NCBI RefSeq assembly: GCF_021729015.1
Contig: NZ_JAJQQZ010000003.1
Span: forward strand, 124,001-188,000
Direction of reading: 5' to 3'
Source: Halobacterium rubrum
Lineage (GTDB): Archaea > Halobacteriota > Halobacteria > Halobacteriales > Halobacteriaceae
Length of the DNA: 64,000 nucleotides
In this document: piece after piece, positions 1-64,000 of the stretch
Layout of the letters: each line of letters starts with the position of its first letter
Numbering within the stretch: the stretch's first letter is position 1
Position numbers and translations under genes: made by a program
The notes under the pieces: model-generated
The model's database searches: none
What the model saw: the letters and a program-made list of their open reading frames with translations, nothing else
What the model was told of the DNA's origin: nothing

Positions 1-1187
1 TCGGCGACGACGTCCTCGAACGTCTCAAACACCCGGAGCGCGTCCTCGAGACGACGCTCTCCGTCGAGATGGACGACGGCACCATCGAGACGTTCAAGGC
101 GTTCCGCTCGCAGTTCAACGGCGATCGCGGCCCCTACAAGGGCGGCATCCGCTACCACCCGGGCGTCACCCGCGACGAAGTGAAGGCGCTCTCGGGCTGG
201 ATGGTGTACAAGACGTCGGTCGTCGACATCCCGTACGGCGGCGGGAAGGGCGGCATCGTCATCGACCCCAGCGAGTACTCCGAGGGCGAGCTCGAACGCA
301 TCACGCGAGCGTTCGCCGCGGAACTCCGGCCGTTCATCGGGGAGGACAAGGACGTCCCCGCGCCGGACGTCAACACCGGCCAGCGGGAGATGAACTGGAT
401 CAAAGACACCTACGAGACCCTCGAGAACACCACCGCGCCCGGCGTCATCACGGGGAAGGCCCTCGAGAACGGCGGGAGTGAGGGTCGCGTGGAGGCGACC
501 GGCCGCTCGACCATGTTCGCCGCTCGCGAGATCTTCGACTACCTCGACCGCGACCTCGAGGGCGCCACCGTCGCCGTCCAGGGCTACGGGAACGCCGGCA
601 GCGTGGCCGCGAAGCTCATCGACGACCAGGGCGCCGACGTCGTCGCCGTCTCAGACTCCTCGGGCGCCATCCACAACCCCGACGGCTTCGACACGCGCGC
701 GGTCAAGGACTTCAAGAACGAGACCGGCAGCGTCACCGGCTACGACGAAGCCACCGAGGAGTTCTCGAACGGCGACCTCCTCACGATGGACGTCGACCTC
801 CTCGTCCCCGCGGCCCTCGAGAACGCCGTCGACGAGGACCTCGCTCGCGACGTCGAGGCCGACGTCGTCGTCGAGGCCGCCAACGGCCCGCTCACGCCGG
901 ACGCCGACGACGTGCTCACCGAGCGCGGCGTCACCGTCGTCCCGGACATCCTCGCGAACGCCGGCGGCGTCACCGTCTCGTACTTCGAGTGGGTGCAGAA
1001 CCGCCAGCGCTTCCAGTGGACCGAGGAACGCGTCAACGAGGAACTGGAGGCCGTCATCACCGACGCCTTCGACGCGATGACCGACGCCCACGAGGACGCC
1101 GGCACGCCGAACCTCCGCACCGCCGCCTACGTCGTCGCCGTCCAGCGCGTCGTCGACGCCTACGACGGCAGCGGTAGCTGGCCGTAG
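1..1187 (+). CDS. gdhA: Glutamate dehydrogenase (Glu/Leu/Phe/Val family), 5' end cut off by the window
   Basis: This is an NAD(P)-dependent glutamate dehydrogenase that interconverts glutamate and 2-oxoglutarate plus ammonia in the cytoplasm. The frame is open from base 3, before the first in-frame ATG at 69, so the true start lies upstream of the window. The visible part has the substrate-site segment [12 protein letters not shown], the GGGKGG loop with the catalytic lysine (codon 246-248), and the Rossmann dinucleotide motif GYGNAG near 582-600. The C-terminal half is complete and ends at a TAG. The family is certain. The coenzyme preference and the paralogue (haloarchaea often carry several) cannot be decided here. 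Confidence 0.95.
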
Positions 1188-1220
1188 CGACTCGGCGACG
1201 ACCCCCAGCGCCGGACCACC

Positions 1221-1231
1221 GACGTTTTTAC
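1221..1231 (+). terminator. T-tract after gdhA
   Basis: A run of five T at 1225-1229 lies about 40 bases after the gdhA stop in otherwise GC-rich sequence. Archaeal RNA polymerase commonly terminates at T-rich tracts. It could instead be a TATA-like element, but no start codon follows at a suitable distance. Confidence 0.35.
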
Positions 1232-1313
1232 TGATACTCACCGGTCTCCAGCGGCCGCTCCGCTCACTGGCGCCAAAACACCACTGCAGAACAGGCGGGG
1301 CCGAGCGAGCCAG

Positions 1314-2486
1314 CTACAGGTAGCCGGCGTCGACGAGCCGCTCGACGGCTTCTTCGAGCCGCTCGGTGCTGGCGGCGTAGGAGAGCCGCGCGTAGCCGGG
1401 GGCGCCGAACGCCGACCCGGGGACGGTAGCGACGTGGGCGTCTTTCAGCGCCTCCTGGCACCACTCCTGGTCGTCGTCGGCGACCGGGAGCATCAGGTAG
1501 AACGCGCCGTCGGGGGTCGAGACGTCCTTGCCGTGCTCGGCGAACAGGTCGACGAGCAGGTCGCGTCGCGACTCGAAGGCGTCGACCATCTCGTCGATTG
1601 CGTCGTCAGTGTGCTGGATCGCTTCGACGCCCGCGCGCTGCACGAAGTTCGCCGCCGACGAGACCGAGTGCGACTGCACTTTCCCGGCCTGACTCACGAT
1701 CTCCTCGGGCGCGGCGAGGTAGCCGAGCCGCCAGCCCGTCATCGAGTACGCCTTCGAGAACCCGTTGACGGTGACCGTGCGCTCGAACATGCCGTCGAGG
1801 CCGGCGAGGCTGACGTGCTCGGGGCCGTAGTTGATGTGCTGGTAGATCTCGTCGGAGATGACCGTGACGTCGTGGTCGACGGCGAGGTCGCGGACGCCCT
1901 CCATCGCGGCCCGCGAGTACACCGCACCCGTGGGGTTGCTCGGGGAGTTCACGACCAGCAGCTCGGTGTCGTCCGAGACGGCCTCGGCGAGGTCGTCGAG
2001 CGCGGGCTCGAGCTGGAAGTCGTGGGGGGCGAGGTCGACGCGGTTCAGCTCGCCGCCTGCGAGCTTCGCCATCGCCTCGTAGGACACCCACGCCGGGTCA
2101 AGGAGGACAACCTCGTCGCCTGCGCGGGACGACGTCCCGCGGCCCGACGGGCCGACGACCGTCTGGAACGTCTCGTACAGCGCCTGCTTCGCGCCCGGCG
2201 TCACGATGACGTTGTCCGCCTCGTAGCCGAGGCCGTCGCCCTGCAGCTTCTCGGCGATGGCGTCCCGGAGTTCGGGGACGCCGTTCGACGGCGCGTAGCC
2301 GGTGTGGCCGGCGTCCATCGCCGCCTTCCCGGCTTCCACGATGTTCTCCGGCGTGTCGAAGTCTGGTTCGCCGACCGAGAGGTCGACGACGTCCACGCCG
2401 TCCGCTTCCAGTTCGCTCGCGAGGTTGCTAACCGCGAGGGTCGCACTCGGTTCGACGCTGGTGACTCTGTCACTGAATTCCATCAT
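1314..2486 (-). CDS. PLP-dependent class I/II aminotransferase
   Basis: This is a 390-residue fold-type I aminotransferase, most like the aspartate/alanine/aromatic aminotransferases of archaea. The SVGEPDFDTP segment lies near residues 37-46, NSPSNPTGAVY (cofactor-binding Asn and Pro) near 180-190, SDEIYQ (Asp for the pyridine nitrogen) near 211-216, and NGFSKAYSMTG with the Schiff-base lysine at about 245. A Ser/Arg/Gly-rich insert at about 113-121, before GDEVVLLDPAW, is not typical. The start ATG at 2486 overlaps the ribH stop by four bases, so the two genes form one minus-strand transcription unit. The exact amino-group donor is not determinable. Confidence 0.93.
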   Translation of the reverse strand: MMEFSDRVTSVEPSATLAVSNLASELEADGVDVVDLSVGEPDFDTPENIVEAGKAAMDAGHTGYAPSNGVPELRDAIAEKLQGDGLGYEADNVIVTPGAKQALYETFQTVVGPSGRGTSSRAGDEVVLLDPAWVSYEAMAKLAGGELNRVDLAPHDFQLEPALDDLAEAVSDDTELLVVNSPSNPTGAVYSRAAMEGVRDLAVDHDVTVISDEIYQHINYGPEHVSLAGLDGMFERTVTVNGFSKAYSMTGWRLGYLAAPEEIVSQAGKVQSHSVSSAANFVQRAGVEAIQHTDDAIDEMVDAFESRRDLLVDLFAEHGKDVSTPDGAFYLMLPVADDDQEWCQEALKDAHVATVPGSAFGAPGYARLSYAASTERLEEAVERLVDAGYL

Positions 2487-2884
2487 AGTGCCTCCGTCAG
2501 ACTGACCGCGCTCTCGACTGCCTCCGCTCCCTTCTCCACACGCTCTCGGGCTTCCGCGCCGGACATCCCGGGGCCGGCGACGCCGAACGTCACCGGCGTG
2601 TCCCGGTCGAGGCTCACGTCCGTGAGCTTCTCGGCCGCCGCACTCGCGATGACCTGGTCGTGGTCCGTGTCCCCCGTGACGATGGCGCCGACGACCGCCA
2701 CGGCGTCGACGTCGTCCCGTCGGGCGAGCCGGTCGGCCGCCAGCGGCGCGTCGTACGCGCCCGGCACGTGGGTCGTCGCTACGAGTTCGGCGCCGGCGTC
2801 GGCCGCCGCGTCGCGGGCCGCCGCCTCCATCTGTTCGGTGACGCTGCGGTTGAACTCCGCAACGACCAGCCCGAGCCGTGTCAT
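2483..2884 (-). CDS. ribH: 6,7-dimethyl-8-ribityllumazine synthase
   Basis: This enzyme condenses 5-amino-6-ribitylaminouracil with 3,4-dihydroxybutanone phosphate, the penultimate step of riboflavin synthesis. The protein is 133 residues, shorter than most bacterial RibH but usual for archaeal forms. It shows the N-terminal VVAEFNRSVT segment, the HVPGAYDAPLAA substrate loop and the GAIVTGDTDHDQVI phosphate-binding region with the catalytic histidine. It is the first gene of a two-gene unit with the aminotransferase; the ATGA overlap suggests translational coupling. Why riboflavin synthesis is paired with an aminotransferase is not evident. Confidence 0.92.
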   Translation of the reverse strand: MTRLGLVVAEFNRSVTEQMEAAARDAAADAGAELVATTHVPGAYDAPLAADRLARRDDVDAVAVVGAIVTGDTDHDQVIASAAAEKLTDVSLDRDTPVTFGVAGPGMSGAEARERVEKGAEAVESAVSLTEAL

Positions 2885-2981
2885 ACCAGACCCGTCACCG
2901 GGCGGCGACTAATGCCTACCGTTCCCGCCGCCACGGCGACACGGAAAACTTGTATGCACCCCGTTCCCTTGCACGGACGAT

Positions 2982-4703
2982 ATGGACTCGACGGGCCGTC
3001 GCCGCCGCCGCGTCGTCGCTGCCGCCCTCGCCGTCGTCGTCGCCGCCGCACTCGCCCTCCGGTTCGTCGGCCTCGGCGACCGGGTGTTCCACTGGGACGA
3101 GGCCCGCGTCGGCTACTGGATTCTCCAGTACCGGGCGACCGGCGAGTGGGAGTACCGGGCGTTCGTCCACGGGCCGTTCCTCTTCCACGTGAACGAGGCG
3201 CTGTTCGGCGTGTTCGGGAACTCGGACGCCGCCGCTCGCGCCCCGGTCGCGCTCGTGGGCGGGCTGCTCCCGGGCGTCGCGTGGCTGTTCCGCACCCGAC
3301 TGGACGACACCGAAGTGCTCGCGCTCGCGGGGATACTCGCGCTCAATCCCGTGCTCGTCTACTACTCGCGGTTCATGCGCAACGACGTGCTCGTCGCGGC
3401 GTTCAGCCTCGCCGCGCTCGGGTTCGCCGTGCGCGCCTACGACACCGGCCGCCGCCGGAACCTGCTGGCGGCCGGCGGCATGCTCGCGCTCGCGTTCACC
3501 ACGAAGGAGAACGCGCTCGTCTACCTCGGGATGTTCGTCGGGGCGGCGGCGCTGCTGTTCGACGCCCGACTGTTCACTGCTCGCGTCGAGGGCGAGTCCT
3601 GGCGGTCGCGGACCGTCGGGTACGCGTCCTGGGCCGTCCGCGGGCTCTGGGACTGGCGGCGTACACTCGTCGGCTCGCTCGTGGTCTTTCTCGCCGTCTT
3701 CGTGGCGTTCTACGCGCCGCGGCCGGCGCTGTACGACGCGCTCGCGAACCCCACGGAGCTCCCCGCCGCGCTCGGGGCGGGCACGGTCGGCGCCGCGAAC
3801 GAACTCTGGGGCGTCTGGGGGATCAGCGGGTCGGCGAGCCGCGACCACAGCTACGTCGCGTTCCTCAGAGAGGCCGTCGCGACGATGGGGTCGGCGGCGC
3901 TCGTCGTCTGCGTGGCGGGCGTGTTCGGCTTCCTCGCCGAGCGGTACGTCGCCGACGACCCCCGCGACCTCGTGCTGTTCGCGGGCTACTGGGCGGCGGC
4001 CTCGGTCGTCGTCTACCCCGCCATCACGGACATCGCCGGCGTCTGGTCGGTGACCCACGCCGTCGTGCCGCTGACGATTCCGGCGGCCGTCGGCATCGCC
4101 CTCGTCGTCGGCAAGGGCCGGAGCGCGCTCGCGTCCGACGACCGGGTCGGCGTCGCGCTCGCGGCGGTCGTCCTGTTCGCCGTGGTCGCCCAGATGGGCG
4201 TCGTCACGGCGGAGACGTCGTTCGTGATGCCGCAGGACGACGACAACGACCTCGTGCAGTTCGGGCAGCCGGCCAGTGACATGACCGAGACGCTGGCGAC
4301 GGTGGAGTCCGTCTCGACGGCCCACGACGACGGGACGGACGTGGTGTTCTTCGGCGACCACTTCTACGTCGCTCAGGACTACGACCCCAGCGACCCTGCG
4401 AGCGTCGCGGGCACCGACTGGTTCAATCGCCTGCCGCTGAACTGGTACCTCGAGCGTGGCGGCGCCACCGTCGATTCCACCCGGACGACCACCGCCCTGA
4501 CGGCCTGCGGCGGCGACGCGGCACCCGACGGCTCCGACATCTGTGACGCGCCCGTCGTCGTCATGCGCGTCAGCCACTACGACGACCTCGCGCCGTCGCT
4601 GACCGAACGTGGCTACGAGAGCCGCACGTACGAACTCACCTCGACGAACACCGTCATCGTCGTGTTCGTCGACACCGACGCGCCCGGCTACCAGCCACAC
4701 TGA
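2982..4703 (+). CDS. agl23: Agl23-type flippase-associated membrane protein (TIGR03663-like)
   Basis: This is a 573-residue polytopic membrane protein of the ArnT/PMT-like glycosyltransferase superfamily. It matches the haloarchaeal family linked to dolichol-phosphate-glycan flipping in N-glycosylation. An Arg-rich N-terminus leads into the first membrane helix (about 10-30). The first outer loop carries the family-typical acidic motif HWDEARVGYW, and FMRNDVLVAA and TTKENALVYLG follow between helices. The C-terminal 150 residues form a soluble acidic domain. A TATA-like element (2949-2957) lies about 28 bases before the ATG, implying a nearly leaderless mRNA. No other agl genes are adjacent. 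Confidence 0.8.
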   Translation: MDSTGRRRRRVVAAALAVVVAAALALRFVGLGDRVFHWDEARVGYWILQYRATGEWEYRAFVHGPFLFHVNEALFGVFGNSDAAARAPVALVGGLLPGVAWLFRTRLDDTEVLALAGILALNPVLVYYSRFMRNDVLVAAFSLAALGFAVRAYDTGRRRNLLAAGGMLALAFTTKENALVYLGMFVGAAALLFDARLFTARVEGESWRSRTVGYASWAVRGLWDWRRTLVGSLVVFLAVFVAFYAPRPALYDALANPTELPAALGAGTVGAANELWGVWGISGSASRDHSYVAFLREAVATMGSAALVVCVAGVFGFLAERYVADDPRDLVLFAGYWAAASVVVYPAITDIAGVWSVTHAVVPLTIPAAVGIALVVGKGRSALASDDRVGVALAAVVLFAVVAQMGVVTAETSFVMPQDDDNDLVQFGQPASDMTETLATVESVSTAHDDGTDVVFFGDHFYVAQDYDPSDPASVAGTDWFNRLPLNWYLERGGATVDSTRTTTALTACGGDAAPDGSDICDAPVVVMRVSHYDDLAPSLTERGYESRTYELTSTNTVIVVFVDTDAPGYQPH

Positions 4704-4784
4704 CCCTCATTCTACACACGTTTGTGGATACTCGCCGGGACAGTTCGGCAATTCTTATGCAGGAGTAGGCGGAAGCCGGAGGTG

Positions 4785-6020
4785 ATGCAACGCGTGCCCG
4801 GTGCGACCGTCGGCGTCGTCGGCGGCGGCCAGCTCGGCCGGATGCTCGCCGAGGCCGCCAGCCCCCTCGGCGTCGACGTGGTCGCGCTCGACCCGACCCC
4901 GGACTGTCCGGCCGTCCCGCCGGCCGGCGACCAGGTCGTCGCCGACTTCGACGACCCCGACGGCGTCCGCGAGCTCGCCGAGCGGGCGGACGTCCTCACG
5001 TACGAGATCGAGCTCGCCGACCCGGACGTGCTCGCCGACGTCGCCACGGCCCACGACGTCGAGGTCCACCCGACGCCCGAGACGCTCCGGACGATTCAGG
5101 ACAAGCTCGTACAGAACCGCGCGCTGGCCGACGCCGGCGTCCCCGTCCCGGAGTTCCGCGCGGTCGACGGCGCCGACGACCTCGAGGCGGCGTTCGACGC
5201 GCTCGGCTCGCCGCTGATGCTGAAACGCCGCACCGGCGGCTACGACGGCCGCGGCAACGCCCCCGTGGACTCCGTCGCCGACGCTCGCGAGGAGTTCGGC
5301 GACGACCTCCGGAACTTCGTCGCCGAGGACCTCGTCGACTTCGAGCGCGAACTCTCCGTCATCGCCGTCCGGGGCGACGGCGAGACGGCGACGTTCCCCG
5401 TCGCGGAGAACCTCCACGAGACCGAGATTCTCCGGGAGTCCGTCGTCCCCGCGCGGACCAGTGAGACGGTCCGCGAGCGAGCGACCGAAGTGGCCGAGGA
5501 CGTCCTCGGGGCGCTCGACGGCCGGGGCGTCTTCGGCGTGGAACTGTTTGAGTGCGTGTCCCCACGGAACACGGAAGAGACGGGCGGCGGCAGCCGCGAG
5601 CACGACGGGCGCGTGCTCGTGAACGAGATCGCGCCCCGGCCGCACAACTCCGGCCACTACACCATCGAGGGCTGCCGGACGTCGCAGTTCGAGCAGTGCG
5701 CTCGCGCCGTCCTCGGCCTGCCGCTGGGGGACACGACGCTCCGCGAGCCGACCGTGATGGCGAATATCCTCGGTGAGCCGGACGCCGAGACGCGACCCGC
5801 TGTACTCGGCGGGGTCCCGAGCGCCCTCCGCGACGGCGGCGTCACGCTGCACTGGTACGGGAAACGCGAGGTCCGCCCGCTCCGGAAGATGGGCCACGTC
5901 ACTGCCGTCGGCGGGGACGACCGCGGCGACCTCCTGACCCGAGCGCGAGCAGCCCGCGACGCCGTCTCGTTCGCCGACCAGCACGACGCCGACCACGACT
6001 TCACTACCACCCAGTCATGA
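4785..6020 (+). CDS. purK: 5-(carboxyamino)imidazole ribonucleotide synthase
   Basis: PurK is an ATP-grasp enzyme that carboxylates AIR to N5-CAIR in purine synthesis. The start ATG at 4785 was chosen because GVVGGGQLGRMLAEAA (pre-ATP-grasp nucleotide motif) begins within ten residues and GGAGG-like bases immediately precede it; an upstream in-frame ATG at 4722 adds an Arg/Cys-rich leader unlike the family. ATP-grasp motifs include LKRRTGGYDGRGN and the metal-binding VNEIAPRPHNSGHYTIEG. The product is 411 residues. A TATA-like element lies at about 4750-4758. It overlaps purE by four bases. Confidence 0.94.
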   Translation: MQRVPGATVGVVGGGQLGRMLAEAASPLGVDVVALDPTPDCPAVPPAGDQVVADFDDPDGVRELAERADVLTYEIELADPDVLADVATAHDVEVHPTPETLRTIQDKLVQNRALADAGVPVPEFRAVDGADDLEAAFDALGSPLMLKRRTGGYDGRGNAPVDSVADAREEFGDDLRNFVAEDLVDFERELSVIAVRGDGETATFPVAENLHETEILRESVVPARTSETVRERATEVAEDVLGALDGRGVFGVELFECVSPRNTEETGGGSREHDGRVLVNEIAPRPHNSGHYTIEGCRTSQFEQCARAVLGLPLGDTTLREPTVMANILGEPDAETRPAVLGGVPSALRDGGVTLHWYGKREVRPLRKMGHVTAVGGDDRGDLLTRARAARDAVSFADQHDADHDFTTTQS

Positions 6021-6628
6021 CCACCGTGTCCGACCTCGTCGACCTGTTCGAAGCGGAGGCAACGCGCGACCGACCGTCCGAGGAGACCCCGGACGTCGGC
6101 GTCATCATGGGCAGCGACAGCGACCTCGACGTGATGGCCGGCGCCCACGACGCCCTCACGGACCTCGGATTCACCGAGGTCACGGACTACGACGACCCGC
6201 CAACGGGGTACTCCTTCGAGTCCTGGGTCGTGTCCGCCCACCGGACGCCGGACCTGATGTACGCCTACGCCGAGACGGCCGCCGAACGGGGACTCGACGT
6301 CATCATCGCGGGCGCCGGCGGGAAGTCCGCCGACCTCCCGAACATGACCGCGTCGCTGGCCTACCCGATTCCGGTGGTCGGCGTCCCCGTCCAGGAGAAG
6401 TCCGTCGACTCCGTCATCGGCATGCCGACCGGCGCCCCCATCACGGCCGTCGACGCCGGGAAGTCGTACAACGCCGGCCTCTCCGCCGCCCAGTTCCTCG
6501 CCACCAGCGACCCCGCCCTCGCCGACCGGCTCCGCGACCTCCACGCCGACCGCCGCGACGGCGTCGCCGACGTGTCCGAGCGCCTGCATAAACGCGGTAC
6601 CGAAGGCTTTCGGGCGGACCGAGACTGA
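6017..6628 (+). CDS. purE: N5-carboxyaminoimidazole ribonucleotide mutase
   Basis: PurE converts N5-CAIR to CAIR, the step after PurK. The core has GVIMGSDSDLDVM near residue 28, SAHRTPDLMYAYAE with the catalytic histidine, and the AGAGGKSADLPNM and MPTGAPITAV loops. At 203 residues it is longer than the usual ~165: about 25 acidic residues precede the core and about 25 charged residues (RDLHADRRDG...) follow. ATG overlaps the purK TGA, so the pair is translationally coupled. Confidence 0.94.
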   Translation: MTTVSDLVDLFEAEATRDRPSEETPDVGVIMGSDSDLDVMAGAHDALTDLGFTEVTDYDDPPTGYSFESWVVSAHRTPDLMYAYAETAAERGLDVIIAGAGGKSADLPNMTASLAYPIPVVGVPVQEKSVDSVIGMPTGAPITAVDAGKSYNAGLSAAQFLATSDPALADRLRDLHADRRDGVADVSERLHKRGTEGFRADRD

Positions 6629-6697
6629 CGACCCGGCGCCGCCCGGGCCCCGCAGGAGGCTTGAAACCCTCGAGAGCGCCGTTCTACGCCCGTAAGG

Positions 6698-6717
6698 CCA
6701 TAAATCAACGTTTATGG
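6698..6717 (+). promoter_or_regulatory. Perfect inverted repeat overlapping the nuo promoter
   Basis: CCATAAA (6698-6704) and TTTATGG (6711-6717) are exact inverted arms separated by six bases. The arms contain the only TATA-like sequences between purE and nuoA. The transcript would start about 6735-6742 with a short leader carrying GGAG about ten bases before nuoA. A protein bound here would compete with TBP, so this is a plausible operator for the whole Complex I operon. Confidence 0.5.
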
Positions 6718-6757
6718 GTGTGCGGTTCGAACCCCAGTTCGTCACGGAGATAATCCT

Positions 6758-7168
6758 ATGAATCCATGGATCGCCATCGGTATGCTGGCGCTCGTATCCG
6801 TTCTCATCCCCGTCGGGATGCTGAGCGTCTCGGCACTCATACGGCCCAGCGTACCCGAGCAGGGAAAACGAGCCACGTACGAGAGCGCGGAGGTACCGAC
6901 CGGAGACGCGCGACTCCAGTTCAACACCCAGTACTACATGGTCGCGCTGCTGTTCCTCGTCTTCGACATCGAAACCGTGCTCATCTTCCCGTGGACCGTC
7001 ATCTACCGCGACGCACTCGCGATGGAAGGCGTCGGCCTCGTCGAGGTACTCGCGCCGATGCTCGTCTTCATCGGCATCCTCGTCGTCGGCCTCGCCTGGG
7101 CCTGGCGCAAGGGCGTCGTGCAGTGGATGCGGACCCCGGCACACGAACGGAGGACCACACATGAGTAG
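6758..7168 (+). CDS. nuoA: NADH-quinone oxidoreductase-like subunit A (Complex I NuoA)
   Basis: This is a 136-residue membrane subunit with three predicted helices that belongs to the proton-channel arm of Complex I. It shows the conserved YESAEVPTGDARLQFNTQYYMVALLFLVFDIETV stretch: the Glu and Asp of the loop and the FDIE motif are hallmarks of NuoA/ND3. It opens the operon and overlaps nuoB by eight bases. A GGAG lies upstream of the ATG, suggesting a leadered start rather than a leaderless one. Confidence 0.95.
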   Translation: MNPWIAIGMLALVSVLIPVGMLSVSALIRPSVPEQGKRATYESAEVPTGDARLQFNTQYYMVALLFLVFDIETVLIFPWTVIYRDALAMEGVGLVEVLAPMLVFIGILVVGLAWAWRKGVVQWMRTPAHERRTTHE

Positions 7169-7868
7169 TGACCAACCAAGAGACAGTATCACCGGTTCGA
7201 GCGACCCGCTGACGTCGACTCGTGACGCCCGCATGGGAGAGGGCGTCGACAGTCGATTCAACTCCCGGCTCCGGGAGGCGTTCGGCTCCACGCCGTTCAT
7301 CCTCACCAAGTTCGACAAGTTCATGAACTGGGTCCGGGGGTCGAGCATGTTCATGCTGCAGTTCGGTATCGCGTGCTGCAGCATCGAGATGATGCACACG
7401 TACTCGGTCAAACACGACCTCGACCGCTTCCACGCGGGGGTGCCGCGCGCCTCGCCGCGGCAGGCGGACGTGATGATCGTCCCCGGCACCATCGTCTCGA
7501 AGTTCGCGCCGCGCATGAAGCGCGTCTACGACCAGATGCCGGAGCCGAAGTTCGTCGTGAACATGGGGAACTGTTCCACCTCCGGCGGCCCGTTCCAGGA
7601 AGGGTACAACGTCGTGAAGGGCGCCGAGGAGGTCATCCCCGTGGACATCCACATCCCGGGCTGCCCGCCGCGGCCCGAGGCGCTCGTCTACGGCGTCGCG
7701 AAGCTCCAGGAACGCATCGCGAACGGCGAGACCTCGCCGGTCACGGTCAAACCCTACGAGCTCGAGGAGTTCGGCGACCTCGACCGGGACGAGATCGTCG
7801 ACAAGCTCGCCGATGACATCGACGAGGAGACCCTCGTCATGCGGTACAACTGGGCTGATTCGCCATGA
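7161..7868 (+). CDS. nuoB: Complex I subunit B (NuoB, cluster N2 carrier)
   Basis: NuoB carries the terminal [4Fe-4S] cluster N2 that reduces quinone. All four ligands are visible: the tandem Cys in GIACCSIEMMH, the Cys of GNCSTSGGPF, and the Cys of GCPPRPEAL. The protein is 235 residues with an acidic haloarchaeal N-terminal extension of about 35 residues and an acidic C-terminus. The last four bases overlap the nuoCD start. Confidence 0.96.
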   Translation: MSSDQPRDSITGSSDPLTSTRDARMGEGVDSRFNSRLREAFGSTPFILTKFDKFMNWVRGSSMFMLQFGIACCSIEMMHTYSVKHDLDRFHAGVPRASPRQADVMIVPGTIVSKFAPRMKRVYDQMPEPKFVVNMGNCSTSGGPFQEGYNVVKGAEEVIPVDIHIPGCPPRPEALVYGVAKLQERIANGETSPVTVKPYELEEFGDLDRDEIVDKLADDIDEETLVMRYNWADSP

Positions 7869-9553
7869 GCACGCAGAAAGAAGAAGAAACGGAGGGCGCC
7901 GACGCGCCGGTCGCGGCGACCGAAGCGGGCGCCGACGGCGACGCGCTCGAGGCGCTCGTCTCCGAGCACGTCCTCGAACGCGAGGACCACCTGAACGCGC
8001 CCGGGTTCGTCATCCGTGCAGACGCCGTCCAGGACGTCCTCTCGACGTTCAAGGAGGAGGCCGGCTTCGACCACCTCTCCTGTGTCACGGCCGAAGAGCA
8101 CGAGGACCGCTTCGAGAGCATCTACCACCTCCGGAAGTACGACGACCCGACCCAGGAGGTGTCGGTCATCGTCCCGACGAGCCGCGAGGAACCCGTCAGC
8201 GAGACGGCCGAACCGGTCTTCCGTACCGCCGACTGGCACGAACGGGAGGCCCACGACCTCGTCGGCGTCGAGTACGACGACCACCCGAACCTCGAACGCA
8301 TCCTGCTGCCCGACACCTGGCAGGGCCACCCGCTGGGGCTGGACTACAACCAGGACAAGCCCCAGATTGTCACCTTCGAGGAGAACAAGAACCCCCTCGA
8401 AGACCACGAGCGGGCCGCCGGCGACTCGGACACGATGTTCCTGAACATCGGCCCGCACCACCCGGCGACCCACGGCGTGCTGCACGTCGAGACGGTCCTC
8501 GACGGTGAGCAGGTCGCGGACGTCAACCCCGACATCGGCTACCTCCACCGCTGCGAGGAGCAGATGGCGCAGAACGGCACGTACCGCCACCAGATCATGC
8601 CCTACCCGGACCGCTGGGACTACGGCCCGGGCGGCATCATCAACGAGTGGGCGTACGCCCGCGCGGCCGAGGACCTCGCGGACATCGAGGTCCCAGAGTA
8701 CGCGCAGGTGCTGCGGACGATGGGCTCGGAGCTGTGCCGCATCGCGTGTCACATGCTCGCCCTCGGGACGTTCTGTCTGGACATCTACGGCGACTTCACC
8801 GCTATCTTCATGTACGCGATGCGGGACCGCGAGGTCGTCCAGAAGCTCCTCGAGGACCTCACCGGCCAGCGGATGATGTTCAACTACCTCCGCCTGGGCG
8901 GCGTCGTCTGGGACGTCCCGGAGCCCCGCGAGGAGTTCTTCGAGAACGTCCGGGACTTCCTCGACGAGCTCCCGGAGCGCCTCGACGAGTACCACGACCT
9001 CATCACGGGCAACGAGATCTTCCAGGCCCGCACCATCGACACCGGCGTCCTCGACGCCGAGACGGCCAAGAACTACGGCGTCACCGGGCCGGTGGCTCGC
9101 GGGTCGGGCGTCGACTACGACGTCCGCCGCGACGACCCGTACGGCTACTACGAGGAGCTGGACTGGGACGTCGTCACCGAGGACGGCGGCGACAACTACT
9201 CGCGGCTCCTCGTCCGGATGCGGGAGGTCGAGCAGTCCGCGCGCATCATCGAGCAGTGCATCGACCTGCTCGAGGACTGGCCGGAAGACGAGCGCAACAT
9301 CCAGGCCAACGTCCCGCGCACGCTCAAGCCCGAAGCCGGCAAAGAGACGTACAAGACCGTCGAGGGCGCGAAGGGCGAACTCGGCATCTACATCCGCGCT
9401 GACGGCACGGAGAAGCCCGGCCGCTTCAAGATCCGGAGTCCGTGCTTCTCGAACCTCTCCGCGCTCAAGGAGATGTCCACCGGGGAGTACATCCCGGACC
9501 TCGTCGCGACGCTGGGCAGCCTCGACGTGATTCTCGGGGAGGTGGACCGATAG
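7865..9553 (+). CDS. nuoCD: Fused Complex I subunits C and D
   Basis: The N-terminal ~185 residues are the NuoC (30 kDa) domain (ADWHEREAHDLVGVEYDDHPNLERILL) and the remainder is NuoD (49 kDa). The NuoD quinone-pocket histidine motif is present as NIGPHHPATHGVLH, followed by GYLHRCEEQMAQN. An extended acidic N-terminus is typical of halophiles. At 562 residues it matches a C-D fusion. It couples electron transfer from N2 to the quinone site. The TAG stop abuts the nuoH ATG directly. Confidence 0.96.
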   Translation: MSTQKEEETEGADAPVAATEAGADGDALEALVSEHVLEREDHLNAPGFVIRADAVQDVLSTFKEEAGFDHLSCVTAEEHEDRFESIYHLRKYDDPTQEVSVIVPTSREEPVSETAEPVFRTADWHEREAHDLVGVEYDDHPNLERILLPDTWQGHPLGLDYNQDKPQIVTFEENKNPLEDHERAAGDSDTMFLNIGPHHPATHGVLHVETVLDGEQVADVNPDIGYLHRCEEQMAQNGTYRHQIMPYPDRWDYGPGGIINEWAYARAAEDLADIEVPEYAQVLRTMGSELCRIACHMLALGTFCLDIYGDFTAIFMYAMRDREVVQKLLEDLTGQRMMFNYLRLGGVVWDVPEPREEFFENVRDFLDELPERLDEYHDLITGNEIFQARTIDTGVLDAETAKNYGVTGPVARGSGVDYDVRRDDPYGYYEELDWDVVTEDGGDNYSRLLVRMREVEQSARIIEQCIDLLEDWPEDERNIQANVPRTLKPEAGKETYKTVEGAKGELGIYIRADGTEKPGRFKIRSPCFSNLSALKEMSTGEYIPDLVATLGSLDVILGEVDR

Positions 9554-10606
9554 ATGACGGCGACACCGCTCCCCGACACCATCGCCGACCTGCTCGGCGT
9601 CGAGGGCTTCCTCGGCGAAGCCGTCGCGATGCTGCTGGCGGCCGCGCTCGTCGGCACCATCATGCTGACGATGACCGCGTTCGCCGGCCCGTGGGCGAAG
9701 CGGAAGATCACCGCGTCGTTCACTGACCGCATCTCCGTCAACCGCATCGGCCCCTGGGGACTGGGGACCATCATCGTCGACGCCGTCCGGCTGCTCTCAA
9801 AGGAGCTCGTCATCCCGGAAGGCGTCGACCGGCCCGCCTACGACATCGCGCCGATCGTGCTCGCGGGCTCGGCACTGTTCGCGTTCGCCGTCATCCCGAT
9901 GGGCAGCGGCATCCAGCTCGCCGACCCCGAAGTCGGGCTGGTGTTCGTGTTCGCCATGGCGTCGATTGCGAGCCTCGGCCTGCTCATGGGCGGGTACGCG
10001 TCGAACAACAAGTACAGCCTGCTCGGCGGCCTGCGCGCCGTCGCACAGAACATCGCGTACGAGATCCCGCTCGTGCTCACCGCGGCCTCGGTCGTGCTGT
10101 TCACGGGGACGCTGCAGCTCAGCGAGATCGTCGCAATCCAGCAGAACACCACGCTCGTAACCCTCGCTGGCGTCCGCATTCCGGCGTGGTTCGCGTTCGT
10201 GAACCCGTTCGCGTTCGCGCTGTTCCTCGTGGCGAACCTCGCCGAAGTCGGGCGGAACCCGTTCGACACGCCCGAGGCACCGACCGAGATCGTCGCCGGT
10301 TACCAGACCGAGTACTCGTCGGCGTACTTCGTGCTGTTCTACCTCGGCGAGTTCGTGCACATCTTCCTCGGCGGCGCCATCATCGCGACGCTGTTCCTCG
10401 GCGGCCCCGGCGGGCCGTTCCTGCCCGGGTTCGTCTGGTTCACGATCAAGATCTGGGCGGTCTACCTCTTCACCCAGTGGTGCCGCTCGGCGATTCCGCG
10501 CGTGCGCATCGACCAGCTCATCGGCATCGGCTGGAAGGGTATGCTCGTGCTGTCGTTCGCGAACCTCGTGCTCACCGCGGCCATCCTCGGGGTGACTGGA
10601 ATATGA
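9554..10606 (+). CDS. nuoH: Complex I subunit H
   Basis: NuoH (ND1) is the membrane subunit that forms the quinone entry chamber. This 350-residue protein has about eight predicted helices and the diagnostic loops NRIGPWGLGTIIVDAVRLLSKE and GRNPFDTPEAPTEIVAGYQTEYS, with the acidic residues of the E-channel. It begins at the base after the nuoCD stop and overlaps nuoI by four bases. Confidence 0.96.
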   Translation: MTATPLPDTIADLLGVEGFLGEAVAMLLAAALVGTIMLTMTAFAGPWAKRKITASFTDRISVNRIGPWGLGTIIVDAVRLLSKELVIPEGVDRPAYDIAPIVLAGSALFAFAVIPMGSGIQLADPEVGLVFVFAMASIASLGLLMGGYASNNKYSLLGGLRAVAQNIAYEIPLVLTAASVVLFTGTLQLSEIVAIQQNTTLVTLAGVRIPAWFAFVNPFAFALFLVANLAEVGRNPFDTPEAPTEIVAGYQTEYSSAYFVLFYLGEFVHIFLGGAIIATLFLGGPGGPFLPGFVWFTIKIWAVYLFTQWCRSAIPRVRIDQLIGIGWKGMLVLSFANLVLTAAILGVTGI

Positions 10607-11064
10607 TCGGCCTACTCAAATCGATGGCAACGACGATGAAACACGCACTCGACGGCGACACGTTCACCGTCGAGTACCCCGAGGAGGCGCCGGAGGTCTC
10701 GGCGCGCTTCCGGGGCGTCCACAAGTTCAGCCAGGAGCGCTGCATCTGGTGTCGCCAGTGCGAGAACGTCTGTCCGAACGACACCATCCAGATCGTCACG
10801 GACAAGCAGCGCAACGGCGAGCAGTACAACCTCCACGTCGGCCAGTGCATCTACTGCCGGCTCTGCGAGGAGGTCTGCCCCGTCGACGCCATCCTGCTGA
10901 CGGAGAACTTCGAGTTCACCGGGGACACGAAACACGACCTCGTGTTCAACAAAGAGCAACTGAAGAACGTACCGTGGTACAACGACATCGACCCGCTCGC
11001 CTCCCGCGAACCCGACCGCGGCGCCTGGATCGGTGAGGGCGAGGGCGAGGTCGACTACCAGTAA
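10603..11064 (+). CDS. nuoI: Complex I subunit I, 2x[4Fe-4S] ferredoxin-type
   Basis: NuoI carries clusters N6a and N6b that pass electrons to NuoB. Two complete CxxCxxCxxxCP motifs are visible: CIWCRQCENVCP and CIYCRLCEEVCP. The ATG at 10603 overlaps the nuoH TGA and gives a 153-residue protein. With no NuoE/F/G encoded here, NuoI would be the electron entry point for whatever donor this complex uses (ferredoxin or another carrier, by analogy with Fpo and other archaeal complexes; inference). Confidence 0.96.
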   Translation: MIGLLKSMATTMKHALDGDTFTVEYPEEAPEVSARFRGVHKFSQERCIWCRQCENVCPNDTIQIVTDKQRNGEQYNLHVGQCIYCRLCEEVCPVDAILLTENFEFTGDTKHDLVFNKEQLKNVPWYNDIDPLASREPDRGAWIGEGEGEVDYQ

Positions 11065-11121
11065 GAGAGCGTCTCGAAACCTACATAGGGCGCTCCATCA
11101 ATCCATCAGGTGACTAATCCA

Positions 11122-11382
11122 ATGCCATACGAGACACTCGCGTTCGCGCTGTTCGCCCTGATTACGGTGGCGAGCAGCCTCGGTGTCGTTCTCGTGCGGG
11201 ACGTGTGGCACTCCGCGCTGTTGCTGGGCGTCGCGTTGCTCAGCATCGGCGTCCACTACGTGATGCTGCAGGCGCCGTTCCTCATGGCGATGCAGGTTCT
11301 CGTGTACGTCGGCGGAGTGCTCATCCTCATCACGTTCGCCGTGATGCTCACGAAGAAACAACCGGGGGTGGCGTCGTCGTGA
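11122..11382 (+). CDS. nuoJ1: Complex I subunit J, N-terminal half
   Basis: This 86-residue membrane protein corresponds to the first three helices of NuoJ/ND6, including the HSALLLGVALLSIGVHYVML segment and YVGGVLILITFAVMLT. The ATG at 11122 follows an AGGTGA Shine-Dalgarno-like element; a GTG at 11110 is the alternative. The 57 bases after nuoI are the only real gap within the operon. It overlaps nuoJ2 (GTGA), so the two halves of NuoJ are made as separate coupled polypeptides. Confidence 0.9.
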   Translation: MPYETLAFALFALITVASSLGVVLVRDVWHSALLLGVALLSIGVHYVMLQAPFLMAMQVLVYVGGVLILITFAVMLTKKQPGVASS

Positions 11383-11696
11383 CGTCGCGCCCGGAGTTCG
11401 CGGACGACCTGGACTTCCTGCCCGGGTTGGCCGCAGTTGCGCTGTTCGCCGTCATGGCCGTCGTGTTCGTCACGGCTGCCTTCGAGTCGACGACCGCCGG
11501 GTTCCCGGCAGACCCGTCCATCACAGCGAGCCTCGGGTACGTGTTGATGGACCTCAACGGCACGACGCTGGCGGAGGCCACCCCGGGCTTCCTCGCGGCG
11601 CTCATCATCGTCGCGGTGCTGCTCGACGCAGCCCTCGACGGCGCCGTGTTCCTCGCGAACCGCGACGACGAAAGCAGCCAGGGAGGTGACCGGTGA
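11379..11696 (+). CDS. nuoJ2: Complex I subunit J, C-terminal half
   Basis: This 105-residue protein has two predicted helices (about 14-34 and 66-90) and continues where nuoJ1 ends, so it supplies the C-terminal part of NuoJ. The GTG start overlaps the nuoJ1 TGA. Sequence conservation is low, as expected for the second half of ND6-type proteins, so the identification rests mainly on position and topology. Confidence 0.85.
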   Translation: MTSRPEFADDLDFLPGLAAVALFAVMAVVFVTAAFESTTAGFPADPSITASLGYVLMDLNGTTLAEATPGFLAALIIVAVLLDAALDGAVFLANRDDESSQGGDR

Positions 11697-11998
11697 TGGT
11701 GCCGATGGAGTACTACCTCCTGCTGTCCGCCGCGGTCTTCTGTATCGGCGTCTTCGGCGTGCTGACGCGCCGGAGCGCGCTGATGTTCCTGATGTCCGTC
11801 GAGCTAATGCTGAACGCGGCGGGCATCAACCTCGTGGCGTTCTCGTGGTTCCACGGGAACCTCTCGGGGCAGGCGTTCACGCTGTTCGTGATGGCGCTGG
11901 CCGCCGCCGAAGTGGCGGTCGGTCTCGGCATCATCCTCACGCTGTATCGGAACTTCGACGACATCGACGTGACAAACGCGACGACGATGAGGTGGTAA
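11696..11998 (+). CDS. nuoK: Complex I subunit K
   Basis: NuoK (ND4L) is a three-helix antiporter-like subunit with two buried glutamates. Here MSVELMLNAAGINLVAFSW carries the first and MALAAAEVAVGLGI the second. The ATG at 11696 follows GGAGGTGA at a good spacing; a GTG at 11693 overlaps the nuoJ2 stop and is possible. Length is 100 residues, normal for the family. Confidence 0.95.
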   Translation: MVPMEYYLLLSAAVFCIGVFGVLTRRSALMFLMSVELMLNAAGINLVAFSWFHGNLSGQAFTLFVMALAAAEVAVGLGIILTLYRNFDDIDVTNATTMRW

Positions 11999-11999
11999 G

Positions 12000-14078
12000 A
12001 TGGCAGGTGCACTCGACTTCACTCCGGCGATTCCGTTGCTGCCGTTCGCGTCGTTCCTCGTCGCTCTGCTGGCGGGCTACTTCGCGCCCAAGCTGCTGCC
12101 GAAGGGCGGCGCGATTCCCGGCATCGTAGCGACCGCTGGCTCGCTCGTGCTGTCCGTCTGGACGTTCTTCGCGGTGAGTCAGGGAGACTACCTGTCCGAG
12201 ACCCTCTACACGTGGGTCGTCGGCCAGGACACGTTCAGCCTCCACTTCGGCGTGCTCGTGGACCCGCTGGCGGCGATGATGCTCGTCATCGTGTCGCTGG
12301 TGGCGTTCCTCGTGCACGTGTTCAGCCTCGGGTACATGAACGACGAGGGCGAGACGGGCCTTCCCCGGTACTACGCCGGCCTCGGCCTGTTCACGTTCTC
12401 CATGCTCGCCTTCGTGGTCGCGGACAACCTCCTGATGGCGTTCATGTTCTTCGAGCTGGTGGGGCTGTGCTCGTACCTGCTCATCGGGTTCCACTTCCGC
12501 GAGCAGGGCCCGCCGAGCGCGGCGAAGAAGGCGTTCCTCGTCACCCGCTTCGGTGACTACTTCTTCCTCATCGGCGTGGTGGCCGTGTTCGCGACGTTCG
12601 GCACGGCGCGGTTCGTCGCCACGGGCGACGGCGCACACGCCTTCCCGCACATGGCCGAGCAGGCGCTGGCCGCCGCGGGCGGCGAGGGCACGATGCCCGG
12701 TCCCGTCGCGGACTTCCTCGACGTGGTCGGCATGAGCGCCCAGAACTGGTTCAGTGTCGTTGGCCTCCTCGTGCTGGGCGGCGTCGTCGGGAAGTCCGCG
12801 CAGTTCCCGCTGCACACGTGGCTGCCCGACGCGATGGAGGGTCCGACGCCCGTCTCCGCGCTCATCCACGCCGCGACGATGGTGGCGGCCGGCGTCTACC
12901 TCGTCGCGCGCATGTACGGCTTCTACGCGCTGCTCCCGACCGTCCTCGCCATCATCGCGCTGGTCGGCGGGTTCACGGCGCTGTTCGCCGCGACGATGGG
13001 CGTCGTCAAAGACGAACTCAAGCAGGTGCTCGCGTACTCCACCATCAGCCAGTACGGCTACATGATGCTCGGACTGGGTACTGGTGGGTACATCGCTGCG
13101 ACCTTCCACCTGATGACCCACGCGTTCTTCAAGGCGCTTCTGTTCCTCGGCGCCGGGTCGGTCATCATCGCGATGCACCACAACGAGGACATGTGGGACA
13201 TGGGCGGCCTCCGCGAGAAGATGCCCGTGACGTACTACACGTTCCTCTCGGGCAGCCTCGCGCTGGCCGGCATCGTGCCGTTCGCGGGCTTCTGGTCGAA
13301 AGACGAGATTCTCTACGAGGCGCTCATCTACGGCGCCGGCGAGAGCCCGATTCTGCTCGTCGCGTACGCGATGGGTCTGCTCGCGGTGTTCTTCACCGGG
13401 TTCTACACCTTCCGGATGGTGTTCCTCACCTTCCACGGTGACGCCCGCTCGGAGACCGCGAAAGACCCCCACGGCGTCGGCTGGAACGTCAAGTTCCCGC
13501 TCGTCGTCCTCGGGATTCTCGCGGCGACGGTCGGCCTCGTGAACATGACGCCGGTCGCGAAGTTCACGGGCGCCCACATCGAGTTCCTCAAAGACTGGCT
13601 CGCCGGCACCGAGGGCACCGCGTTCTCGAACCTCGGCTACGAGCACTACCACCACCTGCTCGTGGACTTCGCCGGCTACGGCGCCGCGGACATCGCGCCC
13701 TACGTGCCGGCGGCGATCTCGCTGGCGCTCGCACTCGGCGGCGCCGGCCTCGCGTGGGTGCTGTACAACGTCGACGAACCCGTCGAGCACACGGAGAAGC
13801 TCGGCGGCGCGAAGACGGTGCTGTACAACAACTACTACCAGGACGAGTACCAGGTGTGGCTCGCAGAGGGCGTGACGCTCCCGCTGGCTCGCGCCGCCGA
13901 CGCCTTCGATCAGGGTGTCGTCGACGGCGTCGTCAACGGCATCAGTAGCGTCAGCCTGTTCTCCGGCAGTCGCATCCGCCGCATCCAGTCCGGCGTGGTC
14001 AGCCACTACGCCGCGATGCTGACGCTCGGGCTGGTCGCGTTACTCGTCGTCTTCGGCGTCACGGGGGGGTGGTTCTAG
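12000..14078 (+). CDS. nuoL: Complex I subunit L, antiporter-like
   Basis: NuoL (ND5) is the distal proton-pumping subunit. This 692-residue protein has the conserved FFELVGLCSYLLIGFHF segment with its helix-5 glutamate, KSAQFPLHTWLPDAMEGPTPVSALIHAATMVAAG with the helix-7 lysine, and the C-terminal extension corresponding to the lateral helix. It starts one base after the nuoK stop and is followed immediately by nuoM. Confidence 0.96.
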   Translation: MAGALDFTPAIPLLPFASFLVALLAGYFAPKLLPKGGAIPGIVATAGSLVLSVWTFFAVSQGDYLSETLYTWVVGQDTFSLHFGVLVDPLAAMMLVIVSLVAFLVHVFSLGYMNDEGETGLPRYYAGLGLFTFSMLAFVVADNLLMAFMFFELVGLCSYLLIGFHFREQGPPSAAKKAFLVTRFGDYFFLIGVVAVFATFGTARFVATGDGAHAFPHMAEQALAAAGGEGTMPGPVADFLDVVGMSAQNWFSVVGLLVLGGVVGKSAQFPLHTWLPDAMEGPTPVSALIHAATMVAAGVYLVARMYGFYALLPTVLAIIALVGGFTALFAATMGVVKDELKQVLAYSTISQYGYMMLGLGTGGYIAATFHLMTHAFFKALLFLGAGSVIIAMHHNEDMWDMGGLREKMPVTYYTFLSGSLALAGIVPFAGFWSKDEILYEALIYGAGESPILLVAYAMGLLAVFFTGFYTFRMVFLTFHGDARSETAKDPHGVGWNVKFPLVVLGILAATVGLVNMTPVAKFTGAHIEFLKDWLAGTEGTAFSNLGYEHYHHLLVDFAGYGAADIAPYVPAAISLALALGGAGLAWVLYNVDEPVEHTEKLGGAKTVLYNNYYQDEYQVWLAEGVTLPLARAADAFDQGVVDGVVNGISSVSLFSGSRIRRIQSGVVSHYAAMLTLGLVALLVVFGVTGGWF

Positions 14079-15632
14079 ATGATGATAGAAGCGCTAATCG
14101 GTGTCACGCTGCTGTCGGCGTTCGTCGTGATGCTCGCGCCCGACCGGGTCGCGGGCAAGCTCGCCGCCGGCCTCAGCCTGCTCCCCGTCGCGGGGAGCCT
14201 CTGGATGTTCGGACAGTTCGACGGGAGCGGCAACGCGCTCTTCGAGAGCGGGACGCTCGCGTTCGAGACGATGACGCGCTGGATCACGATCGGGCCGTAC
14301 ACGCTCAACTGGCACGTCGGCATCGACGGCATCAGCATGCCGCTGGTCGTCCTGTCGACGATTCTGACGACGCTGGCCATCATGAGCGCGTGGACGCCCA
14401 TCGACGAGCGCGAGAGCCAGTTCTACGCGCTGATGCTGTTCATGGAGGCCAGCCTCCTGGGCGTGTTCACGGCACTGGACTTCTTCGTCTGGTTCGTGTT
14501 CTGGGAGTTCGTGCTCGTGCCGATGTACTTCCTCATCGGCATCTGGGGCGGCCCGCGGCGGAAGTACGCCGCCATCAAGTTCTTCGTGTACACGAACGTC
14601 GCAAGCCTGGTGATGTTCATCGGGTTCATGGCCCTCGTGTTCGGCCTCGACGTGAACACGATGGACATGCCCGCGATTGCGCAGGCCATCGAGGCCGGCG
14701 CGTTCACCACGACCTACGGCCTCGGCGAGGAGACCCTCAAAGTCGTCGCGTTCTTCGCGATGTTCTTCGGGTTCGCCGTGAAGGTGCCGACGGTGCCGCT
14801 GCACACGTGGCTGCCGGACGCCCACGTGCAGGCCCCGACGCCGGCATCCGTGATGCTGGCGGGCGTCCTCCTGAAGATGGGGACGTACGCCCTGCTGCGG
14901 TTCAACTTCACGATGCTGCCCGGGGTCGCCTCGGACTACGCGGTCCTCATCGCGGCGCTGGCGGTCGTCTCCGTCATCTACGGCGCGATGCTCGCGCTCG
15001 CCCAGCAGGACCTCAAGCGCATCGTCGCGTACTCCTCGGTGTCGTCGATGGGGTACGTGATTCTGGGGCTCGTGGCGTACAACGTCTACGGGCTCGGCGG
15101 CGCGACCTTCCAGATGGTCGCCCACGGCCTCATCTCGGGGCTGATGTTCATGTGCGTCGGCGTCATCTACAACACGGCGCACACGCGCATGGTCGGCGAC
15201 CTCTCCGGCATCGCGGACAAGATGCCGGTGACCGCGGCGGTGTTCGTCGCCGCCGCCTTCGGCTACATGGGCCTGCCGCTGATGGCCGGCTTCGCCGGAG
15301 AGCTGTTCATCTTCCTCGGCGGCTTCAGCGCCGAGTTCGCGTACGCACAGCTGTTCACGGCGCTGGCGATGTTCGGCATCGTCATCGTCGCGGGCTACCT
15401 GCTGTTCGCGATGCAGCGGGTCCTGTTCGGGCCGTTCAGCGCGGACACGGACTACGACATCGTGCCGGCATCGACCCACGACACGGTGCCCATCGTCACG
15501 CTCGTGTTGCTGGTCATCGTGCTCGGGACGGTCCCCGAGCTGTTCTACGGGATGATTCAGGACGCTGTGACGCCGATGGTGGACGCGATGGCGTCTGCCG
15601 TCGCCCCGGTCTTCGGAGGTGAGCTACTGTGA
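14079..15632 (+). CDS. nuoM: Complex I subunit M, antiporter-like
   Basis: NuoM (ND4) is a 517-residue, ~14-helix proton-pumping subunit. FFVWFVFWEFVLVPMYFLIGIWGG carries the conserved helix-5 glutamate and KVPTVPLHTWLPDAHVQAPT the helix-7 lysine and loop. It abuts nuoL without spacing and overlaps nuoN by four bases (GTGA). Confidence 0.96.
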   Translation: MMIEALIGVTLLSAFVVMLAPDRVAGKLAAGLSLLPVAGSLWMFGQFDGSGNALFESGTLAFETMTRWITIGPYTLNWHVGIDGISMPLVVLSTILTTLAIMSAWTPIDERESQFYALMLFMEASLLGVFTALDFFVWFVFWEFVLVPMYFLIGIWGGPRRKYAAIKFFVYTNVASLVMFIGFMALVFGLDVNTMDMPAIAQAIEAGAFTTTYGLGEETLKVVAFFAMFFGFAVKVPTVPLHTWLPDAHVQAPTPASVMLAGVLLKMGTYALLRFNFTMLPGVASDYAVLIAALAVVSVIYGAMLALAQQDLKRIVAYSSVSSMGYVILGLVAYNVYGLGGATFQMVAHGLISGLMFMCVGVIYNTAHTRMVGDLSGIADKMPVTAAVFVAAAFGYMGLPLMAGFAGELFIFLGGFSAEFAYAQLFTALAMFGIVIVAGYLLFAMQRVLFGPFSADTDYDIVPASTHDTVPIVTLVLLVIVLGTVPELFYGMIQDAVTPMVDAMASAVAPVFGGELL

Positions 15633-17116
15633 CGGAACTCCCACCACTGACGCCGCAGCTCGTGCTGGCCGCGACGGCGCTGGTCGTCTTCGGCATCGAC
15701 ACGCTGTCGCCCGACGACGACACCAACACGCTGCTGGCCGGTGTCGCGACTACCGGGACCCTGCTGTCCGCGGGAATCGCGGCGTGGTTCCTGTCGGCGG
15801 GGACGGGCGACTTCTCGTTCGTGCAGTTCGACGGGGCGCTCGTCGTGGACGCGCTGTCGCTGTTCTTCGCGTTCGTCGTCGGCACCGTCGCGACGCTCGT
15901 CGTCGTGGCGAGCCACGACTACCTCGCCGACCAGGAGCACGTCGCCGAGTTCTACTCGCTGACGCTGCTGGCGGCGACCGGGATGTCGCTGATGGCCTCG
16001 GCCAACAGCCTCGTCACGGTGTTCATCAGCCTCGAACTGGCGAGCATCCCGTCGTACGTGCTCGTCTCCTATCTGAAGACCAACCGCGGCAGCGTCGAGG
16101 CCGGCCTGAAGTACTTCCTCGTCGGCGCGCTGTCCTCGGCCATCATGGTGTACGGCATCAGCCTCATCTACGCCGCGACTGGCGTGATGGGGCTGGCGCC
16201 CATCGCCGAGACGTTCGGTAACGGCGTCGAGTTCGTCGGCGTGCTCGGCCTCGGCATCGTGATGCTGGTCGCCGGGTTCGCGTTCAAGACCGCCTCCGTG
16301 CCGTTCCACTTCTGGGCGCCGGAGGCCTACGAGGGCGCGCCCGCGCCGGTCTCGGCGTTCATCTCGTCGGCGTCGAAGGCCGCCGGGTTCGCCGTGCTGT
16401 TCCGCGTGTTCACGACCGCGTTCCCGCTGGAGGTCATCGCGGGTTCGGTCGTCGACTGGTCGCTGCTGTTCGCGGCGCTCGCGGTGGTCACGATGACCCT
16501 CGGGAACTTCGCCGCGGCGACCCAGGAGAACGTCAAGCGGATGCTCGCGTACTCCAGTGTCGGCCACGCGGGCTACGTGCTCATCGGCCTCGCCGCGCTC
16601 CAGAGCGGCGGCGGCGCCGAGAACTCCTTCGTGCTCGGCGCGTCGATGATGCACCTGCTCGTGTACGGCTTCATGAACACGGGCGCGTTCCTGTTCGTCG
16701 CGCTCGCCGAGTACTGGGGCGTCGGCCGGACGTTCGAGGACTACAACGGCCTCGCCGAGCGCGCGCCGGTCGCGTGCGTGGCGATGACCGTGTTCATGTT
16801 CAGTCTCGCTGGCCTGCCCGTTGGCGGCGGCTTCCTCTCGAAGTACGTCCTGTTCGCGGGCGCGGTCCAGTCCGGCTTCGCGTGGCTCGCGGCCGTCGCG
16901 GCCATCAACAGCGCGCTGTCGCTGTTCTACTACTCGCGGGTCGTGAAGGCCATCTGGATCGAGGACCCGAGCGACGACCTCGCGCTGACCGGGCAGCCGA
17001 CCGGCCTCTACGTGGCCGTGCTGGCCGCTGCGGTCGGCACGGTCGCACTGCTGGTGGCGTTCGACCCAGTCGCGCAGACCGCGAACCACGCAGCCGACGT
17101 CCTGTTCCAGCTGTAG
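15629..17116 (+). CDS. nuoN: Complex I subunit N, antiporter-like
   Basis: NuoN (ND2) is the last gene of the Complex I operon: 495 residues with ~14 helices. Family marks are FISLELASIPSYVLVSYLKTNRGSVEAGLKYF and FKTASVPFHFWAPEAYEGAPAPV. The GTG start overlaps the nuoM stop. The T-rich stretch at 17156-17161, about 40 bases after the stop, can act as terminator. Confidence 0.96.
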   Translation: MTELPPLTPQLVLAATALVVFGIDTLSPDDDTNTLLAGVATTGTLLSAGIAAWFLSAGTGDFSFVQFDGALVVDALSLFFAFVVGTVATLVVVASHDYLADQEHVAEFYSLTLLAATGMSLMASANSLVTVFISLELASIPSYVLVSYLKTNRGSVEAGLKYFLVGALSSAIMVYGISLIYAATGVMGLAPIAETFGNGVEFVGVLGLGIVMLVAGFAFKTASVPFHFWAPEAYEGAPAPVSAFISSASKAAGFAVLFRVFTTAFPLEVIAGSVVDWSLLFAALAVVTMTLGNFAAATQENVKRMLAYSSVGHAGYVLIGLAALQSGGGAENSFVLGASMMHLLVYGFMNTGAFLFVALAEYWGVGRTFEDYNGLAERAPVACVAMTVFMFSLAGLPVGGGFLSKYVLFAGAVQSGFAWLAAVAAINSALSLFYYSRVVKAIWIEDPSDDLALTGQPTGLYVAVLAAAVGTVALLVAFDPVAQTANHAADVLFQL

Positions 17117-17139
17117 GAGCGGGCGTCGCGGTTTCGGTC

Positions 17140-17176
17140 ACTGGCGACAACGGTACTTTTTAACGGTTTCGCCAGT
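17140..17176 (+). promoter_or_regulatory. TATA element bracketed by an 8-bp inverted repeat
   Basis: ACTGGCGA (17140-17147) and TCGCCAGT (17169-17176) are perfect inverted arms 21 bases apart. The TATA-like TACTTTTTAA (17154-17163) sits between them, 28-38 bases before the ATG at 17192. The layout suits a repressor operator. The same arms could also form a hairpin at the 3' end of the nuo mRNA. Confidence 0.45.
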
Positions 17177-17191
17177 AACGACGGGCAACGA

Positions 17192-18601
17192 ATGGTTTCT
17201 CGGCTGGTGCTCGGCTGTGGAACGACCGGGCACGCCGTGGTCGACACGCTCGCCGACCGTCGCGGCGACCTCTTCGTTCTGGATGGCGACGAGAGCCGCG
17301 TCGAGAGTCTCCGCAACGAGAAAGTCGCCGCCGAGGTCGGGGACGTGACCGACCGGGCGGCCATCGAGCGCGACGACCAACCCGTGGACGTCGTGGTCGT
17401 CGCGGGGGACGTCGCCGACCGGAACCGGCTGGCCGCGACGGCGGCCCGCGACGTCTACCCGGACGCCGAGCTCGTCGTCTACGTGGGGTTCGACGCAACC
17501 AGCGACGACCACCGGGCGATCGAGCGCGTCGCGGACCGCGTCATCGACCCGGGCGAGGCGCTGCTGGACCACGCCGAGGAGGTGACGGCGTCCGGGGCGT
17601 CCGAGCGCCTGCAGTCACTCCGCGAGACGCTACAGCGCGTCGACGGCGAGCTCGGCGTCTTCATGCACGACAACCCCGACCCGGACGCCATCGCTGCGGC
17701 GGTCGGCCTCCAGCGCATCGCCGAGGACGTCGGCGTCGACAGCGAGGCGTGTTACTTCGGGGAGATCTCCCACCAGGAGAACCGGGCGTTCGTGAACCTC
17801 CTGGACCTCGACGTCCGGAACGTCGCGCCCGACGAGGACTTCGAGTTCGACGCCATCGCGCTCGTCGACCACTCCGGCCCGGGCGTGAACGACCAGCTCG
17901 ACCCTGAGACGGAGGTGGCCATCGTCGTCGACCACCACCCGCCGAAGACCGAGGTGGACGCCGAGTTCGTCGACATCCGGCCGGAGACCGGGGCGACGGC
18001 CACGATACTCGTGGAGTACCTGCGCGGGTACGGCATCGACGTCGACACGGACATCGCGACCGCGTTGCTGTACGGCATCCGGGTCGACACGAAGGACTTC
18101 TCGCGGGAGATCACGACCGAGGACTTCGACGCGGGGGCGTGGCTGCTGCCGAAGGCCGACACCGACGTGCTCGAGCGCATCGAGAGCCCGTCGCTGAGCG
18201 CGGACACCTTCGACACCATCGCGTACGGCATCCGGAACCGGGAGCTGGACGGCTCCGTGCTGGCGTCCTGCGTCGGCCAGATCGCCGACCGGGACACGCT
18301 CGCGCAGACCGCCGACCGGCTGCTGACGATGCGTGGCGTGACGGTGACGTTCGTCTACGGGTACACGGACGGCACCATCTACATCTCGGCGCGCTCCCGG
18401 GGCAGCGACCTCAACCTCGGGGGGGTGTTGCGGTCGGCGTTCGGCGAGCTCGGGTCGGCGGGCGGCCACGCCGACATGGCGGGCGCCCAGCTTCCACTGG
18501 GACTGTTCGACGACGTCGGCGGGGACGCCGAGGCGACGCTCACCGAGATGGTCGAGGACGTGGTCGCGACGCGGTTCTTCGAAGCGGTGCGGAGTGGGTG
18601 A
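17192..18601 (+). CDS. TrkA-N (RCK) domain fused to DHH-DHHA1 phosphoesterase
   Basis: This is a 469-residue three-domain cytoplasmic protein. Residues ~3-120 are a TrkA-N Rossmann domain with GCGTTG and the ribose-binding aspartate in VLDGDE. Residues ~150-320 are a DHH phosphoesterase domain with MHDNPDPDAIAAA and the metal motif VDHHPPKTEVD. Residues ~350-465 are DHHA1 with ARSRGSDLNLGGVL and GSAGGHADMAGAQ. DHH-DHHA1 enzymes cleave short oligonucleotides or cyclic dinucleotides such as c-di-AMP; TrkA-N domains bind NAD(H) or nucleotides in K+ channel regulators. A link to c-di-AMP turnover is inference. A CBS-ParB-like gene follows after 33 bases. Confidence 0.85.
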   Translation: MVSRLVLGCGTTGHAVVDTLADRRGDLFVLDGDESRVESLRNEKVAAEVGDVTDRAAIERDDQPVDVVVVAGDVADRNRLAATAARDVYPDAELVVYVGFDATSDDHRAIERVADRVIDPGEALLDHAEEVTASGASERLQSLRETLQRVDGELGVFMHDNPDPDAIAAAVGLQRIAEDVGVDSEACYFGEISHQENRAFVNLLDLDVRNVAPDEDFEFDAIALVDHSGPGVNDQLDPETEVAIVVDHHPPKTEVDAEFVDIRPETGATATILVEYLRGYGIDVDTDIATALLYGIRVDTKDFSREITTEDFDAGAWLLPKADTDVLERIESPSLSADTFDTIAYGIRNRELDGSVLASCVGQIADRDTLAQTADRLLTMRGVTVTFVYGYTDGTIYISARSRGSDLNLGGVLRSAFGELGSAGGHADMAGAQLPLGLFDDVGGDAEATLTEMVEDVVATRFFEAVRSG

Positions 18602-18634
18602 GCTATTTCCCGGTCGGCGACGTACGGCCGAGTG

Positions 18635-19453
18635 ATGGACGAGGCGCTGGAGCACAAGGACGGCGAGAAGCCCGTCGTCGGCGAGTACATGACACGCGAC
18701 GTGGCGACGGTGTCGCCGGACGACACCGTCGAGGACGTTGCGCACCGCATCTGTGAGAGCGACCACAACGGCTTCCCGGTGACCGACGGCCGCCACGTGG
18801 AGGGGTTCGTGTCGGCGCGAGACCTCCTGCTGGCCGACCCCGGGGAGTTGCTGTTCAAGGTGATGACCGAGGACCTCGTGGTCGCGCACCCGGAGATGAA
18901 GGTGACAGACGCCGCGCGAGTCATCCTGCGGTCGGGCATCCAGAAGCTCCCCGTGGTCGACGACGCGGGCAACCTCGTCGGCATCATCTCGAACGCGGAC
19001 GTGATCCGCTCCCAGATCGAGCGCGCGACCCCGGAGAAGGTGGGGAAGCTCAAGCGCACGCTGGAGACGATTCACGGCATCGAGGCGACCGAGGAGCGTC
19101 GCACAGTCGACCTCGACGAGCTGGTGCCGACGCAGGGGAAGGTGTACGCCGACGAGCTGGAGGGCCGCCGGTACGAGCTCGACCACGGGCTTGCGGAGCC
19201 GCTGGTCGTCATCGACAACGGGAGTACGGGCGACGACGGCAGTCTCCTGCTGGCGGACGGCCACCACCGCGTGATGGCGGCGGAGCGCGCGGGCATCGAA
19301 GATATGGACGCGTACGTCATCGTGCTGGAGCGCGCCGTGGACCTCGGGATGGCGCGGACCGCACAGAAGGAGGGGCTGGACTCCATCGAGGACATCGACG
19401 TCGTGGACTACGCGCGCCACCCGCTGGTCGAGACCATCGAGCGCCTCCAGTAG
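18635..19453 (+). CDS. CBS-pair protein with C-terminal ParB-like domain
   Basis: This is a 272-residue protein. Two CBS motifs (about 15-70 and 78-135: MTRDVATVSPDDTVEDVA, MTEDLVVAHPEMKVTDAA) form an adenine-nucleotide-binding Bateman module. The C-terminal half (about 155-255) is ParB/Srx-like, with the phosphate-binding ADGHHRVMAAERAG motif. CBS pairs often sense AMP/ATP or c-di-AMP. The ParB-like fold can be a CTPase, nuclease or kinase, so its activity here is open. ATG 18635 was preferred over the GTG three bases upstream. Probably cotranscribed with the DHH gene. Confidence 0.82.
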   Translation: MDEALEHKDGEKPVVGEYMTRDVATVSPDDTVEDVAHRICESDHNGFPVTDGRHVEGFVSARDLLLADPGELLFKVMTEDLVVAHPEMKVTDAARVILRSGIQKLPVVDDAGNLVGIISNADVIRSQIERATPEKVGKLKRTLETIHGIEATEERRTVDLDELVPTQGKVYADELEGRRYELDHGLAEPLVVIDNGSTGDDGSLLLADGHHRVMAAERAGIEDMDAYVIVLERAVDLGMARTAQKEGLDSIEDIDVVDYARHPLVETIERLQ

Positions 19454-19488
19454 CCGCCACCTACTGACAGCACAGTTACAGAAGCCTC

Positions 19489-19530
19489 GTTCTGGAAGTT
19501 CGCGAACAGAACCGTCATTCTCCAAACGGT
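19489..19530 (+). promoter_or_regulatory. Overlapping palindromes and TATA upstream of the ABC exporter
   Basis: The perfect 10-bp palindrome GTTCGCGAAC (19498-19507) is flanked by GTTCTG (19489-19494) and CAGAAC (19507-19512), itself an inverted pair. ACCGT (19511-19515) and ACGGT (19526-19530) form a third pair leading into the TATA-like GGTTAAT (19528-19534), about 28 bases before the ATG at 19559. The cluster suggests regulator binding directly upstream of the core promoter. Confidence 0.4.
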
Positions 19531-19558
19531 TAATGTCCGGTCTGCCCTGCGACTGTGT

Positions 19559-20620
19559 ATGAGTCAGACGACAGACCGCCCACAGCAAGCCGACGACGAC
19601 GACAGCGACGCATCGTCGTCGGCGGCGTCCGTGCAGTCGACGGCCCCCACCGGCGACACGGTCCTCTCGGTCAGCGACCTCCGGAAGACGTACGGCGACG
19701 GCGAGGACGGCGTCACGGCCGTCGACGGCGTCTCGCTGGACGTGAATCGCGGCGAAGTCGTCGGCGTCCTCGGGCCGAACGGCGCCGGCAAGACCACGAC
19801 CATCAAGTCGATTCTCGGCCTCGTCGTGCCGTCGTCGGGGTCGGTCGAGATTGCCGGCGTCGACGCCGACGACGACCCCCGGGGCGTCTACCGGCACGTC
19901 GGCGCGATGCTGGAGGGCGCGCGCAACGTCTACTGGAAGCTCACCGTCCGCGAGAACCTCGAGTTCTTCGCCGCACTCGGCGGCAACGACCCGGAGGCCG
20001 CCCGCAGCCGCCACGACAAACTCCTCGACCAGTTCAACCTCGCCGAGAAGGCCGACGACGCGGTCAACGAGCTGTCCCGCGGCCAGAAGCAGAAGGTCTC
20101 GCTGGCGGCGACGCTCGCGCGCGGCACCGACGTCGTGTTCCTCGACGAGCCGACGCTCGGCCTCGACGTCGAAGCGTCTCTGGAGTTGCGCCGCGAGCTC
20201 CGCCGGCTCGCCGACGAGGACGACATCACCGTCGTGCTGTCCAGCCACGACATGGACGTCGTCGAGGACGTCTGCGACCGCGTGGTCATCCTCTCGGACG
20301 GCCGCGTCATCGCCGACGACCCCGTCGAGGAGCTGGTCGGGGTCTTCGAGACGCAGGCCTACCGGGTCGTCGCCGCCGGCCAGCTCCCCGGCGAGGTCCG
20401 GTCGCGGCTCGTCCGGGACTACCGCGTGGAGAACTTCGACGTGCTCGACGACCGCACGCGTTTCGACGTCACACTGGGCGACGACGACAGCCTCCACGGC
20501 GTGCTCGGCGTGCTCGACGACGCCGGCCACGACCTGCTGGACGTCGACGGGCTCGAACCCGACCTCGAGGATGTCTTCCTCGACGTCACCGGCCGCGCCA
20601 GTGGAGGTGACGGCCAGTGA
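19559..20620 (+). CDS. ABC transporter ATP-binding protein (ABC-2 exporter type)
   Basis: This 353-residue nucleotide-binding subunit energises the permease encoded next. Walker A is GPNGAGKTT (about residue 74), the signature is ELSRGQKQKVSLA and Walker B is VVFLDEPTLGLD, followed by SSHDMD. An Asp/Ser-rich low-complexity N-terminus of ~40 residues precedes the domain. A C-terminal ~100-residue extension (from about 245) resembles the regulatory tail common in drug/polysaccharide-type exporters. It overlaps the permease gene by four bases. The substrate is unknown. Confidence 0.9.
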   Translation: MSQTTDRPQQADDDDSDASSSAASVQSTAPTGDTVLSVSDLRKTYGDGEDGVTAVDGVSLDVNRGEVVGVLGPNGAGKTTTIKSILGLVVPSSGSVEIAGVDADDDPRGVYRHVGAMLEGARNVYWKLTVRENLEFFAALGGNDPEAARSRHDKLLDQFNLAEKADDAVNELSRGQKQKVSLAATLARGTDVVFLDEPTLGLDVEASLELRRELRRLADEDDITVVLSSHDMDVVEDVCDRVVILSDGRVIADDPVEELVGVFETQAYRVVAAGQLPGEVRSRLVRDYRVENFDVLDDRTRFDVTLGDDDSLHGVLGVLDDAGHDLLDVDGLEPDLEDVFLDVTGRASGGDGQ

Positions 20621-21429
20621 GCGCCCCGACGGCCGACGCCAGCGTCGACACCGGCGCCCGCGGCTACCTCCGGTTCTTCGCGGCGTCGCTCCGGAAGCGC
20701 GTCCTGTTGATGGTGCGGTACCCGGTGAACTTCTTCTCGACCATCGCGAACATGCTCATCCTGTTCGCGGCGGTGTTCTACGGTGGCCGCGCCATCGCGC
20801 CGACCGCCATCTCGAACTCCATCGAGGGCATCATCGTCGGCTACCTGCTGTGGACGCTCTCGATGAGCGCGTTCTCCGGGCTGTCGTGGAACGTCACCCG
20901 GGAGTCCCAGTGGGGCACCCTCGAACAGCTGTTCATGTCGCCGTTCGGGTTCGGCCGCGTGATGCTCGCGAAGACCGTCACGAACGTCCTCGTGTCGTTT
21001 TTCACGGGGTCGCTGGTGTTGCTGTTCATGATGACGGTCACCGGCCGGTGGCTCGCCATCGACCCGCTGACGCTGCTCCCGCTGGGCGTGCTCGCGGTGG
21101 CGCCCGCCGTCGGGATCGGATTCGCGCTCGGCGGGCTCGCGATCCGGTTCAAGCGCGTCGAGAACCTCTTCCAGATCATGCAGTTCGTGTTCATCGGCCT
21201 CATCGCCGCCCCCGTCTCCCAATACCCGCTGCTGAAGTGGCTGCCGCTCGCGCAGGGCAGCCAGCTCCTCCGGACCGCGATGAAAGACGGCGTCGCGCTC
21301 TGGGCCCTCCCCGCCGGTGAAATCGGCGTGCTCGTCGTGACCGCCGTCGGCTACCTCGGGCTCGGGTACGCGGCGTTCCACTACTGCCAGCGGTGGGCGC
21401 GCCGCGAGGGCGTCATGGGCCACTACTGA
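20617..21429 (+). CDS. ABC-2 type permease
   Basis: This is a 270-residue, six-helix membrane subunit of the ABC-2 superfamily. The long amphipathic N-terminus (RKRVLLMVRYPVNFFSTIAN) and the TRESQWGTLEQLFMSPFG motif are typical. The GTG start overlaps the ATPase stop. With the preceding ATPase it makes a simple exporter; the substrate cannot be read from sequence. Confidence 0.88.
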   Translation: MSAPTADASVDTGARGYLRFFAASLRKRVLLMVRYPVNFFSTIANMLILFAAVFYGGRAIAPTAISNSIEGIIVGYLLWTLSMSAFSGLSWNVTRESQWGTLEQLFMSPFGFGRVMLAKTVTNVLVSFFTGSLVLLFMMTVTGRWLAIDPLTLLPLGVLAVAPAVGIGFALGGLAIRFKRVENLFQIMQFVFIGLIAAPVSQYPLLKWLPLAQGSQLLRTAMKDGVALWALPAGEIGVLVVTAVGYLGLGYAAFHYCQRWARREGVMGHY

Positions 21430-21484
21430 CCGGCGCCGGTGGCCGCCGAGCGGCACCCTCCCCGGGACTACCGAATCCTTGATG

Positions 21485-21500
21485 AATCTGCCGGCAGATT
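21485..21500 (+). promoter_or_regulatory. Perfect 16-bp palindrome upstream of mcmA1
   Basis: AATCTGCCGGCAGATT is an uninterrupted perfect palindrome ending 11 bases before the mcmA1 ATG. It lies just downstream of, and touching, the likely TATA region (21477-21486), where a bound dimer would block transcription initiation. It is AT-richer than its surroundings and has no coding role. Confidence 0.55.
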
Positions 21501-21510
21501 TTACAGGCAC

Positions 21511-23214
<1,704 letters not shown>

Positions 23215-23239
23215 CCGCGGCGACTCCCCGACGAGACCG

Positions 23240-23989
23240 TCAGAGGTACGCGGCGTCCCAGCGGGTCTCCCGGCGCTCGTTCCCGCAGTTGTTGCACGCG
23301 ACCCGCCCCATCGTGTTCATGGCGGTGTCCGCCGTCTCGCAGTTCGAACAGTAGAAGCCGTACTTCTCGGTGCGCTGCTCGTCCCGGTAGGCGGTGTAGA
23401 AGGGAGCCGCCGAGCCGCGTTCGCGCTCGTCGAACGCCACCCACAGCGTGCCGGCGTCGGTCTCCCGCTGCTCGGCGAGCTCGACGTCCTCCTCGCCCTC
23501 CGGGAGCTTCACGTAGAGGTGTTCGGTGTGGGTCTCGTCGCCGACGTCCAGTCCCCGGTCGCCGGTCCGCGCGTACCCGTGGTCTTGATAGAACTCGTTG
23601 CCGGGCTCGTTCGCGGCGAGCACGCGCCCCTCCACGCGGTTCGCGCCGCGTTCCAGTAGATCGGTCTCCGTGTGCTCGAGCAGCTGGACGCCGACGCCCT
23701 CGCCGCGTGCGTCCGGGTGGACGTGCAGCCACTGGATGGCCGCCGCGGCGTCACCGTCCAGTTCGCTCTCCGAGAACCCGACCACGTTCCCGTCGTCGGT
23801 CTCCGCCACGAGGTACTGGACGTCGTCGGCGTCCAGCCGGTCCGCGAGACGGTTCTCGGCGTACCACTCGTCGGCGGCCTTGTCGACGATGTCCTCGCCG
23901 AGCGGGCTCGCGTACGAGGCGCCCAGAGACGCGTCGGCCACCGCCCGGATGTCCGCACCGTCTGCACGCGTGGCTTCTCGAATCTCCAT
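23240..23989 (-). CDS. GNAT N-acetyltransferase with C-terminal zinc ribbon
   Basis: This is a 249-residue two-domain protein. Residues ~1-150 are a GNAT acetyltransferase with the acetyl-CoA pyrophosphate loop in HPDARGEGVGVQLLEH. Residues ~175-249 form a zinc-ribbon domain with CSNC and CNNCGN pairs, resembling a haloarchaeal domain of unknown function that also occurs alone. The start at 23989 places MEIREATRAD at the N-terminus, and a TATATG element lies ~27 bases upstream on the minus strand (24012-24019). The substrate is unknown. Confidence 0.85.
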   Translation of the reverse strand: MEIREATRADGADIRAVADASLGASYASPLGEDIVDKAADEWYAENRLADRLDADDVQYLVAETDDGNVVGFSESELDGDAAAAIQWLHVHPDARGEGVGVQLLEHTETDLLERGANRVEGRVLAANEPGNEFYQDHGYARTGDRGLDVGDETHTEHLYVKLPEGEEDVELAEQRETDAGTLWVAFDERERGSAAPFYTAYRDEQRTEKYGFYCSNCETADTAMNTMGRVACNNCGNERRETRWDAAYL

Positions 23990-24032
23990 GCTAACACGTT
24001 GGGCTGCCGACCACATATAGGTAGGCACCGGC

Positions 24033-24326
24033 TTACGCCACCGAATCGACCCGCTCGGAGACCACGATGATGGCCGCCAGCCCGACACCGAGGCTCACGC
24101 CCACGGCGACCACGCCGAACACTGCGAGGTTCACCGGCGTCAACTCGAACACCACCGGCCCGACGCTCCCGTAGTCGGGCGTCGCCCCCTGCGCCAGCGG
24201 GCCCGCCGTCCCGCTGCCCGCGTACACGATGACGCCGAGCACGTACCCGAACACGCCAGCCGTCGCGACGGCGGCCGCGTACATCCACAGCACGACGCGA
24301 CGCCCCGTCGTATCGCTGTCACTCAC
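24033..24326 (-). CDS. Small two-helix membrane protein of the cox region
   Basis: This 97-residue protein has two strong membrane helices (about 12-34 and 66-88) separated by a Gly/Pro-rich loop. I recall similar proteins as conserved haloarchaeal cox-cluster proteins of unknown function. It is divergent from the 28-residue microprotein gene and lies near the coxA 3' end. No catalytic or metal motif is visible. Confidence 0.7.
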   Translation of the reverse strand: MSDSDTTGRRVVLWMYAAAVATAGVFGYVLGVIVYAGSGTAGPLAQGATPDYGSVGPVVFELTPVNLAVFGVVAVGVSLGVGLAAIIVVSERVDSVA

Positions 24327-24385
24327 GACTCCCGATTGGCACCGGAGTGGGTAGCCTTTTGCGGTGTCACGCCCAACCGCGGGAC

Positions 24386-24472
24386 ATGGAGGACAAGGAA
24401 GTACTGATGCTGGTACTCGCGGGTGTCGCCGTCCTGATGTTCGTCACTGGGTTCGTGCTCGTTCTCGCGTAA
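24386..24472 (+). CDS. 28-residue single-helix microprotein beside coxA
   Basis: ATG-to-TAA frame of 28 codons encoding MEDKEV followed by a purely hydrophobic helix (LMLVLAGVAVLMFVTGFVLVLA). A TATA-like CCTTTTGC (24351-24358) lies about 30 bases before the ATG, so a leaderless mRNA is predicted. The acidic/basic head and single helix resemble the tiny accessory subunits of bacterial heme-copper oxidases (Thermus ba3 subunit IIa, Paracoccus aa3 subunit IV). It is convergent with coxA. Evidence for translation is compositional and positional only. Confidence 0.55.
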   Translation: MEDKEVLMLVLAGVAVLMFVTGFVLVLA

Positions 24473-24514
24473 CACACGGCAGAAACGTCGACGGCAGCCG
24501 GACTGCGACTGCTA

Positions 24515-26296
24515 CTACTGCTGTTCGTCGTCGTCGTCGCCGTCGACCGGTTCGCCGCCGTCGGTGACCGCTTCGTCGCCGTCCTCGCTGCCGCCGTCCG
24601 GCAGCACGTCGGTGTCTTCCTGCGTGCGGAACCACGCCCAGTCCTTCGTGAACTGGTCGGTCTCCTCGAGGTTCCACGGGTCAGTTGAGTCGACGCGGCG
24701 GCCCTCCCGCCACGACGTAGCCATGTTGAACAGCCAGAACAGCGTCGAGATGCCCATCAGGAACGCGCCGGCGGTGGCGATCTGGTGGGCGTTCGTGAAC
24801 TGCGGCAGGTAGGTGGCGTACCGCCGCGGCATGCCGCCGTAGCCCAGCCACAGCATCGCGAGGAACGTCAGGTTCGAGCCGACCAGCGCCGTCCAGAAGT
24901 GCGCCTTCGCAAGCTTCTGCTGGTACATGCGGCCAGTGACCATCGGGAACCAGTAGTAGGTCCCTGCGAACAGCGCGAAGCCGATGGCGCCGTACACGAT
25001 GAAGTGGAAGTGACCGACGACGTAGTACGTGTCGTGGAGAATGAGGTCCACGGGGATGGCGGCGAGGAAGATGCCCGTGACGCCACCGATGATGAAGTTC
25101 TGGACGAACCCGATGCAGAACAGCATCGGCGCCGTCAGCCGGAGCTTGCCGTTCCACATCGTCGTGATCCAGTTGAAGACCTTCACCGCCGATGGTATCG
25201 CGATGGCGAGCGAGACGGCCATGAAGCTGGCCCGCAGCCGCGGGTCGATGCCCGTCGTGAACATGTGGTGGGCCCAGACGCCGAAGCTCAGCACGCCGAT
25301 GGCGAGCGTCGAGTAGACGACGAACTTGAACCCGAACAGCTTCCGTCCCGAGAACTTCGGGAGGATGAGGCTGACCAGCCCCATCGGCGGCAGCACGAGG
25401 ATGTACACCTCAGGGTGGCCGAAGAACCAGAAGAGGTGCTGCCAGAGGATGGGGTCGCCGCCCGCGACCGTGAAGAACGTCGTGCCGAAGTTCCGGTCGA
25501 GCAGCAGCATGATGAGCGCGCTACCGAGCAGCGGGAACGCGAACAGGATGAGGCCGGACTGGGTGAGCATCGTCCACGAGAAGATGTCCAGGTTCGGCCA
25601 GCCGACGTCGTCGCCGCGCTCCGTGAAGATGGTCGCGATGAAGTTGATGGCGCCCATCGTCGCGGAGACGCCAGTGAGGTGGAGGCCGAGCAGCATCGTG
25701 TCGACGGCCGCCGACGACATCTGGATGGACAGCGGCGTGTACATCGTCCACGCGGTCTGGGCCGTCGCGATGCTCGGGATGAAGAAGCCGGCCCAGATGA
25801 GGAGCGCACCCGGCGGCAGCAGCCAGAACGCGATGGCGTTGATGCGCGGGAACGCCATGTCGTCGGCGCCGATGAGCAGCGGGATGAAGTAGTTACCGAA
25901 CGCCGCGATCATCGGCGTCCCGAACAGGAACAGCATCGTGATGCCGTGGCTCGTCAGCAGGCCGTTGTACAGTGCGGGCCCGATGATGTTCTCGGCGGGT
26001 GCTGCCAGTTCGGTCCGCATCAGGAGCACGGAGACGCCGCCCCACGCGAACGCGATGGTGCCGTAGAGTCCGTAGAGGATGCCGATGTCCTTGTGGTCGA
26101 CGGTAGTGAACCACCGGATGAGGCCACCCGGTTTCTCTTCGTGGCCGTAGCCGGTGCGCTCCCCGAGCGCACCGCCCACGTCGCTGAGGGGCGTGTAGGA
26201 CCGCCAGTCCTCGAGGCGCGCGAGGACGGCGACCACGCCGACGAGCAGCACGCCCATCAGCACGGTTAGCACAAGTGATGACGTAGCCGGAGCCAT
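24515..26296 (-). CDS. coxA: Cytochrome c/quinol oxidase subunit I (A1-type heme-copper oxidase)
   Basis: This is the 593-residue catalytic subunit with heme a and the heme a3-CuB site that reduces O2 and pumps protons. Heme a ligands are His117 and His431; CuB ligands are His294, His343 and His344; the heme a3 ligand is His429; and the cross-linked Tyr is Tyr298 in GHPEVY. The D-channel pattern (Asn135, Asp146, Asn153) and Glu296 are those of A1-type enzymes. Two additional features are an N-terminal helix before the canonical domain and an Asp/Glu-rich C-terminal tail of ~60 residues. TATA is at about 26320-26328 on the minus strand. Confidence 0.97.
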   Translation of the reverse strand: MAPATSSLVLTVLMGVLLVGVVAVLARLEDWRSYTPLSDVGGALGERTGYGHEEKPGGLIRWFTTVDHKDIGILYGLYGTIAFAWGGVSVLLMRTELAAPAENIIGPALYNGLLTSHGITMLFLFGTPMIAAFGNYFIPLLIGADDMAFPRINAIAFWLLPPGALLIWAGFFIPSIATAQTAWTMYTPLSIQMSSAAVDTMLLGLHLTGVSATMGAINFIATIFTERGDDVGWPNLDIFSWTMLTQSGLILFAFPLLGSALIMLLLDRNFGTTFFTVAGGDPILWQHLFWFFGHPEVYILVLPPMGLVSLILPKFSGRKLFGFKFVVYSTLAIGVLSFGVWAHHMFTTGIDPRLRASFMAVSLAIAIPSAVKVFNWITTMWNGKLRLTAPMLFCIGFVQNFIIGGVTGIFLAAIPVDLILHDTYYVVGHFHFIVYGAIGFALFAGTYYWFPMVTGRMYQQKLAKAHFWTALVGSNLTFLAMLWLGYGGMPRRYATYLPQFTNAHQIATAGAFLMGISTLFWLFNMATSWREGRRVDSTDPWNLEETDQFTKDWAWFRTQEDTDVLPDGGSEDGDEAVTDGGEPVDGDDDDEQQ

Positions 26297-26308
26297 GGAC
26301 GCTAGTCA

Positions 26309-26339
26309 GGATTGGACGGTAAAGAAAGCTTAGGATTGG
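26309..26339 (-). promoter_or_regulatory. coxA promoter with two CCAATCC elements
   Basis: On the minus strand CCAATCC occurs at 26333-26339 and 26309-26315, bracketing the TATA-like TTTCTTTA (about 26320-26328). The downstream copy lies 13-19 bases before the ATG. The same heptamer sits at the equivalent place in the coxB promoter (31421-31427). Confidence 0.4.
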
Positions 26340-26422
26340 TCGCGGTCGTGTCGGGGTCCGGATAGCACGGCTGCCGGGGGAAACTGCAGTGAGAACGGTG
26401 TGGCGGTTCGTTCGGTCCGCAG

Positions 26423-26674
26423 TCAGTGTTCGGCGGCTTCTTCCTCGGCGTCGTCCTCGGTCTCGATCGCCTTCGCGGCGTAGTACGTGAGGATGGTGAG
26501 CCCGACGAACATCCACCCGACGAGCACGAACTGCAGCCCTCGTTCGAGCGTGAAGCCGCTACCCCAGGGGTTGAGGGCGATGAACACGACGAAGAAGAAC
26601 CCGAGGATGGCCAGCGGTACGATGTTCACCGTCAGGTCCAGGAGCGTGTCTCGGTCGAAGAGGCGTGCTGACAT
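26423..26674 (-). CDS. 83-residue two-helix membrane protein, cox region
   Basis: The short protein starts MSARLFDRDTLLDL, has two membrane helices (about 15-34 and 47-65) and an extremely acidic C-terminus (ETEDDAEEEAAEH). The start at 26674 is supported by TATATCC at about 26699-26705, 27-30 bases upstream on the minus strand. Its position just upstream of coxA suggests an oxidase assembly or accessory role; the family is, as far as I recall, an uncharacterised haloarchaeal one. Confidence 0.75.
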   Translation of the reverse strand: MSARLFDRDTLLDLTVNIVPLAILGFFFVVFIALNPWGSGFTLERGLQFVLVGWMFVGLTILTYYAAKAIETEDDAEEEAAEH

Positions 26675-26715
26675 TGGTAGCCAGTCCGCGGGGCTGACGG
26701 ATATAGGTTGAGGAT

Positions 26716-27078
26716 TCAGAGCCGGCCGGACTCGTAGAGGAACGCCGCCAGCGACGCTGCGGCGACGACCACGCCCGTGCCCATCATCGCCGTGCTGCGG
26801 GTGAGGGCTTCCGTGCCGGTGTACAGCACTGCACCGACGACGACGAAGAGGACGGCGACGGTGAGCGTGGGTCGCCAGAGGGTGTCTGCGAACTGGGACT
26901 CCCGGGTGATGCCGACGACGGAGGTGGCGAACAGCAGCATGCCGGCGACGGCGACCGGCACCAGCCCCTCGAAGACGATGCCCAGTTCGGTGACGACGAG
27001 CCCGAGGACGAGCGGAATCGGCCACGGACTGGCGCGCGTGTACTGGTCGCTGAGCCCCTGCTCAGTTCGTTCGGCCAT
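26716..27078 (-). CDS. Four-helix membrane protein of unknown function, cox region
   Basis: The 120-residue protein has a polar N-terminus (MAERTEQGLSDQYTRASPWP) and four predicted helices without charged or metal-binding residues in them. The N-terminal motif followed by SPWPIP is typical of a conserved haloarchaeal cox-region protein. A TATA-like CTTTCTAA lies about 29 bases upstream of the ATG. No enzymatic motif is seen. Confidence 0.7.
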   Translation of the reverse strand: MAERTEQGLSDQYTRASPWPIPLVLGLVVTELGIVFEGLVPVAVAGMLLFATSVVGITRESQFADTLWRPTLTVAVLFVVVGAVLYTGTEALTRSTAMMGTGVVVAAASLAAFLYESGRL

Positions 27079-27121
27079 GCACTCCCGTATGGGCGGCGAC
27101 GTTAGAAAGCCACCGGTTCCG

Positions 27122-27418
27122 TCACAGGCCGACGACAGCGTACAGCATCAGGAACCCGAAGTACAGCAGGACGAGGGCGGCCAGCGCTCGTAGTCGGAAG
27201 GACTGCAGTGACTCGGTCTCGGCCTCGTAGGCGGCCTCGTAGGCGGCCCGGTCGTCGTCGTCGAGGACGTCGTAGTGCTCGAGGCCCCGGTGGAGGTCCC
27301 GGAGCTGCTCCGTCGGGAAGCGGTCACCGCAGTACTCGCAGGTGGCGTCGTCGTCGTCCTCGCCGTGAGCGTGGTCGTCGGTGGCCTCGACGGCCGTGGT
27401 CGTGTTGTCTGCTGTCAT
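27122..27418 (-). CDS. C2H2 zinc-finger protein with C-terminal membrane helix
   Basis: The 98-residue protein has an acidic, disordered N-terminus, then CEYCGDRFPTEQLRDLHRGLE-H, a canonical C-x2-C-x12-H-x4-H zinc finger at about residues 30-52. An acidic Tyr-rich stretch follows, and one C-terminal membrane helix (ALAALVLLYFGFLMLYAVV). A classical C2H2 finger tethered to the membrane is unusual. ATG overlaps the stop of the upstream 456-residue protein gene (ATGA), so the two are coupled. A metal-handling or regulatory role in oxidase assembly is inference. Confidence 0.8.
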   Translation of the reverse strand: MTADNTTTAVEATDDHAHGEDDDDATCEYCGDRFPTEQLRDLHRGLEHYDVLDDDDRAAYEAAYEAETESLQSFRLRALAALVLLYFGFLMLYAVVGL

Positions 27419-28785
27419 AGGAACGGGGGGCTGCCGGCTGGCTGGCTGACGATCCAGAGGCTGCTCATCGTGTAGAACACCATCACGGCGGTGAGCGCGT
27501 ACTGGCTGCGGACGGCCTGCAGGCGGCCGGGGAGCTCGTCGAAGGCCGTGCCGTGGGCGACCCAGATGGCGAGCAGGTGGCCCAGGAGGACGGCGGCGAC
27601 GCCGACGCCCGACAGCCACCCGGGCAGGACGAGCCTTCGGGCGATGGGCGGGTCGAGCGGAGCGAGCACGGCGCCGAACAGCGAGGGGGAGAGGCTGAGG
27701 AAGTACACGAGGTAGTGCGCGAGGTGGTAGCCGGCGGCGATGGCCAGCAGGGACGGCGCGAACCGCACGGCCAGCGTCTCCACGTCAGTGTACGTCGGCG
27801 CCGTCTCCCGGGCTTTCCGGGCGGCCCACCAGTACAGCCGGTGGAACGCGAGGAAGCCGCCGACGAGCGCCGCGGGGTAGAGCAGCTGGGCGGGCACACC
27901 GGCGTTCACGACTGTGCGCGCGAAGCCCGCCCACGCGGGCGTGCCGACGAGGCCGTCGTAGGTGGTCCCCCAGAGCACGGCGACGACGAACGCCACGCCG
28001 CCGCGCGTGTCGACGACGCGCTCGGTGAGGCGAGCCGCTGGCACCCGCAGAGAGAGCCCGCTCTCTGTGCGTTCGACCGGGGCGACCGCGCCGTACGAAC
28101 GGAACAGCCGCGCGACCGGGTCGACCTCCCCGAACCAGGTCTCGTGGCCGACGGCGACCACGCCGCCGGCAGCGACGCCGAGATACGCCAGCGTGACGCC
28201 GGCGAGCAACGGCGGGGCGTCCGCCAGCGGGCTGACGACCTCCACCCAGACGAGCGCCAGCAGGAACGCCGTGCTCGTCCACGCCGCCGCGTTCGCGTCG
28301 AGGTCGCGGGCGCCGTCGGTCACTCGCGCAAGCGGCCGCGTCAGCGTCCGGAACGGGTCCAGTGCCGGCCACGTGTTCCCGACGAGGTACGTCGCCATCA
28401 CGAGTCCCGCCCACCAGCCGACCCAGACGAGCACGATGGCGGCGTTCCGCAGGGGCTCGGTCGGCCCGGCGAATCCGGCGACGACGAGCACGACGAACGC
28501 GGCGAGACCGACCAGCCGGCCGGCCCACGCCAGCAGCCGACGGGGCGCAGGCACTGACCGCGTCCAGCCGTGGACGCTCGCGACGAACGCCCGGTCGGTG
28601 ACGAAACTCGCCAGCAGGAACGACGCGCCGACGACCGCACCGCCGGTCGAGAGGAACAGCCACGTCGGCACCGCCAGCGAGTCCCCGGACGCCCCCCGGA
28701 GGCTGCCGCCGTGCGCGACCGCCACCCCACAGACGGCGGCGAGACCGAGGACTGCACCGAGCGGGCGTGCGAGGCGCCGAGACAT
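27415..28785 (-). CDS. Large polytopic membrane protein of the cox region, function unknown
   Basis: The 456-residue protein has about eleven hydrophobic helices. Histidines occur near helix ends in VAVAHGGS, GYHLAHYLVYF, LLGHLLAIWVAHGT and VGHETWFGE, a pattern that could bind heme or copper, though this is only suggestive. Residues 1-26 resemble a signal-anchor. It is divergently transcribed from coxC and coupled to the C2H2 protein gene. I cannot assign a characterised family. Confidence 0.75.
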   Translation of the reverse strand: MSRRLARPLGAVLGLAAVCGVAVAHGGSLRGASGDSLAVPTWLFLSTGGAVVGASFLLASFVTDRAFVASVHGWTRSVPAPRRLLAWAGRLVGLAAFVVLVVAGFAGPTEPLRNAAIVLVWVGWWAGLVMATYLVGNTWPALDPFRTLTRPLARVTDGARDLDANAAAWTSTAFLLALVWVEVVSPLADAPPLLAGVTLAYLGVAAGGVVAVGHETWFGEVDPVARLFRSYGAVAPVERTESGLSLRVPAARLTERVVDTRGGVAFVVAVLWGTTYDGLVGTPAWAGFARTVVNAGVPAQLLYPAALVGGFLAFHRLYWWAARKARETAPTYTDVETLAVRFAPSLLAIAAGYHLAHYLVYFLSLSPSLFGAVLAPLDPPIARRLVLPGWLSGVGVAAVLLGHLLAIWVAHGTAFDELPGRLQAVRSQYALTAVMVFYTMSSLWIVSQPAGSPPFL

Positions 28786-28801
28786 GAGCGACGATTAGAC
28801 T

Positions 28802-28857
28802 GGACCGCCCCTGAGGGTTGCGGTCCGCCGGCCGCCCCAGTTGGATGGGTTTTTAGT
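28802..28857. promoter_or_regulatory. Divergent coxC promoter: inverted repeat and TATA box
   Basis: GGACCGC (28802-28808) and GCGGTCC (28820-28826) are perfect inverted arms with an 11-base spacer. They lie at -17 to -41 of the minus-strand 456-residue protein gene and about 25 bases upstream of the coxC TATA box TTTTTAGT (28850-28857). That TATA is centred 27 bases before the coxC ATG, predicting a leaderless transcript. The repeat could control both directions. Confidence 0.5.
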
Positions 28858-28879
28858 ACTCGCTCCGCAAGCCGGTGGT

Positions 28880-29737
28880 ATGAGCGTAGCGGACGACTCG
28901 ACCGACGACCACGGCCACCACCTGCCGGCCGTGGAGGACTGGCCGAAGGGCTTCGGGGAGGCCAGCTGGTGGCCCTTCATCACCGCAATGGGGGCCGCGG
29001 GCTTCTACATCGGCGCGGCACTCTACGTGCTCGGCCAAGGCACCAACGCACTGGTTGGACCGATGGTCGGTCCCGCCGTGTTCGTGGCGAGCGCCTTCGG
29101 GTTCCTCGCCGGTCTGTACGGCTGGGTGTACCACGCCTTCGTGAAGGCGTACTGGAGCAACGACGGGCACGGCTCGACCGCCCTCCGGTGGGGGATGATT
29201 CTGTTCCTCGGCACCGAAATCGCGACGTTCGGCGCCGGGTTCACGTACTACTTCTTCATCCGTGCCGGCTCCCAGTGGGCGGACGCGGTCTCCGCCGTCC
29301 CCGAGGGCTTCCTCGGCGCGCTCGTCGTCGCGAACACCGTCATCCTGGTCATCTCCAGTTTCACGCTGCACTACGCCCACGTCGCGCTCCGGAAGGGCAA
29401 CCGCAGCCGGTTCCTCGGGCTGCTGGCGACGACGCTGGTCCTCGGCGTGGTGTTCATCGCCGGCCAGATTTACGAGTACTACGAGTTCATCGTCCACGAG
29501 GGCCTGTCGTTCTCCGGTGGCGTCTTCGAGAGCGCGTTCTTCGGCCTGACGGGCCTCCACGGCCTCCACGTGTCGCTGGGCGCGGTCCTCATCGGCATCA
29601 TCACCGTGCGGGCCCTGAAGGGCCAGTACTCGGCCGAGCGCCACACGTCGGTCAGCACCGTCTCGATGTACTGGCACTTCGTCGACGCCGTCTGGATCTT
29701 CCTCGTCGTCGTGCTGTACGCGGGCGCCGTCGTCTAA
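28880..29737 (+). CDS. coxC: Cytochrome c oxidase subunit III
   Basis: The 285-residue seven-helix subunit III stabilises the catalytic subunit of aa3-type oxidases. Conserved marks are RWGMILFLGTEIATFGAGF (the SEhhhF-type motif of helix III), QIYEYYEF and FFGLTGLHGLHVSLGA with the paired His, and SMYWHFVDAVWIFLV at the end. The ATG at 28880 fits the TATA spacing; the earlier in-frame ATG at 28841 would lie upstream of the TATA box. Confidence 0.95.
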   Translation: MSVADDSTDDHGHHLPAVEDWPKGFGEASWWPFITAMGAAGFYIGAALYVLGQGTNALVGPMVGPAVFVASAFGFLAGLYGWVYHAFVKAYWSNDGHGSTALRWGMILFLGTEIATFGAGFTYYFFIRAGSQWADAVSAVPEGFLGALVVANTVILVISSFTLHYAHVALRKGNRSRFLGLLATTLVLGVVFIAGQIYEYYEFIVHEGLSFSGGVFESAFFGLTGLHGLHVSLGAVLIGIITVRALKGQYSAERHTSVSTVSMYWHFVDAVWIFLVVVLYAGAVV

Positions 29738-29774
29738 GCGCGGACTTTTTTCGGCGCAGCCTCGAACCGTGGGT

Positions 29775-30650
29775 ATGGTAGTCGACCCCGACGAGCTGTG
29801 GGAGCGCGTCGACGCGCCGCTCTTCTACCGGGAGACGTGTCCGAGCACGAACGACATCGCACGCGCCGAGGGCCGGGACGGCGCCGCCCACGGGACGTTC
29901 GTCGTCGCCGACGAGCAGACGGCGGGCCGCGGCCGCACCGGCAACGTCTGGGCGAGCCCGCCGGGCGGCGTCTGGTCGAGTACGCTCGTCAGGCCCGGCT
30001 TCGCCGCGAGCCACGTCGGTCGGCTCACGTTCGCGGGCGGGCTGGCGGCGGCCGAGACCGTCGAGGCGTTCGGCGTCGAGGACGCGCGCCTCAAGTGGCC
30101 CAACGACGTGGTCGTCGACCGCGACGACGGTACCCGCGAGAAGCTGTGTGGCATCCTCACCGAGGCGGTCGTCGACGAGGTTCCGGTCGCCGGCAAGCCC
30201 GTCGACGACGTGCTTCCGGGCACCGACCCCGAGACCGCCGACCTCTCTTTTGCCGTGCTCGGCGTCGGCGTGAACGCCGACCTCGACCCCGGCGACCTCG
30301 ACGTCGGTGACCGCGCCGTGACCACGCTCCGCCGCGAAGCCGACGACCGTGACGGCATCGACACCACCGACGTCGCCGCGACGCTACACGACCGGCTGCT
30401 GGCGTGGACGGAGACGGTCGAGACCGACGACGGCTTCGCCGACGCCGTCGACGCGTTCTGCGACCGCAGCGCGACGCTCGGCGAACGCGTCCGCGTCACC
30501 CGCAGGAATCAGGCCGACGACGACGACGACGACCCGCTGGTCGGTGTGGCGGTCGACGTGGACGAACGCGGAGCGCTCGTCGTGGAGACGAGTGACGGGC
30601 GACGCGTCAACGTGACGGAAGGAGAGTGCCGGCAGCTACGGCGAACCTAG
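29775..30650 (+). CDS. birA: Biotin--protein ligase (BirA catalytic and C-terminal domains)
   Basis: BirA activates biotin with ATP and attaches it to carboxyl-carrier proteins. The protein is 291 residues with no N-terminal DNA-binding domain. Catalytic motifs are CPSTNDIARA, EQTAGRGRTGNVWASPPGGVW and LKWPNDVVV with the essential lysine, then GILTE and GVGVNAD. A C-terminal SH3-like domain ends near VNVTEGECRQL. An acidic insertion (about 235-245, six Asp in a row) is haloarchaeal. It interrupts the cox cluster between coxC and coxB. TATA-like T6 at 29746-29751 also serves as the coxC terminator. Confidence 0.92.
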   Translation: MVVDPDELWERVDAPLFYRETCPSTNDIARAEGRDGAAHGTFVVADEQTAGRGRTGNVWASPPGGVWSSTLVRPGFAASHVGRLTFAGGLAAAETVEAFGVEDARLKWPNDVVVDRDDGTREKLCGILTEAVVDEVPVAGKPVDDVLPGTDPETADLSFAVLGVGVNADLDPGDLDVGDRAVTTLRREADDRDGIDTTDVAATLHDRLLAWTETVETDDGFADAVDAFCDRSATLGERVRVTRRNQADDDDDDPLVGVAVDVDERGALVVETSDGRRVNVTEGECRQLRRT

Positions 30651-31405
30651 ACGGACGTGTTCTCCGGGTCCTCGACGTAGTCCTCGTACGTCTCCCGGTC
30701 GACGACCTCGATCTCGCTCAGCATCTCCGAGTGACCGACCCCACAGAACTCGGCGCAGTACAGCTGGTAGGTCCCCTCCTCGAGGTCGTTCGTGATGATG
30801 TAGTTCTGCTGGCCGGGCAGCGCGTCAGCCTTCAGCCCAAGCTCGGGCGCGTGGAAGGCGTGAATCACGTCCTGGGACTCGGTCCGAATCACGACCTTCG
30901 TGTCGGCCGGCAACACAAGCGGCTGGTCGCCGACGGTGTCGCCAGTGGCAGCGCCGGTCGTCGTCGAGAGGTTCTCGCCGACGTACTCGTAGTTCCAGTA
31001 CCACTGGACGCCCTCGACGTCGACGGTGACCGTGTCTTCCTGGGCCATCGCAGTCTGGGCGTCCTGTCCGGTGGCGGTGACGGCGGTCTGCCCCATCACG
31101 CCGTAGGCGGCGACGCCGACGAACAGCAACACGACGGCGGTGGCGACGGTCCACGTGATCTCCAGCCGGCGGTTCTCCTTGGTCGGCTTCGCCTCGTCGG
31201 CGTTCCGGAACTTCCAGACGGTGTAGACGAGGATGCCCTCCACGAGCAGCGTAATCGGGAGCGCTGCCGCGAGCATCATGGAGTTGAGGTCGCGGATGAG
31301 CTCCTCGGTCACCGACTGGTACCCCGACGCAGCGACCGGGTCCACGAACGCGGCGAGGACACCGACGACGGCGACGAGAACGGGTACGAGCCGCTTGCCT
31401 CTCAT
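30647..31405 (-). CDS. coxB: Cytochrome c oxidase subunit II with CuA site
   Basis: Subunit II accepts electrons at the dinuclear CuA centre. The 252-residue protein begins with a signal/TM segment (about 4-26), has two further helices (about 45-65 and 85-110) and a C-terminal cupredoxin domain. All CuA ligands are visible: the His in HAFHAPELG and the set CAEFCGVGHSEM. The aromatic patch VQWYWNYEY for electron entry is present. The start at 31405 is supported by the TATA spacing. It converges with birA, overlapping it by four bases. Confidence 0.95.
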   Translation of the reverse strand: MRGKRLVPVLVAVVGVLAAFVDPVAASGYQSVTEELIRDLNSMMLAAALPITLLVEGILVYTVWKFRNADEAKPTKENRRLEITWTVATAVVLLFVGVAAYGVMGQTAVTATGQDAQTAMAQEDTVTVDVEGVQWYWNYEYVGENLSTTTGAATGDTVGDQPLVLPADTKVVIRTESQDVIHAFHAPELGLKADALPGQQNYIITNDLEEGTYQLYCAEFCGVGHSEMLSEIEVVDRETYEDYVEDPENTSV

Positions 31406-31420
31406 GTTGGTCCGAAGTTG

Positions 31421-31440
31421 GGATTGGGTCCATAAATAGG
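31421..31440 (-). promoter_or_regulatory. coxB promoter (TATA plus CCAATCC)
   Basis: Reading the minus strand, CCTATTTATGG (31430-31440) is a TATA-type element centred about 28-30 bases before the coxB ATG, and CCAATCC (31421-31427) follows at -16 to -22. The heptamer is shared with coxA at almost the same offset, suggesting common control of the two main oxidase subunits. Confidence 0.5.
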
Positions 31441-31512
31441 TGCTGAATGGGGTTCGGTGCGAGTCGGACAGGCTAAGTGGCCGCGCTCGTAACCTCCGGA
31501 AGAGAGACGCAC

Positions 31513-32892
31513 GTGAACAGAAACACCTCCAGCCGGTTCGTCGCCGTGCTCGCCGCCGCCGCGATGGGCGTCTACTCCCTGCTCGTGCTCGGCGCGACGA
31601 CTTCGCTGACGGGCGCCGCGAACGCATGCCAGACGTGGCCCGCGTGTGGCGGCCAGTGGTTCGCGGTCGGGTCGCTGGACCTCGCCGTGGTCTGGGGGCA
31701 CCGGACGGCCGCCGCGCTGACGGCCGTCCTGGTCGTCGCCGCCACCGTCCTCGCGTGGCGCCGCGGCGAGTCCCGGCGAGTGCGGGCGGCCGTGACGGCT
31801 GCGCTCGCGCTGTACCCCGTGCAGGTCGCGGTCGGCGCGTACACCGCGACGACGCCCGGGTCGGCGGCGCTGGCCAGTGGTCACCTGGCGCTGGCCGTCG
31901 GCATCTTCGCGGCGCTCGTGCTCGCACTCGCGTGGACGCTGGACACCCAGACGGGCCACCTGCCGTCCGCCGAGTGGGAGGGCGAGGGTCGCCACGACGG
32001 CGACGACGGCGGTAGCGACCCCGGGACCGGTCCGCTCGCGACGGTGCGGGCGTACGTCCGCCTGACGAAGCCGCGGCTGATGTGGCTGCTGTGTCTGGTC
32101 GCGGGCGCCGGGATGGCGCTGGCGGGCGGCAGACAGCTGGCCGTGGAGACTGTCGCGCTGACGCTGGGCGGCGGCGTGCTGTCCATCGGCGCGTCGGGGA
32201 CGTTCAACCACGTCCTGGAGCGCGAGAAGGACAAGAAGATGGCGCGCACCGACGACCGGCCGGTCGCCACCGACCGCATCCCGCCGCGGAACGCGCTCGC
32301 GTTCGGCCTGGTGCTGGCTGCCGCGTCGCTGGCGGCGTTCGCGGCCGTGAACCTCCTGACGGCGTTCCTCGGGCTGACGGCAATCGTCTTCTACTCGGTC
32401 GTGTACACACTCGTGCTGAAGCCGAACACCCGCCAGAGCACGGTCATCGGCGGCGCTGCGGGTTCGCTGCCGGCGCTCATCGGGTGGGCGGCGGTGACGG
32501 GGGAGGTGGGCGTGGCGGGCCTCGCACTCGCCGCCGTCATCTTCCTGTGGACGCCGGCGCACTTCTACAACCTCGCGCTGGCGTACAAGGACGACTACGA
32601 GCGCGGCGGCTTCCCGCTGATGCCCGTCGTCGAGGGCGAGGCGAAGACCCGCCGCCACATCGTCTACTACCTCGGCGCGACGCTGGTCTCGGCCGTCGTG
32701 CTCGCAGTACTGACCGGGCTCGGCCCGCTGTACGCCGGGACGACGGTCGCGCTGGGGGCGGTGTTCCTCTACTTCGCCATCCGGCTGCACCGCGAGCGTG
32801 ACCGGCGGGCGGCGATGCGGTCGTTCCACGCGTCGAACGCCTACCTCGGCTGCCTGCTGGTCGCCGTCGTGCTCGATGCGATGGTGGTCTGA
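31513..32892 (+). CDS. ctaB: Half-size heme A synthase domain fused to heme O synthase (CtaA-CtaB)
   Basis: This is a 459-residue membrane protein. Residues ~1-145 form a four-helix CtaA/Cox15-like half with ACQTWPACGGQW, the histidine of VWGHRTAAAL and that of SGHLALAVG. An acidic linker (about 145-175) follows. Residues ~180-459 are the UbiA-type protoheme IX farnesyltransferase, with the first Asp motif NHVLEREKDKKMARTDDRP, FYSVVYTLVLKPNT and the YKDDYERGGFPLMPVV motif. It could therefore convert heme B to O and then O to A. GTG at 31513 is the likely start; a GTG at 31477 is the alternative. Divergent from coxB. Confidence 0.85.
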   Translation: MNRNTSSRFVAVLAAAAMGVYSLLVLGATTSLTGAANACQTWPACGGQWFAVGSLDLAVVWGHRTAAALTAVLVVAATVLAWRRGESRRVRAAVTAALALYPVQVAVGAYTATTPGSAALASGHLALAVGIFAALVLALAWTLDTQTGHLPSAEWEGEGRHDGDDGGSDPGTGPLATVRAYVRLTKPRLMWLLCLVAGAGMALAGGRQLAVETVALTLGGGVLSIGASGTFNHVLEREKDKKMARTDDRPVATDRIPPRNALAFGLVLAAASLAAFAAVNLLTAFLGLTAIVFYSVVYTLVLKPNTRQSTVIGGAAGSLPALIGWAAVTGEVGVAGLALAAVIFLWTPAHFYNLALAYKDDYERGGFPLMPVVEGEAKTRRHIVYYLGATLVSAVVLAVLTGLGPLYAGTTVALGAVFLYFAIRLHRERDRRAAMRSFHASNAYLGCLLVAVVLDAMVV

Positions 32893-33549
32893 GTGAGCAC
32901 GAGAACCGTCTCCACCGACCAGCTCGCCCCCGACCGGGGGACGCTGCTCACGTGGGCTGCCGTGCTGAACGGCGAGCTCGTCCTCGTCCTCCTGTACTTC
33001 GCGCTGTCGTCGGCGACGCCGACCGACGCAGTGTCGCTTGCGTACCCGTTCGTCTGGCTGAACGTCGCCGCCTGGGGCGTCAGCCGCGTCGGCGTCCCGG
33101 AGGCGTCCCGTCGACAGTGGCTCGCCGCTGGCGGCGTCGGCGCGGCGTACTTCCTGCTGCTCGGCGGCGTCGGCGGGCTCTACATGCTCCACGGTGACGC
33201 TCTGGGCACCCGAATCGCGTGGCTCGCGCCGGGCTGGGGGCCGGCGTTCATCTACAGCGGCGCCGACCTCACCGTCAGCCTGCTGCCGTTCAAGCTCGGC
33301 GGCTACGCGGCGCTGGCGTACCTCGTCGCGGTCACCGTCGTCGACACCGCCCGGACCGGGTTCGCGGGGCTGGTCGGGCTGTTGTCCTGCGTGAGCTGCA
33401 CGTGGCCGGTCGTGGCGACGCTCGCCGCCGGGCTGTTCGGGAGCGCGTCGACCGCGGCGGTCGTCGCCGAGAGCCAGCCGTACGCGCTCTCGACGGCCGT
33501 GTTCGTCTCCTCCGTGCTGCTGTTGACGTGGCGGCCCGGCCGCCGGTAG
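32893..33549 (+). CDS. Membrane protein with SCVSC motif, coupled to ctaB
   Basis: This 218-residue, roughly six-helix membrane protein starts (GTG) at the base after the ctaB stop, so it is surely in the same operon. Its notable feature is LLSCVSCTWPVVATLAAGLFG near residues 159-180: a CxxC pair followed by Trp-Pro at the mouth of a helix. A similar motif occurs in haloarchaeal cox-cluster proteins of unknown function. The CxxC could handle copper or thiol-disulfide exchange during oxidase assembly; that is inference from motif and position. Confidence 0.78.
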   Translation: MSTRTVSTDQLAPDRGTLLTWAAVLNGELVLVLLYFALSSATPTDAVSLAYPFVWLNVAAWGVSRVGVPEASRRQWLAAGGVGAAYFLLLGGVGGLYMLHGDALGTRIAWLAPGWGPAFIYSGADLTVSLLPFKLGGYAALAYLVAVTVVDTARTGFAGLVGLLSCVSCTWPVVATLAAGLFGSASTAAVVAESQPYALSTAVFVSSVLLLTWRPGRR

Positions 33550-33593
33550 CCGGCTTCCGCAGTCCTTTATTCGCCGGACGCCCAGGCGGTGGT

Positions 33594-34496
33594 ATGGACC
33601 CGGTACTGGTCGCCGACGACGTCGAGAAGTCGTACGGCGACGACGCCGTCGCGCTCGACGGCGTGTCGCTGTCCGTCGACGCTGGCGAAGTGTTCGCGCT
33701 GGTCGGTCCGAACGGCGCCGGGAAGACGACGCTCGTGCGCTGTCTCACTGGCACGACCGACCCGGACGCCGGCACCGTCCGCCTGCTCGGGGAGCCGCCA
33801 CGGGAGGCGCGCAAGCAGCGCGTGGGGCTGCTCCCGCAGGCGTTCGCGCCGCCGGACCGCCTGGCGGCTCGCGAACTCGTTCGCTACTACGCCGGCCTCT
33901 ACGACGACGCCCGCGACCCGGATGCGGTCCTCGACGAGGTCGGCCTCGACCCCGAGGAAGGAACGTGGTACGGCGACCTCTCGGGTGGCCAGCGCCGGCG
34001 CGCCTGCGTCGCCGCGGCGCTCGTCAACGACCCGGACGTGCTGTTCCTCGACGAGCCGACGACGGGCGTGGACCCGGCCGGCCGGCGCGCGCTCTGGTCG
34101 CTGTTCGCCGACCTCGCCGCCGCCGGGACCACCATCCTCCTCACGACCCACGACATGGCCGAGGCCGCTCGCCTCGCCGACCGCGTCGCCCTGCTCGCCG
34201 GCGGCCGGGTCGCCGCGACGGGGACGCCCGAGCACCTCGTGGCCGAGTACGCCGGCGACGCCCGCCTCGTGGTCGACACCGACGCCGACCCCGAGATCGC
34301 GGGCTTCGACGGCGAGCGCACGGACGAGGGCCTCGTGTTCCACGGCGTCGACCCCGCCGAGGTCGGGGACGTGGCGGCGGCACTGGAGGACGCCGGCGTC
34401 GACTTCGGTGCGCTGTCGTGGCGCGAACCCGGCCTCGAGGACGCCTACATGGCGCTGGCTGGCGACGCCGAGCGCGGGGAGGTGACCCGGCGATGA
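33594..34496 (+). CDS. ABC transporter ATP-binding protein in the cox region
   Basis: This is a 300-residue ATPase with Walker A GPNGAGKTT near residue 38, signature DLSGGQRRRACVA, Walker B VLFLDEPTTGVD and the switch TTHDMAEA. The ~80-residue C-terminal tail is acidic. The ATG at 33594 has CTTTAT (33565-33570) about 27 bases upstream, so it has its own leaderless promoter. It overlaps the permease gene by four bases. Its place directly after ctaB and the SCVSC gene suggests export of heme, copper or an assembly factor, but the substrate is not shown by sequence. Confidence 0.9.
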   Translation: MDPVLVADDVEKSYGDDAVALDGVSLSVDAGEVFALVGPNGAGKTTLVRCLTGTTDPDAGTVRLLGEPPREARKQRVGLLPQAFAPPDRLAARELVRYYAGLYDDARDPDAVLDEVGLDPEEGTWYGDLSGGQRRRACVAAALVNDPDVLFLDEPTTGVDPAGRRALWSLFADLAAAGTTILLTTHDMAEAARLADRVALLAGGRVAATGTPEHLVAEYAGDARLVVDTDADPEIAGFDGERTDEGLVFHGVDPAEVGDVAAALEDAGVDFGALSWREPGLEDAYMALAGDAERGEVTRR

Positions 34497-35269
34497 GTGG
34501 CTCGCTCGCTCGCGTGCGGGCGGAGGCGACCGGCGCGATGCGGACGTTCCTCCGCCGCCGCACTGCCGTGTTCTTCACGTTCTTCTTCCCCGTCGTGCTC
34601 ATCGTCATCTTCGCCGGGCTCGTGCGGACGCAGGGCGCCGGTGGCGGCGCCGGGCTGTTCTCCGAGCCGACCGGCTACTACCTGCCGGCGTACCTCGCAA
34701 CCGTGGTGTTGTTCACGCCGCTGTCACGGGTCGGCAGCGAGGTCGCTCGCCACCGTGAGGACAACCGCTTCGAGAAGCTCGCGACGACGCCGCTGACGCG
34801 CGCCGAGTGGCTCGCCGCCCACGCGCTCGTGAACGTCGTGCTCATCGTCGCGGCGTCCGTCCTGCTGGTCGTTGCGCTCCTGTTGACGGGCGCGAACTTC
34901 GAGTTGTCGCCGTGGCTGGCGTTCTTCGTCCCCATCTCCTCGGTGCTGTTCTGTGGCGTCGGCGCGATGCTCGGCAGCCTCGCGGAGGGCCAGGACGGCG
35001 CCATCGCTGCGAGCAACGGCATCGCGTTGCCGCTGTTGTTCCTCTCGGAGACGTTCGTCCAGCCGGCACTGTTCCCCGAGTGGTTCCGGCCGCTGCTGGA
35101 CTTCTCCCCCCTCGTGTACTTCTCTCGAGGGGTGCGCGCGGCGACGTTCCCCGAGGCGACTGACACGGCTGGGTCGGCCGGCGTCGTCGCGACGAACGCG
35201 GGCGTGACGCTGGTGCTGGCCGTCGTCGCGTTCGCCGTCGGCGCGGCGCTCATCCCCTGGACGGAGTAA
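34493..35269 (+). CDS. ABC-2 type permease, cox region
   Basis: This 258-residue, six-helix permease pairs with the preceding ATPase; ATGA overlap and a GGAGGTGA upstream support the start. Typical ABC-2 marks are the basic N-terminal segment MRTFLRRRTAVFFTFFFPV, the ARHREDNRFEKLATTPLTRAEWL loop and LLDFSPLVYFSRGVRA. It ends five bases from the convergent zinc-ribbon protein gene. Confidence 0.88.
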   Translation: MSGSLARVRAEATGAMRTFLRRRTAVFFTFFFPVVLIVIFAGLVRTQGAGGGAGLFSEPTGYYLPAYLATVVLFTPLSRVGSEVARHREDNRFEKLATTPLTRAEWLAAHALVNVVLIVAASVLLVVALLLTGANFELSPWLAFFVPISSVLFCGVGAMLGSLAEGQDGAIAASNGIALPLLFLSETFVQPALFPEWFRPLLDFSPLVYFSRGVRAATFPEATDTAGSAGVVATNAGVTLVLAVVAFAVGAALIPWTE

Positions 35270-35274
35270 CGGAG

Positions 35275-35757
35275 TCAGGCGTCGCTGGCAGCCAGCCCGA
35301 ACGTATCCACCAGATGCGCCAGCAGCGCGACGACCAGTGCGACCGCCGCGAACCCACCGAGGAGGAGTGTCGCACCCCAGAGCAGCGAGGAGAGGACCGA
35401 CGGTGACGGGAGGACGACGGTCACGCCGCCGACCAGACCCGTGCAGCCGGCAGCGAGCAGGAAGGTCCGTGCCGAGGCCGACTTGACGTGTGCGAGCCGG
35501 GTGGCGGTGACGTCGGCGCCGGAGGCCGGCGTGTTCGAGAGACCGGCGAGGTGGGTGCCCGGCCCCGAGACGCCGTCGGCGCCCTCGCCGGCGACGAACG
35601 TCGTCCCCCAGCAGCGCTCGCAGGGCGGGTCGGGGTCGCGCTGGACCGCCCCGCAGTCCTTGCAGCGCCAGACATCGGCCTCGTCGTCGCCGTCGCCGGC
35701 TCTGCTGCTGGCGTCGCCCTCGTCGCCGCCCTCGCCGTCGTACGGCTCGACCGCCAT
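35275..35757 (-). CDS. Zinc-ribbon membrane protein
   Basis: This 160-residue protein has an acidic N-terminus, then a zinc ribbon WRCKDCGAVQRDPDPPCERCWG (two CxxC pairs, about residues 30-51), a Gly/Ser linker, and two C-terminal membrane helices (about 100-122 and 128-150). The start at 35757 follows a TATTTG element on the minus strand at about 35788-35794. It is the second small zinc-binding membrane protein of this region. Function unknown. Confidence 0.72.
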   Translation of the reverse strand: MAVEPYDGEGGDEGDASSRAGDGDDEADVWRCKDCGAVQRDPDPPCERCWGTTFVAGEGADGVSGPGTHLAGLSNTPASGADVTATRLAHVKSASARTFLLAAGCTGLVGGVTVVLPSPSVLSSLLWGATLLLGGFAAVALVVALLAHLVDTFGLAASDA

Positions 35758-35803
35758 GCTGTCGACGGGAGTTCTCGGGGCGGCGAGCAAATAGGTGTCG
35801 GTG

Positions 35804-36412
35804 CTACCGGGGCACCCAGGCGTAGACGTGGTTCAACATCACGTACGTGACGACGCCGAGGAACAGTGAGACCGCCCAGGACGCGACGGCGATGCGGCCG
35901 TACTTCGCGTGGCTGGTCTCCCGGAGCTCCTCGGGCGTGTGCGTCAGCCCGAGGACCACGGCGTACAGCACGACCGGCACGGCGACGACGGAGAGGACGA
36001 TGTGGATGGCGAGCATCAGGAGGTACGCGATCTCGACGACGCCGGCGAACTGCCCGAGGAACATGCCCTGCTCGATGACGATGGACTTCTCGAAGCCGCC
36101 GCCGACCTTCCAGAGGTACAGCACGAGGAACGTCAGAATCAGCGTGAACGCGGTGAGCATCGCCGCGCGGTGTTTCTCGACCTCGCCGCGCTTGATGAAG
36201 GCGACGCCGGCCAGCAGACTGGTGAGCGCGAGCGTGTTCACGACGGCGATGAGGTCAGAGAACAGCAACACGGTCTCCCGGGAGAGGTCCGGGAAGATGG
36301 GGAGCAGTCCCTCGAAGGCGCCGATGACCAGCGCGTATCCGATGACCGAGAGTGCCGCGGTGACGCGTCTCGGGTGAGTCCTCGCGTAGCCGGAGGCGTC
36401 GGCCGTTGCCAT
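35804..36412 (-). CDS. DUF420 (CtaM-like) oxidase biogenesis protein
   Basis: This 202-residue protein has about five helices. The family marks are the conserved VEKHRAAMLTAF segment and histidine-containing helices (LAIHIVLSVVAVPVV, HAKYGRIA), as in DUF420. Staphylococcal CtaM, of the same family, is needed for aa3-oxidase maturation (established for that organism). Its place at the edge of the cox region agrees. ATG 36412 is preferred to an upstream start because MATADASGYARTHPRRV matches the family N-terminus. Confidence 0.85.
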   Translation of the reverse strand: MATADASGYARTHPRRVTAALSVIGYALVIGAFEGLLPIFPDLSRETVLLFSDLIAVVNTLALTSLLAGVAFIKRGEVEKHRAAMLTAFTLILTFLVLYLWKVGGGFEKSIVIEQGMFLGQFAGVVEIAYLLMLAIHIVLSVVAVPVVLYAVVLGLTHTPEELRETSHAKYGRIAVASWAVSLFLGVVTYVMLNHVYAWVPR

Positions 36413-36492
36413 GTCCGCCCGTTGGGACGGGGGTGGCAACCCGTTTTCGCTTCAAGCCCAATTGCGATAGTACAACCGTAACTGTAATACAA

Positions 36493-36513
36493 GTCCGTTA
36501 GAGTGAAACGGAC
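36493..36513 (+). promoter_or_regulatory. Perfect 7-7-7 inverted repeat upstream of mcmA2
   Basis: GTCCGTT (36493-36499) and AACGGAC (36507-36513) are exact inverted arms with a seven-base spacer, ending 19 bases before the mcmA2 ATG. The upstream AT-rich stretch (about 36477-36490, TAACTGTAATACAA) is the likely TATA region, so the repeat overlaps the start of transcription. It is a good operator candidate for the mcmA2-meaB unit. Confidence 0.55.
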
Positions 36514-36532
36514 ATGCGGCGATTCTTCGGCC

Positions 36533-36949
36533 ATGAGCGAGGAATCCCAGCAGAACATCCGCTGTCTCGTGGCCAAGGTCGGACTCGACGGTCACGACCG
36601 CGGCGCACACGTCATCACGCGGGCGTTCCGGGACGCCGGCTTCGAAGTCATCTACTCGGGGCTCCACAAGGCGCCCGAGGAGATCGTGCAGGCGGCCGTT
36701 CAGGAGGACGTCGACGTCCTCGGCATCTCCATCCTCTCCGGGGCACACAACACCCTCGTCCCGAAGATCATGGAGGGTCTCGAGGAGTACGACGCCTTCG
36801 AGGACACGCTTGTCATCGTCGGCGGCATCATCCCGGACGAGGACCGCGAGGGCCTCGAGGAAGCGGGCGTCGACGCCATCTTCGGCCCGGGCACGCCGAT
36901 GGAGGAGACCATCGAGTTCATCGAGGACAACGCCCCGCAGCGTGACTGA
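36533..36949 (+). CDS. mcmA2: Methylmalonyl-CoA mutase, cobalamin-binding subunit
   Basis: This 138-residue B12-binding subunit of the split mutase has the base-off motif DGHDRG (Asp-x-His-x-x-Gly, with the cobalt-ligating His) near residues 19-24, SILSGAH near 66-72 and VGGIIP near 95-100. It partners with the catalytic subunit encoded at 21511. The ATG at 36533 gives MSEESQQNIRC; an earlier in-frame ATG at 36503 would start inside the inverted repeat. meaB follows directly. Confidence 0.95.
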   Translation: MSEESQQNIRCLVAKVGLDGHDRGAHVITRAFRDAGFEVIYSGLHKAPEEIVQAAVQEDVDVLGISILSGAHNTLVPKIMEGLEEYDAFEDTLVIVGGIIPDEDREGLEEAGVDAIFGPGTPMEETIEFIEDNAPQRD

Positions 36950-36950
36950 G

Positions 36951-37922
36951 ATGGCACCCGACCAGCCCGAACTCGTCGAGGACCTCCTCGACGGCAAACA
37001 CCGGGCGCTCGCCCGCGCCATCACGAAAATCGAGAACCGAAGCCCGGGCTACCGCGAGGTCGTGTCGGCGCTGTACCCCCACACGGGCGGCGCCGACGTC
37101 ATCGGCATCACGGGCAGCCCCGGGTCCGGGAAGTCGACGCTCGTGGACAAACTGGCCAAGCAGTACCGCGACCAGGGACTGACGGTCGGCGTCATCGCCG
37201 TCGACCCCTCAAGCCCGTTCACGGGCGGCGCCGTGCTCGGCGACCGCATCCGGATGGCGTCGACCGCGACGGACATGGACGTGTTCTTCCGGTCGATGTC
37301 CGCCCGCGGCAGCCTCGGCGGGCTGTCGACCGCCACTGCGGACGCCGTGAAGGCCCTCGACGCCTTCGGCAAGGACAAGGTCATCATCGAGACGGTGGGT
37401 GCCGGCCAGAACGAGGTCGACATCGTGAAGACCGCCGACACCGTCGCCGTTCTGGTTCCGCCGTCGTCCGGTGACGACGTCCAGATGCTGAAGGCCGGCA
37501 TCCTCGAGATCGGGGACGTGTTCGTCGTGAACAAGGCCGACCTCGAGGGCGCGAACAGGACGGTCACCGAACTCCGGAACATGCTCGACCTCCGCGACGG
37601 CGAGGAGGGCGACTGGGACCCCGAAATCGCGGAAACAGTCGCGGAGAGCGGCGAGGGCGTCCCGGACCTGCTGGAGACCTTCGACGACCACACGACGTGG
37701 CTGGACGAGTCTGGCCGCCGCGAGGAGAAACGCCACACCCGCTACGCGGAGGAACTCCGGAACCTCCTCCGGGAGGACGCCAGCGAACTCCTGGAAGCCG
37801 AACTCGAGGCCCGGGGCGGCATCGACGAACTCGTCGCCCGCATCGACGCCGGCGAGACGACACCCTACGAGCTCGCGGACGACGTCGTCGAGCCCGTCAG
37901 GGACGCGCTGGCCGACGACTGA
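36951..37922 (+). CDS. meaB: Methylmalonyl-CoA mutase-associated GTPase (MeaB/ArgK)
   Basis: MeaB is a G3E-family GTPase that chaperones cobalamin loading and protects the mutase. The 323-residue protein has the P-loop GSPGSGKST near residue 47, the switch region [30 protein letters not shown] and the base-recognition [10 protein letters not shown] 36951 is one base after the mcmA2 stop; a GTG at 36942 that would overlap mcmA2 is possible. Operon partner of mcmA2. Confidence 0.95.
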
Positions 37923-38014
37923 AACGGCGGTTCTGTACTTCTCACTGCTCGCCCGTTTCCCGTCGCCCGCGAGTCGACGCAACGGCTAAACGACTGGCAG
38001 CCGTCGCTTCGCGC

Positions 38015-38968
38015 ATGCGACTCCGTAGACTCCTCGCTGGCGCGACCGCCGGCGTCGCCGCCACAGCCGCCGCGAACCGCCTCCTGCGCTCCCGGACCGG
38101 CGACTTCGAGCCCTCGCTCGCCGGCGACCAGGGGACGTACCGCTGGCGGGGCTTCGACGTGGCGTACACCGAGGCCGGCGACCCCGGAGCGCCCGACGTC
38201 GTGCTCCTGCACGGCATCAACGCCGCAGCGTCCAGCCACGAGTTCGCGGGCGTCTTCGACGCGCTCGCCGACGACTACCACGTGCTTGCGCCCGACCTCC
38301 CCGGGTTCGGCCACAGCGACCGCCCGCCGGTCGCGTACACGAGCACGCTGTACGAGGGGTTCGTCGCGGACTTCCTCGCCGACGCGGCCGACGACCCGGT
38401 CGTGGTCGCGTCCTCTCTGACCGGGTCGTGGGCGGCGATGGCCGCAGCCGACGACGAAGCCACCGGCGGCGCCGGCGTCTCCGGGCTGGTGCTGGTGTGT
38501 CCGACCGCCGACACCGGCCAGCGCCGGCCGAGCGTCCGCCGGCTGCTCCGGGCGCCCGTCGTCGGCACGGGCCTCTTCCACGCGCTCACCAGCGAGCGCG
38601 GCCTCCGGTGGTTCAACCAGCGCGACGCCTTCTACCGGCCCGAGAACGTTCCCGAGGGCTTCGTCCAGCACCAGTACCGCGCCAGCCACCAGCCCGGCGC
38701 GCGGTTCGCACCGGCGTCGTTCGCCGGCGGCTTCCTCGACCCGAACGTCGACCTCGCCGAGACGCTCGCCGGCATCGACGCGCCGGTGACGCTGGTCTGG
38801 GGCCGGGAGGCCGCCATCACGCCGCTCTCCGAGGGCAAGGAGCTGGCGGACGACGCGGACGCACGGCTGGTTGTCCTCGACGACACCAGCCTGCTCCCGC
38901 ACGCAGAACAGCCCGACTCGTTCCTCGAAGCGGTGCGCGACGAGCTACCGCGGCTCGAACGTCACTAG
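38015..38968 (+). CDS. Alpha/beta-hydrolase fold protein
   Basis: This is a 317-residue alpha/beta hydrolase. [13 protein letters not shown] holds the oxyanion-hole segment, and [14 protein letters not shown] is typical of the fold. The nucleophile-elbow position reads [13 protein letters not shown] (S-x-T-G-S-W rather than a plain GxSxG), so the serine assignment is uncertain; the C-terminal His is in [11 protein letters not shown]. The N-terminus ([20 protein letters not shown]) is a possible membrane anchor. TATA-like GCTAAAC lies about 27 bases upstream. It converges with the DUF35 gene, overlapping it by 24 bases. Substrate unknown. Confidence 0.85.
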
Positions 38969-39328
38969 CCGCTCGCTCGTCGTCGCCGTTTCGCCGACGC
39001 CGGCGGCAACCTCGTCGCCGATGGCGACCGAGTCGGGGTCCGCCCGCACCTGACCGGTGAGCCGCACCGGCCCGAAGTCCACCACCGCGACGACGTACGG
39101 CGCGTCGTCGACGAACGCCGGCGTCGCCACGTGCACCGTCGAACACGAGTCCACCGTGCCGGTCTCGGGCAGCGGCGTCTCGGTCAGGTTGTCGCTGCCG
39201 CAGTGCGGGCAGACGTGGCGCGGCGGCAGGCTGCCGTGGCCCTCGCTGCACTCCAGGTAGAAGCCGTCGCCGTCAGCGAGCGCGTCGAGGAAACCGTCGT
39301 AGCCGGCGTCCCGCACGTCGTCGCTCAT
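38945..39328 (-). CDS. DUF35-type zinc ribbon/OB-fold protein, thiolase partner
   Basis: This 127-residue protein has an N-terminal helix ([20 protein letters not shown]), a rubredoxin-like ribbon with CPHCGSDN plus a His/Cys upstream ([11 protein letters not shown]), and an OB fold ([14 protein letters not shown]...[15 protein letters not shown]). DUF35 proteins bridge thiolase and HMG-CoA synthase in archaea and bind CoA esters (established for a methanogen complex). Here it overlaps the thiolase gene by four bases. Confidence 0.9.
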
Positions 39329-40509
39329 GCTCCCACCTCCTCGTCCTCGACGGCTTCGAGCACGTGCACGACGGCACTGGCGACCGTCCCGCCGGCGTTG
39401 TGCGCGACTGCAGTGTCGGCGTCGGCGACGTACTCGCTGTTCACGTGGTCGCCGCGCAGCAGCTTCGTGAGCTCCGCGACCTGACTCGCACCCGTTGCGC
39501 CGACCGGGTGCCCCTTCGCCTTCAGGCCGCCCGAGAGATTCACCGGCAGGTCGCCGTCCCGGGTCGTCACGCCCTCGCGGGCCGCCGTGACGCCCTCGCC
39601 GGTCTCGAAGAAGCCCAGCGACTCGGTGGCGAGCACTTCGGCGATGGTGAAGCAGTCGTGGACCTCGGCGACGTCCACGTCGTCGGCGGAGACGCCGGCG
39701 TCGGCGTAGGCCTCCTCGGCGGCGTCGGTCGCGGCGGGCGACGTGGCCACGTCGTCGCGGTCCTGGAGCGCCATCTTGTCGCCGGCCTGCCCCGTGCCCG
39801 TGACCGCCACGCCGGCGTCGAGGTCGTGTTCGGCCGCGTAGTCCTCGCTGACGAGGACGAGCGCGCTCGCGCCGTCGGTGACCGGGCAGGCGTCGTAGAG
39901 GTGCAGCGGCTCCGCGACCGGCGGCGACTCCAGCGCGTCCTCGACCGTAATCTCTCGCTGGTACTGGGCGTGGTCGTTGCCCAGGGCGTTCGCGTGGTTT
40001 TTCACTGCCACGTGTGCGAGGTCCTCGCGGCTGCCCCCGAACTGCTCGAAGTACGCCGCCGCCATCAGCGCGTACGCCCCCGGGAACGTCATCCCCGCCC
40101 GCACCTCGTAGAGGTCGTCCGCCGCGATGGCCAGCGCCTCCGTCGACTCGGCCGTCTCGAGGTTGTTCATGCGCTCGGCGCCACCCGCGACGACGACGTC
40201 GGCCTCGCCGTTCCGGACGTCCCGGACGGCCTGCCGGAGCGCCACACCGCTGGACGCACACGCCGACTCGTAGCGGGTCGCCGGCACGTCAAGCCCGAGC
40301 GCCTCGGCCGCCAGCGGCCCCTGGTGGCCCTGGTGTTCGCTCAGTTCGCCCATGAAGTTCCCGTAGTGGACGGCCTCGACGTCCGCTCGGTCGACCCCGG
40401 CGTCGTCGAGCGCGGTCAGTCCCGCCTCGCCGAAGAGGTCGCGGCTCGTCCGCTCCGGGTGGACGCCGAAGTGCGTCAGCCCCACGCCAGCCACGCGCAC
40501 GTCTGTCAT
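39325..40509 (-). CDS. Acetyl-CoA C-acyltransferase (thiolase, DUF35-associated type)
   Basis: This 394-residue thiolase condenses or cleaves acyl-CoA thioesters. The nucleophilic Cys84 is in ESACASSG, EVHDCFTIAE carries the first His, and GGLKAKGHPVGATGASQ the second. The final active-site Cys of classical thiolases is replaced in AHNAGGTVAS, as in SCP2-like/archaeal thiolases. The start at 40509 agrees with a TATA-like CCTTTTGAAC at about 40531-40541 on the minus strand. Operon with DUF35; no HMG-CoA synthase is nearby. Confidence 0.92.
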   Translation of the reverse strand: MTDVRVAGVGLTHFGVHPERTSRDLFGEAGLTALDDAGVDRADVEAVHYGNFMGELSEHQGHQGPLAAEALGLDVPATRYESACASSGVALRQAVRDVRNGEADVVVAGGAERMNNLETAESTEALAIAADDLYEVRAGMTFPGAYALMAAAYFEQFGGSREDLAHVAVKNHANALGNDHAQYQREITVEDALESPPVAEPLHLYDACPVTDGASALVLVSEDYAAEHDLDAGVAVTGTGQAGDKMALQDRDDVATSPAATDAAEEAYADAGVSADDVDVAEVHDCFTIAEVLATESLGFFETGEGVTAAREGVTTRDGDLPVNLSGGLKAKGHPVGATGASQVAELTKLLRGDHVNSEYVADADTAVAHNAGGTVASAVVHVLEAVEDEEVGA

Positions 40510-40569
40510 GTACGACCGTACTACAAGTGGGTTCAAAAGGTGTGCGGAACCGACGGCTACCGCCGTCGA

Positions 40570-40851
40570 CTACATGCCCATGTCGGCTGCGGCGTCCGGC
40601 ACCGGGAGGTCGTGTTCGCTGACCCCCAGCAGCTCTGCCGCGTGGTCCAGCGCCATGTCGAAGCCGTAGTACCGCTCGAGCTCGTCGCCGTCTGCCGACG
40701 GCCGCACCTTCAGCATCGCGTACCCCTCGACGTTCTGCGCGACGGCCGCCGTCGCCCCGCCGTCGCCCGTGAACTCCAGGACGCGCTCGCTGTCGGTCTC
40801 GTAGTACCGCGCCGCGATGCCGTCGGCCTCGGCGGTCTCTCCCTCTGTCAT
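40570..40851 (-). CDS. Small conserved haloarchaeal protein, function unknown
   Basis: This 93-residue soluble acidic protein has the core GIAARYYETDSERVLEFTGDGG and the C-terminal LDHAAELLGVSEHDLPVPDAA, without metal or nucleotide motifs. The start at 40851 (MTEGETAEA) is supported by a TTTTT-type TATA about 30 bases upstream. I recall it as a haloarchaeal domain-of-unknown-function family. Confidence 0.65.
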   Translation of the reverse strand: MTEGETAEADGIAARYYETDSERVLEFTGDGGATAAVAQNVEGYAMLKVRPSADGDELERYYGFDMALDHAAELLGVSEHDLPVPDAAADMGM

Positions 40852-40899
40852 TGTCCGTAGTTCGTCCGGCGTCGGCAAAAACACGGCGACTACTCTCCC

Positions 40900-40960
40900 G
40901 TCCGGAACCGTCTCCGACTCCGGACCGTGACCCTGGTCGCCCGCGGGAACGTATATATCG
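40900..40960 (+). promoter_or_regulatory. PiT promoter: inverted repeat and strong TATA box
   Basis: GTCCGGA (40900-40906) and TCCGGAC (40919-40925) are perfect inverted arms with a 12-base spacer. A clear TATA box GTATATAT (40951-40958) follows 26 bases later, predicting transcription from about 40978-40985. The repeat is placed as an upstream activator or regulator site. It could respond to phosphate, given the gene it precedes (inference). Confidence 0.5.
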
Positions 40961-40982
40961 TGTACCGACGAACTGGTGACAC

Positions 40983-41012
40983 ATGACCCCGGAGTCCGCC
41001 AGCCATGGCTGA
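40983..41012 (+). CDS. Nine-codon upstream reading frame overlapping the PiT start
   Basis: ATG at 40983 opens MTPESASHG and its TGA (41010-41012) overlaps codons 2-3 of the transporter gene (ATG at 41005), in another frame. The TATA at 40951-40958 places the transcription start within a few bases of this ATG, so a leaderless ribosome would meet it first and terminate at the transporter start. It may be a translational-coupling leader, or chance. Confidence 0.3.
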   Translation: MTPESASHG

Positions 41013-42210
41013 CGCAGTGTTCTGGGCGCTGGTGGCGTTCGCCACCGGAACAAGCCTCGTCACGGCGTGGACGCTCGGCGCGAACAGCAACTCGCCGCCG
41101 TTCGCCCCGGCCATCGGAGCGAACGCCGTCTCGACGATGCGGGCGGCGTTCCTCATCGGCATCCTCGCCGCCGCCGGCGCGCTCACGCAGGGCGGCGCCA
41201 TCTCGGAGACCGTCGGCGCCGGCCTCGTGAACGGCGTCTCCATCACGTCGCTGGCAGCGACGGCCGGCCTGCTCACCGCCGCCGGATTCATGGCGTTCGG
41301 CATCTACTCCGGCTACCCGGTGCCCGCGGCGTTCGCCACCACGGGCGCGATGGTCGGCGTCGGCCTCTCGCTCGGCGGCGACCCCGCCGTCGCTACCTAC
41401 CAGCAGATTGCGCTGTTCTGGGCGCTGGTTCCGCCGGTCTCGGGTGGTCTCGCCTACGGGACAGCGACGCTGCTGCGCCGCGACGACATCCCGGAGACCG
41501 TCTCGATACCGCTGCTCGCGGCGCTCGTCGCGGGCATCGTCGCCAACGTCCGGCTGAGCCTGCTGCCGGCCGCGCCCGGTGCCAGCCAGGGGTCGGTCGC
41601 CGGCGCCGTCGCGCGAGCGGTCGGCGGCCCCACGGTCGGCGGCGTCGACGTCGTCGCCGTCGCCGTCTCGCTGGCGTTCGCCGCGCTCGGCTTCCAGTTC
41701 GTCCGGGTGCGCACGCAGGCGTCCGTCGACCGCGGCGTCAAGACGTTCCTGCTCGTGCTCGGCAGCATCGTCGCGTTCTCCAGCGGCGGCAGTCAGGTCG
41801 GGCTGGCGACCGGCCCACTGGAGAACCTCTACACCGCCGAACTCGGCCTCCCCGGAACCGTGTTGCTCGCGCTCGGCGCCGCCGGCATCCTCGGCGGCGC
41901 GTGGATGGGCGCCCCCAGACTCCTGCAGGCGACCTCCCGCGAGTACGCCCAGCTCGGCATCCGGCGGTCCATCGCGGCCCTCGTCCCCGGGTTCGTCATC
42001 GCGCAGGCGGCCATCTTCCTCGGCATCCCCATCTCGTTCAACAACATCATCATCTCCGGCGTCATCGGCGGCGGGCTCGCCGGCGGCTCTGCCGGCGTCT
42101 CCCGCGAGAAGATCGTCACGACGGTCACGTTCTGGCTCGTCACGCTCGTCGGCTCCGTCCTCCTCGGCTTCGGCGTCTACCGCGTGCTCGCGACGTTCCT
42201 GGCGTCGTAG
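41005..42210 (+). CDS. PiT-family inorganic phosphate transporter
   Basis: The 401-residue membrane protein has about ten helices and the inverted-repeat signature of PiT carriers: GANSNSPPFAPAIGANAVSTMRAA in the first half and IPISFNNIIISGVIGGGLAGG in the second. PiT proteins take up metal-phosphate with Na+ or H+. The core signature differs from the classical GANDVANA in both halves, so another anion (e.g. sulfate) is possible. It is a single gene, divergent from the 93-residue protein gene. Confidence 0.85.
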   Translation: MADAVFWALVAFATGTSLVTAWTLGANSNSPPFAPAIGANAVSTMRAAFLIGILAAAGALTQGGAISETVGAGLVNGVSITSLAATAGLLTAAGFMAFGIYSGYPVPAAFATTGAMVGVGLSLGGDPAVATYQQIALFWALVPPVSGGLAYGTATLLRRDDIPETVSIPLLAALVAGIVANVRLSLLPAAPGASQGSVAGAVARAVGGPTVGGVDVVAVAVSLAFAALGFQFVRVRTQASVDRGVKTFLLVLGSIVAFSSGGSQVGLATGPLENLYTAELGLPGTVLLALGAAGILGGAWMGAPRLLQATSREYAQLGIRRSIAALVPGFVIAQAAIFLGIPISFNNIIISGVIGGGLAGGSAGVSREKIVTTVTFWLVTLVGSVLLGFGVYRVLATFLAS

Positions 42211-42213
42211 CAG

Positions 42214-42648
42214 TCAGCGAACGACCGTGACCGACACCGGCGCCTCGGTCACGACTTTCGACGCGACTGTCCCGAGCAGCCGCTCGGCCAGCCCGCCGTC
42301 CGGACCGCCGTGCCCGCCCATCACCACGTGGTCGACGTCGTGCTCCTCGACGTAGGCCAGAATCGTCTCCGCCGGCTCCCCGGTCTCCACGACGGTCTCG
42401 ACGGTTTCGCCCTCGCTGGCCGCCGTCTCTGTCGCCCGCTGCACCAGCCTGTCGGCCCGCTGCGTGGCCTCGGCTTCTCGCGCCCTGTCGCCGGCCCCGA
42501 GGACGCCGCCCTCGATCATCCCCTCGTCTAGCGGCGTCACCACGTTCAGGACCACGATCGGCCCGTCGAACAGCGCCAGCGCCTCCCGGAGCGCCTCGTC
42601 GGCAAGCGGCGACCCGTCCAGCGGGACCAGCACCTCGCTCTCGCTCAT
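42214..42648 (-). CDS. Universal stress protein (UspA family)
   Basis: This is a 144-residue single Usp domain. VLVPLDGSPLADEAL opens the fold, and the ATP-binding motif is GGHGGPDGGLAERLLGTVASKVV (G-x2-G-x9-G-S/T type). It therefore probably binds ATP. The start at 42648 is chosen over an upstream extension of 32 residues with atypical Arg-rich sequence. Convergent with the phosphate carrier gene (3 bases apart). Confidence 0.92.
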   Translation of the reverse strand: MSESEVLVPLDGSPLADEALREALALFDGPIVVLNVVTPLDEGMIEGGVLGAGDRAREAEATQRADRLVQRATETAASEGETVETVVETGEPAETILAYVEEHDVDHVVMGGHGGPDGGLAERLLGTVASKVVTEAPVSVTVVR

Positions 42649-42797
42649 ACCGGCCGTTCGCGGCCGACGCACAAGTAGCCCACCGCCGAACGGCGGCGCA
42701 GACTGCGTGCTCCGGTCCGTAGCAGAGCCGTCGCTCCGACCCAAATACGCGTTTCAGTCCCCCCGATGCCTTTCGTCCCGGGCAGCGACGGTGCAGT

Positions 42798-43337
42798 ATG
42801 GACCTCCAGAATCGGCCCGCTACGGCGGTGTGCGCTGTCGTGTTCCTGTTGCTCGCGGGCTGTCTCTCTGTGGGCGGTGTCGGCGGCAGCGGCGGGCAAC
42901 CACAGACGACGACGGCCGAGCAGCCCAGAACGCCGACGCCCGTGGAGAGCGGGTGTCCGACGGGTCTGGCGTTCTACGGGCTCGGCAGCCCCGGCGACTT
43001 CGGCTGGTCGTCTGAGGCGGTCGCTGTCGGCTACTCGCTCCCGCCGGACAGCAGTGCCCTCCTCGTGGCGTTCGACGGTGAGACGGTGCTCGGAACCACG
43101 AAGGTCCACAACACGAACCCCGAGCACGCGCTGGCGGCGGACGGCCACAGGGTCGCCCTCGACGACCCGCTGGACGGCTCACACGAGATTCGCGTCACGG
43201 CTTTCCGGGACAGCGATGGCGACGGTGAGTTCGACCCCGAAACGGACGCGCCCTGTCTGGGCGACGACGGCGAGCCAGTCACGACCGGCCCCCACCTGAT
43301 CGACTTCGAAGCGCTGCAGACGCAGACGACGGACTGA
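42798..43337 (+). CDS. Haloarchaeal lipoprotein of unknown function
   Basis: The 179-residue protein has a signal peptide ending in the lipobox LLAGC (Cys22), a Gly/Thr/Pro-rich tether and a beta-rich extracellular domain. DSDGDGEFDPETDAPC contains a Ca-binding-type DxDxDG loop. It resembles small haloarchaeal cell-surface domains of unknown function. It is convergent with the acyl-CoA dehydrogenase gene. Confidence 0.75.
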   Translation: MDLQNRPATAVCAVVFLLLAGCLSVGGVGGSGGQPQTTTAEQPRTPTPVESGCPTGLAFYGLGSPGDFGWSSEAVAVGYSLPPDSSALLVAFDGETVLGTTKVHNTNPEHALAADGHRVALDDPLDGSHEIRVTAFRDSDGDGEFDPETDAPCLGDDGEPVTTGPHLIDFEALQTQTTD

Positions 43338-43420
43338 CCAGTCTGAGCGCGCTCAACGTCGCTCCACCGACCAGAACCAGACGCGACTTCGGCCCCCAGA
43401 GGGCCGCGCTCCCGCACTCG

Positions 43421-44563
43421 TCAGTCCAGCAGCTCCCGCGAGATCGTGTTCCGGAGAATCTCGGAGGTCCCCTCGTAGATCTCGTTGAGCTTCGCGTCCC
43501 GGTAGTACCGCTCCACGTCGAAGTCCTTCGTGTACCCGTAGCCGCCGTGGATCTGGATGCCCTCGTTGGCGACCTCCCGGGAGATCTCGGAGGCGTGCAG
43601 CTTCGCCTGCGCGGCCTCCTTCACGAACCGTTCGCCGCGCATCTTCCTGTCCGCGGCCTTGTGCATCAGGAGCTCGGCCGCCTGGACCTTCGTGTCCATG
43701 TCGGCGAGCTTGTGCTTGATGGTCTGGAAGTCGCTGATCGGCTGGTCGAACTGCTCGCGGTCCTGAGAGTACTCCAGAGAGTCCTCCAGCGCCGCGCGAG
43801 CCAGCCCGATGGAGCGCGCCGCGATGGTGATGCGGCCGCCGTTCAGCGTCTCCAGCGCGTGCACGAAGCCGTCGCCCTCCTCGCCGAGGATGCGGTCGGC
43901 GGGAATCCGCATGTCGTCGAACCGGAGCTCGGCGGTCGGACAGCCCTTGTCGCCGAGCTTGTCCTCCGTCCCCTCCACGATGAAGCCGTCGTCCTCCTCG
44001 GGCCGCACGACGAACGACGAGATGCCGCGGTGGCCCGCGTCCGGGTCGGTCTTCGCGAACACGGTCACGGTGTCCGCGACGCTCCCGTTCGAGATCCAGA
44101 GCTTGTCGCCGTTCAGGACGTACTCGTCGCCGTCCCGCTCGGCCGTCGTCTGCATCGACGGCACGTCGGAGCCGGCGCCCGCCTCCGAGAGCGCGAACGC
44201 GCCGATGTCGTCGCCGCGGTTCAGCGCCGCGAGGTACTCCTGTTTCTGGTCCTCGTCGCCGTACTCGTAGAGCATGTTCCCCGCGAGGCTCGTGTGCGCG
44301 GCGACGATAGTGCCGAGTCCGCCGCTCCCGCGAGCGACCTCCTCGAGCGCGGTGGCGTACGCGTGGTAGTCCAGCCCCGCGCCGTCGTACTCCTCGGGGA
44401 ACGGCATCCCCATCAGCCCGAGGTCGCTCATCTCGTCGACGAGGTCCCACGGGAACTCGTCTTCCTTGTCGATTTCGGCCGCGCGAGGCTTGACCTCCTC
44501 GTCGACGAACTCCGCGACCATGTCCGCGATCTGGCTGTGCTCGGCGGAGCGGGTGAAGTCCAT
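43421..44563 (-). CDS. Acyl-CoA dehydrogenase
   Basis: This 380-residue FAD enzyme catalyses the first step of acyl-CoA beta-oxidation. The family motifs FALSEAGAGSDVPSM and GYGYTKDFDVERYYRDAKLNEIYEGTSEI are present; the latter contains the catalytic glutamate and FAD contacts. A TATA-like AGTAAAGG element lies about 27 bases upstream. Divergent from the squalene/phytoene synthase gene. Chain-length preference cannot be judged. Confidence 0.95.
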   Translation of the reverse strand: MDFTRSAEHSQIADMVAEFVDEEVKPRAAEIDKEDEFPWDLVDEMSDLGLMGMPFPEEYDGAGLDYHAYATALEEVARGSGGLGTIVAAHTSLAGNMLYEYGDEDQKQEYLAALNRGDDIGAFALSEAGAGSDVPSMQTTAERDGDEYVLNGDKLWISNGSVADTVTVFAKTDPDAGHRGISSFVVRPEEDDGFIVEGTEDKLGDKGCPTAELRFDDMRIPADRILGEEGDGFVHALETLNGGRITIAARSIGLARAALEDSLEYSQDREQFDQPISDFQTIKHKLADMDTKVQAAELLMHKAADRKMRGERFVKEAAQAKLHASEISREVANEGIQIHGGYGYTKDFDVERYYRDAKLNEIYEGTSEILRNTISRELLD

Positions 44564-44704
44564 ACTCGTAGCTTCGTCGGTTCGTCCTTTACTGTTCTCA
44601 TACCGGCGCCCACGAACGTGACCTCGCTCCGCCCACGCAACCGCAGGTGGGGCCGGTCGCCCCCATCCCTTTTGTATTCCCCCACCCTAACCCGACCACG
44701 AGTG

Positions 44705-45748
44705 ATGGACGGCCGACAGTCCCACCAGCCGACCGCGTCGGACCGCGAGTGGTGTCACAGCGCGGTACAGGACGTTTCCCGCACGTTCGCGCTCACCATC
44801 GACGCTCTCGAAGAGCCGATGGCCACGCGCATCTGCGTTGGCTACCTCCTGTGCCGGGTCGCCGACACCGTCGAAGACGCCACGTCGATTCCGCCCGCCG
44901 AGCAGGCAGCCCTCCTGGAGACGTACGACGCCGTCCTCGACCCCGAATCCGCGACGACGGCCGCCGACTTCCAGCGCGACGTCGACGAGCACGTCCCCGA
45001 CGACCCGGACGCCGACTGGCGCGTCGTCGCGGAGGCAACGCGCGTCCTCGCCGCCTTCGAGACGCTGGACGAGGACGCCCGGGAGGCCATCCGGCCAACC
45101 GTCCGCGAGATGACGACCGGGATGGCGTCGTTCGTGGAACGGTACGCCGACGCCGGCGGCCTCCGCATCCAGTCGCCGGCTGAACTCGAGGAGTACTGCT
45201 GGTACGTCGCCGGCACCGTCGGCGAGCTCGTCACGGAGCTGCTCGCCCGCGACGCCACCCCGGACGCCGCAGACGCCATGCGGGAGAACGCCCGGTCGTT
45301 CGCGCTGCTCCTCCAGCTTGTGAACGTCGCCAAGGACGTCCGGCCCGACTACGAGGAGGAGAACAACGTCTACCTCCCGCAGTCGTGGCTCGACGAGCAC
45401 GACCTCGACCCCGACGAGGTCGCCGACCCCGAGAACGCCAGCCGGGTGGCGTCTGTCGTCGAGCGCGTCACGGACCGCGCCCGCGGCTACGTCGACGGCG
45501 CACAGCGCTGGCTGGAAGTGATGCCGACCAGTCAGGGGAACACGTTCGCGGCGTGGGCGGTCCCGTTTCTGCTGGCGGTGGGCACGATGCGCGAACTCGG
45601 CGACCGACCCGCCGACGTCGTCCGGGAGGGCGACGTGAAAGTCGACCGCGAGGAGGTCCACGCCGTGCTCGCGCTGTTCGCCGACGACTTCGACCGGAGC
45701 ACCATCGGCGCCGTCCGCGAGCGAATCGCTTCCGGTCGCCTCGGCTGA
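44705..45748 (+). CDS. Squalene/phytoene synthase family enzyme
   Basis: This 347-residue head-to-head prenyl transferase has two Asp-rich motifs: DTVEDA near residue 56 and NVAKDVRPDYEEENNVYLP near residue 210. The N-terminal SRTFALTIDALEEPMATRICVGYLLCRVADT resembles squalene synthases more than bacterial-type phytoene synthases, so condensation of two farnesyl-PP to squalene is the more likely role. TATA-like TTTTGTATT (44669-44677) is about 30 bases before the ATG. A GTG at 44702 is the alternative start. Confidence 0.88.
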   Translation: MDGRQSHQPTASDREWCHSAVQDVSRTFALTIDALEEPMATRICVGYLLCRVADTVEDATSIPPAEQAALLETYDAVLDPESATTAADFQRDVDEHVPDDPDADWRVVAEATRVLAAFETLDEDAREAIRPTVREMTTGMASFVERYADAGGLRIQSPAELEEYCWYVAGTVGELVTELLARDATPDAADAMRENARSFALLLQLVNVAKDVRPDYEEENNVYLPQSWLDEHDLDPDEVADPENASRVASVVERVTDRARGYVDGAQRWLEVMPTSQGNTFAAWAVPFLLAVGTMRELGDRPADVVREGDVKVDREEVHAVLALFADDFDRSTIGAVRERIASGRLG

Positions 45749-45829
45749 CACGGCGACCCGGCTCCGAGACCGCTTCTCCGTCCATCCGCTCGCCCACAGC
45801 CCACATCAGACGAGCCGTCGGCTACGAAG

Positions 45830-45976
45830 GTTCAAATACCAGCACGGGACCAGCACCCGCTGTGACGTGACGACCACCGCGGGCGGCGCCGAGGCGGGAG
45901 CACAGCACACCCGCCCGCGGGCGAACGCCGCGTGCTGTCTGTCAGCCCGATACCGGCCGCCGACGGCGACGACGCC
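45830..45976 (+). other. Gene-free convergent gap with TATA-like element and nested hairpin
   Basis: The 228 bases between the synthase gene and hbd hold no convincing protein gene. TTCAAATAC (about 45832-45840) is TATA-like. Downstream, ACAGCAC (45902-45908) pairs with GTGCTGT (45932-45938) around the 12-bp palindrome CGCCCGCGGGCG (45912-45923). The stem may be a bidirectional terminator or part of a small RNA. Confidence 0.35.
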
Positions 45977-46837
45977 TCAGTCGTACTCGTAGAAGCCTTT
46001 GCCCGTTTTCTTCCCGAGGTCGCCGGCGTCGACCTTCCGCTTGAGCAGGTAGGCGGGCTTGTAGCGGTCGCCGAGTTCCTCGTGCAGCGTCTGGCTGGCG
46101 TCCAGACAGATGTCGAGGCCGATGTGGTCGGCGAGCTCGAGGGGCCCCATCGGGACGTTCGTGCCGAGCTTCATCCCCTTGTCCATGTCCTCCTTCGTCG
46201 CGACGCCCTCGTCGAACGCCCGGATGCCCTCGTTGATCCACGGCATCAGGACGCGGTTCGTGACGAAGCCCGGCTTGTCGTCGGACTCCCAGGTCTCCTT
46301 CCCGAGGGCCTCGGCGAACTCGTGGGCGAACGCCGCCACGTCCTCGTCGGTCTTCTCGCCGACGACGACCTCGACGCCCGTCATGATGGGGACGGGGTTC
46401 ATGAAGTGGAGGCCGACGACCTGCTCCTCGCGCTCGGTCACGGACGCGATGGTCGTGATGGAGAGCGTGGACGTGTTGGTCGCGAGCACGACGTCGTCGG
46501 GGACCGCCTCGTCGAGGTCCGCGAAGATGTCCTGCTTGACGTCCATGTTCTCGACGGCCGCCTCGACGACCACGTCGCAGTCCGCGAGGTCCGAGAGTTC
46601 GGTCGTCCCAGCGATGCGGTCGACGATGGCGTCGGCCTCGTCTTCGCTCAGTTCGTCCTTCGAGACGAACCGGTCCAGTGAGGACTCGATGCTGTCGAAG
46701 CCGGACTCGACGTAGTCCGCTTCGATGTCGCGCATCACGACGTCGTAGCCTTCAGTCGCGGCGACCTGGGCGATGCCTGCGCCCATCGTGCCGGCGCCGA
46801 CGACGCCGACGGTGTCGATGTCTGCGAGCTCTCGCAT
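45977..46837 (-). CDS. hbd: 3-hydroxyacyl-CoA dehydrogenase
   Basis: This 286-residue NAD-dependent enzyme oxidises 3-hydroxyacyl-CoA to 3-ketoacyl-CoA. The Rossmann motif is GVVGAGTMGAGIAQ near residue 10. The catalytic region GLHFMNPVPIMTGVEVV contains the active His, and the C-terminal domain motif DKPGFVTNRVLMPWINEG is complete. The start at 46837 gives MRELADIDT; upstream in-frame sequence is not conserved-looking. Divergent from the HhH gene. With the dehydrogenase and thiolase nearby it can serve acyl-CoA breakdown. Confidence 0.95.
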   Translation of the reverse strand: MRELADIDTVGVVGAGTMGAGIAQVAATEGYDVVMRDIEADYVESGFDSIESSLDRFVSKDELSEDEADAIVDRIAGTTELSDLADCDVVVEAAVENMDVKQDIFADLDEAVPDDVVLATNTSTLSITTIASVTEREEQVVGLHFMNPVPIMTGVEVVVGEKTDEDVAAFAHEFAEALGKETWESDDKPGFVTNRVLMPWINEGIRAFDEGVATKEDMDKGMKLGTNVPMGPLELADHIGLDICLDASQTLHEELGDRYKPAYLLKRKVDAGDLGKKTGKGFYEYD

Positions 46838-46922
46838 ACCCGGTGCTGGAACGGGCCCGAACCTAAGGGTGCCGGAAACGTGGAAACACTCAAGCCGCTC
46901 CGGTGGCACCATTCACCCAACT

Positions 46923-47630
46923 GTGCCACCCGCTGACGCGCACGAGAGTCTCCGGGAGCTCCAGTTCGTCGGTCCGTCGACAGCGGCCGTGCTGGCGGAC
47001 GCCGGCGTCTCGCCCGAGGACGTGGCCGGCAAGCGCGTCTCGCACGCCCAGCTCGTCGAGTACGGCGTGAACCCCGGCGTGGCCGCACGAATCCGCCGCG
47101 AGCACTCCCTGCAGTGGTCCTTCGAGGGCGGCGAGGACCTCGACCAGCGCGCCGAGCAGGTCCGCGGGCTGCAGGACGACGAGCGACAGTGGGTTGCCGC
47201 GAGCTACGGCGAGGAAGCTGACGAGGACGCGGAAGCCGACGGGAGCGGGGACGCCACAGCTCAGGAGGCGGCGTGGCAGGCGGGCGCCGTCGACGGCGAC
47301 GACCAGCCCGCGACGGGCGAAGCCGGCGCCGGGTCGAACGAAGCGGACGACGGCGAGGCGGCGTGGCGCGAGGAGGCGTCGTGGCCGGACGGCCGCGTGG
47401 ACGAGTCCTTCGAGCGAGAAGAGGCGGCGTGGCGGGAAGCGTCCTCGCCGACGCCGGTGTCCGCACTGAACGATGTCGACGAGGACGCGGCGAAACTGCT
47501 CGCGAGAGCCGGCATCACGTCGGTGCGGAGTCTGGCGACCGCACACGTCGACCAGGTCGCGGACTCGCTGGGGGTGTCTAGCGACCGGGTGGCGGCGCTG
47601 CGGGACGCCGCCCGCGAGCACGTCCGGTAG
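46923..47630 (+). CDS. Helix-hairpin-helix protein with acidic EAAW-repeat linker
   Basis: This 235-residue protein has two HhH-like domains: residues ~8-75 (LQFVGPSTAAVLADAGVSPEDV) and ~182-233 (DEDAAKLLARAGITSVRSLA), both of the DNA-binding type. Between them lies an acidic, disordered linker with three EAAW motifs (EAAWQAG, EAAWREEA, EAAWREAS). The GTG start at 46923 is inferred because the HhH begins within ten residues. No catalytic domain is present; it may be a DNA-binding adaptor. Confidence 0.7.
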   Translation: MPPADAHESLRELQFVGPSTAAVLADAGVSPEDVAGKRVSHAQLVEYGVNPGVAARIRREHSLQWSFEGGEDLDQRAEQVRGLQDDERQWVAASYGEEADEDAEADGSGDATAQEAAWQAGAVDGDDQPATGEAGAGSNEADDGEAAWREEASWPDGRVDESFEREEAAWREASSPTPVSALNDVDEDAAKLLARAGITSVRSLATAHVDQVADSLGVSSDRVAALRDAAREHVR

Positions 47631-47683
47631 TTTACTCGGACCGTAGTCAAAAACGGCGGAATACGGCGGTCAGCGGGCCGCAC

Positions 47684-47707
47684 AGAGGGTTAGACTCTTA
47701 TCCCTCT
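47684..47707 (+). promoter_or_regulatory. TATA box inside an inverted repeat, fba-fbp promoter
   Basis: AGAGGG (47684-47689) and CCCTCT (47702-47707) are inverted arms enclosing the TATA-like ACTCTTAT (47694-47701), about 28 bases before the fba ATG. Further upstream TACT-N8-AGTC (47633-47648) comes within one base of the published TrmB half-site pattern TACT/AGTA; this match is weak. Confidence 0.45.
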
Positions 47708-47725
47708 CCGTCGCAGTTTGACGTG

Positions 47726-48517
47726 ATGCGACCCTTCGAGGACTCACCGATCTCTCGCGACGGGAAGGTACTGATTCTCGCGTACGACCACGGCCTCGAG
47801 CACGGCCCGGTCGACTTCGAGGCGGTGCCCGAGACGAAAGACCCCGAGGCGGTGTGGGACGTCGCGACCCACGACGCCGTGTCCGCGATGGCCGTCCAGA
47901 AGGGCATCGCGGAGGCGTACTACCCGTCCTACGCGGACGACGTGAACCTCCTCGCGAAGCTCAACGGGACGTCGAACCTCTGGATGGGCGAGCCGGACTC
48001 GGCCGTGAACTGGTCGGTCGACTACGCCGCCGAGGTCGGCGCCGACGCCATCGGGTTCACGATGTACGGCGGGTCGAACCACGAGGTCGAGATGGCCGAG
48101 GAGTTCCGGAAGGCACAGGAGACGGCACGCGAGCACGACCTGCCCGTGGTGATGTGGTCGTACCCGCGCGGACAGGGCCTCAAAAACGACAAGAAGCCCG
48201 ACACCATCGCGTACGCGGCGCGGCAGGCGCTGGAGCTGGGCGCCGACATTGCGAAGGTGAAGTACCCCGGTAGCGACGACGCGATGGCGCACGCCGTGGA
48301 CATGGCGGGGCCGACGGAGGTCGTGATGTCCGGCGGGTCGAAGACCAGCGACCGCGACTTCCTCGAGACCGTGAAGGGCGCCGTCGACGCGGGCGCGAAG
48401 GGGCTCGCCGTCGGTCGGAACGTCTGGCAGCGCGGGAACCCGGCGGCGTTCCTCGACGGGCTGGAGGCAGTCATCTACGAGGAGACCAGCGTCGAGGAGG
48501 CGCTGTCGCGAATCTGA
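47726..48517 (+). CDS. fba: Class I fructose-bisphosphate aldolase (DhnA/archaeal type)
   Basis: This 263-residue TIM-barrel Schiff-base aldolase is of the archaeal DhnA type. ILAYDHGLEHGPVDF opens the barrel, KVKYPGSDDAM contains the Schiff-base lysine, and SGGSKTSDRDFL and GLAVGRNVWQ bind phosphate. The same superfamily includes an enzyme of the shikimate precursor pathway, but the tandem fructose-bisphosphatase gene supports the aldolase role. ATG 47726 is preferred over the GTG just before it. Confidence 0.88.
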   Translation: MRPFEDSPISRDGKVLILAYDHGLEHGPVDFEAVPETKDPEAVWDVATHDAVSAMAVQKGIAEAYYPSYADDVNLLAKLNGTSNLWMGEPDSAVNWSVDYAAEVGADAIGFTMYGGSNHEVEMAEEFRKAQETAREHDLPVVMWSYPRGQGLKNDKKPDTIAYAARQALELGADIAKVKYPGSDDAMAHAVDMAGPTEVVMSGGSKTSDRDFLETVKGAVDAGAKGLAVGRNVWQRGNPAAFLDGLEAVIYEETSVEEALSRI

Positions 48518-49371
48518 TGGCGGACGTCGTCGACGGGGTCTTCGACGCGGTCGCTGGTGCGGCGCCGGACGTCCGGGCGGGCCTCCCGGAGCGACGCGCG
48601 AAGCGCGACGCGGAGAACGTCTCCGGAGACACGCAGCTGGAGGCTGACGTGTGGGCGGACGACCTCCTGTTCGACCGGACGGAGTCCATCGAGGGCGTGA
48701 ACTGGTACGCCAGCGAGGAGCGCGACGCAATCGTCACGGTGGGCGACGCCGACGAGGGGTATGCGGTGGCGCTGGACCCGCTGGACGGTTCCTCGAACGT
48801 GAAGTCGAACAACCCCTGTGGAACGGTCGTCGGCGTGTACGACCAGCCGCTGCCAGCGCCGGGTTCTAGCCTCGTTGCCGCCGGGTTCGTGCTCTACGGG
48901 CCGACGACGACGATGGTGGTGGCCCGGGACGGCGAGGTCCGGGAGTACCTCGTCGACGAGGACGGCGACCGCACCGACCTCGGGACAGTTGAGCTCCCCG
49001 AGGACCCGACGGTGTACGGGTTCGGCGGCCGGGTGCCGGAGTGGACGGAGGACTTCGAGGCGTTCGTGCGGGACGTCGAGGACGACCTCAAGCTCCGGTA
49101 CGGCGGCGCGATGATCGCCGACGTGAATCAGGTGCTCGTGTACGGCGGCGCGTTCGGCTACCCGGGCCTGCAGTCGGCGCCAGAGGGGAAGCTGCGCGCG
49201 CACTTCGAGTCGATGCCGATGGCGTACGTCGTGGAGACGGCTGGCGGAGCGTCCTCGGACGGCAGCGGGTCGCTGCTGGACCTCGAGCCGCAGCGCCTCC
49301 ACGAGCGCACGCCGACGTTCGTGGGCAACGAGCGCGTCATCGACGACCTCGAGGCCGCGCTACCGGACTGA
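48517..49371 (+). CDS. fbp: Fructose-1,6-bisphosphatase
   Basis: This 284-residue member of the FBPase/IMPase superfamily has the metal site ALDPLDGSSNVKSNNPCGTVVGVY (Asp-Pro-x-Asp-Gly-Ser) near residue 86 and the class-I FBPase ending KLRAHFESMPMAYVVETAGGASSDG. It hydrolyses fructose-1,6-bisphosphate in gluconeogenesis. The ATG overlaps the aldolase stop by one base. Together the two genes channel triose phosphates to fructose-6-phosphate. Confidence 0.93.
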   Translation: MADVVDGVFDAVAGAAPDVRAGLPERRAKRDAENVSGDTQLEADVWADDLLFDRTESIEGVNWYASEERDAIVTVGDADEGYAVALDPLDGSSNVKSNNPCGTVVGVYDQPLPAPGSSLVAAGFVLYGPTTTMVVARDGEVREYLVDEDGDRTDLGTVELPEDPTVYGFGGRVPEWTEDFEAFVRDVEDDLKLRYGGAMIADVNQVLVYGGAFGYPGLQSAPEGKLRAHFESMPMAYVVETAGGASSDGSGSLLDLEPQRLHERTPTFVGNERVIDDLEAALPD

Positions 49372-49400
49372 CTAAGCGCCCGGAGCCCCTCCCGTCGGGT

Positions 49401-50099
49401 ATGTGTGGCCGGTACGCGCTGTTCTCCGACCCATCCGACCTGCGGGACGCGTTCGGACTCGACGAGGCGGGCTTCGAGTCGACGTACAACGCCGCGCCGA
49501 GCGAGGAGTTGCCCGTGATTCTTAGCGAGTCGCCAGACCGCCTGACGAGCGCTCGCTGGGGGCTGGTGCCGGAGTGGTCCGAGGGTCCCCGGGCGGACCC
49601 CGACCCCATCAACGCTCGCGCCGAGTCGCTGACAGAGAAGCGCCACTTCAGCGAGGCGTACGAGCAGCGGCGGTGTCTGGTCCCCGTCGACGGCTTCTAC
49701 GAGTGGGTCGAGGGGGGAGACGGCGGGAAGACGCCGTACTTCGTCTCCCGGGCAGACGACCGGCCGTTCCTGCTGGCGGGGCTCTGGGAGACGTGGACGC
49801 CCGAGCAGACACAGACCGGGCTCGGCGAGTTCGGGGGCGGCGACGGCGAGCCGAACCGGGACCCCGAGCCGGTGCAGTCGTTTACCGTCGTCACGACAGA
49901 ACCCAACGACTTCCTCGCCGACTACCACCACCGGATGGCGGTGCCCCTGGACCGCGAACTGGGCGACCGATGGCTGACGGCTGACAACCCGGAGGAGTTA
50001 CTGGAGCCCCGGGAATTCGGATTCGAAGCGTGGCCGGTGTCTTCGGCGGTCAACGACCCGTCCAACGACCACGCTGGCCTCGTGGAACCGGTCCCGTGA
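49401..50099 (+). CDS. SRAP (YedK/HMCES-like) abasic-site DNA-protein crosslinking protein
   Basis: SRAP proteins bind abasic sites in single-stranded DNA and form a covalent thiazolidine with the N-terminal cysteine. The 232-residue protein starts Met-Cys2-Gly-Arg-Tyr, has YNAAPSEELPVI, the RWGLVPEW motif, NARAESL with the conserved Asn/Glu, RRCLVPVDGFYEW, and the catalytic His in HHRMAVPL. It lies 29 bases after fbp, probably by chance of packing rather than pathway. Confidence 0.93.
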   Translation: MCGRYALFSDPSDLRDAFGLDEAGFESTYNAAPSEELPVILSESPDRLTSARWGLVPEWSEGPRADPDPINARAESLTEKRHFSEAYEQRRCLVPVDGFYEWVEGGDGGKTPYFVSRADDRPFLLAGLWETWTPEQTQTGLGEFGGGDGEPNRDPEPVQSFTVVTTEPNDFLADYHHRMAVPLDRELGDRWLTADNPEELLEPREFGFEAWPVSSAVNDPSNDHAGLVEPVP

Positions 50100-50152
50100 A
50101 CTCGGAACTGGCCGAACACACTTCACGGTCGCCAGTGAATTTTCACGGGCAC

Positions 50153-51403
50153 ATGACTGGCATCGAGTACGAGGACTTCGTCGACGAAGGCTACGAGCCC
50201 CGGGACACGGACCTGGTCTGCCAGTTCGTGCTCGACCCGGGTGAGGGAATGGACATGGTGGACGCCGCCGGCCGAGTGGCGTCCGAGAGTTCGAACGGGA
50301 CGTGGGCGGCGCTGAACGTCCCGGAACGAGTCACGGAGCTGTCGGCGACGGCCTACGACATCGGCGACGGCGAGGTGACGGTGGCGTACCCCGGCGACCT
50401 CTTCGAGGCGGGGAACATGCCCCAGATTCTGTCCTGCATCGCGGGCAACATCATGGGCATGAAGGCCGTCGACTCTATCCGGCTGGCGGACTGCGAGTGG
50501 CCGGCGGAGCTGGCGACGTCGTTCCCGGGGCCGCAGTACGGCAGCGACGTGAAGACCGAGATTCTGGACGCCGAGGGCCGGCCGGCGACGGCGACGGTTC
50601 CGAAGCCGAAGGTGGGGCTGTCGACCGAGCAGCACGCACAGGTCGGCTACGACGCGTGGGTCGGCGGCGTCGACCTCCTCAAGGACGACGAGAACCTCAC
50701 GAACCAGTCGTTCAACCGGTTCGACGACCGCGTCAAGCAGTCCTTCGAGATGCGGGACCGCGCCGAGGACGAGACCGGCGACCGGAAGGACTACCTCGTG
50801 AACATCACGGCGGACACCGAGACGATGCTCGACCGGCTCGAACTCGTCGCCGAGCAGGGCGGCGGGTTCGTGATGGTCGACGTCGTCACCTGCGGGTGGT
50901 CGGCCGTCCAGACGGTCCGCGAACACGCGGAGAAGCACGGGCTCGCCATCCACGCGCACCGGGCGATGCACGCGGCGTTCGACCGGCTGGACCACCACGG
51001 CGTCTCGATGCGCGTGCTCGCGCAGGTGGCGCGTCTCACGGGCGTCGACCACATCCACACCGGGACGGCGGGCCTCGGGAAACTGGAGAACGAGGACACG
51101 CCCGGCATCAACGAGTGGCTCCGCGGCGACCTCCACGGGCTCAGTGACGTGCTGCCGGTGGCGTCCGGCGGCCTCCACCCGGGCACCGTCGCGCCGCTGC
51201 TGGACGCGCTCGGCTCCGACATCATCGTGCAGGTCGGTGGCGGCATCCACGGCCATCCCGACGGGACGGAGGCCGGCGCTCGCGCGCTCCAGCAGGCCAT
51301 CGACGCCTACCAGCGCGGCGTCGACGCCGAGGCGTACGCCGAGGACGGCCACGGCGAACTGGCGACGGCGCTGGACAAGTGGGGCACCGGGTCGCCGCGC
51401 TGA
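50153..51403 (+). CDS. rbcL: Form III ribulose-bisphosphate carboxylase
   Basis: This 416-residue archaeal RuBisCO has all catalytic elements: TVPKPKVGLS (Lys at ~151), GGVDLLKDDEN with the carbamylated Lys177 and metal-binding Asp/Glu, HAHRAMHAAF, loop 6 GTAGLGKLE with Lys310, VASGGLHPG and VGGGIHGHPDG. In archaea form III acts in the AMP/nucleoside pathway, fixing CO2 on ribulose-1,5-bisphosphate to yield 3-phosphoglycerate. The start at 50153 is inferred. TTCAC/GTGAA arms (50122-50139) and another TTCAC (50142-50146) precede it. Confidence 0.94.
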   Translation: MTGIEYEDFVDEGYEPRDTDLVCQFVLDPGEGMDMVDAAGRVASESSNGTWAALNVPERVTELSATAYDIGDGEVTVAYPGDLFEAGNMPQILSCIAGNIMGMKAVDSIRLADCEWPAELATSFPGPQYGSDVKTEILDAEGRPATATVPKPKVGLSTEQHAQVGYDAWVGGVDLLKDDENLTNQSFNRFDDRVKQSFEMRDRAEDETGDRKDYLVNITADTETMLDRLELVAEQGGGFVMVDVVTCGWSAVQTVREHAEKHGLAIHAHRAMHAAFDRLDHHGVSMRVLAQVARLTGVDHIHTGTAGLGKLENEDTPGINEWLRGDLHGLSDVLPVASGGLHPGTVAPLLDALGSDIIVQVGGGIHGHPDGTEAGARALQQAIDAYQRGVDAEAYAEDGHGELATALDKWGTGSPR

Positions 51404-51435
51404 GGACGAGCCGCTGGCTGGGACGTATCGAGAGG

Positions 51436-51515
51436 GCTCCGGTGGCCGGCCGGGCAGGCCGGCGCGGAGCATGTCAGAGGCACAGCCGGTGCGAGTGCAC
51501 CAGCATGCGGCTGGA
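51436..51515 (+). other. Structured region after rbcL (two hairpins)
   Basis: GCCGGCC (51445-51451) and GGCCGGC (51457-51463) form a perfect 7-bp stem with a GGGCA loop, extended by GCTCC/GGAGC at 51436-51440 and 51466-51470. A second hairpin has GGTGC/GCACC (51488-51501) inside a CAGCC/GGCTG outer pair. No coding frame fits. It may be a terminator or 3' UTR structure of rbcL. Confidence 0.4.
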
Positions 51516-51572
51516 TGGCGCCGCCCGACATTAGTTTACGTTCTGGGACGTCGTGCAGGCAGCGAGTAACGG

Positions 51573-51612
51573 CATATAAATGTACTGGCCATTCAAGTAG
51601 AAAGGCTTTTTC
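51573..51612 (+). promoter_or_regulatory. Two TATA-like elements upstream of the FilR1-type regulator
   Basis: CATATAAAT (51573-51581) is the strongest TATA match and would start transcription near 51604. GCTTTTTCA (51605-51613) lies about 29 bases before the ATG at 51638 and would give a leaderless mRNA. This is one of the lowest-GC stretches in the window. Confidence 0.5.
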
Positions 51613-51637
51613 AGCCAACAGGTACTCGCCGGGAACG

Positions 51638-52408
51638 ATGACGGACGCCGGGCCGCCGCTGGAACTGCTCGCGCAGCGCGCCGAGCTGCTGCGAGCGGTC
51701 CGCGACGACCCCTCCCGGAAACCGGAACTGGCCGACGAACTCGCCGTCTCGCGGTCGACGGTCGACCGCGCCGTCCGGCAACTCGAAGCCAGCGGGCTCG
51801 TCACCCGGGCCGGCGGTAGCGTCTCGCTCACGCTGAAAGGGCGGCTCGCGCTGGACAGCTACGAGACGTTCGCGGCCCACCTCGCGGGACTGAACGCGGC
51901 CGACGCCGCCATCGAGCCGCTGCCGAACGACGCCCGCGTCGCGCCCGTCCTGTTCCGTGACGCGACCGTCGTCGAGGCGACGGCCGTCGCGCCCCAGCGA
52001 CCCACCGAGGCCTACCGGTCGCTCGTTGCGGACGCCACCCACGTCCGGGGGTACGCCAGCCGACTGCTGGACAGCACGGTCCCGACGCTGCGGGACCGAA
52101 TCGTCGACGAGGGCCTCGAACTGGACCTCGTGTTCGACCCGGACGTACTCGACGCGGTCCTCGGCGGGCACGGGGATGCCGTCGCCGACGCGCTCGACAC
52201 CGGCCGGCTCACGCTCCGCCAGACGGACGACGGTCTCGTGTACAGCCTCATGGTCCTCGACACGCCGACGTCGACGTACGCCTGTGCGCTGTTCTACGAC
52301 GACAGCGGACACGCCGGTCTCCTCTACAACGACGACCCGGACGCCGTCGAGTGGGCCGATGGCGTCTACGAATCCCTCCGCGAGGACGCCGACACGCTCT
52401 CGCCGTAG
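51638..52408 (+). CDS. Winged-helix regulator with FilR1-like C-terminal domain
   Basis: This 256-residue transcription factor has a winged helix at about residues 8-75 (KPELADELAVSRSTVDRAVRQLEASGLV) and a C-terminal domain (about 130-250: GLELDLVFDPDVLDAVL, NDDPDAVEWADGVYESLRE) matching the FilR1/DUF1724 pattern of methanogen and haloarchaeal regulators. It lies 72 bases upstream of an ABC cassette on the same strand and may control it. The ligand is unknown. Confidence 0.85.
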   Translation: MTDAGPPLELLAQRAELLRAVRDDPSRKPELADELAVSRSTVDRAVRQLEASGLVTRAGGSVSLTLKGRLALDSYETFAAHLAGLNAADAAIEPLPNDARVAPVLFRDATVVEATAVAPQRPTEAYRSLVADATHVRGYASRLLDSTVPTLRDRIVDEGLELDLVFDPDVLDAVLGGHGDAVADALDTGRLTLRQTDDGLVYSLMVLDTPTSTYACALFYDDSGHAGLLYNDDPDAVEWADGVYESLREDADTLSP

Positions 52409-52480
52409 GCGGGCCGCCACGGGGTGCGGGGCGCTGCCGATTACCCAACCCTCAAGCGGCCCCCGTGCTTCCACCCGTCC

Positions 52481-53344
52481 ATGATTTCGGTCAGGGGCCT
52501 CCAGAAGCGGTACGGCGACGTCACCGCCGTCGATGGCGTCTCCTTCGAGGTCGACACCGGTGAGGTGTTCGGCCTCGTGGGGCCGAACGGCGCCGGGAAG
52601 ACCTCCACGCTGAAGATGCTGTGCGGGCTCGTCGAGCCCTCCGCGGGCGACGTCACCGTCAACGGCTTCGACGCCGGTGAGACGGAGATGCGGCGGTCGC
52701 TGGGCTTCCTCCCGGAGGAGTCGCCGCTGTACGACGAGATGAGTCCCCGCGGCTACCTGCGCTTTTTCGCGGACCTCTACGACGTCGACCGCGAGACGGC
52801 GAACGAACGCATCGAAGCCGCTCTCGACCGACTCGACCTCGACGCCCGCGACCGGCCCGTCGGCGACTTCTCGAAGGGCATGAAGCGGAAGGTCGCCATC
52901 GCGCGGTCGCTCGTGAACGACCCGGACGTGCTCGTCTACGACGAGCCCGCCAGTGGCCTCGACCCGCTCACGACGAACACCGTCGTGGAGTTCACCCGGG
53001 AGCTCGCCGACGACGGCAAGACAATCGTGTTCAGCGCCCACGACCTCCACCACGTCGAGAGCGTCTGCGACCGCGTCGCCATCATGCGTGACGGCCAGCT
53101 CGCCGCCACCGGGACGCTGGCGGACATCCGCGAGGAGCACGGCGACGTGTCCTACCGGGTGTTCACGGACGTGCCCGTCGAGCGCTCGGAGCCGGCCGGC
53201 GACCGCCACGTGACCGCCGTCGACTCGATGGACGACGTCGAAGCCATCCGTTCGGCGGCCGCCGACGCCGGCGGCGAGGTCGTCGACATCCGTACCGACG
53301 AGTCGACGCTGGAGGACGTCTTCCTCGACGTGACCGGCACATGA
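52481..53344 (+). CDS. ABC transporter ATP-binding protein (NatA-like)
   Basis: This 287-residue ATPase has Walker A GPNGAGKTS near residue 37, signature DFSKGMKRKVAIA, Walker B VLVYDEPASGLD and SAHDLHHVE. It resembles NatA of Na+-exporting ABC systems and other ABC-2 exporters. The start at 52481 gives MISVRGLQKRYGDV. The gene overlaps the PrsW-fused permease gene by four bases. Confidence 0.92.
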   Translation: MISVRGLQKRYGDVTAVDGVSFEVDTGEVFGLVGPNGAGKTSTLKMLCGLVEPSAGDVTVNGFDAGETEMRRSLGFLPEESPLYDEMSPRGYLRFFADLYDVDRETANERIEAALDRLDLDARDRPVGDFSKGMKRKVAIARSLVNDPDVLVYDEPASGLDPLTTNTVVEFTRELADDGKTIVFSAHDLHHVESVCDRVAIMRDGQLAATGTLADIREEHGDVSYRVFTDVPVERSEPAGDRHVTAVDSMDDVEAIRSAAADAGGEVVDIRTDESTLEDVFLDVTGT

Positions 53345-55116
53345 AGGCCCGGAACGTCCTCCGGGTCGCCCGCTGGGAGACCACCCGGAGTGCGGGCGAC
53401 ATCGACCGCGAGACCGCCGTCGCGTTCGTCGTGGTGTTGCTCGCGCTGGCCGCCATCGTGCCGGCGCTGGTCACGATGGGGCCGACGCCGGGCGAGGGCA
53501 TCTACCGGGTCGGCGTCACGGAGGACAGCCAGTACGCCGACGTCGTCGCCAGCGACCCGCAGCTCGTGGCCGTCGACCCCGGCGCCGACGCCGACGTGGT
53601 CGTCACCGACACCACCATCACGTACGACGACACCGCCAAGGGCCGAGCGGCGCTGTCGACGCTCAGGTCCGCGACCGTCGGCTACAACGACTTCCTGATG
53701 CGCCAGGAGCCCGACCAGAACGCCGCCTTCCCGGTCGTGGTCTCGCTCACCTACCGCCCGCAGTCCATCGACGTTACGGGCACGCAGACCGGCGACGACG
53801 CTACCGACGACGACGACGACCTCGACGGGAGCGAGGGCGGTGCTGGCGCCGGGACTGGCGGCGACGACGGCCAGCAGGCCGGTGGCGACGGCGGCGGTGA
53901 CGGCGTCGCCGGCGGCGACGATATCCCGGCGACCGGCGGCGGCCTGAGCGGCCTGCTCGGGCAGGCGCAGTCCGGCACGCCGTCCTCGATTTCGCCGCCG
54001 TTTCCCCTGCAGTCGCTCGTGTTCGCGTTCGCGTTCCTGTTGCCACTGAACATCGTCATCCAGGCCTACGGCTCCAGCGTGCTCGCCGAACGCATCAACC
54101 GCCGCGGCGAACCGATGCTCGTCGCGCCGATCTCCCGGGGCGACATCGTCGCCGGGAAGACGCTACCGTACCTCCTCGGCGCGCTCGCGCTCATCTCCGC
54201 CATCGCCGCCGCGACTGGCGCCAGCGCGCTGGCCGTGCTCGCTGTCGCGCCGCTCGCGGCGCTGTTCCTCGCGGCGACGTTCTTCGGCGCGATGCTCGCC
54301 CGCTCGTACAAGGAACTCACGTTCGTCACCGTCACCGTCAGCGTCGCGCTCACGGCGTACGCGTTCGTGCCCGCCGTCTTCGCCGAAGTCCACCCCATCG
54401 CCGCCATCTCACCGCTCACGGTTGTCGTCGACTCTATCACGGGCGACGGCGTGACCGCCGGCCAGTTCGTGCTCTCGACGGTTCCGCCGGGGCTGGCGGC
54501 GTTCGTGCTGTTCGGGCTCGGCACGGGCGTCTACCGCGAGGAGGACATGTTCACGCAGCTCCCGATTCCGTCGAAGCTGCTGGACGCGCTGGCCGCGCCG
54601 CTCACGACGCGGTGGCGCGCCGGCCTCTGGACGGCGCTGTTCCTGCCGTTTGTCTTCGTCGCCGAACTGTTCGCCGTCGCCGTGCTGTTCGTCGCCCCGG
54701 TCTCCATCTCGATACCGCTGTTGCTGGGCACGGTGGCCGTCATCGAGGAGGTCGCCAAGAGCATCCACGTGTTCGCCGGCTTCGAGCGCGGCCAGTACGA
54801 CCGGACGTTCCGGAACGCGCTGGTCGTCGGCGCCGCCTCCGGCGTCGGCTTCTTCCTCGCGGAGAAGCTCCTGCTGGTCACCCAGCTCGTCGGCCTGCCG
54901 GAACTGGACGTCGCGCAGGCGGCGTTCTCGCCGGAGCTCCTCGGAGCGTCGCCGGGCCTCCTGCTCGTCGCGCCGCTGGCGCTGCACGTCGTGACGGCGG
55001 CGGTCTCCGCTGTCGGCGCGGCCCGGTCCCGGCTGGCGTACCTCGGCACGCTCGCGCTGGCAATCGTCTTGCACGTCGCGTACAACCTCGCCGTGGTGGT
55101 GGTCTCCCTTGGGTAG
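53341..55116 (+). CDS. ABC-2/NatB-like permease fused to a PrsW-type intramembrane protease
   Basis: This is a 591-residue membrane protein. Residues ~1-410 are an ABC-2 permease: an N-terminal helix (24-46), a long outer region with a Gly/Asp-rich low-complexity stretch (~145-205), then helices from ~225 (LAERINRRGEPMLVAPISRGDIVAGK is the NatB-like loop). Residues ~430-591 are PrsW-like, with metal/catalytic motifs EEVAK (about 469), FFLAE (about 503), a helix His in APLALHVVTAAVSAVG (about 548) and LHVAYN (about 578). PrsW-family proteases cleave membrane-bound regulators. A single polypeptide joining exporter and protease is striking. TAG overlaps the next permease start. Confidence 0.85.
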   Translation: MKARNVLRVARWETTRSAGDIDRETAVAFVVVLLALAAIVPALVTMGPTPGEGIYRVGVTEDSQYADVVASDPQLVAVDPGADADVVVTDTTITYDDTAKGRAALSTLRSATVGYNDFLMRQEPDQNAAFPVVVSLTYRPQSIDVTGTQTGDDATDDDDDLDGSEGGAGAGTGGDDGQQAGGDGGGDGVAGGDDIPATGGGLSGLLGQAQSGTPSSISPPFPLQSLVFAFAFLLPLNIVIQAYGSSVLAERINRRGEPMLVAPISRGDIVAGKTLPYLLGALALISAIAAATGASALAVLAVAPLAALFLAATFFGAMLARSYKELTFVTVTVSVALTAYAFVPAVFAEVHPIAAISPLTVVVDSITGDGVTAGQFVLSTVPPGLAAFVLFGLGTGVYREEDMFTQLPIPSKLLDALAAPLTTRWRAGLWTALFLPFVFVAELFAVAVLFVAPVSISIPLLLGTVAVIEEVAKSIHVFAGFERGQYDRTFRNALVVGAASGVGFFLAEKLLLVTQLVGLPELDVAQAAFSPELLGASPGLLLVAPLALHVVTAAVSAVGAARSRLAYLGTLALAIVLHVAYNLAVVVVSLG

Positions 55117-56155
55117 CCGCCTCGTCCTCGCGCGGCGCACGCTCGGGTCGCTGCGCTCCGAGAAGACCATCGTGCTCGCGCTCGTCATCCAGCTGTTCAT
55201 CGCGGGGTTCTCGTCCTTTCTGGTCGTCGGCCTCGTCTCGCTGTACGACCCCGGCTCCACTGAGAGCGGCGCCCTCGACGTCGAAGTCGGCGTCACCGGG
55301 AACGCTTCCGCGGAGGTCGCTACCGCGATAGCCGGCGACGACGGCCGCAGCGCCGTCCCCTACGGGTCGCAGTCCGCCGCCAGCGCCGCCTTCCAGCGAG
55401 GCGAGGTACAGGCGCTCGTCCACGCCACCCAGCAACCGAGTGGACGCATACTGGTGGAAGCGACAGCGCCGGAGGGGTCGTTCCGCACGACGCTCGTCGT
55501 CACGGAGCTCAAGGACGCGCTCTCCACGCTGGAGCGCGAGCAGCGCGCCACCTTCTCCCACCGGCTGGAACGCCAGCCGATCGCGCTGCCGCCCGAGGAG
55601 CAGTCCAATCCGTACTTCTCGTTCACCTACACGGTCTTGCTCCCGCTGCTGGCGTTCCTGCCGGCGTTCATCTCCGGGAGCGTGATGGCCGACTCGCTCG
55701 CCGAGGAGGCCGAACGCGGCACGCTCGAGCTGCTGCGGGTCGCGCCGCTGTCGCTGCGGGACGTCGTCGACGGGAAGGCCATCGCGCTCGTCGGGCTGGC
55801 GCCGGCGCAGGTCGCGCTCTGGCTCGCGTTGCTCTCGTACAACGGCACCGCCATCGCGAACCCGGTGGCGGTGCTCGCGCTCGTCGCCGGCGTCGCCGCC
55901 GTGCTGGTCGCCGGTGGCGCCGCGCTGGCGCTCCGCATCGGCGCGCGCCGGGAGGCGCAGTTGCTGTACTCGTTCGTCGCGCTGGGCGCGTTCGGCGCCG
56001 CCAGCCTCCTCCCGCAGAGCCCCCAGAACCTCGTCGCGCGGCTCGCCGTCGACAGCCCCACGACGTTCACGTGGCTCACGCTCGCGGCGACGCTCGCGCT
56101 CGCCGCAGCGGCGTACGCCGGCCTGCGGTGGCTGGCGGGCGGCGGCGAGACCTGA
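55109..56155 (+). CDS. NatB-like ABC-2 permease, second subunit
   Basis: This 348-residue permease has an N-terminal helix (22-44), an extracytoplasmic domain (~50-165) and five C-terminal helices, with SVMADSLAEEAERGTLELLRVAPLSLRD as the conserved cytoplasmic loop. A TTG start at 55109 overlapping the previous stop by eight bases is the best choice because LVLARRTLGSLRSEKT follows and no ATG/GTG fits. It completes the heterodimeric permease of the cassette. Confidence 0.85.
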   Translation: MGSRLVLARRTLGSLRSEKTIVLALVIQLFIAGFSSFLVVGLVSLYDPGSTESGALDVEVGVTGNASAEVATAIAGDDGRSAVPYGSQSAASAAFQRGEVQALVHATQQPSGRILVEATAPEGSFRTTLVVTELKDALSTLEREQRATFSHRLERQPIALPPEEQSNPYFSFTYTVLLPLLAFLPAFISGSVMADSLAEEAERGTLELLRVAPLSLRDVVDGKAIALVGLAPAQVALWLALLSYNGTAIANPVAVLALVAGVAAVLVAGGAALALRIGARREAQLLYSFVALGAFGAASLLPQSPQNLVARLAVDSPTTFTWLTLAATLALAAAAYAGLRWLAGGGET

Positions 56156-56192
56156 CTGGCCGGTCGTTCGCGCAGGCTGCTTCCGGCCGGAG

Positions 56193-56678
56193 TCAGGACC
56201 GGACGTACTTGACGGCGGTCAGGAGGACGCCCACCAGCCCGACTGCGACGAGCTTCACCGGCGTGTCCGTCCGCTGGTTCTTCAGGAAGGCGTTCCCGGG
56301 GGTCGAGGGGTCGACGTACGCCGTCACCGTGCCGCCGGCCTCGTACTCGGCGACGACCTCGCGGGCCGCCGACTCGGTGTCGTAGTCCGGCGTCACCGAC
56401 CCCGGGAACACCGAGTTCCCGGTGTAGTCCTCGCCGTCGTAGCTGTACTCGAAGGTCGCCGTCGGTACGTGGTCGACGCGTCCACGGCGCCCGGACTCCT
56501 GCTCGACGCCCGTCTCGACGACCGTCGCGTCGACCTCGACGGAGTCCCGCACTGCCTCGGACTGCTGGAGGTAGTCGTAGCCGCCGTAGCCGGCGACTGC
56601 GACGCTCACGACGAGGAACACGAGGACGCCGCGGGAGGACTCGCTGTCGCCGTTACCGATGTTGATTCTCGGGGACAC
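56193..56678 (-). CDS. DUF3592-type membrane protein
   Basis: This 161-residue protein has a membrane helix near each end (about 17-36 and 138-157) and a beta-rich outer domain containing EVDATVVETGVEQE, PTATFEYSYDGEDYTGNSVFPG and VTAYVDPSTPGNAFL, the pattern of DUF3592. Function unknown; such domains often accompany cell-surface or stress genes. GTG start at 56678. Confidence 0.8.
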   Translation of the reverse strand: MSPRINIGNGDSESSRGVLVFLVVSVAVAGYGGYDYLQQSEAVRDSVEVDATVVETGVEQESGRRGRVDHVPTATFEYSYDGEDYTGNSVFPGSVTPDYDTESAAREVVAEYEAGGTVTAYVDPSTPGNAFLKNQRTDTPVKLVAVGLVGVLLTAVKYVRS

Positions 56679-56827
56679 GTCACCGACTGCCGGCGCCGGG
56701 CCCGTAAACCGTGGCGGGCATTCTCCGAGCCTGCGTCACCGGGACCACCGCTCGCTCCCGGAGCGGGCCACCCCATCGAACCGCCGGCTGGCAAACCACT
56801 ATGCCGACGGGAGACGACGACCCGGGC

Positions 56828-57805
56828 ATGGAGTACACGACACTCGGCGACACCGGCATGGAGGTCTCGAAGATCTGTCTGGGCTGCATGAGCTTCGGGT
56901 CCTCGGACTGGCGACCGTGGGTGCTCGACGAGGAGGAGGCCCGTCCCGTCATCGAGCGCGCCATCGACCTCGGCGTGAACTTCTTCGACACGGCGAACAT
57001 GTACTCGAACGGCGAGAGCGAGCGCGTGCTCGGGAACGTCCTCGCGGACTACGACCGCGACCAGCAGGTCGTCGCGTCGAAGGTCTACTTCCAGATGGAC
57101 GAGGACGACCCGAACTCCGGCGGGCTCTCCCGGAAGACCATCGAGCAGGAGCTTCAGGCCTCCCTGGACCGCCTCGGGATGGACACCATCGACCTCTACC
57201 AGACCCACCGCTGGGACTACCAGACGCCCATCGACGAGACGCTGTCGGCGCTCACCGACGCCGTCCGCCGCGGCGACGTCCGGTACGTCGGCACGTCCTC
57301 CCAGTGGGCCCACCAGTTCGCCGACGCCCTCCACACCGCCGACCGCGAGGGCTACGAGCGCTTCGTGAGCATGCAGAACCACTACAACCTCGTCTACCGC
57401 GAGGAGGAACGCGAGATGCTGCCGCTCTGTCAGCAGGAGGGCGTCGGCGTGATTCCGTGGTCGCCGCTCGCCCGCGGCTACCTCACCCGTCCCCACGAGG
57501 AGATGGACGCGACGGCGCGCGGCGAGAGCGAGGATCGGATGCGCCAGCACCCCTACGTCGAGGGTGGCGGCCGGGCGATCAACGAGCGCGTCCAGGAACT
57601 CGCCGCCGAGCACGGCGTGACGATGGCCCAGATCTCGCTGGCGTGGCTGTTCCACAAAGACTGGGTGGACGCACCCATCGTCGGCACGACGAGCGTCGAA
57701 CACCTCGAACAGGCCGTCGAAGCCCTCGACATCAGCCTCTCGAGTTCGGACCTAGCGTACCTCGAGGAGCCGTACGAGCCGGTGGCGGTCTCCGGCCACG
57801 AGTAG
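56828..57805 (+). CDS. Aldo/keto reductase
   Basis: This 325-residue TIM-barrel NADP-dependent oxidoreductase has MEYTTLGDTGMEVSKICLGC at the N-terminus, FFDTANMYSNGESERVLG (catalytic Asp and Tyr), the catalytic Lys in VVASKVYF and His in LYQTHRWDYQ, and a cofactor-binding VDAPIVGTTSVEHLEQ. Start ATG 56828 is chosen; ATG 56801 would add nine residues. The substrate is not determined. Confidence 0.93.
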   Translation: MEYTTLGDTGMEVSKICLGCMSFGSSDWRPWVLDEEEARPVIERAIDLGVNFFDTANMYSNGESERVLGNVLADYDRDQQVVASKVYFQMDEDDPNSGGLSRKTIEQELQASLDRLGMDTIDLYQTHRWDYQTPIDETLSALTDAVRRGDVRYVGTSSQWAHQFADALHTADREGYERFVSMQNHYNLVYREEEREMLPLCQQEGVGVIPWSPLARGYLTRPHEEMDATARGESEDRMRQHPYVEGGGRAINERVQELAAEHGVTMAQISLAWLFHKDWVDAPIVGTTSVEHLEQAVEALDISLSSSDLAYLEEPYEPVAVSGHE

Positions 57806-57847
57806 TCCGGCACAACTGTTACCACCAGCCGAAACGAACCTCGACGT

Positions 57848-57964
57848 GTGACCGCCCAGCTGGAGTGGCTGTTGATTCTGGTCGCGGCCGTCGGCGTGAC
57901 GGCGTACGGCCTGTACACCGTCTACAATCTCTCGAACGCGCTCGGCGACGTACTCCGCTCCTGA
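57848..57964 (+). CDS. 38-residue single-helix membrane microprotein
   Basis: A GTG-to-TGA frame of 38 codons encodes MTAQLEW, a hydrophobic helix (LLILVAAVGVTAYGLYTVY) and a polar tail (NLSNALGDVLRS). The composition is like that of real small membrane proteins and not of out-of-frame shadow, since the GC-rich strand otherwise gives Arg/Pro-rich peptides. No clear TATA or Shine-Dalgarno element supports the start. Confidence 0.4.
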   Translation: MTAQLEWLLILVAAVGVTAYGLYTVYNLSNALGDVLRS

Positions 57965-58035
57965 ACACGGCCCGCTGCGCCGTCGTCGCCGTGGGAACCA
58001 CAAGACCGAACCCGGTCGCGTCGCCACTCCGAGCT

Positions 58036-58458
58036 ATGCAGCCGGGCACCTACACGCTGCTCGTCTCGCTGTCAGAGCCGGCGACCGTCGAGTTCGGTGC
58101 GGCGGGCATCTACGACCTCGACGCCGGCTGGTACGCGTACACCGGGTCGGCGTTCGGCGCGGGCGGCCTGAAGCGGGTCGAGCGCCACCGCGAGGTCGCC
58201 GCCGGCGAGCGCGAGGCCCGCCACTGGCACGTCGACTACCTCCTCGGCCACCCGACGGCGACCGTCGACGCCGTCTACGTCACCGAGGAGGCGGACGTCG
58301 AGTGCGAGACGGCCCGTCGGCTCGCCGACGACGCCGAGCCGGTCGCCGGACTCGGCGCGTCGGACTGCGACTGCAAGACGCACCTCGCGTACGCCAGCGA
58401 ACGCGACGCTATCGAGACTGTCGCGTCTGCGTGCCACGACCGCCGCTGGCGCGAGTGA
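58036..58458 (+). CDS. GIY-YIG-like DUF123 protein
   Basis: This 140-residue domain belongs to the DUF123 group of the GIY-YIG nuclease superfamily, found alone or fused to endonuclease III. Its GWYAYTGSAFG corresponds to the G-x-Y-Y-x-G core, and ERHREVAAGEREARHWHVDYLLGH carries conserved His/Arg. It ends with DCDCKTHLAYA. Catalytic activity is unproven for the group. It is convergent with, and abuts, the VOC protein gene. Confidence 0.88.
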   Translation: MQPGTYTLLVSLSEPATVEFGAAGIYDLDAGWYAYTGSAFGAGGLKRVERHREVAAGEREARHWHVDYLLGHPTATVDAVYVTEEADVECETARRLADDAEPVAGLGASDCDCKTHLAYASERDAIETVASACHDRRWRE

Positions 58459-58821
58459 CTACTCCGGGAGGTCGTGGAGGAACGTCTGGACTTCCAGCGT
58501 TCGGCCTTCGGGGTCCTCGCCGAAGAACTGGTAGATGTCGTAGGCGTCGTTCTCTCGGGGCTCGTCGACGGCGACGTCCGCGAGTTCGTCGTACCGCTCG
58601 TCGACCGCCTCGCGGGTGTCGTAGTACAGCGTGACGATGCCGTCGGTGTCGAAGTCGGCCTCGCTGTCGGCCGCACAGAAGCCGAGTTTGAGGTCGTCGC
58701 CGTGCCGGAGGATGGTGCAGCCGGCGTCCTGTTCGAGCCACACCTCGAAGCCCAGTCGGTCGCGGTAGAACTCGACGACGCGCTCGCGGTCTGCCGTCCG
58801 GAAGAAGACGATACCGCTCAC
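58459..58821 (-). CDS. VOC (glyoxalase/dioxygenase fold) family protein
   Basis: This 120-residue protein is a single VOC domain with beta-alpha-beta-beta-beta repeats. VEFYRDRLGFEVWLEQDAGCTILRHGDDLKLGF and YQFFGEDPEGRTLEVQTFLH are the two halves; the Glu in LEVQ is a metal-ligand position. The GTG start at 58821 is seven bases after the stop of the RecA-like ATPase gene, so the two form an operon. Substrate unknown. Confidence 0.85.
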   Translation of the reverse strand: MSGIVFFRTADRERVVEFYRDRLGFEVWLEQDAGCTILRHGDDLKLGFCAADSEADFDTDGIVTLYYDTREAVDERYDELADVAVDEPRENDAYDIYQFFGEDPEGRTLEVQTFLHDLPE

Positions 58822-58828
58822 GGCGTGC

Positions 58829-59488
58829 TCACTCCTCGAGGGGGACCCAGCCGGTCGGCGTGTCGGTGACGCCACGGACGCGGGCCTCCTGCCCGCCGTC
58901 CTCCGGCACCCGGACCTCGAGGACGCCGTCGAACAGCTGGCTGATGGTGTTGATTGTCTGGTCGTCGTGGCTCTCCGGGTCGACGGCGAACACGCCCAGC
59001 CAGCCCTGGCTCTGGATCTGGCTGGTGAAGACGTGCAGGAACCGGAACAGCCGCTGGATGTCGACGTACATCAACAGCGGGGACAGCGAGTCGAAGCCGA
59101 CTCGCAGGCGGTCGACGCCCGCCTCCCCAGCGGCCTCGGCGACGCCGGAGAACTCGATGCCGATGCCGGTGAGGTCGCCCGGCGAGGAGACGTGGTGGAC
59201 GCCCTGTGCCGCCGTCGCGCTCCCGGACTGCGTGCTCACGCAGTCGACGACGTGCAGGAACGAACTCGGGCCGCCGAGAACGCCCTCGTACTCGTCGACG
59301 ATCTCCTCGGCGGGGTCCCTGGACGTGACCAGCACCGACCCCTCGCCGTCCGACTCGCCGTGAGCGACGAGCTCGAGGAGGGTGTTGCGCTTGCCCGACA
59401 TGGCCGGCCCGCTCAGGAGGAGATTCGTGCCGTCGTCGAACTCCCGACAGAGCGCGTCCGGCAGTACGCCTGTGGCGTCGTACGGCAT
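58829..59488 (-). CDS. RecA/RAD55-like ATPase domain protein with atypical Walker A
   Basis: This 219-residue RecA-superfamily protein of the KaiC/RAD55 type is often seen in haloarchaea as a signalling-related protein. The P-loop reads LLLSGPAMSGKRN (about residues 23-35), with Arg where Ser/Thr is standard. Walker B is RLRVGFDSLSPLL. The C-terminus is VRVPEDGGQEARVRGVTDTPTGWVPL. The unusual P-loop leaves ATP hydrolysis in question. Operon with the VOC gene. Confidence 0.82.
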   Translation of the reverse strand: MPYDATGVLPDALCREFDDGTNLLLSGPAMSGKRNTLLELVAHGESDGEGSVLVTSRDPAEEIVDEYEGVLGGPSSFLHVVDCVSTQSGSATAAQGVHHVSSPGDLTGIGIEFSGVAEAAGEAGVDRLRVGFDSLSPLLMYVDIQRLFRFLHVFTSQIQSQGWLGVFAVDPESHDDQTINTISQLFDGVLEVRVPEDGGQEARVRGVTDTPTGWVPLEE

Positions 59489-59609
59489 CTTTGTACCCCG
59501 CCGAACAGTGATTCGGCGCTGTCACCCTCTCCGAACCGGAGGCACATAAGTGTGGGCGAGACGGCGACGGAACCGAAGCGTTATCGGCCGACCTGCCGTC
59601 GGAGCGGCC

Positions 59610-60236
59610 GTGACGGGACAGACACCGGATGAGCCCAGTAGAGCGGGACTGGCGCCGACGGGAGCGAGGGTCGCTCGCCTGTCGGGCGTCGCCGCTGTCA
59701 CAGTGGCGTTCGTGGGTATCCTGACGGCCGTAGCGTCGGCACCGTGGTTCTCGTGGGCGTCGAACGCGCTCTCGGACCTCGGAGTGGCTGGCGGGCTCAC
59801 TGCCGCGCTGTTCAACTACTCGCTGACGGCGGCGGGCGTGGTCGCGTTGCCGTTCACGTGGTGGCTCGCGGCGACGGCGCGGTCGCGGTTCGACTACGCT
59901 GCCGCCGTCGGGTTCGCGGTGACGGCGGTCTGCATGGCGGGCGTCGGGCTGTTCCCCAGCGACACGGCGCTGCACGCGCCGGCCGCCATCGGCACCTACC
60001 TCGGGCTGACGTACACGCTCGCGCTCGACGCCAGCGCCGCAGTCGTGGTCGGCGAGGCCCGCCGTGCGCTCGCCGGGCTCTGGGGCGCCCTCGGGCACGT
60101 CACGGCGTGGCTGGTCTGGGCGGCCGCCGGTCCGGCCGTCGGCGTCGACGGGCTCGCACTCCCGGAAGTCGCGGGCGCCCTCCTGCTGTCGGCGTGGGTG
60201 GTCGGAACCGCGCGAACGCGACCCGTAGACGGCTGA
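59610..60236 (+). CDS. DUF998 family membrane protein
   Basis: This 208-residue, six-helix membrane protein has WASNALSDLGVAGGLTAALFNYSL after helix 1, the hallmark of DUF998, and GVGLFPSDTALHAPAAIGTYLG. Start GTG at 59610 with a TTATC TATA-like element (about 59581-59586) 27 bases upstream. Function unknown. Confidence 0.82.
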   Translation: MTGQTPDEPSRAGLAPTGARVARLSGVAAVTVAFVGILTAVASAPWFSWASNALSDLGVAGGLTAALFNYSLTAAGVVALPFTWWLAATARSRFDYAAAVGFAVTAVCMAGVGLFPSDTALHAPAAIGTYLGLTYTLALDASAAVVVGEARRALAGLWGALGHVTAWLVWAAAGPAVGVDGLALPEVAGALLLSAWVVGTARTRPVDG

Positions 60237-60281
60237 CTGCGACCCCGAACGTTCACGGGGCGAGCGCGACAACACAGCGGC

Positions 60282-60701
60282 GTGACCGTCGCCGACACAC
60301 TCGTCGTGGGCGCGCTCGGAGTCTGGTTGGGCAGCATCGTGTTCTTCTCGTTCGTCGCGGCGCCGGCGCTGTTCGACCAACTCGGCAAGGAACGGGCCGG
60401 GGACGCCGTGAACGTCGTGTTCCCGCGGTACTACGGCTTCGGGCTGGCGACGGCCGCCGTCGCGCTCGCGGTCTGGCTCGCTGGGCCGCTGGTCTTCGAC
60501 GGGGCCGCCGAGCCACCGCTGGCCGCGGCCGCCGGCGTCGTCGCCGGGACGGCCGCGAACCTCTACGCCCGGTACGTTCTCGTTCCGAAGATGGAGGCCG
60601 CCGGCTCCGACGCCTTCGCACAGTACCACCGGCAGTCCGTGCTCCTGAACCTCGTGACGCTGGTCGGCGTCGCCGCCGCGCTGGTCGCCGTCACGCTCTG
60701 A
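60282..60701 (+). CDS. DUF4149-type (TMEM205-like) membrane protein
   Basis: This 139-residue, four-helix protein has GVWLGSIVFFSFVAAPALFDQLGKERAGDAVNVVFPRYYGFG near the N-terminus, the DUF4149 pattern; TMEM205 proteins of the same group are linked to metal (platinum) resistance in human cells. It lies 109 bases upstream of copA on the same strand. Participation in copper handling is speculative. GTG start at 60282. Confidence 0.78.
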   Translation: MTVADTLVVGALGVWLGSIVFFSFVAAPALFDQLGKERAGDAVNVVFPRYYGFGLATAAVALAVWLAGPLVFDGAAEPPLAAAAGVVAGTAANLYARYVLVPKMEAAGSDAFAQYHRQSVLLNLVTLVGVAAALVAVTL

Positions 60702-60725
60702 CCCCGGTCTCTACTCCCGCCAGCA

Positions 60726-60740
60726 CTTTGGGAACCAAAG
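60726..60740 (+). promoter_or_regulatory. Perfect inverted repeat upstream of copA
   Basis: CTTTGG (60726-60731), GAA, CCAAAG (60735-60740) form a compact palindrome 70 bases before the copA ATG. The 108-base gap also has a TTCGAA palindrome (60764-60769). The likely core promoter is near 60780-60790 (CGCTTCAAAG). The repeat may bind a copper-responsive regulator. Confidence 0.4.
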
Positions 60741-60809
60741 CTCGGGAGGCCGTGGGCAGAACGTTCGAAGGGAGAAACCGCTTCAAAGAGGGTCACGTAG
60801 GACACAGTA

Positions 60810-63383
60810 ATGACTGACAGAACCGCGCGCATCGACGTCGGCGGCATGACCTGCGCGAACTGCGCGGGCACCGTCGAAGACGCCGTCCTCGGCGTCGAGG
60901 GCGTCCGTGAGGCGGACGCGAACTTCGCCACCGACGGCGCCAGCGTCACCTACGACCCCGACGAGGCGACACTCGCCAGCATCTACGACGCCGTCGAGGA
61001 CGCCGGCTACGACCCCATCACGGCCGAGACCACCATCCCCGTCCAGGGGATGACGTGCGCGAACTGTTCGAGCACCGTCGAGGACGCGCTCGACGGCACT
61101 CCGGGCGTTGTCGACGCCGCTGCGAACTTCGCCACCGACGAGGTCCACGTCACGTACAGCCCCGCCGCCTTCGACCGCGAGGCGGCCTACGAAGCCATCG
61201 AGGACGCCGGCTACGAGCCCGTCCGGGACACCGGCGGCGAGGACCGCGACGCCGACCGTAGCGCCGCCGACGAGGCCCGGCAGGCGGACATGCGCCGCGA
61301 GCGCAACCTGACGCTGTTCGGCGCCGTGCTGTCGGCGCCGATGCTGCTGTTCATCGCGGACAAGTTTCTCCTCGGCGGCAGCGTCTTCCCGGAGACGCTC
61401 GCTCTGGGCGGCGTCGAGTTCGCGTTCGGCTGGGTGGAGTTCGCGCTCGCCACGCCCGTCTACGTCGTCCTCGGCCGCGAGTTCCTGGAGAACTCCTACA
61501 CGGCGCTGGTGACCAACGGCACTGCCAACATGGACGTACTCATCGCGCTCGGGTCCACGACCGCCTACGTCTACTCGGTGGTCGCCCTGCTCGAGATTCT
61601 CCCCGGAGCCGGGCTCTACTTCGACACGGCGGCGCTCATCCTCGTGTTCATCACGCTCGGGAACTACCTCGAGGCGCGCTCGAAGGGGCAGGCCAGCGAC
61701 GCGCTCCGCGAGCTGCTGGAGATGGAGGCCGACACCGCGCGTCTGGTCGACGAGGACGGCGAGGAGCGCGAGGTCGAGGTCTCCGAGGTGGAGGTCGGCG
61801 ACCGGATGAAGGTCAAGCCCGGCGAGCAGATTCCGACAGACGGCGTCGTCGTCTCCGGCGAGTCCGCCGTCGACGAGTCGATGGTGACCGGGGAGTCCGT
61901 CCCCGTCTCGAAGGAGCCCGGCGACGAGGTCGTCGGCTCGACCATCAACGAGAACGGCGTGCTCGTCGTGCAGGCCACCAAGGTCGGCGCCGACACCGCC
62001 ATCCAGCAGATCGTCGACACCGTCCGGGAGGCCCAGTCCCGGCAGCCCGACATCCAGAACCTCGCCGACCGCATCAGCGCGTACTTCGTGCCCGCCGTCA
62101 TCGCGAACGCCGTCCTCTGGGGCGTCGTCTGGTTCTTCGCGCCCGGCGTGCTGGCGGACGTCGTCGCCGCGCTCCCGCTGTGGGGGCTCGTCGGTGGCGG
62201 TCCGGTGGCCGTCGGCGCCTTCGAGTTCGGCGTCGTCGTGTTCGCTTCGGCTGTGCTCATCGCCTGTCCCTGCGCGCTCGGGCTCGCCACCCCGGCGGCG
62301 ACGATGGTCGGGACGAGCATCGGCGCGCAGAGCGGCGTGCTCTTCCAGGGCGGCGACGTCCTCGAGCGCGTCACCGAAATCGACGCCGTCGTCTTCGACA
62401 AGACGGGCACCCTGACCACGGGCGAGATGGAGCTCACTGACGTCGAAGTCGTCGAGAGCGACGCAGCCCCGGACGGCGGTGCCGTCGAACAGACCGTCGA
62501 CGAGGGGTTCGTCCTCCGGCTGGCTGCCGCCGCCGAGTCCAACAGCGAACACCCGCTGGGCGAAGCAATCGTCGCGGGCGCCGAGGACCGCGGCCTCGAC
62601 GTCCCCGACGTCGACGACTTCGAGAACGTCCCCGGCAAGGGCATCGAGGCGACTGTCGAGGGCCACGACGTTCTCGTCGGCAACCGCGCGCTCCTGGAGA
62701 GCGAGGGCGTCGACCCGTCGTCCGCCGACGACGCGATGGAGCGCCTCGAGCGCGAGGGGAAGACCGCGATGCTGGTCGCCGTCGACGGGCGCGTCGCCGG
62801 CGTCGTCGCGGACGCCGACACCGTCAAGGACTCCGCGAAGCGCGCCGTGGGCGAACTCCGCGAGCGCGGCCTCGCTGTCCACATGATCACCGGCGACAAC
62901 GAGCGCACCGCGCGGGCCGTCGCCGAGGAAGTCGGCGTCGACCCCGAGAACGTCCGTGCCGGCGTGCTCCCCGACGAGAAGGCCGACGCTGTCGCCGCCA
63001 TCCAGAACTCCGGCGCGGAGGCGATGATGGTCGGCGACGGCGTCAACGACGCGCCCGCACTCGCCGCAGCCCACGTCGGCGTCGCCATCGGCTCCGGCAC
63101 CGACGTCGCCATCGAGGCCGCCGACGTGACGCTGATGCGCGACGACCCCTACGACGTCGTGAAGGCCGTCCGCGTCGGCGAGGGCACCCTCGCGAAGATC
63201 AAGCAGAACCTCTTCTGGGCGCTCGGCTACAACACCGCCATGATTCCGCTGGCGTCCCTCGGGCTCCTCCAGCCCGTGCTCGCCGCCGGCGCGATGGCGA
63301 TTTCGAGCGTCAGCGTGCTCACGAACAGCCTCCTGTTCCGGCGCTACACGCCGGACGAAGACTATCGACTGTTCGGTCGGTAG
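60810..63383 (+). CDS. copA: Copper-translocating P1B-type ATPase
   Basis: This 857-residue P1B-1 ATPase exports Cu(I). It has two N-terminal HMA domains with GMTCANC (Cys15/Cys18 and about Cys81/84), eight membrane helices, the CPC motif in [14 protein letters not shown] (about residue 486), phosphorylation site DKTGTLT (about 530), the HP motif in [11 protein letters not shown] and the hinge [10 protein letters not shown]. The last helix has [15 protein letters not shown] with the Met/Ser pair typical of copper pumps. It ends [14 protein letters not shown]; a diverged copy of this tail follows downstream. Confidence 0.97.
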
Positions 63384-63460
63384 TCGAGGCGGTGTGTCGC
63401 ACGGAAGACTGCGTCTTCCCACGCTACACGCCGGACGACGGTTACCGGCTGTTCGGTCGG
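63341..63460 (+). repeat. Duplicated copA 3' tail (diverged direct repeat)
   Basis: Bases 63341-63380 (end of copA, translating to [13 protein letters not shown]) and 63421-63460 match at about 34 of 40 positions. The second copy reads RYTPDDGYRLFGR and continues into TGC instead of a stop. Differences are mainly silent or conservative, as in diverged coding sequence. It looks like a relic of a second copA-type gene or an old tandem duplication. Confidence 0.7.
63403..63419 (+). terminator. Short hairpin after copA
   Basis: GGAAGAC (63403-63409) and GTCTTCC (63413-63419) form a perfect 7-bp stem with a TGC loop, 20 bases after the copA stop. There is no T-tract, so it may be an mRNA-end stabiliser rather than a terminator. 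Confidence 0.4.
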
Positions 63461-63463
63461 TGC
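63421..63463 (+). pseudogene. Remnant of a second copper-ATPase C-terminus
   Basis: The frame beginning at 63423 encodes R-Y-T-P-D-D-G-Y-R-L-F-G-R-C, clearly homologous to the end of CopA. No upstream ATPase sequence is attached in that frame. It can be explained by deletion of the body of a tandem copA paralogue, leaving only its last codons. Confidence 0.5.
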
Positions 63464-63591
63464 TCCGAGCTCGAGCCGCTCGGTGTCGGCTGTTCGCTCC
63501 TTCGTCCTGGCGTTCGCGTCCCCTCTTCGCGTGGCCGCTCGTCGCTGGAAGCCGCAAGACCCTAATCAGTCGACCGAGTAGCGCCGGTAGC

Positions 63592-63798
63592 ATGTCGAAG
63601 ACTCTCTCCATCGACGGGATGGGCTGTGACGGCTGCGAGGACATCGTCGAGAGCGCGCTCGGGGACGTGAGCGGCGTCTCGGACGTCGAAGCCGACCACG
63701 AAGCGGGCGAAGCGACCATCGAAGGCGACGCCGCCGACGAGGACCTGCTGCGGAGCGTCGAACTGGCCGGCTACGAGGCCGACCTGGGCGACGACTGA
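63592..63798 (+). CDS. copZ: CopZ-like heavy-metal-associated chaperone
   Basis: This 68-residue single HMA domain with GMGCDGCEDIV (CxxC at residues 12 and 15) binds Cu(I) and probably delivers it to CopA. The C-terminus is acidic. The ATG has CCTAATC (63561-63567) about 28 bases upstream, so it has its own promoter and a leaderless mRNA. It lies 208 bases after copA, with the copA relic between them. Confidence 0.9.
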   Translation: MSKTLSIDGMGCDGCEDIVESALGDVSGVSDVEADHEAGEATIEGDAADEDLLRSVELAGYEADLGDD

Positions 63799-63861
63799 CG
63801 GCACAGCCCCTTCTCGGAGACTGGTGTGTCAGGGTCGTAGCTGCAGGACTCCGCCGAACCG

Positions 63862-63897
63862 GGTTACCGGCTGGTAACCGGCTCACACCGGCGTTAC
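63862..63897 (+). promoter_or_regulatory. Inverted repeat GGTTACC/GGTAACC upstream of the terminal regulator
   Basis: GGTTACC (63862-63868) and GGTAACC (63873-63879) are perfect inverted arms with a four-base spacer, and a third GTTACC half-site follows at about 63892-63897. Nearest genes are copZ (upstream end) and the winged-helix regulator (ATG 63936). A likely operator for that regulator or for a metal sensor. Confidence 0.5.
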
Positions 63898-63935
63898 CGA
63901 GCGCCTAAGAGGGCGGCGTCCTTTTAGACGAGTGA

Positions 63936-64000
63936 ATGAGCTCGACCGACGACATCGTCCAGGACCTGCCGCCGAGCGCGAAACTCGTACTGAAGGTACT
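63936..64000 (+). CDS. Winged-helix (MarR/TrmB-like) regulator, 3' end cut off
   Basis: Only the first 21 codons are visible: MSSTDDIVQDLPPSAKLVLKVL. I recognise this opening from haloarchaeal MarR-like winged-helix regulators that continue with a helix-turn-helix in the next 50 residues. It lies 137 bases after copZ, next to an inverted repeat that could be its operator. The family call rests on a short stretch. Confidence 0.6.
   Translation, partial: MSSTDDIVQDLPPSAKLVLKV

Follow-up and report, generated by a model that had tools for sequence, protein, structure and literature searches.

The window (the whole stretch of DNA analysed, 64,000 nucleotides) carries a translationally coupled operon of three genes in a haloarchaeon of the Halobacterium group. 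An ABC ATPase gene comes first and a second half-permease closes the unit; the ORF between them encodes, in one protein, an ABC-2 half-permease (residues 1-404) followed by a glutamic intramembrane protease domain of the PrsW type (residues 405-591). The original prediction had described the fusion as flanked by a FilR1-type regulator, an ATPase and a second permease, and all of them were found; its span of 53341-56155 comprises the fusion plus the second permease. The features are listed below.

51638..52408, + strand: regulator with an HVO_A0261_N winged helix and a FilR1_middle domain (PF08350, E 1.1e-27; PF25213, E 1.8e-17)
52481..53344, + strand: ABC ATPase, DrrA/GldA/NatA-like (PF00005, E 8.7e-30), with likely start ATG 52481 in a frame open from 52424
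53341..55116, + strand: permease-PrsW fusion ORF, 591 aa, ABC-2 half-permease and PrsW intramembrane protease
53341..54552, + strand: half-permease domain, residues 1-404 (interfacial helix, TM1, extracellular domain, TM2-TM6)
53752..53994, + strand: residues ~138-218 of the extracellular domain, acidic, rich in Gly and Asp and disordered (pLDDT <50, low conservation)
54553..55113, + strand: PrsW domain, residues 405-591, TM7-TM11 (PF13367, AF2, hhalign)
54745..54759, + strand: motif 1, E469-E470-V-A-K473 (EExxK), TM8; E, E and K invariant in 41/41
54862..54867, + strand: motif 2, E508-K509 (FFxxEK), TM9; invariant in 41/41
54985..54987, + strand: motif 3, H549, TM10; invariant in 41/41
55072..55086, + strand: motif 4, H578-V-A-Y-N582 (HxxxN), TM11; H invariant, N in 34/36 and D in 2/36
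55109..56155, + strand: partner half-permease lacking a protease domain, 348 aa (PF12698, E 5.1e-15)

The ATPase stop and the fusion start overlap by 4 bp; at its other end, the fusion runs 8 bp into the frame of the partner permease. At 72 of 76 haloarchaeal loci the stop of the ATPase and the start of the fusion overlap or nearly touch. When all ORFs around 109 loci were clustered, the three operon genes were the only ones conserved, the partner permease in 106 and the ATPase in 102, and no linked substrate gene appeared. Among 21 genomes devoid of the fusion, 20 also lacked the partner permease and one retained a fragment of it. At the level of sequence, the fusion and the second permease form an obligate pair. 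The regulator, whose start codon at 51638 was chosen by us in a frame open from 51515, adjoins the operon and lies outside the conserved unit: a BLAST homologue occupied this place in 2 of 80 other loci, both from Halobacterium.

The ATPase scored 242 bits against TIGR01188 (DrrA), under the cut-off of that model. In the permease half of the fusion, the AF2 model places helices at residues 3-20, 23-46, 223-253, 266-292, 296-319, 323-346 and 373-397, and the disordered stretch of residues ~138-218 varies between homologues. No direct Pfam match was obtained for this half; PF12698 (ABC2_membrane_3) matched 23 of 34 orthologues of the fusion, and a profile-profile alignment (hhalign) of residues ~3-398 with the adjacent permease, itself a PF12698 member, gave 98.4% probability and an E value of 7e-15. 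Together with the cognate ATPase gene next to it (52481-53344), these matches place the half within the ABC-2 permeases. With the complete protein, hmmscan reported no family (its speed filters are suspected), and the fold search with the whole model gave weak matches only, led by an ABC efflux pump from mycobacteria (E 0.23). No solved structure related by sequence was found for the PrsW domain or for the full-length fusion.

The C-terminal domain was recognised by PF13367 both in the genome search (54598-55104, 38.6 bits) and with the isolated domain (36.8 bits, E 3.8e-9), against a cut-off of 23.5; at E values up to 10 the profile matched 16 of 41 homologous fused domains. The prediction of an ABC-2 permease and a PrsW-like protease within one 591-residue protein is borne out by this score and by the alignment to the partner permease. 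It had also been proposed that the motifs stand in the right order, on pain of rejection if they failed to align with PrsW. In hhalign against 19 canonical archaeal PrsW proteins, EEVAK, FFLAE, H549 and HVAYN fell in register (95.8% probability, E 7e-9), reproducing the PrsW series of EExxK, FxxxE, His and HxxxN/D, while the partner permease, used as a negative control, gave 0.1%. PrsW is distinguished from the type II CAAX/CPBP proteases by EExxK rather than EExxxR and by an additional conserved histidine, absent from the type II CAAX proteases, in the helix preceding HxxxN/D (PMC4602095). E469-E470-V-A-K473 and H549 conform to the PrsW pattern and PF02517 had no match at the locus at E values up to 10, which rules out a CPBP identity.

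The PrsW domain was modelled with a mean pLDDT of 92.6, each motif lying mid-helix in one of four consecutive core helices; its best PDB fold was APH-1, a weak match (E 0.63). In a Halobacteriota-wide alignment of 41 diverse fused domains from complete homologues, the sole invariant residues were E469, E470, K473, E508, K509, P545, H549 and H578, a set that includes the PrsW active-site residues. Six of them (E469, E470, K473, E508, H549 and H578) were also invariant in 81 haloarchaeal sequences. Given that the active-site residues are unchanged in every complete homologue aligned, the fusion probably carries a working protease joined to a transporter, and their retention at domain identities as low as 22% argues for selection on catalysis. 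The reading of the domain as a mere structural scaffold of the transporter, like APH-1 and devoid of catalysis, is highly improbable, since scaffolds usually lose the catalytic residues that are here among the only invariant positions.

A frameshift or an assembly artefact as the source of the fusion was ruled out, since 81 haloarchaeal homologues and over 20 distant ones share the architecture. The survey of homologues for a co-conserved fusion, advised in the original prediction, located it in 204 of 393 Halobacteriota genomes, that is, in ~74% of haloarchaea and in many other families, mostly methanogens. Halobacterium salinarum is among the species with a homologue. About a quarter of the haloarchaea, including three genomes of the Halobacterium group, do without it, so the gene is dispensable. 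The fused PrsW domains formed one clade apart from canonical PrsW (SH-aLRT 99), which points to a single old fusion event, and its permease and protease parts have diverged in step (mean identity 35% for the permease and 34% for the protease; rho 0.67). The distribution is broad and mostly vertical. Viral contigs yielded no relatives, and among plasmids there was one copy, on a haloarchaeal megaplasmid. A link to archaeosortase A, with cleaved anchors as substrates, was considered and set aside because ArtA occurs in 374 of 393 genomes, those lacking the fusion included, which makes co-occurrence uninformative.

Retention of the fusion and of its cutting residues across the phylum suggests a probably real, uncharacterised machine. 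We propose that the three genes encode one ABC-2-type exporter, in which two copies of the ATPase would drive a heterodimer of the half-permeases, one of them ending in a catalytically competent glutamic protease of the PrsW type. This protease would cleave hydrophobic transmembrane peptides within the membrane, candidate substrates being leftovers of signal peptides or anchors, small membrane proteins and peptide precursors, and the attached ATP-powered transporter would draw the fragments out of the bilayer, so that the cleavage products would be the transported substrate. To such a heterodimeric exporter, cleaving and extruding hydrophobic membrane peptides, we give slightly less than an even chance. 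It would unite in one piece the exporter and the protease that are separate in the EcsAB-RasP and PptAB-Eep pairs. That no third gene is conserved nearby fits a general substrate better than a dedicated one. Against this proposal, the gene is dispensable, and drugs, lipids or ions are also exported by ABC-2 transporters built in this way, so that the transport substrate need not be the cleaved peptide. Tentatively, and with more reserve, we regard the fusion as a phylum-wide archaeal unit for the disposal or secretion of membrane peptides, uniting intramembrane proteolysis and ATP-driven fragment extraction in one covalently fused complex, and overlooked because it is annotated as an ABC permease only.

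A dedicated processing exporter, whose protease would strip the leader or trim the precursor of one particular peptide or small protein as it is secreted, is unlikely. Fusion of protease and exporter is the layout of the peptidase-containing ABC transporters (PCATs, with a C39 peptidase), peptide-bacteriocin loci pairing an ABC exporter with a separate CAAX-type (CPBP) protease are known, and some species have extra copies: Halorussus salinisoli holds a complete operon (L007) plus another fusion that has no partners close by (L010). However, no conserved small ORF or modifying enzyme stood beside the operon in the 109 loci, and the broad, mostly vertical distribution is unlike that of peptide-toxin loci.

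Regulated proteolysis is rather improbable. Here the permease half would act as a sensor or gate, and a conformational change of the ABC engine would switch PrsW to cut a membrane-bound regulator. PrsW of B. subtilis is a site-1 protease for RsiW (PMC4602095), the state of an ABC transporter is coupled to intramembrane proteolysis in EcsAB/RasP (PMC7478892), and in Halobacterium an HTH regulator lies next to the operon. Against this, the regulator, kept in so few of the other loci, has no obvious membrane domain, and no anti-sigma-like partner is conserved in the neighbourhood. To our knowledge, archaea have no sigma factors. The earlier suggestion of a transport-triggered cleavage of a partner, for instance to release a regulator, consequently found no support in the gene neighbourhood; the accompanying idea of peptide processing, whether of a secreted peptide as first suggested or of a membrane peptide, is closer to the reading that we prefer.

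A quality-control role, in which the protease would degrade orphan or damaged subunits of the transporter itself or misfolded membrane proteins and fragment export would play no part, is still less probable. Intramembrane proteases with such roles are known, and the gene is non-essential yet broadly kept; even so, this leaves unexplained why a protease should be fused phylum-wide to one half-permease rather than free, the more so as the same genome already has a stand-alone canonical PrsW (L001) and free CPBP proteases.

For the cleaving and extruding exporter that we favour, the nearest functional parallels come from Bacillota, where an ABC exporter is tied to an intramembrane protease in peptide export or membrane cleaning (PMC2996298, PMC7478892, PMC7564271). 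Loss of the Ecs exporter blocks intramembrane proteolysis by RasP, and a membrane-cleaning role has been proposed (PMC2996298, PMC7478892), while the peptides that PptAB exports are matured by an intramembrane protease, Eep, and a direct hand-over has been suggested (PMC7564271). These are separate proteins, and because RasP and Eep belong to another class, the S2P metalloproteases, the parallel is one of functional analogy only and no homology is claimed. The PCATs likewise hold a protease covalently within an ABC exporter. Their C39 domain is a soluble cysteine protease, N-terminal and in another class of ABC exporter, in contrast to the intramembrane glutamic protease placed here C-terminal to an ABC-2 half-permease. 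From canonical PrsW (that of B. subtilis and the archaeal stand-alone forms), with which it shares the four motifs, the fused domain differs in its separate clade, its attached permease and the absence of a sigma/anti-sigma context. In polymorphic toxin systems PrsW is fused N-terminal to toxin domains, a layout proposed to couple processing with extrusion, and a fusion of PrsW to an ABC permease is not mentioned there (PMC3482391).

The closest known kind is the bacterial NCBIfam NF041647 'ABC transporter permease subunit/CPBP intramembrane protease', known to us as an annotation model only, in which a single polypeptide likewise starts with an ABC-2 permease and ends with an intramembrane protease of the glutamic type. 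Its protease half is CPBP, whereas that of the fusion is PrsW. The fusion had no match to it at E values up to 1, no match in the genome passed its 435-bit cut-off, and it is the partner permease, not the fusion, that weakly resembles its permease part (22 bits). Our literature search, which covered few subscription journals, found no paper on a fusion of an ABC permease with either PrsW or a CPBP protease, and the available portions of two reviews of haloarchaeal membrane proteases (PMC4343526, PMC9263693) do not mention an ABC-fused PrsW. The fusion thus adds a probable protease to the archaeal inventory, and its conservation shows that the link between permease and protease is old and selected, not a chance joining. 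It bears on the largely open question of how cells dispose of the hydrophobic stubs that remain once signal peptidases, sortases and intramembrane proteases have acted, which a fused protease-exporter, if real, would make directly testable in a genetically tractable archaeon. One RefSeq copy of the fusion is annotated just as 'ABC transporter permease subunit'.

In this Halobacterium-type haloarchaeon, the gene encoding the 591-residue fusion lies in a compact unit of three genes, as follows:

frame 52424-53344 (likely start ATG 52481), + strand: ABC ATPase, upstream of the fusion
53341-55116, + strand: permease-PrsW fusion, 591 aa in one ORF, between the ATPase and the partner permease
55109-56155, + strand: partner ABC-2 permease, downstream of the fusion

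Each stop codon overlaps the start of the next gene in the window. In 72 of the 76 haloarchaeal loci that have the complete set, the end of the ATPase gene and the beginning of the fusion overlapped or were at most about 60 bases apart (median −4). The ATPase and second permease of the original prediction were both found, and the unit has the layout of a heterodimeric ABC-2 exporter in which one half bears a protease.

The PrsW family (PF13367) was matched at positions 54598-55104 with 38.6 bits (cut-off 23.5), and residues 405-591 scanned alone gave 36.8 bits (E 3.8e-9), 13 bits above the cut-off. The hmmscan of the full-length 591-aa protein (53341-55116) reported no Pfam family, which we attribute to the speed filters of HMMER. 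This miss may be one reason why a copy in RefSeq bears no annotation beyond 'ABC transporter permease subunit', and fused intramembrane proteases in general may be under-annotated through such misses. The CPBP profile PF02517 did not match the fusion locus but exceeded its cut-off at five other places in the same genome, so that the proposed profile search favored PrsW over CPBP. When the profile of the domain was compared with that of 19 canonical PrsW domains from archaea (95.8% probability, E 7e-9), EExxK, FxxxE, His, and HxxxN were all in register, in the order predicted, while the negative control with the partner permease gave 0.1%. PrsW is reported to differ from type II CAAX proteases in its EExxK motif and its additional histidine (PMC4602095).

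The permease half had no direct Pfam match in the window protein. Its proposed ABC-2 identity was borne out by its orthologues, 23 of 34 of which matched PF12698, and by its lengthwise alignment with the partner permease (98.4%, E 7e-15), itself a PF12698 protein. An AlphaFold2 model of the whole fusion (51 homologues, overall pLDDT 81) predicted an interfacial helix and TM1, followed by an extracellular domain in which residues about 138-218 form a disordered acidic stretch, then TM2-6, and finally TM7-11 of the PrsW domain, these last mostly with pLDDT >90. Short loops with Arg/Lys (253-266, 319-323, 482-490, and 562-565) would suit an ABC-2 permease topology with a cytoplasmic link near residue ~400. 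Folded alone with 41 homologues, the PrsW domain reached a pLDDT of 92.6; its best PDB match, not significant (E 0.63), was APH-1 of gamma-secretase, which is known to be distantly related to PrsW.

A genome scan yielded 112 relatives, and the 80 loci kept all came from haloarchaea or one unplaced euryarchaeal MAG. In the 81-sequence alignment E469, E470, K473, E508, K509, H549, and H578 were invariant, and position 582 was N in 79 sequences and D in two. One scan pattern included the E508-K509 segment and therefore slightly biased haloarchaeal retrieval there, a bias from which the profile search of 393 genomes is free. That search, within Halobacteriota, answered the call for a survey of homologues: the same fusion was found in 204 genomes, including three weak partial matches (genomes G164, G251, and G309), namely in about 60 of 81 haloarchaea and in many other families. 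Methyl-coenzyme M reductase was present in 17 of the 25 non-haloarchaeal fusion genomes tested. Distant members keep every motif in the fetched regions: across 41 domains, with identity to the window down to 22%, E469, E470, K473, E508, K509, P545, H549, and H578 were invariant (numbered as in the window protein, domain position + 404).

The fused domains formed one clade relative to canonical PrsW (SH-aLRT 99; quick tree, long branches flagged), and the pairwise identities of the two halves were on average the same (35% for permease and 34% for protease) and correlated with each other (rho 0.67). These sequence data fit one old fusion with joint descent of both halves. A second copy in Halorussus salinisoli (locus L010, 6001-7932) has no ATPase or partner permease nearby, although that genome also has a complete operon, at L007.

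When all ORFs of 109 loci were clustered, 107 loci had the fusion, 106 the partner permease, and 102 the ATPase; no other gene was common to them, the remaining clusters of similar size being antisense frames of these three, and the suggested small-peptide or anti-sigma-like neighbor did not emerge. In most non-haloarchaeal loci (L145-L165) the ATPase does not precede the fusion and partner permease in the same orientation but is divergent from them, so the association outlasts rearrangement. Each of four fusion-bearing genomes that were checked had the partner permease, which was missing in 20 of the 21 that lack the fusion. The remaining one, the haloarchaeon G309, which lost the fusion, has a truncated 219-aa piece of the partner permease (locus L217, C1:1602523-1602993), apparently from an operon in the course of decay.

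Intramembrane proteolysis by RasP in Bacillota depends on the ABC exporter Ecs, for which a role in clearing the membrane of peptides has been proposed (PMC2996298, PMC7478892). PptAB, a relative of Ecs, exports peptides that the intramembrane protease Eep has matured, and their direct hand-over has been suggested (PMC7564271). Coupling of processing to extrusion was suggested earlier for PrsW toxin fusions (PMC3482391). The most likely reading, a tentative one, is that the two permeases would assemble and the fusion would cut hydrophobic peptides, which the coupled exporter would extrude; the fusion would then give physical form to a hand-over like that suggested for PptAB/Eep. The sequence analysis establishes the architecture, its conservation, and the pairing with the partner permease, whereas assembly, activity, direction, and substrate are inferred. 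A dedicated peptide exporter is rather unlikely, and the transport-gated regulatory protease originally proposed is unlikelier still. A role in quality control seems quite improbable. The best argument for a working enzyme is the invariance across the 41 domains. Use of the domain as a mere scaffold is very improbable. Archaeosortase A is near-universal in Halobacteriota and its co-occurrence with the fusion is therefore uninformative.

The general kind, an ABC-2 permease and a glutamic intramembrane protease in one chain, is known at annotation level, given the NCBIfam model NF041647, in which the protease half is CPBP whereas here it is PrsW. The window fusion did not match NF041647 at E up to 1, and nothing in its whole genome exceeded the cut-off of that model. 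If both types arose independently, the functional link between permease and protease would be strengthened. We found no publication describing either fusion in the open-access literature searched; the table of an H. volcanii review enters a single PrsW-like protein, HVO_0408 (PMC9263693).

With respect to the neighborhood, the predicted FilR1-type regulator was detected at the corresponding place in Halobacterium loci only (2/80) and is not part of the conserved unit. Convergent with the operon is a DUF3592 membrane protein (56193-56678, − strand), with a BLAST homologue at the corresponding place in the window's own genome only. Directly upstream of the regulator lies a RuBisCO large-chain protein (50030-51403, + strand; PF00016, E 3e-80; PF02788, E 3.1e-39), probably of the form that belongs to the archaeal AMP pathway.
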